Source: Clostridiaceae bacterium (lineage in GTDB: Bacteria; Bacillota; Clostridia; Saccharofermentanales; Fastidiosipilaceae). Taken from it: 38,165 nucleotides of DNA. A model generated the notes under the pieces. That model saw only the letters and a program-made list of their open reading frames with translations. It searched no databases and was not told where the DNA came from. The translations under genes were made by a program, and so were the position numbers. Position 1 is the first letter of the stretch. Each line of letters starts with the position of its first letter. Below are positions 1 to 38,165 of the stretch, piece by piece. The stretch is from NCBI GenBank assembly GCA_012520525.1, contig JAAYOA010000149.1, positions 1 through 38,165 of the forward strand, in the 5' to 3' direction.

Positions 1-694
1 TATAATAAAATTATTGCAACCCGCCTTGATGTTCATACAAATTTGGGGCGGTCTCTATATGATTATAAGCGGACTATTATTTCACAAACGAAATCTTGTG
101 AAATACGTATATCATTTTCATATGAGTACCTTTGTTCTAAGTATGCCTTGTATTTTTGCCTTTCATTTTGCCGGTATGCTTTTTATTCCCAGTTCATTCC
201 CAGGTTTTAAAGAAATTGCAACCTCTCTTTTAACCGTTATTTTTATTTACTTGATTGTACGCCAAGCTAAAAATGTTTATGCCGAACTAGACCAGAAAGA
301 GCATAGTAACGCCCGTTCCATAACAAATTCAAATAAAAAACTAGGCTGGATCACTTTAATTGTCTCAGCAATACCCGCTTTTTCAGTAGTTATTATTAGT
401 CGGTTAACGGGGATTAATATACGTGAACAACTTTGGTCCTTCCTTACACCAGTGTTCTTTTTGCTGTCCTTCGCAATCGGACTTTTTTTGGTGCGCTTAT
501 ATATTCAGGATTTCTTTTATTCATACTATTTATTGCGTTACACAGAAGCCTTTAGGCTTTATGAAGGGGCTCCCCCCCATGTATGGTACGGTGACAAATA
601 CACAAAATCAGCCTGGGTAAAAAGACAGTTGTCGAAAGCTGACGAATTAGAAGAGGAATTAATCAACGTACTAGAACAGGATCATATCACATAA
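1..694 (+). CDS. multi-pass membrane protein, probably 5'-truncated by the window edge
   Basis: ORF open from the window start to TAA at 694; several hydrophobic segments; family not recognised. Confidence 0.55.
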   Translation, partial: IIKLLQPALMFIQIWGGLYMIISGLLFHKRNLVKYVYHFHMSTFVLSMPCIFAFHFAGMLFIPSSFPGFKEIATSLLTVIFIYLIVRQAKNVYAELDQKEHSNARSITNSNKKLGWITLIVSAIPAFSVVIISRLTGINIREQLWSFLTPVFFLLSFAIGLFLVRLYIQDFFYSYYLLRYTEAFRLYEGAPPHVWYGDKYTKSAWVKRQLSKADELEEELINVLEQDHIT

Positions 695-783
695 AAAATT
701 CCAAAGTTGAGGTTATGATTTTTGGCATGATTGCGTTATCATATGAGTTAGTTATTTAAAACTCAACACAAAGGTGGACTCAT

Positions 784-2787
784 ATGCTACGAAATCGTGT
801 GTTTAAAATTTCTTGTTTTCTATTAAGTACAATGTTGCTGCTCGGATTGCTTTTGAGCGGTTGTGATTTATTTAAAGATGCAAATAAAAATACTAGTACC
901 AATATATATGAAAGCCCGTATCTAAAAATTGATTTATTGACAGACATACAAGAAAAAACAGGGGTTCATATATTAAATGCAGTTTATACTTGTCCAGTCT
1001 ATCGCTATACAATGAATTTCCCTGGTCTGGTTCGCGTGGACAATTACGGTATGGAGACAATCGGCAGAACAGCGGGCACTTTACAGTGTATGATCCTCGA
1101 TACAGTCGCTGGCAATATTCAAATTTTTCATCCTCAAGAAAATTATCCATACAAATTGGTTTCATCAAAATCGGTTCTAGATGCCAACGGACAACCACTG
1201 ATTGATCAGACCGACGTCACTTCTTTGCCATCAAATGATGAAAATGAAACTGATGAACTTGACGAATTGACTGCTGATCAGGATGAAGCAGAGGATTCAC
1301 TTTATCCAGAAGAACCGGAAATTATTTATAACTTCAAACAGAATGAATTCAAGAATGGAAAGTCTCTTTTTGAAGATTTTTTTATAAAATTAGATGTTCA
1401 GGCAGAATTTGACATAGAACCTAACGATTTTTTTGTCGGCGATCAGCTAGTCGGTCAGGAAGAAACCTACGGCGATTATCGCTGGTATCACGTGACTGTC
1501 TCTAACGATGGCAAAATAAAACAGCATTTTTTTACCGGAATCATCAAAGATACACCTATGATTATTTCTGTTGAAGCTGGCAATTTTGAAGATTATTATG
1601 ACCGATTTGAATACGTGCCTCTAGCTGAATTTGCCTCTCAGATGAATGAGAGACAACCTGAAATCTTACAAGGTATTCTCAAGTCATTACAATTCCATGA
1701 CGATTTAGCCGATGTTTTAAAGCAGATGGACGCAGGTCTACTGACCATAGATTCACGTGGCGGTGACTTACTTTCCAGAGCTGAGGCTATTCTTTTGCCA
1801 TATGAAGAAACTGACTTTGGTCTGTCAGAAGTTGAAAACAATTTACCCAACGGTCAATTGATTATAAATACTAGTCGCTCTGCCACTGTCGTAGAGGGAT
1901 ATTATACAGATGCTATTTTTAGACAGACGCTTCCACAGCCAAACACAGGTACTCAGACTACACATTGGTCTACAGATCCCCTAATCAGCGAATTAGAGCA
2001 AGTCATTCGTTTAAGTCAATTGACCGTGGACAACGAAGCTGAAGCATTAGAGAGCAACGATACATCTATAACCGACTGGCAGACAAGCGAATTAACGATC
2101 GAAGGACTGGAACCATTTATTTGGGATCATAAGCGTTTGGGAATAGTTCAGGGTCAAGTACACATAATAAGACCAAATGCCGAAGTTAGCGAATATGAAA
2201 CTGAATCAATTTTAGATGAACCGCCAAATGAAACTGGTGACATTTTGACAGATTCAACAGAGTTCGCTGAAAATAATGAAGTTCCTTCTATGGACGAATC
2301 AGAAGTGACAGATTCGGAACAACTCAATAATATAAATTCAAGTTTGACAGTGAATATAGAGCAGGAAATGGTTGAAGAAAATTTGCTTGTGCTAGCCTTC
2401 CATACCCCTGAATATGAAGGCCTACTAATTGATAAAGGTATACCTCGTCCTGTATTTAAAAAATCGACTAATCTAGATTCCGACAGCAGTGACCTCGACA
2501 CTAGAATCAATGGACTTTTATTTGCATTCCGCAGTATGCTACCGACAGGAACAGCAGCTTCCGACTTTAAGCCTTGGTCATTTAATGACTACTCGGACAG
2601 TGAAACTGCTGGACAGACTTTACCTTTAGTCAATGAAAACTCCACAGGAAGGCATACTCTATCCCAGGAAAGTAAATCAGAAGTGGAAGAAGTTACAGTG
2701 ACCGATCTAAGTTCAGAGACAGCCGCCACAATCTCAACTACACCACCTTCTGTTCAGGGTATTGCCACGACGAGTGGAGGGGAATAA
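784..2787 (+). CDS. large secreted lipoprotein of unknown function
   Basis: 667 aa; N-terminal signal with lipobox LLLSGC; Asp/Glu/Ser/Thr-rich linkers; SD-like aaaggtgg upstream. Confidence 0.75.
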   Translation: MLRNRVFKISCFLLSTMLLLGLLLSGCDLFKDANKNTSTNIYESPYLKIDLLTDIQEKTGVHILNAVYTCPVYRYTMNFPGLVRVDNYGMETIGRTAGTLQCMILDTVAGNIQIFHPQENYPYKLVSSKSVLDANGQPLIDQTDVTSLPSNDENETDELDELTADQDEAEDSLYPEEPEIIYNFKQNEFKNGKSLFEDFFIKLDVQAEFDIEPNDFFVGDQLVGQEETYGDYRWYHVTVSNDGKIKQHFFTGIIKDTPMIISVEAGNFEDYYDRFEYVPLAEFASQMNERQPEILQGILKSLQFHDDLADVLKQMDAGLLTIDSRGGDLLSRAEAILLPYEETDFGLSEVENNLPNGQLIINTSRSATVVEGYYTDAIFRQTLPQPNTGTQTTHWSTDPLISELEQVIRLSQLTVDNEAEALESNDTSITDWQTSELTIEGLEPFIWDHKRLGIVQGQVHIIRPNAEVSEYETESILDEPPNETGDILTDSTEFAENNEVPSMDESEVTDSEQLNNINSSLTVNIEQEMVEENLLVLAFHTPEYEGLLIDKGIPRPVFKKSTNLDSDSSDLDTRINGLLFAFRSMLPTGTAASDFKPWSFNDYSDSETAGQTLPLVNENSTGRHTLSQESKSEVEEVTVTDLSSETAATISTTPPSVQGIATTSGGE

Positions 2788-3794
2788 TGAATCAAAAAAA
2801 TTATTTCTCAAGTGTTAAAAAATATGACGTCATCGGGCTTGAATCCCCAGTCATGGATTGTGTCTTGAGACTAGCAAATTTACCGCGAAGTAATACAAGG
2901 CAACAAATTAAAGACATTACCTGGCAGGGCGGCGGTAAAGTTTCCACAGGTCTGGCAGCGACGACACGACTAGGGGGGAAGACTGCAATTATAGGAACGA
3001 TCGGCGATGATCGCAATGGTCGTGCTGTGTGTAACGAATTTCGCCACCTAGGAATTGATCCTTCATTTTTATTAGTACGAGAACAAACTCACACATCTAT
3101 GTCGGTCATCTTAAGTGATGAAGAAACGGGTGGACGCAGTATTCTTTTTGATCGCGATCAAAGACTTGATATGACGGTAGAGGAGCTTGACACAGATGTC
3201 ATAGACCAAGCAGACTATTTATTTGTATCCCACTTTGAACCAGTTCACATAAAAGCCTTGACCTACGCCAAAGAACATGGCATTAAGACTTTTATGGACT
3301 CTGACAATTTGCGCCAGGGAGAAGAAGTATTTCCTTATCTCCATCTTGTGGACTACTACATTGCTTCCGAAGAACTATATGAAAGCCTATACAACGAACC
3401 CCCTGCAGGCACGTCATTACGCAGTCGCTGTCTGGAGATGCAACAAATCAACCGGGGCGTTGTTATATTTACCCTTGGCTCTCGCGGTCTGGCAGGAGCA
3501 GACGAAAATGGCTATTTTACAATGCCTGCATTTGATGTCGAGGTCGTGGACACAACGGGAGCAGGCGATGTTTTTCACGGCGCATATTTGGCAGCATTAT
3601 TAAAAAACTATGACCCGCGAGAAGCTGCCCGATACGCGAGTGCTGCTGCAGCCATCAAATGCACTTGTATCGGTGGACGAGCAGGCATTCCTGACGAAGC
3701 CACATTAGAGCATTTTTTAAATAGTGGAATCATCGATCCAAGCATTCAGGAGTATTGGCTTAACTACTATCGATCGGAACAGATGTTCACATAA
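2787..3794 (+). CDS. PfkB-family carbohydrate kinase
   Basis: 335 aa; N-terminal GGGKVSTGLAATTRLGG and C-terminal DTTGAGDVFHGAY signatures; ATG shares its A with the preceding TAA. Confidence 0.9.
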   Translation: MNQKNYFSSVKKYDVIGLESPVMDCVLRLANLPRSNTRQQIKDITWQGGGKVSTGLAATTRLGGKTAIIGTIGDDRNGRAVCNEFRHLGIDPSFLLVREQTHTSMSVILSDEETGGRSILFDRDQRLDMTVEELDTDVIDQADYLFVSHFEPVHIKALTYAKEHGIKTFMDSDNLRQGEEVFPYLHLVDYYIASEELYESLYNEPPAGTSLRSRCLEMQQINRGVVIFTLGSRGLAGADENGYFTMPAFDVEVVDTTGAGDVFHGAYLAALLKNYDPREAARYASAAAAIKCTCIGGRAGIPDEATLEHFLNSGIIDPSIQEYWLNYYRSEQMFT

Positions 3795-3894
3795 TTCTTC
3801 ATGAGTTTCACTCTCTGAGATTAGGTATAGCAGTTAGATCATGCTATACTAGGATTACAATAACACTTAACTTATTCAGTTAAATTTTTGCGGT

Positions 3895-6144
3895 ATGAGG
3901 TGCCCAATGAATCAAGCTTATCTATTCAACAAAGGCTTAAACTACCAAAGTTACAATTTACTTGGAGCACACCCTTTAGATCGCGGTGACCAACCCTCAG
4001 GCTATCGTTTTGCCGTCTGGGCACCGTTTGCGAAGAACGTCTCCGTTGTAGGCGACTTCAATAATTGGGATCGCGATGCCAATCCTTTAGAAAGAGATCA
4101 TGATACAGGCATATGGCAGGGTGTTGTAACCGAGGCAAAACAATGGCAGCGTTACTCGTATATGGTACATGGCGCAGATGATCGCGTCGTACAAAAGGCT
4201 GACCCCTTTGCTAGACACGCAGAAACACGTCCTAACATCGCATCAATTCTCTACGACGGTAGAAACGACTACGAATGGGAAGATAAGGAGTGGCTTGCCA
4301 ATCGTCCATCAGCCTTCGATCCTCAACCTCTAAATATTTATGAAGTTCATCTCGGATCTTGGCGCCGCTACGAAGATGGTAACGTTTATAATTACCGAAC
4401 TACAGCTGTTGAACTCGCTGAATATCTACTGGAAATGGGCTACAATGCTGTTGAAGTTATGCCAATTACAGAGTACCCTTTGGACGCATCATGGGGGTAT
4501 CAAGTTACGGGATATTTTGCCCCGACATCTCGCTATGGAACACCGGCAGATTTTAAGTTCTTTGTCGACCACATGCACGCGAATGGTATTCGAGTAATTT
4601 TAGATTGGGTTCCCGCTCACTTCCCAAAAGATAGTTTCGGCTTAGCTCGCTTTGATGGCACTCCGCTCTTTGAATATGCGGACAGCAGAATCGGTGAACA
4701 CAAGAGCTGGGGCACATTGGTCTTTGACTACAGTAAAAAAGAGGTTTTGTCATTCTTGTTGTCTAGCGCCTGGTTCTGGCTGGATGAATTTCATATCGAT
4801 GGTTTCCGCTTTGATGCGGTCAGCAGCATGATTTATCTTGATTATGATAGAGATGAATTTGTTAGAAATGTTGATGGTGGTAACGAGAATCATGAAGCAC
4901 TCGATTTTTTACGCAATATTAATGATTTGATGCACAAGCATTTTCCTGGCGTTCTAATGATTGCCGAGGAGTCCACCGCTTATCCATATATTACAAAACC
5001 TACCAGCGAAGGTGGATTAGGGTTTAGCCATAAGTGGAATATGGGCTGGATGCATGACACCTTAAAATATATGAGTCTTGATTATATTCATAGACCGTTC
5101 CATCACAACCAGCTATCGTTTAGTATGACCTATGCATTTTCTGAAAATTATATCCTTTCATTGTCCCACGACGAGGTCGTACATGGCAAAAAATCCCTGA
5201 TCGACCGCATGCCCGGAGACATTTGGCGAAAATTTGCTAACTACAGAGCCATGATGATGTATATGATGTCCCATCCCGGTGGCAAATTAAACTTTATGGG
5301 TGGTGAGTTTGCCCAATTTATAGAATGGCGCTTCAAAGAAGAACTTCAGTGGTTCATGTTGCAACATGAAAATCATCAAAAGTTCCATAATTTCATGAAA
5401 GTACTAAATCACTTTTACCTTGACTCGCCAGCTTTTTGGGAACAGGACAACAATTGGATGGGATTTGAATGGAATCAGGCTGATGACTACGAAAACAGCG
5501 TCTATATCTATACCAGAGTAGGCAAGTATGAAAATCAAATCATTCTAGTCATTTTAAACCTAACCCCTGCAGTCATTGAAAACTATGAGTTGGAAGCACC
5601 GCGCTACGGCAGTTATCGCGTTGTACTGAATTCTGATGATAGTCGTTATGGCGGTAGTTGTTATTGGGGAGAGGACAGCGCTGACACAGAGCATCGCTTT
5701 GTCACTTCACCAGAATCTCAAAATATGGCAAATCAAATGTTTGATGATATTAAAGATGATATCCGTAATTTGCGGGAAGAACTCAAAGAGAAGAGAGACC
5801 AGTTAGAAAATGCCCGTCTTGACCTCGCCGAATCTTATCGCCAACTTTTGGAATATCAACAACCTGGCATTCAGGTCGTTGAGAACGGCAATATGTTCCG
5901 TGGACTCGATGTTCCATTGGCCGATGTACCAGAGATACTTGTAGATTACGAACAACCTCTGTTGACAATTGATTTGCCTCCACTCTGTGGATTATATCTG
6001 ATCTATGAAGGTTCTGATGCTGACTATACAAGCAATGAATTGGATGCTGATTTTATTGATGACAGCGATGATGATTTAATTGAACAAGACGATGTAATTG
6101 TTGAATATGATGATAAAGATGTAGATGACATTGAAGACATATAA
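3895..6144 (+). CDS. glgB: 1,4-alpha-glucan branching enzyme with atypical C-terminal region
   Basis: NIYEVHLGSWRR, EVMPITEYPLDASWGYQVTGYFAPTSRYG, DGFRFDAVSSM, MIAEESTAYP, LSHDEVVHGKKSL; likely start is ATG at 3895 or 3907. Confidence 0.93.
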   Translation: MRCPMNQAYLFNKGLNYQSYNLLGAHPLDRGDQPSGYRFAVWAPFAKNVSVVGDFNNWDRDANPLERDHDTGIWQGVVTEAKQWQRYSYMVHGADDRVVQKADPFARHAETRPNIASILYDGRNDYEWEDKEWLANRPSAFDPQPLNIYEVHLGSWRRYEDGNVYNYRTTAVELAEYLLEMGYNAVEVMPITEYPLDASWGYQVTGYFAPTSRYGTPADFKFFVDHMHANGIRVILDWVPAHFPKDSFGLARFDGTPLFEYADSRIGEHKSWGTLVFDYSKKEVLSFLLSSAWFWLDEFHIDGFRFDAVSSMIYLDYDRDEFVRNVDGGNENHEALDFLRNINDLMHKHFPGVLMIAEESTAYPYITKPTSEGGLGFSHKWNMGWMHDTLKYMSLDYIHRPFHHNQLSFSMTYAFSENYILSLSHDEVVHGKKSLIDRMPGDIWRKFANYRAMMMYMMSHPGGKLNFMGGEFAQFIEWRFKEELQWFMLQHENHQKFHNFMKVLNHFYLDSPAFWEQDNNWMGFEWNQADDYENSVYIYTRVGKYENQIILVILNLTPAVIENYELEAPRYGSYRVVLNSDDSRYGGSCYWGEDSADTEHRFVTSPESQNMANQMFDDIKDDIRNLREELKEKRDQLENARLDLAESYRQLLEYQQPGIQVVENGNMFRGLDVPLADVPEILVDYEQPLLTIDLPPLCGLYLIYEGSDADYTSNELDADFIDDSDDDLIEQDDVIVEYDDKDVDDIEDI

Positions 6145-6224
6145 AGATGTCTTAATAGCAACAGCGTCAGTCATTACATCTCACCAATGCCAATAGGATT
6201 TTGGCTACTATTCTGCTAATGCAT

Positions 6225-6258
6225 AAATCCCCCGCATTGCAATGCGGGGGATTTTTAA
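6225..6258. terminator. intrinsic terminator between convergent glgB and iolB
   Basis: Perfect inverted repeat AAATCCCCCGCAT-TGCA-ATGCGGGGGATTT followed by TT. Confidence 0.9.
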
Positions 6259-6309
6259 TGAAATTGCACTAATTCAGAGATGTTCTATCTAAAATTAGGA
6301 TTTTCTATT

Positions 6310-7122
6310 TTAAATTGGGGATTCTCCTGGTTTCAAATTAGGATACAGCTTGGCATCGGGCTGATTGGCCCATTCGTGTTCTGGCAAAAATGTGGTTACC
6401 AAGTGTTTATTGTCATCCAGTCGGATACACCAGAGATACCACTCTGCATAGCCGGGAGTTGTCACTTGGGGATGACCTTCACCTTGAGTCATTGCTGTTA
6501 ATGAATGGTGTTTGACAATCTCTACATCGCGATCAACTTCAGCATATCCATAACCATTTTCAGGTAAAAATTTATAGAAATAAATCTCAGTTTCTTTATG
6601 GAAATGAGGTGGAAAACTGGACCATTTTCCAGGCGCCATAACAACTTCCCCAATAAAAAAATTGGTATCTGGTCTGTTGCTGCGATCCATATAAGTTCTA
6701 GCTTCTCGAACAGCGGAGTCGTTCATTTGGCCAACTGCCCTTATTTCACTAGGATTTAGACAATCCTTAGCCTTCATAATTTCAGGTTCAAAGGTTTTGG
6801 AATTACTCGTTGCAATGATTAAAATTTCCGACCGTTCAGCTAGACCTTCAACCGTAAAGGTTGTTCCATCAGGAACATGAATTAATTCAGGTTCACCATA
6901 GAAAACGTCAGATCGAGTTAAAACATCTTCCAAATGACCTACCTTTGCCTTTACCTGTCCATTTGTCAACACAGCGATTGCTTCTTTTTCGACAGATGAA
7001 GTGTAGGAATCTCCTTTTTCCAGCACAAGCGCCGCAAAATCCATATTGATTTCGGGATGTCTTGAAGCCTTGAGCATCCAATTCAATCCCGGTTCAAATT
7101 CTTGTGGAAAATTGAATAACAT
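6310..7122 (-). CDS. iolB: 5-deoxy-glucuronate isomerase
   Basis: 270 aa; HKETEIYFYKFLPENGYGY, EGHPQVTTPGYAEWYLWCIRL typical of IolB. Confidence 0.88.
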   Translation of the reverse strand: MLFNFPQEFEPGLNWMLKASRHPEINMDFAALVLEKGDSYTSSVEKEAIAVLTNGQVKAKVGHLEDVLTRSDVFYGEPELIHVPDGTTFTVEGLAERSEILIIATSNSKTFEPEIMKAKDCLNPSEIRAVGQMNDSAVREARTYMDRSNRPDTNFFIGEVVMAPGKWSSFPPHFHKETEIYFYKFLPENGYGYAEVDRDVEIVKHHSLTAMTQGEGHPQVTTPGYAEWYLWCIRLDDNKHLVTTFLPEHEWANQPDAKLYPNLKPGESPI

Positions 7123-7454
7123 TTACGCCTCCTGATTTTGTTCAATTTTGATCAATTAATAACTATTATAGCCTAATCTATCAAATATAAAAAATATTCT
7201 AATTTCTACACAAAATGTGAAAACGTTCTGTCAATTGTGACAACTTTTTCATATTTATTACAAAATTTTGTTTAAATCGTCGATGATTTACAAGATTTTT
7301 TCATAAACTATTATGCATATTTCATTCAGAACGTATAATATATAAATAGAACATTCTAAATTTTAACCAATTTTTTAGTAATAGTTTTGAACTATATTTT
7401 AAACAGAATTAAGCCAGATAAATTAATTTTGTACTATTTTTTCAGGAGATGCTC

Positions 7455-7934
7455 ATGATTCTTGTTTGTGTAACAGATCAAGAAAGTTGCGATCGCCTCA
7501 TTCGCACAGCTGCAGACCTCGGTGCAATGAACAATGAAAAAATCGATGTGTTAACAGTACAGCCGAAGATCCTTGGTCAAACCAACCAATCTGGAAACTG
7601 TTGGCTAGGAAGTAACGAACTACAATATCTAGCCAAAATCAGTCATTCCTTTGGTGCAAATTTAAACTTTATATTCCACGATTCACCCGAATGGGCGATT
7701 GCAGAGTATGCCCAAAATCATTGTTGTAATAGTGTTGTCATTGGTGCAGGTAGAGGGCGACTAGCAAATAAATTTTTTAAATCTTTGCAGATTTTACTGC
7801 CTAATACGAAAATTTATGTCGTCGATGAAAATAGCAATATTAGTGAACATAACTCTTCTGATCATCAACATTGGCACGTTCCTTTAATCGCCAACGAGGG
7901 AGAGCGACAAGGAACACCTCATAATTCGCCATAG
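7455..7934 (+). CDS. small universal-stress-protein-like (Usp/adenine nucleotide alpha hydrolase fold) protein
   Basis: MILVCVTDQESCDRLIRTAADL start and WAIAEYAQNHCCNSVVIGAGRGRLANKF; gene caller starts at 7449, ATG 7455 equally plausible. Confidence 0.55.
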   Translation: MILVCVTDQESCDRLIRTAADLGAMNNEKIDVLTVQPKILGQTNQSGNCWLGSNELQYLAKISHSFGANLNFIFHDSPEWAIAEYAQNHCCNSVVIGAGRGRLANKFFKSLQILLPNTKIYVVDENSNISEHNSSDHQHWHVPLIANEGERQGTPHNSP

Positions 7935-8124
7935 ACAATTTTTATTGTATTATTTCAGCGAATCTTATTTTCACTCATTCTTTTGATATATCTATCATAC
8001 ATGCTTGGATTTTCATATAAAGTGTACATCCTCAATTAATCTGATAAAATATTTGTGATGTACTAACTTAAATATTGTCAATTCAAGTTGATATAGTTAA
8101 TAGCACAAAAGAGACAGGTTAGAG

Positions 8125-8820
8125 ATGCGGATCAATAAGTATCTATCCCGAACAGGGATATGTTCAAGACGTGCCGCCGATCAATTGATCGAAGATGGTC
8201 GCGTTTTGATTAATGGAAAGCAAGCCAGTTTAGGTGATAGAGTAGAGATCGACGATGAAGTATATGTTGATGGACGTCTGATCACTTTAGACTCTGAGTC
8301 TAAATTTACGTATATTGCACTTAATAAGCCAAAAGGAATCATTACAACTGCAGCAGCTGAACCTAATAATATCATTGATTTTATAGGTTATTCAAAGCGC
8401 ATTTATCCAGTCGGAAGGCTCGATAAGAACTCACGCGGTTTAATTTTTTTGACAGACGATGGTGACTTTGCTTATCACATCATGAGAGCAGGAAATCATA
8501 GTATCAAGGAGTATATTGTAAAAACGAAACATTCTTTCGATGACAGATTCATAGAAGCAATGTCTTCAGGAGTACCGATCCTTGATACCGTTACTAATCC
8601 TTGTCACGTCACTCGCATTGATGAGCGAACCTTTAAAATTGAATTGAATCAAGGACTAAATCGACAGATACGCCGCATGAGTGAAGCTTGCGGTCATGAA
8701 GTAGTCGACTTAAAACGTATTAGAATCGATTGCATAAGACTAGGAGAATTAAAAGAAGGGGAGTGGCGACACCTTACCGACAAGGAAGTGAAGTCGCTCA
8801 TGAGTGAACAACCAAATTAA
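8125..8820 (+). CDS. rluF: RsuA/RluF-family rRNA pseudouridine synthase
   Basis: S4 domain MRINKYLSRTGICSRRAADQLIEDGRVLING; catalytic VGRLDKNSRGLIFLTDDGD; LNQGLNRQIRRM. Confidence 0.88.
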   Translation: MRINKYLSRTGICSRRAADQLIEDGRVLINGKQASLGDRVEIDDEVYVDGRLITLDSESKFTYIALNKPKGIITTAAAEPNNIIDFIGYSKRIYPVGRLDKNSRGLIFLTDDGDFAYHIMRAGNHSIKEYIVKTKHSFDDRFIEAMSSGVPILDTVTNPCHVTRIDERTFKIELNQGLNRQIRRMSEACGHEVVDLKRIRIDCIRLGELKEGEWRHLTDKEVKSLMSEQPN

Positions 8821-8845
8821 AAACGAATCCAGACCGTAGATAAAA

Positions 8846-8873
8846 TTAGACGAATTTAAATAGTTGTGATACT
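8846..8873 (+). promoter_or_regulatory. probable tmRNA promoter (TTAGAC - 16 bp - GATACT with extended TG)
   Basis: Sigma70-like spacing about 30 nt upstream of mature tmRNA 5' end. Confidence 0.45.
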
Positions 8874-8903
8874 CTATTAATCCAATTAAATATGTTATTT
8901 CAT

Positions 8904-9280
8904 GGGGTTGCAATGGTTTCGACAGTGTTGATGACTTCGTGGAAGCGGGTAGTGGACCCCGTTGGCCACTTTAAAAAACGGGAAACGCAAGTAATTGCAA
9001 ATAATAATTACGCTTACGCGGCTTAATTAAGCCTCGTCATCCCCCACGGTCGTCTATTGCCGCGGATCCGGATGTCAGAAGATAGATCTTGCCGCTAGTT
9101 GGTTAAAGCGGAGAACGAATCAGACTAAGCTTTGCAGCTGATTTGTATTGATGAAGCTACTGGATCAGAAGCCGGCCGTCCGGCTCGCTGTGAGAGGAAT
9201 ACTCGAAGAGACGGCTGCACCCGGAGAAACTGTGAACGACTTTACATTGGACAGGGGTTCGATTCCCCTCAGCTCCACCA
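8904..9280 (+). ncRNA. ssrA: transfer-messenger RNA (tmRNA)
   Basis: 5' GGGGTTGCAATGGTTTCGACAG; tag reading frame GCA AAT AAT AAT TAC GCT TAC GCG GCT TAA (8997-9026); 3' tRNA-like GGTTCGATTCCCCTCAGCTCCACCA. Confidence 0.97.
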
Positions 9281-9281
9281 A

Positions 9282-9320
9282 AAAAGCCTGTAACGCAAGC
9301 GTTGCTGGCTTTTCGCTTTT
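9282..9320 (+). terminator. intrinsic terminator of ssrA
   Basis: AAAAGCCTGTAACGC-AA-GCGTTGCTGGCTTTT hairpin immediately after CCA. Confidence 0.8.
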
Positions 9321-9390
9321 ATCCGACACGAAAATTGATATAACAATAATTCCGAACACACCTTAAATATTCGCTTTTTTTAGGATCTTG

Positions 9391-9414
9391 AGCCCCGCTT
9401 CGGGCTTCTTTTTT
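9391..9414 (+). terminator. terminator-like hairpin
   Basis: AGCCC-CGCTTC-GGGCT followed by TCTTTTTT. Confidence 0.6.
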
Positions 9415-9686
9415 GACTGAAATCTGAAGTTGACCCCGCCGGAACCCGGGTGTAAAAAAGCGTCGTCCGTCGGATAAATGGGATCTTTCAATCCGATTAG
9501 GCAAGCCTTTTCACACCAAACAGGTTGCGAATTTGTTTTTATAGGTTCCGAGATCCTCTTCGGTGTAGCCGTTAAATTGTTTTTGAAGTCAATCACGCCT
9601 CGAGCGACTTCAGAGGAAACAACGCCTGCGTTAAACAAAAAGTTGTAGTAGGGAACCTTCTCCGCGACTGCTTTTGGCAAATAAAG

Positions 9687-9723
9687 ACTCCGTTGCGGAT
9701 ACAATCGCAGCGGAGTTTTTTTA
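9687..9723 (+). terminator. strong terminator-like hairpin
   Basis: ACTCCGTTGCG-GATACAAT-CGCAGCGGAGT followed by a T run. Confidence 0.75.
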
Positions 9724-9861
9724 TTACTCTGAACAGCAGATATTCAAGCTTTGCTTTTACCGGAGCATTTATGTTGATTAGCAAGAGCTCGGATCATGCA
9801 GGATATGTAATTGTACCTATGCTATTTTGCATAACATCTGGTTTGGTTTATAGAAATATTA

Positions 9862-9929
9862 AAAAGCGGGAGTTGAAAAACTTAAAATCTGGGAGTTAAA
9901 GTGTTTAAAATCCGGGAGTTGTGACATTT
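9862..9929 (+). repeat. three tandem ~22-23 bp imperfect direct repeats upstream of the ATPase gene
   Basis: aaaagcgggagttgaaaaactt / aaaatctgggagttaaagtgttt / aaaatccgggagttgtgacattt. Confidence 0.75.
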
Positions 9930-9953
9930 AATTTATCTGTGAGGATGATGATT

Positions 9954-11213
9954 ATGAAACATTATTTACCTAGATTAGTAGATAAATTACTGGTAGACGA
10001 TCTAGAAGCTTTTGGTGCAGTTGTAATAACCGGACCCAAATGGTGTGGGAAAACTACTACTGGTTTAAATCAAGCAAACAGTGCTCTTTTTCTTCAAAAC
10101 TCGGACGAAAGAAAGCAAGACTTAAGATTGGGAGATGTTAAACCCTCTCTGTTATTAGAGGGCGATAATCCCAGATTAATCGATGAATGGCAAGATGCGC
10201 CTCAACTTTGGGATTCGGTTAGGTTTAGTGTTGATCAAAGAGCAGAGACGGGTTTATATATTCTTACAGGTTCAACCAGCGTTGATGAATCGTTAATCCC
10301 ACATACAGGAACAGGAAGAATTTCCAGATTGAAAATGAGAACCATGAATCTTTTTGAGAGTGGTGATTCAACTGGGGATGTAGCTATTTCTGATTTATTA
10401 AATGGTAAAGAAATTGCAGCCCAATCGCCTAATACCATAAAAGATATAGCCCGTTTTATTGTTGGAGGAGGATGACCGGCGTCAGTGGGTAAATCACTAG
10501 AGGTTAAACAAAGGCAGGTTGCAGGTTACTGTCAATCTATCGTTAATACTGAGATATCTACTGCTGATGGAATAAGACGTGATCGTGAGAAAGTTTACCA
10601 TGTTCTTCGATCCTATTCACGACATATTTCCATTCAAGCGACTATTAAATCGATAACTAGTGACGTGATCAAAAACTTCGATTCAATAAACAGAAAAACA
10701 GTAGGTGAGTATTTAGATTCTCTACAAAAAATATTTGTTATTGAAGATTTAAAAGCCTGGAGTCCCCAATTAAGGTCGAAGACAGTGATTTCTACAAGTT
10801 CAACAAGGCATTTTGCAGACCCTGCAACAGCAGCCTATATTCTTGAAGCAAATCCCAAAGACTTATTGCATGATTTAGAAACAATGGGATTATTGTTTGA
10901 GTCATTGGTCGTGAGAGATTTAAGAATCTATACAGAAAATCTAGGTGGAAGAGTTTATCATTATCGTGACCACAGTGGCCAAGAGGCAGATACAATATTA
11001 CATTTCAAAAATAGTCAATGGGCAGCGATTGAGGTGAAGCTGGGAAATAAAGCCATTGATGAAGGAGCTGAAAGTTTAAAGAAACTTGCAGAGAAAATTG
11101 ATAAGGATTCAATGAATGCGCCATCATTTTTAGCAGTTATCACCGGAACAGGATATGCCTATAAAAGAGACGATGGAGTATATGTTATTCCTATCGGTTG
11201 TTTGAGAAATTAA
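9954..11213 (+). pseudogene. AAA/DUF4143-type (COG1373-like) ATPase interrupted by an in-frame TGA
   Basis: Part 1 (9954-10475): Walker A GPKWCGKTTT, LIDEWQDAPQLWD. Part 2, same frame after TGA 10473-10475: PASVGKS..., RVYHYRDHSGQEADTILHFKNSQWAAIEVKLG. Both parts belong to one protein; GGG*PA suggests an ancestral Trp. Confidence 0.8.
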
Positions 11214-11384
11214 AGTTTTAAATGCTATGGTATCAGGCGCAAACGTAATTGTTTTACCCCGCAAGTACGAAGCTGAAAAACGATTGATTGCAGCACGCTT
11301 CCGATATTAGTAGAAGACCAATTCAACTCGATTGCACCATACATCTATCATGAGTAGATTCTATTTAATTTGATTAGTATACCA

Positions 11385-11418
11385 ACAACCCCTGAAACTT
11401 CCTAGTTTCAAGGGTTGT
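11385..11418. terminator. bidirectional terminator-like stem-loop
   Basis: ACAACCCCTGAAACT-TCCT-AGTTTCAAGGGTTGT, 14 of 15 pairs; no clear T tract. Confidence 0.5.
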
Positions 11419-11449
11419 AATTTAATCTTGATAACAACTTGGAAAACTG

Positions 11450-12271
11450 TTAGCGAGATGGGTTTTGAAATTCACACGGCACTCCAACTTGACACTTTCC
11501 ACATCCGTATCTGGGTGAAAACTTTTCTCTACACTGGCTCTGATACTGAGCGCATGGCAAATGAGCTTTACCGTGTTCGAATGAGATGGCATCAACGGGA
11601 CAATTTCTTATGCATATGCCACATTTAGTACAATATTCATAAAGCTCTGTATAATGTCGTTTTGTCGGTTCAAAAACTGCATCAGTGATGATGCTAATGA
11701 ATCTGCCCGCCATACCTTTTTCTGTTATAAGTCCTTTTGATAACCCAAACGTACCAAGTCCACTTATATATGCGACATGTCGTTCAGACCAATTGCTAGT
11801 AAAGTCTGATTGGACATCGCCATTGACCACTTCACGAAAAGTTTTTTCCATTGTAGGAATAACTGTCTCGTATCCCCAAGTTCTCAGCAGAGAAGCCATA
11901 TGTTCAGCGAATAAAAATAAAAACTTTTGCCCTTCAATGCGACCGTGCAGCCAAAGAGAGGACGGCCAAACCCCGCCCACATTACTCTGACGTACCGCCT
12001 TTGTAAACGGAAGAAAAAAACTGATGACAGTCTGAGCACTGCTTAACCACTGAGAAGGTAAAATAAAGTGAGCACCAACAACTTCCGGTTTCAAACACTT
12101 CGTGTAAAGTGGATCGCCTGATAAGGAATAACCGATCAGCGGGAAGTCAAAAATCTGTATTCCTGCAAATTCAGGAGCAATGGCATCCTCTATCTGGATT
12201 CTATTTTCTTTAGCTCGACGGACAAAATCTTCAGCATCTGATTGAATTCTAGTCTGATCCATGATATTCAC
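11450..12271 (-). CDS. epoxyqueuosine reductase (QueG)-like 4Fe-4S protein
   Basis: 273 aa; CTKCGICIRNCPVDAISFEHGKAHLPC ferredoxin motif; SGLGTFGLSKGLITEKG. Confidence 0.7.
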   Translation of the reverse strand: MNIMDQTRIQSDAEDFVRRAKENRIQIEDAIAPEFAGIQIFDFPLIGYSLSGDPLYTKCLKPEVVGAHFILPSQWLSSAQTVISFFLPFTKAVRQSNVGGVWPSSLWLHGRIEGQKFLFLFAEHMASLLRTWGYETVIPTMEKTFREVVNGDVQSDFTSNWSERHVAYISGLGTFGLSKGLITEKGMAGRFISIITDAVFEPTKRHYTELYEYCTKCGICIRNCPVDAISFEHGKAHLPCAQYQSQCREKFSPRYGCGKCQVGVPCEFQNPSR

Positions 12272-12497
12272 CTTGTTACTTTACTTACCCCAATAAAGTT
12301 AATTAATCTTATAGTTTATATAATTATAACAGCGTGACAACAAACACAAGTGGTCTAAACATATTCAAAGTGAAGACCTCCTAAGAAGATAAATTATTGA
12401 TTGCAGCCGCAGAGAGCAAGAGTGGGGATTAAAACAAAAATAAAATGGAGGACAAAATTAAATGTCATCAGGTAGAGCGAATAAACCTAACAACTAA

Positions 12498-12527
12498 CCC
12501 CTTCTAAATCGATGATTATAGAAGGGG
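12498..12527. other. stem-loop CCCCTTCTA...TAGAAGGGG
   Basis: 9 bp perfect stem with 12 nt loop, immediately after a micro-ORF stop codon. Confidence 0.6.
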
Positions 12528-12568
12528 CTAGATGATAAGCAAGTATAATTAGGTGTTTAAAATTACCG

Positions 12569-13132
12569 TCATTTTAATTTAGCGCCATCTTTGAAAGCAT
12601 TGCCGATTCGCTCTGAAACTCTGTAATAACCATGGGTATAGGGATCAAAAGCAATTGCATCAACTCGATCAATATCAACTTTACCATCTTTTAATACATT
12701 CTCATCCGCTGTAGTATTGATCACTTTTCCAATCACCCCGATTCCGTATGTGTCATCTTGAAATTCAATGTATTCACATTCCATGCACAATGGGAATTCA
12801 CATATAATCGGCGCATCAACGTGATCAGATTTAATTGCCGTTAGACCACTTTTTTCAAATTTTTTTGGCTCGTTATTGCCTGAAGCAATACCAAAGTAAT
12901 CCGCTTCGACCCAATGCTTTGCATCTGCAATACTAACAGTAAACGCTCTTCTTTCCTTGATATTTTGAACGGTTTTGTGACCGGCTGAAAGGTTTAAAGC
13001 GATAATATCTAATTCAACCATCGTGCCCCAAGCTGCATTCATTACATTTATGCTGCCATCTGAATTATAGGTCGCGATCATCAATACGGGCATCGGGAAT
13101 ATTCCAGCTTTTGTTTTAATATCTTTTCTCAT
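12569..13132 (-). CDS. flavin reductase-like FMN-binding protein
   Basis: PMPVLMIATYNSDGSINVMNAAWGTMV; NIKERRAFTVSIADAKHWVEADYFGIASGN. Confidence 0.82.
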   Translation of the reverse strand: MRKDIKTKAGIFPMPVLMIATYNSDGSINVMNAAWGTMVELDIIALNLSAGHKTVQNIKERRAFTVSIADAKHWVEADYFGIASGNNEPKKFEKSGLTAIKSDHVDAPIICEFPLCMECEYIEFQDDTYGIGVIGKVINTTADENVLKDGKVDIDRVDAIAFDPYTHGYYRVSERIGNAFKDGAKLK

Positions 13133-13420
13133 TTAGTTTGCCTCCTTAAATGTTCATATTATAAATATTATAGCGGTTTATGAAAATATGGACATTCGCA
13201 GTCATGATTGCTAAGAGGAACATGATCTTTTTAAGCACTAGCTAACTATACTATTTTATCACCGGAAATTGTTGATTTTAGAAAGACAATAATTTAAAAT
13301 CATTAAAGGGAATGAAGTGCTCCCTTGACCACTCTAGGTCAAAACCGCTAATGAGCTGATGACTTCTGCGTAAATTTTTGCAGAGAGTTTCAGCTTTTTG
13401 CGTTTTAGGGAGGTTCGTTT

Positions 13421-14620
13421 ATGATTTCTTCACTCGCCATTATATTTTTAGTAGGTCTGTCTTTGGCAGAAATTTGTCACAAATTAAATTTGCCGCGCTT
13501 GATTGGACTTCTGATCTCAGGTATTGTGCTAGGCCCTTTTATACTTGATTGGATTGCTCCCTCACTTCTTTCTATTTCTGCAGAACTAAGACAGATTTCT
13601 TTAATCATTATTTTGTTTAAAGCAGGTTTGTCATTAAATTTAGCTGACTTAAAATCTGTGGGGCGTCCAGCGTTCTTAATGACTTTCGTTCCAGCGAGCC
13701 TGGAAATTTGCGCTTATATCCTACTTGCGCCAATTTTATTTAATATAAGCCATATAGAAGGAGCAGTCATGGGCTCTGCACTCGCAGCCGTATCCCCAGC
13801 CGTAGTTGTGCCCAAAATGCTTCAGTTTATGGAACAGCGGTATGGCACGAATAAAAATATTCCTCAACTTATTTTAGCCGGCGCATCGGCTGACGATATT
13901 TTTGTTATTGTACTGTTTTCAGTTTTTCTAGGTATGACTCAGGGACACAGATCACAGGTGGGTGACTTTTTAAAATTCCCCATTTCCATCGTGAGTGGCA
14001 TATTCTTGGGAATTGCAGCTGGATTATCCTTATATTTATTTTTTGAAACTGCCTATGTAAAGAAAAACTATGTCAGAAATAGCATGAAGGTCATTATTAT
14101 TCTCGGGGTTGCCTTTCTTTTCATAGCGATAGAAGAGTGGCTTAAGAATAAAATTGCCATTTCAGGACTTCTTGCCGTCGTCAGCATGGCGGCGATGATA
14201 AGAAGAAAGAGCTCCCCCTTTGTATCACAAAGATTGTCCGAAAAATTTGGAAAACTCTGGCTGGCAGCCGAAATCCTATTATTTGTCTTAATCGGAGCTG
14301 CAGTTGACATCAGATACACATTGAACGCTGGTTTGCCGGCCATTCTGATGATTTTAATCGCATTAATCTTTCGATCAGTAGGCGTCATATTATGTCTTGC
14401 CGGAACAAATTTAACATGGCAGGAACGATTATTTTGTGTTATAGCTTATTTGCCCAAGGCAACGGTTCAAGCGGCAATCGGTTCAGTCCCTCTTGCAATG
14501 GGCTTGTCCTGTGGTCAAATGATCTTGTCGGTTGCTGTCCTTGCAATCCTCATAACAGCGCCTTTAGGTGCACTCGGTATGGACCACACCTATCAGAGAC
14601 TCTTACATAAAGATAATTAA
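13421..14620 (+). CDS. cation:proton antiporter (CPA family)
   Basis: 399 aa; about 11-12 hydrophobic segments; LPRLIGLLISGIVLGP, AAVSPAVVVPKML, GASADDIFVIVLFS. Confidence 0.85.
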   Translation: MISSLAIIFLVGLSLAEICHKLNLPRLIGLLISGIVLGPFILDWIAPSLLSISAELRQISLIIILFKAGLSLNLADLKSVGRPAFLMTFVPASLEICAYILLAPILFNISHIEGAVMGSALAAVSPAVVVPKMLQFMEQRYGTNKNIPQLILAGASADDIFVIVLFSVFLGMTQGHRSQVGDFLKFPISIVSGIFLGIAAGLSLYLFFETAYVKKNYVRNSMKVIIILGVAFLFIAIEEWLKNKIAISGLLAVVSMAAMIRRKSSPFVSQRLSEKFGKLWLAAEILLFVLIGAAVDIRYTLNAGLPAILMILIALIFRSVGVILCLAGTNLTWQERLFCVIAYLPKATVQAAIGSVPLAMGLSCGQMILSVAVLAILITAPLGALGMDHTYQRLLHKDN

Positions 14621-14787
14621 AGTAAAAATGACTTTGCTTTAAAGCAGGTGAAGAAGAGGGAATATTAGAGCAGACCAAATAAAAGATCATCTTTAACTTT
14701 TTTTTAATTTGTAAATAAACTTTACCATTTAAAATCTACACTAGTACAAATTAATCATTCCATTGCGATCGCAAGGTAGTGTGAAAA

Positions 14788-15524
14788 TGAAAAATAGAAA
14801 ACCATATCTTAAGGCAGTGCTAATTACAATTCTAATGCTTTTATTTCCTATTATATCTGGCATCATAGTTACATTGGCCAACTTTCAAGGGTTGTCGGTC
14901 ATTCTTATTCAAACGGTTGCATTTGTTATAGCATTCCTGATTGGCACGTGGCTTGCTAACAAACAAGCTAATGGTTTGAGAGGAGTGGGATTAAGGGGAT
15001 TAACTGTAGAAAATCATAGAACATATTTATGGTTTTTCCCACTGCTCATTATTGAAATCATGCCATATTTTTTAGGTATAGAAGAAGACCTTTCAATCAT
15101 CCATGCGGTAATTTATTTGCTGTTTGCTTTGACAGTAGGATTTGCCGAAGAACTTTATTTCAGAGGTCTAGTAATCAACGTACTGAAAGATAAAAGAACA
15201 GCTGCGATCATTATTGTTTCGTCCCTCTTATTCAGCGTCGGACATTTTTTTAATCTTTTATCAGGGAAAAATTTGATATCCACAGTAATGCAAGTGATCT
15301 TTGCGCTCCTCTTTGGGATCGTCACAGCGCTGATCACCCTTGCGACACAAAGTTTTTTAGTTCCCGTTGTCTGGCATACCATCCACAATTTTGGCGCTAT
15401 GATTACAGTCAGCAATGATGGAAAAAATAGTGCGATCTTCGGCGGTATTCAAGGTCTTATATTAATTGTCTATGCCCTTTATTTGTGGCATAAAAAGCCT
15501 GATCAATTAAAAATTATTCTCTAG
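14788..15524 (+). CDS. CPBP-family intramembrane metalloprotease
   Basis: Polytopic; FAEELYFRGLV (EExxxR) and SVGHFFN, VVWHTIHNFGA motifs; ORF call starts 14763, ATG at 14788 plausible. Confidence 0.8.
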
Positions 15525-17388
15525 CAACATCTGAAGGGATAGTGAAAGTAAATGTCGATCCTTCACCGAGACGGCTCTTGACTCCAATTGTACCGCCAAG
15601 CAGGCGGACAATCTCCCGAGCAATTGAAAGACCAAGTCCTGTGCCCGACTTACCGCGAGACTTGTCTGCCTTGTAGAATCGTTCAAAGATATGCCGGCAA
15701 TCGTGGTCTGATATTCCTTCTCCTGTATCCCTAACACCAATCTCCAGTACAGTTTCTTGTTGATGGGCAAACACCTCAATGATACCGCCAGGTTTAGTAA
15801 ATTTAAGAGCATTATCAATTAAAATAATTAGGATCTGCTCAATGCGATCCGGATTGGAAAATTGAGGTCTAAGTTCAGGAATTGAATCTGAAAACACTAA
15901 ATCTATCTCCGCTTGTCGGCAAACTTCGAAATATTTTTCATACAGACTCTGTGCCACATCTTGGAAATTAAAATCCATCTTTTCCAGTGGTAATTGACCG
16001 GCTTGGATACGGGAAAGTTCCATCATGTCATCGATCAGACGAGAGAGGCGTACCGACTCATTCAGAATAATACTGTAGTAGCGCTGGCGATTCCTTTCGT
16101 CTTTGACCATGCCATCCTGAAGTGGCTCTATGAGAGCCCGCATTGCAGTCAAAGGAGTACGCAACTCATGGGAAATATTTGCTACATAATCCCGTCTGGT
16201 TTGCTCTAATTTTTCTGATTCAGTAATATCGCGGAATAATCCTACCGCACCAACTGTTTCATCTTCGGTATTTTGTAGCACTTCGATTTGAATTAAGAGA
16301 ACCCTGTCAGCGACGCGGATTGTGCGCTGGCGGTGTCGATGTTCCTTTAAAACAGTACGGTAATCATTTTGTACTCGTTCGGGAAAAATATCTTTTAAAT
16401 CAGGATGATATTTGGTCATGCTGACATTGAGCTGTTCATCTTTATCGTTTTCCTCCTCGAGACTTCCAGTAGTTGTATCAATATCATCAATGCCAAACAG
16501 TCGATAAACGGCTGGGTTAACATGGGTTATATTCATATTATGATCAACAGCGACAATGCCTTCAGTCAACCCGTCTAAAATTTGTTGAAGCCGATTCTTT
16601 TCAACTAGCAGAGCACTGATCGTTAAATTCAAGTCCGAAGCCAACTGATTGATGGCTTTTGCCAATTCGCCGACCTCACCTTTTTGTGCTGTGTCTGCCC
16701 GCAGGGTAAAATTTCCCTTGGACATGGCAATAGCCACATCCCGAGTTTGATTAATAGGCTTCAAGAACCGATTTGCTACCACAATGACAGGAATGACCAT
16801 AATGAGAAATGCCAAGCATGAGGCCAAAATTAAAGCATAATTTAAGCTCGTATAACCTGCTTGCATCTCCGACATTGATTTCATAAGAAAAACTGCTGCT
16901 TCAACTGAAGTCGTCCCACTATATTGATCAGTTACTTCCACAGGATAACCGACAACCAGAATGCGACTTTCATGTTCATCGGCATTCAACGTAAAATCCA
17001 CAGTTTTACCTGCCATTAGCACATCCTGGTAGCTGATCATTTCTCGTCTGGCTTCTTCCAGGAAATCCTCTTCAAACTCCGATTTCAACGGCGATTCTTG
17101 TACATAATTGATTTGGTTGCCAAAAATAAAAATGGTGACCGATGCATCAAGCATTTGAGAAGAAGTGGTAACTATGTCGTTGTATCGCACCGAAGAAATT
17201 CGCTGTTCGGTAAACAGAGAGGTCTGTTCAGATAAATACGACGCCCGATTGCGGAAGTCAGTGGTTATGCTATTGCGAAACAAGACATTGCCAATCAGTG
17301 AGTAAGAACCCACAGTCAATAATGCTGAGACAAGTATTCCAATAAAAGAAATATATAAAAATTGCCGCCTTAACGGACTATTCTTCAT
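15514..17388 (-). CDS. membrane sensor histidine kinase (HAMP-PAS-HisKA-HATPase, PhoR/WalK-like)
   Basis: VANISHELRTPLTAM H-box; IDNALKFTKPGG; DTGEGISDHDCRHIFERFYKADKSRGKSGTGLGLSIAREIV. Confidence 0.93.
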   Translation of the reverse strand: MKNSPLRRQFLYISFIGILVSALLTVGSYSLIGNVLFRNSITTDFRNRASYLSEQTSLFTEQRISSVRYNDIVTTSSQMLDASVTIFIFGNQINYVQESPLKSEFEEDFLEEARREMISYQDVLMAGKTVDFTLNADEHESRILVVGYPVEVTDQYSGTTSVEAAVFLMKSMSEMQAGYTSLNYALILASCLAFLIMVIPVIVVANRFLKPINQTRDVAIAMSKGNFTLRADTAQKGEVGELAKAINQLASDLNLTISALLVEKNRLQQILDGLTEGIVAVDHNMNITHVNPAVYRLFGIDDIDTTTGSLEEENDKDEQLNVSMTKYHPDLKDIFPERVQNDYRTVLKEHRHRQRTIRVADRVLLIQIEVLQNTEDETVGAVGLFRDITESEKLEQTRRDYVANISHELRTPLTAMRALIEPLQDGMVKDERNRQRYYSIILNESVRLSRLIDDMMELSRIQAGQLPLEKMDFNFQDVAQSLYEKYFEVCRQAEIDLVFSDSIPELRPQFSNPDRIEQILIILIDNALKFTKPGGIIEVFAHQQETVLEIGVRDTGEGISDHDCRHIFERFYKADKSRGKSGTGLGLSIAREIVRLLGGTIGVKSRLGEGSTFTFTIPSDVARE

Positions 17389-18104
17389 AACTTTGAAACC
17401 TCAAACTTATAACCGACACCATAGACCGTGATCAGCGCATAAGCTGTGTCTTCCGACGTCTGTATTTTCTGTCGTATGCGTTTGATATGCGTATCAATTG
17501 TGCGACTGCCACCATAATAATCATAGCCCCAAACTTTGTCGAGGATCTGTTCCCGATCCATGACTTGACCGGTGTGAGAAGCAAGCAGATACAAAATCTC
17601 AACTTCTTTGGGCGTAAAAGGAACAATCTCATCATTGACTTTGACTTGATATGTATCGAGATTGATATCTAACCCAGGAAAACTGATGTGTTGCCCAACA
17701 TTTTTTTGTGGTTCCGTCATGCGACGTAGGATAGCTTTTATACGAGCAACGACTTCACGCGGACTGAAGGGCTTCACAATATAGTCGTCAGCGCCAAGTT
17801 CAAGACCAAGAATACGATCGATTTCTTCGCCTTTAGCCGTCAACATAATGATTGGAACATTACTGACGCGACGAATGTCTCGACATACTTCTGTACCAGA
17901 TTTTTGGGGCATCATAATATCTAAAACTATTAAATCGTAATTTTTTTCACGAGCCATGCGTTCGGCTTCTAGACCATCATAAACAGAATCGTGTTCATAA
18001 TATTCGTTATCTAGATAAAGACCAAGTGACTCGTGTACGACCGGGTCATCATCGGCAATAAGGATGCGAATAGACATTTTATTTCTCCCTCTAACATAAT
18101 TCAT
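17385..18104 (-). CDS. OmpR/PhoB-family response regulator
   Basis: ILIADDDPVVHESL, DLIVLDIMMPQKSG, LGADDYIVKPFSPREVVARI, C-terminal winged helix; overlaps start of the kinase gene by 4 bp. Confidence 0.94.
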   Translation of the reverse strand: MNYVRGRNKMSIRILIADDDPVVHESLGLYLDNEYYEHDSVYDGLEAERMAREKNYDLIVLDIMMPQKSGTEVCRDIRRVSNVPIIMLTAKGEEIDRILGLELGADDYIVKPFSPREVVARIKAILRRMTEPQKNVGQHISFPGLDINLDTYQVKVNDEIVPFTPKEVEILYLLASHTGQVMDREQILDKVWGYDYYGGSRTIDTHIKRIRQKIQTSEDTAYALITVYGVGYKFEVSKL

Positions 18105-18144
18105 CTATAATTATATAATACGCAAACTAAGGAGCTAAAGAGCA

Positions 18145-18939
18145 GTGAGTAAAAAACTTATAACGCCGGATCAGCCTTTTCAATATCATTATGCAGATCA
18201 TAAACCACCAATTTCAATTATATACTTGGACAATCATATCGTCGCTGCCATTAAGCCACCCGGTATATTGTCACAAGCAGACCGCACCGGTGCCCCTGAT
18301 ATGCTCACGATTCTGAAGGGTTTTCTTAAAAATTACTATAACAAACCAGGTCAGGTTTTTTTAGGGCTGGTGCATCGACTGGATCGTCCCGTGGGGGGAG
18401 TTATGATTTTTGCTCGGACATCAAAGGCGGCCAGTCGTCTATCAGCTCAAATTAGAGAACGACAGATCACCAAGAGCTACTGTGCCATCGTACACGGTCG
18501 AGCGGAAAAGACCGCAGGGAAATGGAAGGACGCCATTCATCGCGACCGTTCTACAAAGATTAGTAGCACAGAAGACAAAGATGAATGGAATCGTTTACCC
18601 AAATCAATAGTCAATAATAACAGCGGGAAAGGCAGGACGGATAAGAACAAAATAGCTAAAATTGCAGAGCTATCATATCGAGTTATTAAATATCATGACG
18701 ATACCAATCTTAGTCTCATGACTATAGATCTTCATTCCGGCCGCACGCACCAAATCCGTGTACAAGCGGCATCCCGCAATCTCCCAATCTATGGTGATCG
18801 CAAGTATGGAATTAGAGGAGACAAGGGCGACATCGCCCTTTGGGCAATGTCCTATGGATTTAAGCATCCGACAAAAGATGAGTTCATAACCTTAACGGCA
18901 GAACTACCTAAGTCATATCCTTGGTCACTTTTCCAATAA
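18145..18939 (+). CDS. RluA-family pseudouridine synthase
   Basis: GLVHRLDRPVGGVMIFARTSKAASRLSAQ and SGRTHQIRVQAA; GTG start. Confidence 0.9.
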   Translation: MSKKLITPDQPFQYHYADHKPPISIIYLDNHIVAAIKPPGILSQADRTGAPDMLTILKGFLKNYYNKPGQVFLGLVHRLDRPVGGVMIFARTSKAASRLSAQIRERQITKSYCAIVHGRAEKTAGKWKDAIHRDRSTKISSTEDKDEWNRLPKSIVNNNSGKGRTDKNKIAKIAELSYRVIKYHDDTNLSLMTIDLHSGRTHQIRVQAASRNLPIYGDRKYGIRGDKGDIALWAMSYGFKHPTKDEFITLTAELPKSYPWSLFQ

Positions 18940-19130
18940 ATTCTAATAGGAGGTTTCTTGTTCTATTGTTGAAGAATACGATTACTAAAGAGATGATAAA
19001 AAGTATTAGAAAATCTACCGATCAGATACGAACTGGAACGGACCAGCGGTTTGGCAGACACAGCGAGTAACGTTCATTATAATAATAAATGTAACTTAAA
19101 TTATAAAAAATAAATTTATGAGGACTTCAG

Positions 19131-21878
19131 ATGGGCAACGAAGAAAAAAAACGTGAAATGAATAATAAAAATCAATCTATTTTACTAGTCGATGGACACA
19201 GCATAATTAACAGAGCTTTCTACGGTCTGGGGCAGGCCACGCATTTTAGCAGCAGCGACGGTACACCGACGGGCGCAGTTTTTGGTTTTTTCAACATTTG
19301 CAGCCGTTACTTAAACGAATTGGAACCGTCCCATATGTGCGTCGCGTTCGATCGCCACGAACCTACTTTCAGACACGAAAAGTATGACGATTATAAAGGG
19401 ACACGAAAACCCTTTCCCGAGGATTTAAAATTACAAATCCCTGTCGTCAAGGAAATATTGGATGCCATGGGCGTCCAGAGAATCGAGTTGCCAGGCTACG
19501 AGGCCGATGATCTGCTAGGCACACTTGCAAAATATTATCAAAAAGAAGGCTTTACCGTTTGGCTTCTTAGCGGCGACAGAGACAGCTTTCAAATTGTTGA
19601 CGAACATATCACAGTTATCATGCCCGAAGGACGCCGTTTCGGCGGACAAGCTACATTCTATGATCCTGCTAAAGTCAAAGAGAAGTACGGCGTCACACCG
19701 CTAGAATATATTGATGTTAAAGCCATAATGGGAGACAAGTCAGATAACATCCCCGGAGTCGACGGGATCGGCGAAAAGGGAGCAACCCGACTCATTCAAA
19801 CTTATGGATCTTTGGACAATGTTTATGCTCATTTAGAAGAACTTAAACCTGGCGAAAAGAAGCGGCTGACTTCTAGTAAAGATATGGCGCTACTATCAAA
19901 GGATCTTGTCACCATAAAATTAGATGTACCTATAGAAATTTCCTTATCCGATAGTTTAAGACCCAATCTAGATGAGACTCAAGCCTACGAAGCCCTTAAA
20001 AAGTATGACCTTAATAGTTTGATTAAAAAATATGGTCTTGAAGCCGAACACACCGATGAGGGTAAAAATATTCTAGCTGAGCTTGAAGTGCAAGAGTCGA
20101 CCCCTGAGGCTTTGCTTACCCAACTAGCAGAAACAAAAATGCCAGCACGGGAAATGCCTTTGGACAGTCAAAACGACTTTAATTCAGAAACAGACAATGG
20201 AGATGTCGACGCTATATTAAGTACATTTAGTGACCCCATCCTAATCACTGGATTTTTTACCGCGAAGGATTCCGTCGACGACTTGCCTTTTAGTTCTTCC
20301 GATGACCTGGAACGGACGATTGCAGTGTCCTTAAAGCGGGGGGAATTGACGCAAGTTACAGCGGATCATGCTAGCATTGCCCAGTTATTCGAAGCCCTCT
20401 GTGAAAATGAAAGACCGCTCCTCGGCCACAACTTAAAGCGTTGGTTTCGATTTTTCGACCGAGCGCCCAAACAAATTCCATTTGATGTGGAGACTGGTGC
20501 GTATTTATTAAACGAAGGCACGGGCAAACAATTAAAATTAGAAAAACTTGCAGAAAGGATCGGCATTGTTCCCTTTGATGAAAGTGATGCCAAGCAAACA
20601 GCGGCACTAATTTATTATTTGTTCGATAATCAATTCAAAGCTATAAAAGAAAGGGATCTGGCTTGGCTGACTTTTGCAGTCGATATGCCACTAATTCCTG
20701 TTTTAGGTCGCATGGAAGCCGCAGGCTTCACTGTGGATAATGATAGATTAACGGAACTTTCCAAAAGCTATGAAAATGAGATCACCGAATTAGAAAAAAC
20801 GATCCACGATTATGCCGGCAAATCTTTTAATATTAATTCACCGAAACAATTGGCTGAAGTGCTCTATGAAGATCTAGGGCTTCCCACAGGCAAACGCAAC
20901 CCCAGTAAACAGTACTCTACAGACATGGAGGAGATGGAGCGACTGCTCCCCCAACATCCCATCATTGAACGGATCATGCGATATCGCCAAATTACCAAAC
21001 TAAAATCCACATTTATCGATGGGTTGGGCAATTATATTCGTAAGGACGGTCGCATCCATTGTCACTTTAATCAAAATCTGACTGCCACAGGTCGACTTAG
21101 TAGCTCAGATCCTAATCTCCAGAACATCCCAATTAGAGATGCAGAGGGCAGGGAGGTGCGGAAGGCCTTTGTCGCTCCTGAGGGATACGTGTTAATCGAT
21201 GCCGACTATTCTCAAATCGAACTGCGCCTGCTTGCCCATCTCGCTGGCGATGAAGTCATGATTAATGGTTTCAAAGAGAATAAAGATATTCATAAACTAA
21301 CGGCGTCCACAATGTTTGACGTCCCTTTGACAGAGGTTGACAGCGATATGCGTCGAGCTGCCAAGACCGTTAACTTTAGCATCATCTATGGTGTCAGCGA
21401 CTATGGACTGTCGAAGGACTTAGACGTCACCGTCAAAGAAGCTCGCAACTATATCAATGGATACTATAAACAATATGAAGGCATCAGAACTTATTTAGAT
21501 AAGCAAATTGCGCAAGCAAAAGAACTAGGTTATGTAGAAACCATGTTTGGTCGACGCCGCTATATCCCTGAACTTAAGGCCAAGAGCCGAAATCAACGCA
21601 TGTTTGGTGAGCGTGTTGCCATGAATACGCCTGTTCAAGGCACGGCAGCTGATATCATTCGCTTGGCAATGATCGTCGTGGAAAACCGCTTGCGCGCCGC
21701 AAACTTAGAAAGTCGATTGATTTCCCAGGTACATGACGAATTAATTATCGAAGCGCCAGAGCAAGAAGCCGAGACAGCGGCAAACATTCTTAGAGACAGC
21801 ATGGAAAATGTAGTTTCATTATCTGTACCTCTGTTGACAAGTTTAAATATAGCGGACAACTGGTTTGCGACGGAATAG
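19131..21878 (+). CDS. polA: DNA polymerase I
   Basis: 5'-3' exo domain VDGHSIINRAFYG, YEADDLLGTLA, GDKSDNIPGVDGIG; polymerase motifs DYSQIELRLLAHLAGD, RRAAKTVNFSIIYG, QVHDELI. Confidence 0.97.
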   Translation: MGNEEKKREMNNKNQSILLVDGHSIINRAFYGLGQATHFSSSDGTPTGAVFGFFNICSRYLNELEPSHMCVAFDRHEPTFRHEKYDDYKGTRKPFPEDLKLQIPVVKEILDAMGVQRIELPGYEADDLLGTLAKYYQKEGFTVWLLSGDRDSFQIVDEHITVIMPEGRRFGGQATFYDPAKVKEKYGVTPLEYIDVKAIMGDKSDNIPGVDGIGEKGATRLIQTYGSLDNVYAHLEELKPGEKKRLTSSKDMALLSKDLVTIKLDVPIEISLSDSLRPNLDETQAYEALKKYDLNSLIKKYGLEAEHTDEGKNILAELEVQESTPEALLTQLAETKMPAREMPLDSQNDFNSETDNGDVDAILSTFSDPILITGFFTAKDSVDDLPFSSSDDLERTIAVSLKRGELTQVTADHASIAQLFEALCENERPLLGHNLKRWFRFFDRAPKQIPFDVETGAYLLNEGTGKQLKLEKLAERIGIVPFDESDAKQTAALIYYLFDNQFKAIKERDLAWLTFAVDMPLIPVLGRMEAAGFTVDNDRLTELSKSYENEITELEKTIHDYAGKSFNINSPKQLAEVLYEDLGLPTGKRNPSKQYSTDMEEMERLLPQHPIIERIMRYRQITKLKSTFIDGLGNYIRKDGRIHCHFNQNLTATGRLSSSDPNLQNIPIRDAEGREVRKAFVAPEGYVLIDADYSQIELRLLAHLAGDEVMINGFKENKDIHKLTASTMFDVPLTEVDSDMRRAAKTVNFSIIYGVSDYGLSKDLDVTVKEARNYINGYYKQYEGIRTYLDKQIAQAKELGYVETMFGRRRYIPELKAKSRNQRMFGERVAMNTPVQGTAADIIRLAMIVVENRLRAANLESRLISQVHDELIIEAPEQEAETAANILRDSMENVVSLSVPLLTSLNIADNWFATE

Positions 21879-21887
21879 GAGGAAGAT

Positions 21888-22502
21888 GTGTTCATTGTTG
21901 GAATTACCGGCGGCATAGGCTGTGGCAAAACGACTGTAGCAAAGGCTTTTGCTGACCGCGGCATAACGGTATTGGACGCTGATGCCATTTCCCGTGAAGT
22001 GACAGAACCAAAGGGAGAAGCTCTGCCCCAAATAGCCGAAGCCTTTGGTCCTGAAGTATTTAATGAGGAGGGTGGTCTCGACAGAGAAAAGATGGCTGCC
22101 ATCGTTTTTCGAGATCGCAACCAAGTTGACCGGCTCAGCCGCATCATCCACGAAGTTGTCCTAGATATGATTAGTAAGGGTATCGACAATTTGACGCGCA
22201 AAAAAGAAAAAGTTGTCATCCTTGACGTGCCCATCCCCGTTAAAAAAGGATTTGTTGATCGGTGTGATTTTATAATTGTCGTATGGGCTGATCACGCGAT
22301 TCGCCTTGAACGGCTGGCGGAGCGGGGAATGGATGCCGAGGAAGCTGAGCGTCGGATGCTCATGCAAATGACAGAAGAAGAGTATACTAACTTAGCGGAT
22401 CAAGTTTTTTATAATAATGATGGCATCGATCTCATCGATCAGTTTGTCGATGAATTTATAAAAAAAGAGCTGAACCCTCGAGGTATTCAGCTCCCTAATT
22501 AA
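21888..22502 (+). CDS. coaE: dephospho-CoA kinase
   Basis: GTG start; IVGITGGIGCGKTTVAKAFADRGITVLDADAISREV; SD aggagga after polA stop. Confidence 0.95.
   Translation: MFIVGITGGIGCGKTTVAKAFADRGITVLDADAISREVTEPKGEALPQIAEAFGPEVFNEEGGLDREKMAAIVFRDRNQVDRLSRIIHEVVLDMISKGIDNLTRKKEKVVILDVPIPVKKGFVDRCDFIIVVWADHAIRLERLAERGMDAEEAERRMLMQMTEEEYTNLADQVFYNNDGIDLIDQFVDEFIKKELNPRGIQLPN
22455..22493 (-). terminator. intrinsic terminator for ychF located inside the 3' end of coaE
   Basis: Minus strand reads GAGCTGAA-TACCTCGAGGG-TTCAGCTC-TTTTTT. Confidence 0.75.
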
Positions 22503-22528
22503 ATATAAGAAATCTTAAATATTTAATC

Positions 22529-23623
22529 TTAAACATTAAAGCGGAAAAGGACGACGTCTCCGTCTTGCATAACATACTCTTTGCCTTCGGAGCGGACCAG
22601 TCCTTTCTCTTTTGCTGCGACCATAGAACCTGCAGCAATCAAATCATCGTAAGTGATAACTTCTGCCCGGATAAATCCTCGCTGAAAGTCTGAGTGAATT
22701 TTACCTGCTGCCTGAGGGGCTTTAAGTCCCTTTGTGATCGTCCATGCGCGCACTTCGTCTTCGCCGACTGTAAGGAAAGAAATCAGTCCTAGCAGCCGAT
22801 AACCGGCAGCAATAATTTTGTCTAGACCTGACTCAGCAAGTCCCAGATCTTCCAGAAAATCTGCCCGCTCATCTTCTTCGAGGGCGGCAATTTCTTCTTC
22901 AATTTCAGCGCTAACCGAGACCCATTCAGCTTCCTCAGAAGCAGCAATATCGGCAACTTGTTTGACATGAACATTGTTTTCGTCATTACCTATATCAGAG
23001 TCAGAAATATTGGCCACATATAGGACGGGCTTAGCTGATAAAAGATTTAATTCTTTTGTAAATTGTCTTTCTGAATCATCGATCTCAACTGTTCGGGCAG
23101 ATCGTCCTGCTTCGAGCACACCCATAATTTTTTCATAAAATTTCACTTCTGCAAGCAACGTTTTATCACCGCTTTTGGCAGCTTTTTTAGTTTTCTCTAT
23201 GCGGCGTTCTAAATACTCTATATCAGAAAAAATTAATTCTAAATTAATCGTATCAATGTCTCTGGCTGCATCGGCCTTACCGGCTACATGAATTACATTT
23301 TCATCCTCAAAACAACGTACAACATGAACAATGGCATCAACTTCGCGGATATTTGCCAAAAACTGGTTACCTAGACCTTCTCCCTTGCTTGCCCCCGCTA
23401 TAAGCCCTGCAATATCAACAAATTCAATGACTGCTGGCAATACTTTGCGCGGCTGATACATCTCTGCTAAAACAGTTAACCGTTCATCTGGCACAGCCAC
23501 CGTGCCAACATTAGGTTCAATCGTACAGTATGGATAATTAGCACACTCGGCTCCTGCCTGAGTGATTGCATTAAATAACGTACTTTTGCCGACATTCGGC
23601 AGGCCTACTATTCCTAATTTCAT
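22529..23623 (-). CDS. ychF: YchF/Obg-family ATPase
   Basis: [44 protein letters not shown]-terminal TGS-like domain. Confidence 0.96.
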
Positions 23624-23845
23624 AAAACCATCTCCTGGAAAATAATCATCAATACAAAACTAAATTCTATCATAAGGTTTCGAATTGTCACGATGACAAC
23701 TGTTGAAAACTATGCTTTTTGTTGATTATTTTGGATGTTTGTTAAAAATTGTTGAAAAGATGATCCATTTTCTAGTTTTAAGTGTCGGATCATAGAGGTA
23801 GTCCCGAACAGTGGATTTCCCAAAGATGTTATCAGGAGGTGCAGA

Positions 23846-25498
23846 TTGGAAAATGCCATCTTCATTCCCGAACCTGCCATAATCAACCGACCACTTAATA
23901 GTGCGCCTCGTTACGGATATGTGACCAGCGCAAAACTTGAAGGCATTGCCGGACAGGTTATAGGCATTGAAGCAAGTATAACTACCGGTTTGCCTATAAC
24001 AAAAATTGTAGGCATGGCTGACCAAGCAGTACGGGAAGCAATGAATCGAATCAGAGCCGCTTTAGTCTATGCTGGCGAGACGCTTCCGAGGGGGCGCATT
24101 ACCATCAACCTGCGACCGGGCTGGTTGCCGAAGGGTGGAACTGGATATGATCTCCCTATTGCTCTGGCAATTATAACAGCTGTCAATGGCAATAGCGGTG
24201 TTGGGTCAATAGGAGCAGTGGGTGAATTGTCACTACAAGGAGATATTCTTCCCGTGCAAGGATTATTGCCACAAGTGCAAGCAATTTATCGAGAAGATGT
24301 ATCATATATTTTTGTCCCTGCAAGCAATATAAGTGAATTGGTCAGTCTAGATGACCCGCGTATTCTAGGCATAGAACACCTTAAAGAAGCATTAGAAATC
24401 ATTCGCTCTCAAGAACGATTTCCTGCGGTAGCAGAAGATAGAGCCCAGAAGAGGATACGCCAGCGCAAGTTAGATCAAAATAATCGATTTGAGCCAATTA
24501 ACTTGCCTGGGACATTAAGACCTAATTTATATTTACGGGACTTACCCGGTCAACGCATGGCTATTCGCGGTTTAACAGCCGCCTGCGCAGGTGGACACCA
24601 TACGCTATTAATAGGCAGTCCAGGCTGCGGTAAAACGGTCTTAGCTGGATTCGCAGGTGCGCTTATGCCACCACTCGAAAAAAGTGTCAGTACAGAATTA
24701 CTATCGATTTATAGTGCCGCCGGTCTTTTAAACAAAGTTGCATCAACTCGTTATTATCCACCGATCCGTCACCCGCATTACACCATCAGTGTACCCAATC
24801 TGATCGGTGGTGGTATTAATCCCAAGCCTGGCGAAATCAGTCTTGCCCACGGAGGTATTTTATTTATAGATGAAATCACATCTGCTGCGCCAGCAACTTT
24901 ATCTGCGATGCGGCTGCCCCTTGATATTGGTTACATCGAATTGATCCGTCAGTACCGCAGTTACAAATTTCCATGCCAGTTTATCTTAATCGGAGCGGCC
25001 AATCCTTGTCCTTGTGGCAATTTACTCGACCAAGACAACCAAACTAAGTGTCTTTGTAGCTCTGGCAGTATAACTCATTATCATCGCAAACTTGAAGGTG
25101 CCTTTGCAGATCGCATCGACATACGTATCGAAGTGCACAAATTATCATCCAACGACCTAGAGTTGACCTTAAAAAAAGCCAACTGGATTCCCGTGGACAA
25201 GTTGCAAAATCAGGTTATTGAAGCTAGAGCTATGCAACGCAGACGTAACGGTGTAAACATAAATCAAACCACCATTTTAAATAGCAACCTACCTACTGAC
25301 GTACTGCCTGAAAAACTTCAATTGTCAAAAGATGGTAAACGGCAAGCAGTAAGATATGCGAAACTCCTAAATCTATCGATTCGATCATTTTATAAATTAC
25401 TGAGATTAGCTCGTACATTCGCTGATTTGGATGGATCTAACGCAATTGAAACCATACACTTGGCTGAAGCATTACAGTACAAGCAAAGTCAGAATTAG
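23846..25498 (+). CDS. YifB/ComM-family Mg-chelatase-like AAA ATPase
   Basis: TTG start with AGGAGG 6 nt upstream; AKLEGIAGQVIGIEASITTGLP, GSPGCGKTVLA, ILFIDEITSAAPATL, GAANPCPCGN. Confidence 0.92.
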   Translation: MENAIFIPEPAIINRPLNSAPRYGYVTSAKLEGIAGQVIGIEASITTGLPITKIVGMADQAVREAMNRIRAALVYAGETLPRGRITINLRPGWLPKGGTGYDLPIALAIITAVNGNSGVGSIGAVGELSLQGDILPVQGLLPQVQAIYREDVSYIFVPASNISELVSLDDPRILGIEHLKEALEIIRSQERFPAVAEDRAQKRIRQRKLDQNNRFEPINLPGTLRPNLYLRDLPGQRMAIRGLTAACAGGHHTLLIGSPGCGKTVLAGFAGALMPPLEKSVSTELLSIYSAAGLLNKVASTRYYPPIRHPHYTISVPNLIGGGINPKPGEISLAHGGILFIDEITSAAPATLSAMRLPLDIGYIELIRQYRSYKFPCQFILIGAANPCPCGNLLDQDNQTKCLCSSGSITHYHRKLEGAFADRIDIRIEVHKLSSNDLELTLKKANWIPVDKLQNQVIEARAMQRRRNGVNINQTTILNSNLPTDVLPEKLQLSKDGKRQAVRYAKLLNLSIRSFYKLLRLARTFADLDGSNAIETIHLAEALQYKQSQN

Positions 25499-25518
25499 AA
25501 AGGGCTCATATTGCAACG

Positions 25519-26706
25519 ATGAACCGCATCGAAGAAGGATTTAAACTACGAACTGAAAACAAAATAATTGGAGCAGCACGTATAGAATTTGCCTTACGTC
25601 AAGTTAAAGTGCCGCGACGACTTATGGTACGGCGTCTTATTGAAACTGAGACAGATTTTGATCAATTCAGTGATCGCCATCAAGCAGCAGGTAACTTACC
25701 TGATTTAAATATAGGAGCTGATATCGAATCAGCCTTTCGAAACGCCCTATCTAGTACTTGTTTTGAAAATAAAATTGTTGATATTTTAAAAAAGGCTGAA
25801 AAATCGAATATAAATATCATTTCGCCTACAGACCGGTACTATCCCAAAAATTATTTAAACTTGTATTCACCGCCATTATTTCTCTCTGTCATTGGATCCA
25901 AACTTAATATATTGAAAAAATCAAATATTATAACGGTCATCGGCAGCAGAAGACCCTCTCCCTATGGAAAAGGAATCACGCAGCGGTTTGTCAGTGAATG
26001 GTCTGCTCTTGGCGTCACTATTTGTTCTGGATTAGCAAGAGGCATTGACGGTCTGGCTCATGAAGCAGCTTTGAACGAGGGGGGCAATACCGTCGCCATC
26101 CTCGGCTGCGGACCCGATATTGTCTATCCTGCAGATAATGAAAATATTTACAACGATATAAAAGAAAACGGTTTAATAGTTAGCGAGTATCTTCCCGGTA
26201 CGCCACCTCGAAGACAACATTTTCCCGCTCGCAATCGCCTGCTCAGCTCGCTCGGTCGCTGCTTAATTGTCGTTGAAGCGACGCGTCGCAGTGGAACTAT
26301 GATTACAACCGACTTCGCATTAGATCAAAGCATTCCCGTCCTCGCCGTACCAGGAAATATTAATTCACCCGCCAGTCAAGGAACGAATCGTCTCATCCAA
26401 GACGGCTGTGATGTTCTGTTAGAGCCAGCAGATCTGATTCCCTATTTAGATATCGAAGCCTTAGGATCAGGCAACGACGTATATAATGAAACCTATCACA
26501 CTAATTTCTGCAATACTGAAACAGCGCAAGGCATTTCTCAAGAGGCTGAACATATTCTGTCCTATCTTGCAGCAGGTCCTCTTTACATAGAAGATTTAAA
26601 AGAATTTAGCAATTTGGATTCTGATAAATTTTATTACTGGTTGACTGAATTAGAATTAGTGGGCAAAATAGCAAAACAAGCAGGGCGCTATTATCGTTGT
26701 CAGTGA
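25519..26706 (+). CDS. dprA: DNA processing protein DprA (Smf)
   Basis: VIGSRRPSPYGKGITQRF, SGLARGIDGLAHEAALNEGGNTVAILGCGPDIVYPADN, EYLPGTPPRRQHFPARNRL; C-terminal winged helix. Confidence 0.94.
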   Translation: MNRIEEGFKLRTENKIIGAARIEFALRQVKVPRRLMVRRLIETETDFDQFSDRHQAAGNLPDLNIGADIESAFRNALSSTCFENKIVDILKKAEKSNINIISPTDRYYPKNYLNLYSPPLFLSVIGSKLNILKKSNIITVIGSRRPSPYGKGITQRFVSEWSALGVTICSGLARGIDGLAHEAALNEGGNTVAILGCGPDIVYPADNENIYNDIKENGLIVSEYLPGTPPRRQHFPARNRLLSSLGRCLIVVEATRRSGTMITTDFALDQSIPVLAVPGNINSPASQGTNRLIQDGCDVLLEPADLIPYLDIEALGSGNDVYNETYHTNFCNTETAQGISQEAEHILSYLAAGPLYIEDLKEFSNLDSDKFYYWLTELELVGKIAKQAGRYYRCQ

Positions 26707-26806
26707 TCCATGCATTTGACAAGATGACTGCTTGACTGTTAGTTTTTTACGTGATATCAAAAATTAAATGATTTATTCTTACCGTGTCAGTAAATAAGGA
26801 AATAGC

Positions 26807-28990
26807 ATGAATAAGAATTTAGTAATTGTAGAATCTCCAGCAAAAGCTCGCACAATTGGACGTTATTTAGGCGATGAGTATGAAATAACCGCTTCAGTCG
26901 GTCACATTAGAGATTTGCCCCAGTCGACCATAGGTGTCGACGTGAAAAATGACTTTAAACCCCGCTATATAACAATGCGCGGAAAAAATAAAGTCATCAA
27001 AGAAATCAAAAAATTAGCTGAAAATGCCGAACAAATTTATATCGCAACCGACCCAGATAGAGAAGGGGAGGCAATTGCCTGGCATATTGCAAACATTTTA
27101 AAAATTGATCCAGATTCGCCGTGTCGTGTAACATTTAATGAAATTACCGAAAAGACGATAAAACAGGCCATTAAAGATCCACGCAGTATAGATATGGATT
27201 TGGTCAATGCGCAACAGGCGAGACGGATTTTAGACCGTCTAGTTGGATACGAATTGAGTCCTATTCTATGGAAAAAGATAAAAGTTGGTCTGTCTGCTGG
27301 ACGGGTACAATCCGTTGCAACCCGCATGTTAGTAGAACGAGAAGAAGAAATTGAGAAGTTTGTACCAGAAGAGTACTGGTTATTAAATGTTTTATTAGAA
27401 ACTAATAAAAAGGAGACATTTAAGGCCCGCTACCACGGTTTCTTGAATGAGAAAAATAAGGTATCCACACGTAAATTAGCTAATAAAGAAGAAACCGATC
27501 AAATATTAGCGGACATCAAAGACCAACCCTTTACTGTACATGAAGTAAAGAAGGGTACTCGTAAAAGACAGCCATCTGCTCCTTTTACAACAAGTACACT
27601 GCAACAAGAAGCGGCTCGTAGGATCAATTTTTCATCGCGCAAAACCATGAGCATCGCTCAGCAACTTTATGAAGGTGTAGACCTGCCCGGATTAGGACCC
27701 ACAGCGTTGGTTACTTATATAAGAACTGACTCTGTCCGTGTCTCTAATGATGCCATCGACCAAGCAAGGAAGATGATTGAAAGGGATTTCGGGACAGATT
27801 ACCTGCCTAAATCTCCGCGCACATACAAAAATAAAAATGCTGCTCAAGATGCACACGAGGCCATTCGCCCATCACACTTTAGTCAGCCACCCGAAAAAAT
27901 TCGAGATATGTTGAGTTACGACCAGTATCGACTTTATAAACTGATTTGGGATCGCTTTATAGCTTCTCAGATGGTACCAGCTAAAATCAACACTTTGACT
28001 GTGGATACCCTATGTAACGAGCATTTGTTTCGTTCCCGCGGTGAGCAAATTATTTTCCCAGGTTTTTTAAAGATTTACGAAGACATAAAATCTGAAAATA
28101 AAAAAGATGACGATGACCTAGAAACGAATAAAAATATCCCGGATCTTGAAAAAAATGAATCTCTCAAGTGTATAGATCAAGAAGCTCTGCAGAAATTTAC
28201 TCAGCCGCCGGCTCGATATACAGAAGCATCACTGATCAAAGCAATGGAAGAATATGGTATCGGAAGACCTTCCACTTATGCACCTACCATCTCAACTATT
28301 CTTGATCGAAGCTACGCTGAAAAAGATAAGAGACAGTTGATACCAACTGAACTTGGTAGAATTGTTACAAATATGCTTAGAGACAATTTTGATCAATATA
28401 TTAATGTGAAATTTACTGCCAAGATGGAAGACGGATTAGATACAGTGGAAGCGGGTGATCAAGATTGGGTTAATCTGTTGCATTCATTCTATCCTGGTTT
28501 CCACGAAGCAATCGAAGCAGCAGATGAAAACATAAAAAAATTAGTAATAGAACCGAAATATATTGATGAAGCCTGCCCAGAATGTGGAGGCAAATTGCAA
28601 ATCAAAGATGGTCGTTATGGTCAATTTATAGCCTGCTCCAACTTTCCTGATTGTAAATACACAAGAAGTATTGTTCAGGAAACAGATTCACACTGTCCCA
28701 AATGTAGCTCTCCTGTGGTCGGGAAAAAATCCCGCCGCGGCAGCATTTTCTACGTATGTGACAAGAGCAAAGATCCTGAATGTGATTTTATTAGCTGGGA
28801 TTTACCGATAGATGGTAAAAATTGTTCAACTTGTGGCTCATACATGGTACAAAAACGATTCCGAGGAAGACTGTTTGAAAAATGCAGCAATAAAGATTGT
28901 CCTACCAATAAAAAGAAATCAACGAGTAAATCAAAATCAAAAAAGTCGACCGATAATAAAAATAAAAACAATAAAAGTCATACAAATTGA
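26807..28990 (+). CDS. topA: DNA topoisomerase I
   Basis: LVIVESPAKARTIGRYLG, ATDPDREGEAIAWHI, YIRTDSVRVS; three C-terminal C4 zinc fingers; Lys-rich tail. Confidence 0.97.
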   Translation: MNKNLVIVESPAKARTIGRYLGDEYEITASVGHIRDLPQSTIGVDVKNDFKPRYITMRGKNKVIKEIKKLAENAEQIYIATDPDREGEAIAWHIANILKIDPDSPCRVTFNEITEKTIKQAIKDPRSIDMDLVNAQQARRILDRLVGYELSPILWKKIKVGLSAGRVQSVATRMLVEREEEIEKFVPEEYWLLNVLLETNKKETFKARYHGFLNEKNKVSTRKLANKEETDQILADIKDQPFTVHEVKKGTRKRQPSAPFTTSTLQQEAARRINFSSRKTMSIAQQLYEGVDLPGLGPTALVTYIRTDSVRVSNDAIDQARKMIERDFGTDYLPKSPRTYKNKNAAQDAHEAIRPSHFSQPPEKIRDMLSYDQYRLYKLIWDRFIASQMVPAKINTLTVDTLCNEHLFRSRGEQIIFPGFLKIYEDIKSENKKDDDDLETNKNIPDLEKNESLKCIDQEALQKFTQPPARYTEASLIKAMEEYGIGRPSTYAPTISTILDRSYAEKDKRQLIPTELGRIVTNMLRDNFDQYINVKFTAKMEDGLDTVEAGDQDWVNLLHSFYPGFHEAIEAADENIKKLVIEPKYIDEACPECGGKLQIKDGRYGQFIACSNFPDCKYTRSIVQETDSHCPKCSSPVVGKKSRRGSIFYVCDKSKDPECDFISWDLPIDGKNCSTCGSYMVQKRFRGRLFEKCSNKDCPTNKKKSTSKSKSKKSTDNKNKNNKSHTN

Positions 28991-29047
28991 TAAGCATCAC
29001 AAAAAATTGTCCAAGACTTACTTAAGTAATGATAGAGGTTAAACGAT

Positions 29048-30373
29048 ATGGGAACTCCCGTTGTCACCGTCATTGGAGCCGGACTCGCTGGCTCTGAAGC
29101 CGCCCTACAAATCGCCCGTTTAGGAGTACGGGTTCGCTTGATTGATATGAAACCGGGAGCATTTACACCTGCTCACACTAATCCTAATTTCGGCGAATTG
29201 GTATGTAGCAATTCACTCCGAGGAGCTGCATTAGAGAATGCCGTAGGATTATTGAAGGAAGAATTAAGACGCCTTGGTTCGGCACTCATTGCTATTGCCG
29301 ATGAGTGCAAAGTTCCTGCTGGAGGTGCCCTCGCCGTAGATCGGGAAATTTTTGCCGAAAAAATCACCTATTCTATAATGAACCACCCTTTGATAGATGT
29401 TATTGAAGAGAAAATTGATGACCTACCAACTTCGGGCATCAATATAATAGCTACCGGTCCCTTGACAGAAGGTAATCTATTTGCCTCTATCAAGACAAAG
29501 TTAAATATAGATGAACTGCATTTTTTTGACGCAGCTGCTCCCATTATTACAGAAGATTCCATCAATTATGATGTAGTTTTTCGCCAATCTCGTTATGACA
29601 AGGGTGATGCCGATTATCTCAATTGTCCTCTTGACCGTGACACTTACGAGCAATTTTGGCAGGAATTGATTCATGCAGATTTAGCAGATGTTCACGATTT
29701 TGATAAAGAGACAGTGTTTGAAGGATGTATGCCCGTCGAAACTATGGCCAAGAGGGGGCACGATACCCTTCTTTTTGGGCCTTTAAAACCAGTTGGATTA
29801 AAAGATCCTAAAACAGGAAAACAACCATTTGCCTGTGTACAGTTAAGGCAAGACAATAGGATCGCTTCATTATATAATTTAGTGGGTTTCCAAACCCGTT
29901 TAACTTTTGGAGAACAGCGGCGAGTATTTCGTATGATTCCAGGTCTGGAACAAGCTGAATTCGTCCGCTATGGTGTCATGCATCGAAATACTTTTTTAAA
30001 TTCTCCCAAACACTTAACTCCAACTTACAGTGTTAAAAATAGACCAGATCTATATATAGCCGGTCAGATGACAGGTGTAGAGGGCTATGTCGAATCTATG
30101 GCTTCGGGTTTTGTGGCGGGGATTAACGCCGCCTATTTAGCTCTAGACAATGGACGCGTGTTTTGCCCTGACGACGAAACAATGATTGGTGCCCTGGCGC
30201 ACTATATTTCTGATCCTCGTGTCAATGACTTTCAACCGATGAACGCAAACTTTGGACTGATTGCACCTTTAAAGCAAAGAATACGCAAGAAAAGAGAGCG
30301 AAATTTAGCATATGCGGAGCGAAGTCTCACTAAAATTGCTGCTAGCTTTCCAGATCTATTAATTAGTAAATAA
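29048..30373 (+). CDS. trmFO: methylenetetrahydrofolate-tRNA-(uracil-5-)-methyltransferase TrmFO
   Basis: [72 protein letters not shown]. Confidence 0.97.
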
Positions 30374-30472
30374 TTCTTCAAAATTTTATCCTTTAAAGGG
30401 GTAAGCGATTTTCCAGCCAGATAATACGCAAATATTTGTTTAGTGGGTTTAAACCTTAAGTTCTAAAATTAT

Positions 30473-30509
30473 ATATAAAATTGGCTGACCCACCTTGAGT
30501 CAGCCAATT
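30473..30509 (-). terminator. intrinsic terminator downstream of dapB
   Basis: AATTGGCTGAC...GTCAGCCAATT perfect 11 bp stem; minus strand continues TTTATATATAA. Confidence 0.8.
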
Positions 30510-30549
30510 AAATTCATCTAGAATCAGGTTTTCGTGTGATCAACACATC

Positions 30550-31317
30550 TTATTTGTTGACAGACGCACTTTCGATGAGATCATCCATATGATATAAGCC
30601 GGGCTTTTGTGAATTTAAATACAACGCAGCCGAGACAGCACCACGCGCAAATATTTCTCTGGATTGAGCAGAATGGCTAAGTTTTATAACTTCATCGCCT
30701 CCCGCCAAAATCACGTCATGTTCACCTACAATGGTACCTCCACGTATAGCTGAGATACCAATTTCATTATCTTTTCTTTTTTCACGAATGGACTCACGCT
30801 CATACCGATAGAAAACGTCATCATTTAAAACCGATTTGATTGCATCGGCAATCATAATAGCTGTACCTGAAGGTGCATCTAATTTCTGATTATGGTGAGC
30901 TTCAATAATTTCAATATTAAAATCTGGATATAATGTACGAGCCGCAGTCTTAGCTAAGTGAATTAGAATGTTAATGCCTAGCGACATATTGGCAGAAGTA
31001 AATACAGGAATAGATTTAGATAATTCATCGATCTGTTCGCTTTCCGCCACTGAAAATCCCGTTGTCGCTATGACGAGGGGTTTAGCATTGCGCTCACTCA
31101 GAGCAATCAAGTTAGGCAAATTCTTAGAATTACTAAAGTCGATAACAACATCATAATCAACATCAACCTCATCAGTTGAGGTGAAAACTGGGTAACTCAT
31201 ATTAGTTTTACCTACTTGATCAAAACCTCCAACGATCTGGCAATCCTCGCGAGCCGAAACAACTTGACTGATTACATTACCCATACGACCACAACAGCCG
31301 GATAAGAAAATATTAAC
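30550..31317 (-). CDS. dapB: 4-hydroxy-tetrahydrodipicolinate reductase
   Basis: VNIFLSGCCGRMGNVISQVV; VIDFSNSKNL; EIIEAHHNQKLDAPSGTA; ORF track start 31332, ATG of MVNIFL slightly internal. Confidence 0.95.
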   Translation of the reverse strand, partial: VNIFLSGCCGRMGNVISQVVSAREDCQIVGGFDQVGKTNMSYPVFTSTDEVDVDYDVVIDFSNSKNLPNLIALSERNAKPLVIATTGFSVAESEQIDELSKSIPVFTSANMSLGINILIHLAKTAARTLYPDFNIEIIEAHHNQKLDAPSGTAIMIADAIKSVLNDDVFYRYERESIREKRKDNEIGISAIRGGTIVGEHDVILAGGDEVIKLSHSAQSREIFARGAVSAALYLNSQKPGLYHMDDLIESASVNK

Positions 31318-31369
31318 CATTTTAAACTCCATCTCAATAAATACTTAAATTAGATATGCTTTAAAATCC

Positions 31370-32251
31370 TTAAATTAATTTGTAATCTTTAAGGACTTGC
31401 TGCAAATGCTCCCGGGCTAATTCAGACATGCTGTAGAGTGGTAAACGACAATCGCCAACTTCTAGACCCATGATATTCATTGCTTCTTTGACTGGAATGG
31501 GATTGACATCTGAGAAGAGAGCCTTGATTAAGTTAGTAAGTCCAATCTGTTTGCTTGCAGCCGTAGTTAGATCACCGTCAAACCAACTGTGGGTCATAGC
31601 GACCATCTCTTCTGGCCAAACATTTGCAGCCACTGAGATAACACCTTTTCCACCCATAGAAAGAAGGGGAACCACAAGACCATCTTCACCGGAATAAATA
31701 TCAAAGCGATCACCACAGCGGGCAAAAGTCTCAGCCACCTGGTGAATGTTACACTCTTTAATCGCCTGAATGTTCTCCACATCGGATAGAGCCTCATATG
31801 TCTCAGGAGCAATATTTAAATTAGTGCGCGAAGGCACATTGTATAAAATGATCGGTACATCGACTGCCGCTGCTGTAGCCTTGAAATGTTCAATTAGTCC
31901 ACGCTGATTCGTCTTATTATAGTAAGGTGTGACACAAAGTAAAGCGTCCGCACCGACTTTCTGGGCATTCTGAGACAATCTAATGCCGTGAATAGTATCA
32001 TTACTGCCTGTACCCGCTATGACTGGTACGCGTTTTGCAGTAATTTCAACTGCATGCCGGATCACATCTATATGTTCCTCATCCGGTAATGTGGACGCTT
32101 CGCCTGTCGTGCCACAGATAATAATTGCATCAATCCCTTTGTCTATCTGCCAATTGATTAATTCTGTCAATTTATCATAATCAACACCGGTCTCTGTGAA
32201 TGGCGTCACGATAGCGACGCCGGCGCCACGAAATAATTCTTGTCTAGGCAT
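31370..32251 (-). CDS. dapA: 4-hydroxy-tetrahydrodipicolinate synthase
   Basis: GVAIVTPFTETGVDYDKL, GTTGEASTLPDEEH, YNVPSRTNLNIAPET, IQAIKE catalytic Lys. Confidence 0.96.
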   Translation of the reverse strand: MPRQELFRGAGVAIVTPFTETGVDYDKLTELINWQIDKGIDAIIICGTTGEASTLPDEEHIDVIRHAVEITAKRVPVIAGTGSNDTIHGIRLSQNAQKVGADALLCVTPYYNKTNQRGLIEHFKATAAAVDVPIILYNVPSRTNLNIAPETYEALSDVENIQAIKECNIHQVAETFARCGDRFDIYSGEDGLVVPLLSMGGKGVISVAANVWPEEMVAMTHSWFDGDLTTAASKQIGLTNLIKALFSDVNPIPVKEAMNIMGLEVGDCRLPLYSMSELAREHLQQVLKDYKLI

Positions 32252-32547
32252 ATTAACCTCCTGGTGCTCAACTAAAATTTATAATTATACTGTATATTAA
32301 CACTATTCTGACAAAGTATGAATACCAAACCTTGTACAATAAATAATAAATGCAAATTTTTTATAAGTAGACTATGATGTGACAAAAGAAATAATTTAAT
32401 AAACTATGTCTAGATTTGCAAATTTGTTCATAATTTATCATTATAATACATACTGAATATTTACAAAAAAGGTTATTCAACAAAATTGTTTAACTTGAAC
32501 ACTAAACTATATCAAAAGCTTGATATTAGCACAGGGAGGAATTAAAC

Positions 32548-33408
32548 TTGTCTAGCGAATTCGCTGAAAGCAAAATTTTGTCTCCTGAACCATCGGTTCA
32601 AAATAAAAAACGAAAAGTTGTACTGATTAGCGGTGGCTCAGGTGGGATTGGTAGAGCAACCGCGAATCAATTCGCTGATCTTGGCTTTATTACATACGAA
32701 GTTAGCCGCAGTGGAACAGACCGACCAGGCATCAAACATATTACCGGTGACGTAACTGTCAAAGAAGATATGGAGCGAGCGGTTGCCATGGTCATGGCTG
32801 AAGCGGGTCGCTTAGATATTGCCATCAGCAACGCAGGATACGGCATAGCTGGACCGATCGAAACCACTTCAGAGTCTGACGTAAAAATGCAGTTTGACGT
32901 AAATTTTTTTGGTGCTGTTCATTTTATTCAGGCTGCTTTACCTGCACTGAGGACAAGTGGCGGTGGTCGCATCCTCGTAACATCTTCGGTAGCTGCAGTG
33001 ACCCCCATTCCATTCCAATCATTTTATACCTGCACAAAAGCATCGTTGAATCAATTAGTCCTCTGCCTAAACAATGAATTGAAGCCATTTAATATTCAAT
33101 GTGTCGCTCTCATGCCGGGAGATACCTGCACGACATTTACAGATCATCGTTGTTTAACAGTTGCTGAAGAAGACCCAATTTATGGCAATAGGGCAATCAA
33201 TTCAATACGCAAAATGGAAAATGACGAGCGATGTGGCAGCGACGTCGAACCATTGGCTCGTCGCATCGTTAAATTAACAACTCAAAAAAGAACACCCAAA
33301 CCTGTTCAAGGTTTTGGACCAGGGTATCGGACGCTTCTCTTTTTAGCAAAGATTTTACCAGTTCGCCTAATGAATGGGATTTTATACAAACTATATGCGA
33401 AATCTTAG
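32548..33408 (+). CDS. short-chain dehydrogenase/reductase
   Basis: LISGGSGGIGRATANQFADLG Rossmann motif; ISNAGYGIAGP; YTCTKASLNQL catalytic YxxxK; TTG start behind agggagg. Confidence 0.9.
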   Translation: MSSEFAESKILSPEPSVQNKKRKVVLISGGSGGIGRATANQFADLGFITYEVSRSGTDRPGIKHITGDVTVKEDMERAVAMVMAEAGRLDIAISNAGYGIAGPIETTSESDVKMQFDVNFFGAVHFIQAALPALRTSGGGRILVTSSVAAVTPIPFQSFYTCTKASLNQLVLCLNNELKPFNIQCVALMPGDTCTTFTDHRCLTVAEEDPIYGNRAINSIRKMENDERCGSDVEPLARRIVKLTTQKRTPKPVQGFGPGYRTLLFLAKILPVRLMNGILYKLYAKS

Positions 33409-33642
33409 TAGAATTTTTATGTATAAGAGAAGTTATCATAATACACAAAAAAATAACAGAAGAATTGTGCTTTTTATCATATAGTTATATATTAAATAAC
33501 GAACTATGAGAAAATTTACATGATGTATATTAGAAAAGAAATAAAATATATAATTATACTGTTTTAGAGAAAAACAAGATTAGTATATGGCAACTCAAAA
33601 CCAAAGCCCCCCATTCGTAGGGACTCTCAAAGGAGAATAAAG

Positions 33643-34893
33643 ATGGATTTATTTCAAAAGTGTTATGACTATAAACGCGTTGATATGGCTAAGGCATGGT
33701 CTATATATCCTTATTTCCACGAACTCAATTCCGGACAATCGGATGTTGTTGAAATGGAAGGCCGACGCACAATTATGTTGGGCTCAAATAACTACTTGGG
33801 ATTGACCAGTGATCCCCGGGTCAAGGAAGCTGCAATAAAAGCAATCGAAGAATATGGAACGGGGTGTTCTGGTTCACGATTTTTAAATGGTACATTAGAT
33901 CTCCACGTGCGCTTTGAAGAAGATCAGGCAGAATTTTTACAAAAAGAGGCCTGCTTAACTTTTTCGACTGGATTCCAATCTAATCTATCAATTATTTCAT
34001 CTATGACAGGGCGCAACGACGCTATTATTTCTGACGCATTTAATCATGCAAGTATTGTCGATGGTATGCGCCTGTCATTTGCCAAACAATATAAATATCC
34101 GCACAGCGATATGGGAGAATTAGAGCGACTTCTGAATAAATGTCGTGAGCGTGGTCAAGGAAAAGGCGGCGATGGCGGTGGTATTTTGATCGTAACCGAT
34201 GGCGTCTTTAGTATGGAAGGTGATATCTGCGATCTGCCCAATATCGTCAGGCTAGCAAAAGAATATGGTGCTAGGATTCTGGTTGACGATGCCCATGCAT
34301 TAGGTGTCCTTGGAGAGAGAGGAGCTGGAACAGCAGAATACTTCGGACTCGTGGACGAAGTTGATTTAATCATGAATACATTCTCCAAAAGTTATGCTTC
34401 GTTAGGCGGTTGTGTCGCCGGTGAAGCTAAAGTCATTGAATACATAAAGCACGTGGCCAGACCCTTTATCTTTAGCGCGAGCTTACCTCCAGGACAAATT
34501 GCAGCGGCACACGAAGCACTGCGAATTTTAAAATCAGAACCTGAACGTGTCTCTCGTATTCATGAGTTGACAGCTGATGTCAAAGCGCGATTAAAAGAAC
34601 TGCCACACGTCGAAATTCGAGAAAGTAACAACGATATCGTGCCTATTATTCCAATCAAGACGGGCACTGTTGTACAAACCTTATATATAAGTAAACTCTT
34701 ACTCGAGGCTGGCGTCTATGTGAACCCAGTGCTGCCGCCAGCCGTACGTGAAGGCGAATGTCTGTTGCGAACCAGTTACACGGCCACTCAGTCACCTGAA
34801 CTTATACACGAAGCAATAGAAATTATCGGCAATGTCTTTGCGTACGCAAAAGAAAATCCTTTGCCAGATGAAATTAGAAATACCGATCTATAA
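33643..34893 (+). CDS. PLP-dependent alpha-oxoamine synthase, most like serine palmitoyltransferase
   Basis: GRRTIMLGSNNYLGLTSDPRV, YGTGCSGSRFLNGTLDLHVRFEE, FNHASIVDG, VDDAHALGVLGERGAGTAE, NTFSKSYASLGG (PLP Lys), RPFIFSASLPP. Confidence 0.85.
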   Translation: MDLFQKCYDYKRVDMAKAWSIYPYFHELNSGQSDVVEMEGRRTIMLGSNNYLGLTSDPRVKEAAIKAIEEYGTGCSGSRFLNGTLDLHVRFEEDQAEFLQKEACLTFSTGFQSNLSIISSMTGRNDAIISDAFNHASIVDGMRLSFAKQYKYPHSDMGELERLLNKCRERGQGKGGDGGGILIVTDGVFSMEGDICDLPNIVRLAKEYGARILVDDAHALGVLGERGAGTAEYFGLVDEVDLIMNTFSKSYASLGGCVAGEAKVIEYIKHVARPFIFSASLPPGQIAAAHEALRILKSEPERVSRIHELTADVKARLKELPHVEIRESNNDIVPIIPIKTGTVVQTLYISKLLLEAGVYVNPVLPPAVREGECLLRTSYTATQSPELIHEAIEIIGNVFAYAKENPLPDEIRNTDL

Positions 34894-34934
34894 ATTCATT
34901 TAAAAAGTACATTATTTAATAAATAATTCTAATT

Positions 34935-35015
34935 AAAACCTTAGTTGTGAGCCATTTGATCAAGCAATCTATTCAAGGATGCTGTAATTTCTCTCACATC
35001 TAAGGTTTTTTATTT
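34935..35015 (+). terminator. long-loop stem with terminator-like end downstream of the alpha-oxoamine synthase
   Basis: AAACCTTAGttGTGAG...CTCACatCTAAGGTTT followed by TTTTATTTT. Confidence 0.65.
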
Positions 35016-35152
35016 TATCAAACTATAATGCTCGGAGTACTATAATTAATTTCTAAATTGTACTTCGATCACAAATTTTGTTATTTGCACAGTTTTTTAT
35101 CATATTCATTAACTTTTTATGTTAATATCGCACTAAAGAGTTTCGAAACTAA

Positions 35153-35230
35153 TTGATATTCGTCAGGAGGCGCGCAAATACCTGATGTCTATGTGTGACT
35201 TTGCATGTGCAAAGGTCTTGTAATATCCAA
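35153..35230 (+). promoter_or_regulatory. candidate structured 5' leader (three-way junction) upstream of VOC-family gene
   Basis: P1 TTGATATT/AATATC(c)AA; P2 CGTCAGG-13nt-CCTGATG; P3 GACTTTGC-ATGT-GCAAAGGTC; SD aaggag just downstream. Confidence 0.4.
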
Positions 35231-35251
35231 CTCAATATAAGGAGCTAAAAA

Positions 35252-35680
35252 ATGAAGAACGGATTATTCTATGAACTGGAGCAAATAGGTTTAGTTGCTG
35301 CAGATGCTAAAGCAATGGCCAAAAATTATGAAGAAATATTGGGTATTGGACCATGGAACTTTCTAGAATTTAAATTATCACCAGATGAAGAGCAGAAGAC
35401 CGTCATCGCTTCCGGAAAAATTAAAGATGTAGAACTAGAAATTATTGAACCACACAGCGATAAAGTTATTCACACTAAATTTTTGGAAGATAATGGACCT
35501 GGATTACATCATCTTTTATTCCGCTGTGATGATATGGACAAAGCCAGTGCATACCTAATTGAAAAGGGCTTAGAAGTTCTCGAAGACATCAAACTGGGTT
35601 CGGTTCGCTGGATGTATTTTGACGGTCGCGAATTATTCGGCGCCATTATAGAAGTTCACGATATGGGAGATCTTGCTTAA
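35252..35680 (+). CDS. VOC/glyoxalase-fold protein (methylmalonyl-CoA-epimerase-like)
   Basis: LEQIGLVAADAKAMAKNYEEILGIGPW; GPGLHHLLFRCDDMDKASAYL; RELFGAIIEVHD. Confidence 0.8.
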   Translation: MKNGLFYELEQIGLVAADAKAMAKNYEEILGIGPWNFLEFKLSPDEEQKTVIASGKIKDVELEIIEPHSDKVIHTKFLEDNGPGLHHLLFRCDDMDKASAYLIEKGLEVLEDIKLGSVRWMYFDGRELFGAIIEVHDMGDLA

Positions 35681-35757
35681 ATATTCATTTTCCAACGAAA
35701 TATTATTTGATAATTTAACGTACAGATACTTCTAGAATGCTTTAAGGAGTACGTATT

Positions 35758-36810
35758 ATGAAGGCTGTTGTAAAAACACAAAGTGGAAAGGGATTTTTAG
35801 AGTTTCAAGACGTCCCAGAACCCGAACCGACGGGATTTGAAATGAAAGTGAAAGTACACTACGCACCAATCTGCGGTTCAGATTTAGGAGTCTGGAACGG
35901 ATTTGAACCCGTACCTTGGGGATGGCCCTGTGTCGTCGGACACGAATTTAGCGGCACAATAGAATCGATGGGTCCTCTTGCAAAAGGATTTGAAATAGGT
36001 GATCGCGTCGTCGCTCGCACACTCAAGGATTTTTGTGGACATTGCCACTCTTGCCTACAGGGGCGACCAGATAAATGTCCAAATGGACGCCATAGCATCG
36101 GTTTCAATACAAACGGTACACTCACTGATTATGTTTTAATCGATTCTCGAATGGCTTTTAAACTCCCAGACCACATCGATATGCTCGCAGCTTCCGCCAT
36201 CGAGCCGACGGCTGCCACGGTCCGAGCAGTCTTTGAAATTGCCCGGGTGAAAGCAGGAGATACGGTTGCCATTATGGGAGCAGGTAGCATCGGACTAATG
36301 GTGCTGCAAGGTGTTAAAGCTTGCGGTGCAAAAGCTATATTAATTGATCTGTCGAGCGCAGCCCACAACTTAGAGGTTGGTAAAGAATTGGGTGCCGATT
36401 ATATCATTGAAAATGATAAGTGCAATTCAATTAAAGAAGTCCGCCAATTGACCAAAGGTGTAGGTGTCGACATCGGTTTTGAATGTGCCGGTCATGCTTC
36501 TACAATATCCCAACTGTTGCTAATGATAAAATCTTCAGGTTCTATGGTAGAGGTAGCCGTGCCCACCGAAGAGGGAGGACCTAAAATAAGCACTTATAGC
36601 CTCGCTTGTATGCAAGAAATTCAAATTCTATCTGCCTTTGATGCCCATATGAGCACATGGATAAAAACGATGGAATTAGTTTCAGATGGAGTGATTGATC
36701 CTGGTGTATTGATGTCAAAAGTTTATCCACTGGATCAGTTCTTTGAAGTGTTAGAAAACAAGGATCCCACTGTAATCAAACCTGTATTTTCCCCTTTACT
36801 TAAAGAGTAG
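35758..36810 (+). CDS. zinc-dependent medium-chain alcohol/polyol dehydrogenase
   Basis: GHEFSGTIESMG, CGHCHSCLQGRPDKCPN structural Zn motif, VAIMGAGSIGLMVLQ. Confidence 0.9.
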   Translation: MKAVVKTQSGKGFLEFQDVPEPEPTGFEMKVKVHYAPICGSDLGVWNGFEPVPWGWPCVVGHEFSGTIESMGPLAKGFEIGDRVVARTLKDFCGHCHSCLQGRPDKCPNGRHSIGFNTNGTLTDYVLIDSRMAFKLPDHIDMLAASAIEPTAATVRAVFEIARVKAGDTVAIMGAGSIGLMVLQGVKACGAKAILIDLSSAAHNLEVGKELGADYIIENDKCNSIKEVRQLTKGVGVDIGFECAGHASTISQLLLMIKSSGSMVEVAVPTEEGGPKISTYSLACMQEIQILSAFDAHMSTWIKTMELVSDGVIDPGVLMSKVYPLDQFFEVLENKDPTVIKPVFSPLLKE

Positions 36811-36827
36811 TTGTAAAATTTAATTCG

Positions 36828-36892
36828 TCAAAAAGCTGTTTCAAGATAATAATTGATCTAAATAATTTCTATCAACTTGCAACAGCTTTTTG
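36828..36892. terminator. bidirectional terminator-like inverted repeat
   Basis: TCAAAAAGCTGTTtCAAG...CTTGcAACAGCTTTTTGA. Confidence 0.7.
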
Positions 36893-37170
36893 ATTTATTC
36901 ACAAACAAGAAATAAGTTACCCATGGTGCTGCGAACATATAATCGTTTTCAGCTTTTTATTAATTAAGGTCATATTGCACAAATTTTTAATTGAAACCGA
37001 CGTAAAATTATAATATGCACACATATATTTGCAGTTTCTTTAGTCGGTGGACACAATGAAATTTATTTAACGACTCGATAGAATTAAATCAATGAGACTA
37101 CTTTATATTTAAAAAATTAATAAAAATTTCATCCAACTGATTCCCAAAATATAAGATTAAGGAGCAGACC

Positions 37171-38040
37171 ATGACCAAAGAAATCAAAAAACCAGCATTA
37201 ATTGGCGGTGGTGTAATCGGCACACAGATTGCTTATCAAATGGCATTTAGAGGATTTGATGTTCACGTTTACGACATTAATGACGAAGCTGTTGCCCGTT
37301 CCAAAAAGCAAGTGGACGAAACTGCACTTTTATACCAAGAAGATCTCGGTGTTAGCCAAGAAGAAACTGACGCTGCCAAGGCAAGAATGACCTACTATAC
37401 AGATTTAGCCGAATGTGTCAAAGATCGCGATTTTGTCGTTGAAGCAATTATCGAAGATGTGGGCGCTAAGAAAGACATTTTCTCAAAATTATCTGAACTC
37501 TGCCCCAAGGAAACCATCTTTGCTACAAATAGCTCTACATTCATTCCCAGTCAATTAATTGACGCAGTGGATCGCCCCGAGCGTTTCCTTGCATTCCACT
37601 TTATGATTATGATTTGGCGTAATAAACAATGTGACGTTATGATGGGACCGAGCACCGATCCAGAGGTCTTTGATGCCGTCGTTCGTTTCGGTGAAGCGAT
37701 GGATTTAAAAGTTCTCCGCATCAAAAAGGAACAACCTGGTTATATCATCAACAGCTTACTCATTCCCTTGCTGGATGCAGCGCTTGATTTACTAGCAAGA
37801 GGAGTGGCTTCTCCGGAAGACATCGATTATACATGGAAAGTCGGTACAAAAGCAGCCGTTGGTCCTTGTGTTATGATGGATCGTATTAATTTGAAGACTG
37901 TATATTATACATTTAATTCCATCTATGAAAAGACAAAAGCTGACAAATATAAGACGATCGTTGATTATGTGAAGACTAACTTCATTGACCAAAATAAGTT
38001 TGGTATGGAGTCAGGTGAAGGATTCTATAAATATAATTAA
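37171..38040 (+). CDS. 3-hydroxyacyl-CoA dehydrogenase-family NAD-binding protein
   Basis: ALIGGGVIGTQIAYQMAFRGFDVHVYD; FATNSSTFIPSQL; FLAFHFM; KEQPGYIINSLLIPLLDAALDLL; FGMESGEGFYKYN. Confidence 0.88.
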   Translation: MTKEIKKPALIGGGVIGTQIAYQMAFRGFDVHVYDINDEAVARSKKQVDETALLYQEDLGVSQEETDAAKARMTYYTDLAECVKDRDFVVEAIIEDVGAKKDIFSKLSELCPKETIFATNSSTFIPSQLIDAVDRPERFLAFHFMIMIWRNKQCDVMMGPSTDPEVFDAVVRFGEAMDLKVLRIKKEQPGYIINSLLIPLLDAALDLLARGVASPEDIDYTWKVGTKAAVGPCVMMDRINLKTVYYTFNSIYEKTKADKYKTIVDYVKTNFIDQNKFGMESGEGFYKYN

Positions 38041-38091
38041 GAAACTAAGGTGAACCCTCTTATTAATACACGAACTGTTTCTTATTCCATG

Positions 38092-38123
38092 GGACAGCGA
38101 TCGGCATGGGTCGCTGTCCTTTA
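38092..38123 (+). terminator. intrinsic terminator
   Basis: GGACAGCGA-tcggcatggg-TCGCTGTCC followed by TTTAAAT. Confidence 0.75.
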
Positions 38124-38165
38124 AATAATACAAGCAATGTACCTTGACAATCTTTAAAATAAGAA

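Follow-up and report, generated by a model that had tools for sequence, protein, structure and literature searches.

The SPT question in Clostridia

Sphingolipids are usually linked to animals and Bacteroidetes. A pair of genes on a contig assigned to the Clostridia, one for an SDR reductase and one for a PLP-dependent alpha-oxoamine synthase (AOS), raises the question of whether such a bacterium encodes the first two enzymes of long-chain-base synthesis, or whether the pair serves another pathway with related enzymes. The window, which is the whole stretch of 38,165 nucleotides that was analysed, is one contig (C101) of a 2.3-Mb metagenome-assembled genome (G000) that is 92.7% complete. Named relatives carrying the AOS gene are metagenome-assembled genomes from digesters and sediments labelled Clostridiaceae, Clostridiales or Mageeibacillus sp. 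UBA5734/UBA5747, all of which are Bacillota, Clostridia in the NCBI taxonomy. Since orthologues in 31 related genomes form one clade, contamination of the bin is an unlikely source of the pair.

Both open reading frames, their strand and the 234 bp between them are as an earlier, sequence-only reading had described them, and all of the AOS strings quoted there were found in the sequence. The SDR frame encodes 286 amino acids from a TTG start and the AOS frame 416 amino acids from an ATG start (Table 1). A scan of the gap found promoter-like and terminator-like sites not in excess of shuffled sequence, and the gap in relatives with the same orientation is 42-146 bp. The two genes are likely co-transcribed.

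Table 1. Features of the SDR-AOS locus, with the fusion gene of relatives
Feature	Coordinates	Strand	Basis or remark
GGGAGG, Shine-Dalgarno-like, 8 nt before the TTG start of the SDR	32534..32539	+	sequence
SDR reductase, candidate KdsR-like 3-ketosphinganine (3-ketodihydrosphingosine) reductase	32548..33408	+	ORF, profiles, motifs, tree
AT-rich 234-bp gap between SDR and AOS	33409..33642	+	sequence, promoter/terminator scans, gap comparison
AGGAG, Shine-Dalgarno-like, before the AOS ATG	33631..33635	+	sequence
PLP-dependent AOS, bacterial serine palmitoyltransferase (SPT) clade	33643..34893	+	ORF, profiles, PDB matches, active-site residues, trees/AU tests
AOS residues: internal-aldimine Lys249, PLP-stacking His135, Asp215, His218, Arg376	within 33643..34893	+	alignment to S. 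multivorum SPT
AMP-binding + phosphopantetheine carrier + AOS fusion, ~1150 aa, family f3	L032:5006-8491; also L031, L033, L034, L040	- (L032)	candidate replacement of stand-alone SPT

A profile search of the window identified DapA, DapB and TrmFO upstream of the pair. On its 3' side (35252-38040) lie genes for a VOC/methylmalonyl-CoA-epimerase-like protein (35252), a zinc alcohol dehydrogenase (35758) and a 3-hydroxyacyl-CoA dehydrogenase (37171); none of the three recurs beside the pair in relatives, and they were rejected as members of the module. Elsewhere the window contains a tmRNA gene (RF00023; 8904-9280) and a fluoride riboswitch (RF01734; 13299-13375) directly 5' of a Na+/H+ exchanger-family gene (13421-14620), an association of a type already known.

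Identity of the alpha-oxoamine synthase

The AOS was the sole alpha-oxoamine synthase found in a search of its genome. Read from sequence, its motif strings had seemed closer to SPT than to BioF or Kbl. The NCBIfam profile scores agree, with 479 bits for SPT-CFB (NF047600, E = 7.7e-144), 360 for BioF and 354 for the Kbl-type profile. Because 479 bits lies below the 640-bit cut-off of the NCBI equivalog SPT-CFB, which a Parabacteroides reference SPT exceeds with 684 bits, the AOS is not filed in that equivalog. The best PDB match was the SPT of Sphingobacterium multivorum (SmSPT; PDB 3A2B, 8GUH), with an E value of 4.6e-113 and 381 bits. Over about 390 residues the AOS is 49% identical to SmSPT and 49% identical to the Parabacteroides protein (WP_005854840.1), and both lie in the same clade as the AOS.

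Reference AOS sequences were taken from PDB alignments and annotated plasmid records. In a tree of 34 rows the AOS fell within an SPT clade of 18 rows (100/99 support), together with characterised bacterial SPTs, the AOS of the window's order and other Bacillota SPTs; the branching order inside this clade was without resolution in that tree. Constraining the order's AOS to group with BioF (p-AU 0.0018), Kbl (0.00015) or HemA (3.5e-6) was rejected, and the tree and AU tests together rule out these three identities. The phylogeny that the sequence-only reading had proposed as a check thus places the AOS with SPT.

These results bear directly on a rival explanation, in which an ordinary BioF or Kbl has an unrelated SDR as its neighbour. 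The BioF-type profile scores of the AOS are substantial, and in two relatives (L038, L039) a Kbl-like AOS adjoins an epimerase-type dehydrogenase, showing that such pairs exist in the order. Against this stand the tree and AU tests, the lack of bio genes or tdh adjoining the AOS, and the same SDR type accompanying the AOS across the phylum and by presence and absence, and we consider the explanation highly improbable. A Kbl/Tdh pair for threonine catabolism was likewise rejected, as the AOS lies outside the Kbl clade; the L038 and L039 loci provide the contrast.

Roles have been assigned to the SmSPT residues in contact with PLP and L-serine (PMC10196870), and further roles have been described in comparing SPT with cysteate acyltransferase (PMC9304779). 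Among the residues checked in the alignment, SmSPT Asn52, Gly80, Ser81, His138, Ser185, Asp210, His213, Thr241, Ser243, Lys244 and Arg367 are all conserved in the AOS, as are Tyr27 and Phe83 of the acyl pocket. By descent and active site, then, the AOS is a predicted serine palmitoyltransferase. It is unlike the S. multivorum and Parabacteroides enzymes in its score, which is under the equivalog cut-off, in an 8-residue Gly-rich insertion near residue 170 that is carried by the window's order, and in two positions near the active site: SmSPT Gly240 is replaced by Asn245, also carried by the order, and Ala79 by Ser76, common to other Bacillota SPTs. The two replacements could shift the amino-acid or acyl preference.

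SPT and SulA have the same fold and almost the same active site (PMC9304779), and the PDB matches of the AOS include a solved cysteate acyltransferase. Both points would fit a SulA-like enzyme of sulfonolipid synthesis with a capnine-type product. SulA has Lys281 where SPT has Ala (PMC9304779); the AOS has Ala279 at this position, as in SPT, when aligned by place in the FSAS motif with the correspondence read from PMC9304779. The PDB cysteate acyltransferase scored 225 bits in comparison with 381 for SPT. We rejected a SulA-type cysteate enzyme on the missing marker residue, SulA having been compared by residue correspondence outside the tree and alignment, and regard this identity as scarcely credible.

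A divergent AOS was also seen on a Bacteroides fragilis mobilizable plasmid (L140:2881-4116, forward strand), where it is followed by a TetR regulator. It scores 393 bits to SPT-CFB and has Ala at both the Gly80 and Ser81 positions.

The reductase and its association with SPT

The SDR matches Pfam PF00106 (E = 2.2e-37) and contains an NAD(P) motif, SGGSGGIG (residues 28-35), a catalytic Ser within TSSVAAV (145-151), and YTCTK (160-164). The KdsR profile NF049977 was the top of its 209 NCBIfam matches at 185 bits, and among the 13 SDRs of its own genome it scores highest on this profile, the runner-up reaching 107. The cut-off of this NCBI equivalog is 400 bits, above the score of the SDR, and it was reached in none of 148 Bacteroidota genomes and in none of all the genomes searched; the KdsR name by itself is therefore weak proof, and we dropped NF049977 as proof of identity. 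The SDR is distant from the best Bacteroidota profile matches, with 29-34% identity. Like BT_0972 of Bacteroides thetaiotaomicron and eukaryotic KDSR/TSC10 (PMC9278070), to which it is likened by motifs and context only, it has a Gly-rich cofactor motif and a Ser-Tyr-Lys catalytic set and occurs in a genome with an SPT. BT_0972 has been expressed in E. coli together with the Bacteroides SPT (PMC9278070). The genetic evidence for the SDR as a partner of SPT is better than the profile name.

The SDR adjoins the AOS in many genomes of the window's order. A phylum sample of 399 genomes yielded, apart from the window's genome, 19 with an AOS that scored 534-571 bits on the SPT profile, and the SDR type was present at 17 of these 19 loci. 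Gene order varied from lineage to lineage in the set of loci compared: it was SDR then AOS at 10 loci (the window included), AOS then SDR at eight, and convergent at nine. Five of the eight AOS-then-SDR loci (L123, L125, L130, L131 and L133) have a 4-bp overlap of the SPT stop and the SDR start, which reads ATGA in L131 and suggests translational coupling. Unless the two genes share a function, it is difficult to account for adjacency that is kept or re-formed in differing arrangements. When the SDR does not adjoin SPT, it is mostly encoded elsewhere in the same genome.

A DegV-family gene lies a few genes or less from the SPT-SDR pair at seven loci (L118, L120, L121, L129, L130, L132 and L134) in two phylum families. 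The DegV family includes fatty-acid-binding FakB proteins.

Presence and absence were compared across 96 genomes of the order, counting a KdsR-like SDR at E <= 1e-40. Such an SDR was found in 29 of the 32 genomes with SPT, some of which have the two genes on different contigs, in comparison with 19 of the 64 without SPT. Both genes are missing from all 29 genomes of one family (f2). Within genus g13 the SDR occurs in 5/5 SPT-positive and 0/2 SPT-negative genomes, and within genus g15 in 1/1 and 0/2, respectively. Conservation of the pair among relatives, another check proposed from the sequence, is therefore seen both by position and by presence and absence. The suggestion that the upstream SDR could be a KDSR-type reductase has likewise gained ground, the SDR being the best of 13 on the KdsR profile and paired with SPT in relatives, and we treat it as a candidate 3-ketosphinganine reductase.

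Fourteen of the 19 SDR-positive, SPT-negative genomes carry another AOS, a fusion of AMP-binding, carrier and AOS domains (Table 1), whose domains were checked on one copy, the remaining copies being inferred from open-frame length. When SPT or the fusion is tabulated against the SDR, the counts are 43/5/5/43 (Fisher p 9e-16, a value inflated by the relatedness of the genomes in the table, which are not independent). On the SDR tree, the reductases of genomes with the fusion group close to the SDR of the window, at modest support values (86-90). The fusion's AOS domain scores 356 bits on the BioF profile and 308 on SPT; because it is not clearly SPT, the fusion as an SPT replacement is only a lead. 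An acyl-ACP thioesterase-like gene (L032:8680-9498) lies next to the fusion, a neighbour that is sometimes seen, and in phylum family f50 one genome (L182) has a 537-aa frame matching the carrier-AOS part only. Rhodobacteria have a separate AasR-AcpR-SPT trio (PMC9386255), which the fusion resembles in one chain. It is tempting, if still somewhat doubtful, to speculate that Clostridia lacking an outer membrane make sphingoid bases via SPT and KdsR, and that part of the order swapped SPT for a self-loading chain of AMP-dependent fatty-acid ligase, carrier and AOS, a one-chain form of the Rhodobacterial trio, while keeping a KdsR-like reductase elsewhere in the genome.

Proposed function and distribution

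The clade and active site of the AOS, the profile rank of the SDR, their pairing and their co-occurrence make a long-chain-base module the best reading of the locus, and the pair probably encodes the enzymes for steps one and two of sphingoid base synthesis. In this reading the AOS is a soluble homodimeric SPT on whose PLP-Lys249 L-serine would form an external aldimine. Condensation of the serine with a long-chain thioester, either acyl-CoA or acyl-ACP, would release CO2 and give 3-ketosphinganine. The SDR would then reduce the 3-keto group with NADPH to give sphinganine. We infer the serine substrate, a C14-C18 acyl donor, the NADPH cofactor, the product and the keto-to-alcohol direction.

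The pair might instead make another 2-amino alcohol, from alanine or glycine (1-deoxy bases) or from a shorter or branched acyl thioester, with the SDR reducing the aminoketone, possibly toward a secondary metabolite. SPT takes alanine and glycine slowly (PMC10196870), the Asn and Ser that replace Gly240 and Ala79 adjoin the active site, and the locus has no linked acyl donor enzyme. The serine-contacting residues that were checked, however, are all conserved, and S. multivorum SPT uses serine with the same residues. Moreover, the pair is spread over several families and lies close to housekeeping genes, a pattern that fits membrane lipid synthesis more than a patchy secondary metabolite. We judge such a product improbable, although less so than the BioF/Kbl and SulA identities.

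In the long-chain-base reading, the KdsR-like reductase of the window's pair would carry out the second step, matching eukaryotes and Bacteroides, where SPT is followed by KdsR (PMC9278070). The gene adjoining the Parabacteroides SPT belongs to the diacylglycerol-kinase family, whereas the AOS is adjoined by a KdsR-like gene. The Caulobacter-type pathway (SPT, bCerS, CerR, AcpR, AasR; PMC9386255, PMC11334938) has the first step, SPT, in common with the window, but AcpR, AasR, bCerS and CerR are not in the neighbourhood of the window's pair. In Caulobacter, unlike eukaryotes and Bacteroides, dihydroceramides with unreduced backbones were found, and acylation is listed ahead of reduction (PMC9278070, PMC11087976). 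The window's pair has no known ceramide synthase, dedicated ACP or acyl-ACP synthetase as a neighbour.

The premise of the sequence-only reading that bacterial sphingolipids are known mainly from Bacteroidetes and some Proteobacteria is dated, since Spt-like genes have been reported in some 40 phyla (PMC11334938). Candidates in Gram-positive bacteria, among the Actinobacteria, have also been mentioned (PMC12134224). A literature search confined to one collection found no paper on SPT in Clostridia. The pair is a new lineage for genes of this already widespread kind, and its distribution is of interest.

No Omp85 was found in the window's genome or in eight SPT-positive relatives, nor in phylum families f24, f38, f114 and f129, while SPT-positive families f35, f116 and f138 have it. 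The pair, or SPT at least, therefore occurs both in bacteria that show signs of an outer membrane and in bacteria that show none, and its occurrence in bacteria without Omp85 is unexpected.

On the strength of their genes, the Clostridia that carry the pair, related Bacillota included, may make a sphingolipid-type lipid. If so, sphingoid bases would be made in a clostridial lineage without Omp85, and sphingolipids would not be solely lipids of the outer membrane. The linked SPT-reductase pair, with overlapping frames in some families, would name the second-step enzyme for many anaerobes, and Clostridia, in addition to Bacteroidetes, could be a source of the long-chain bases reported from digesters, rumen or gut.
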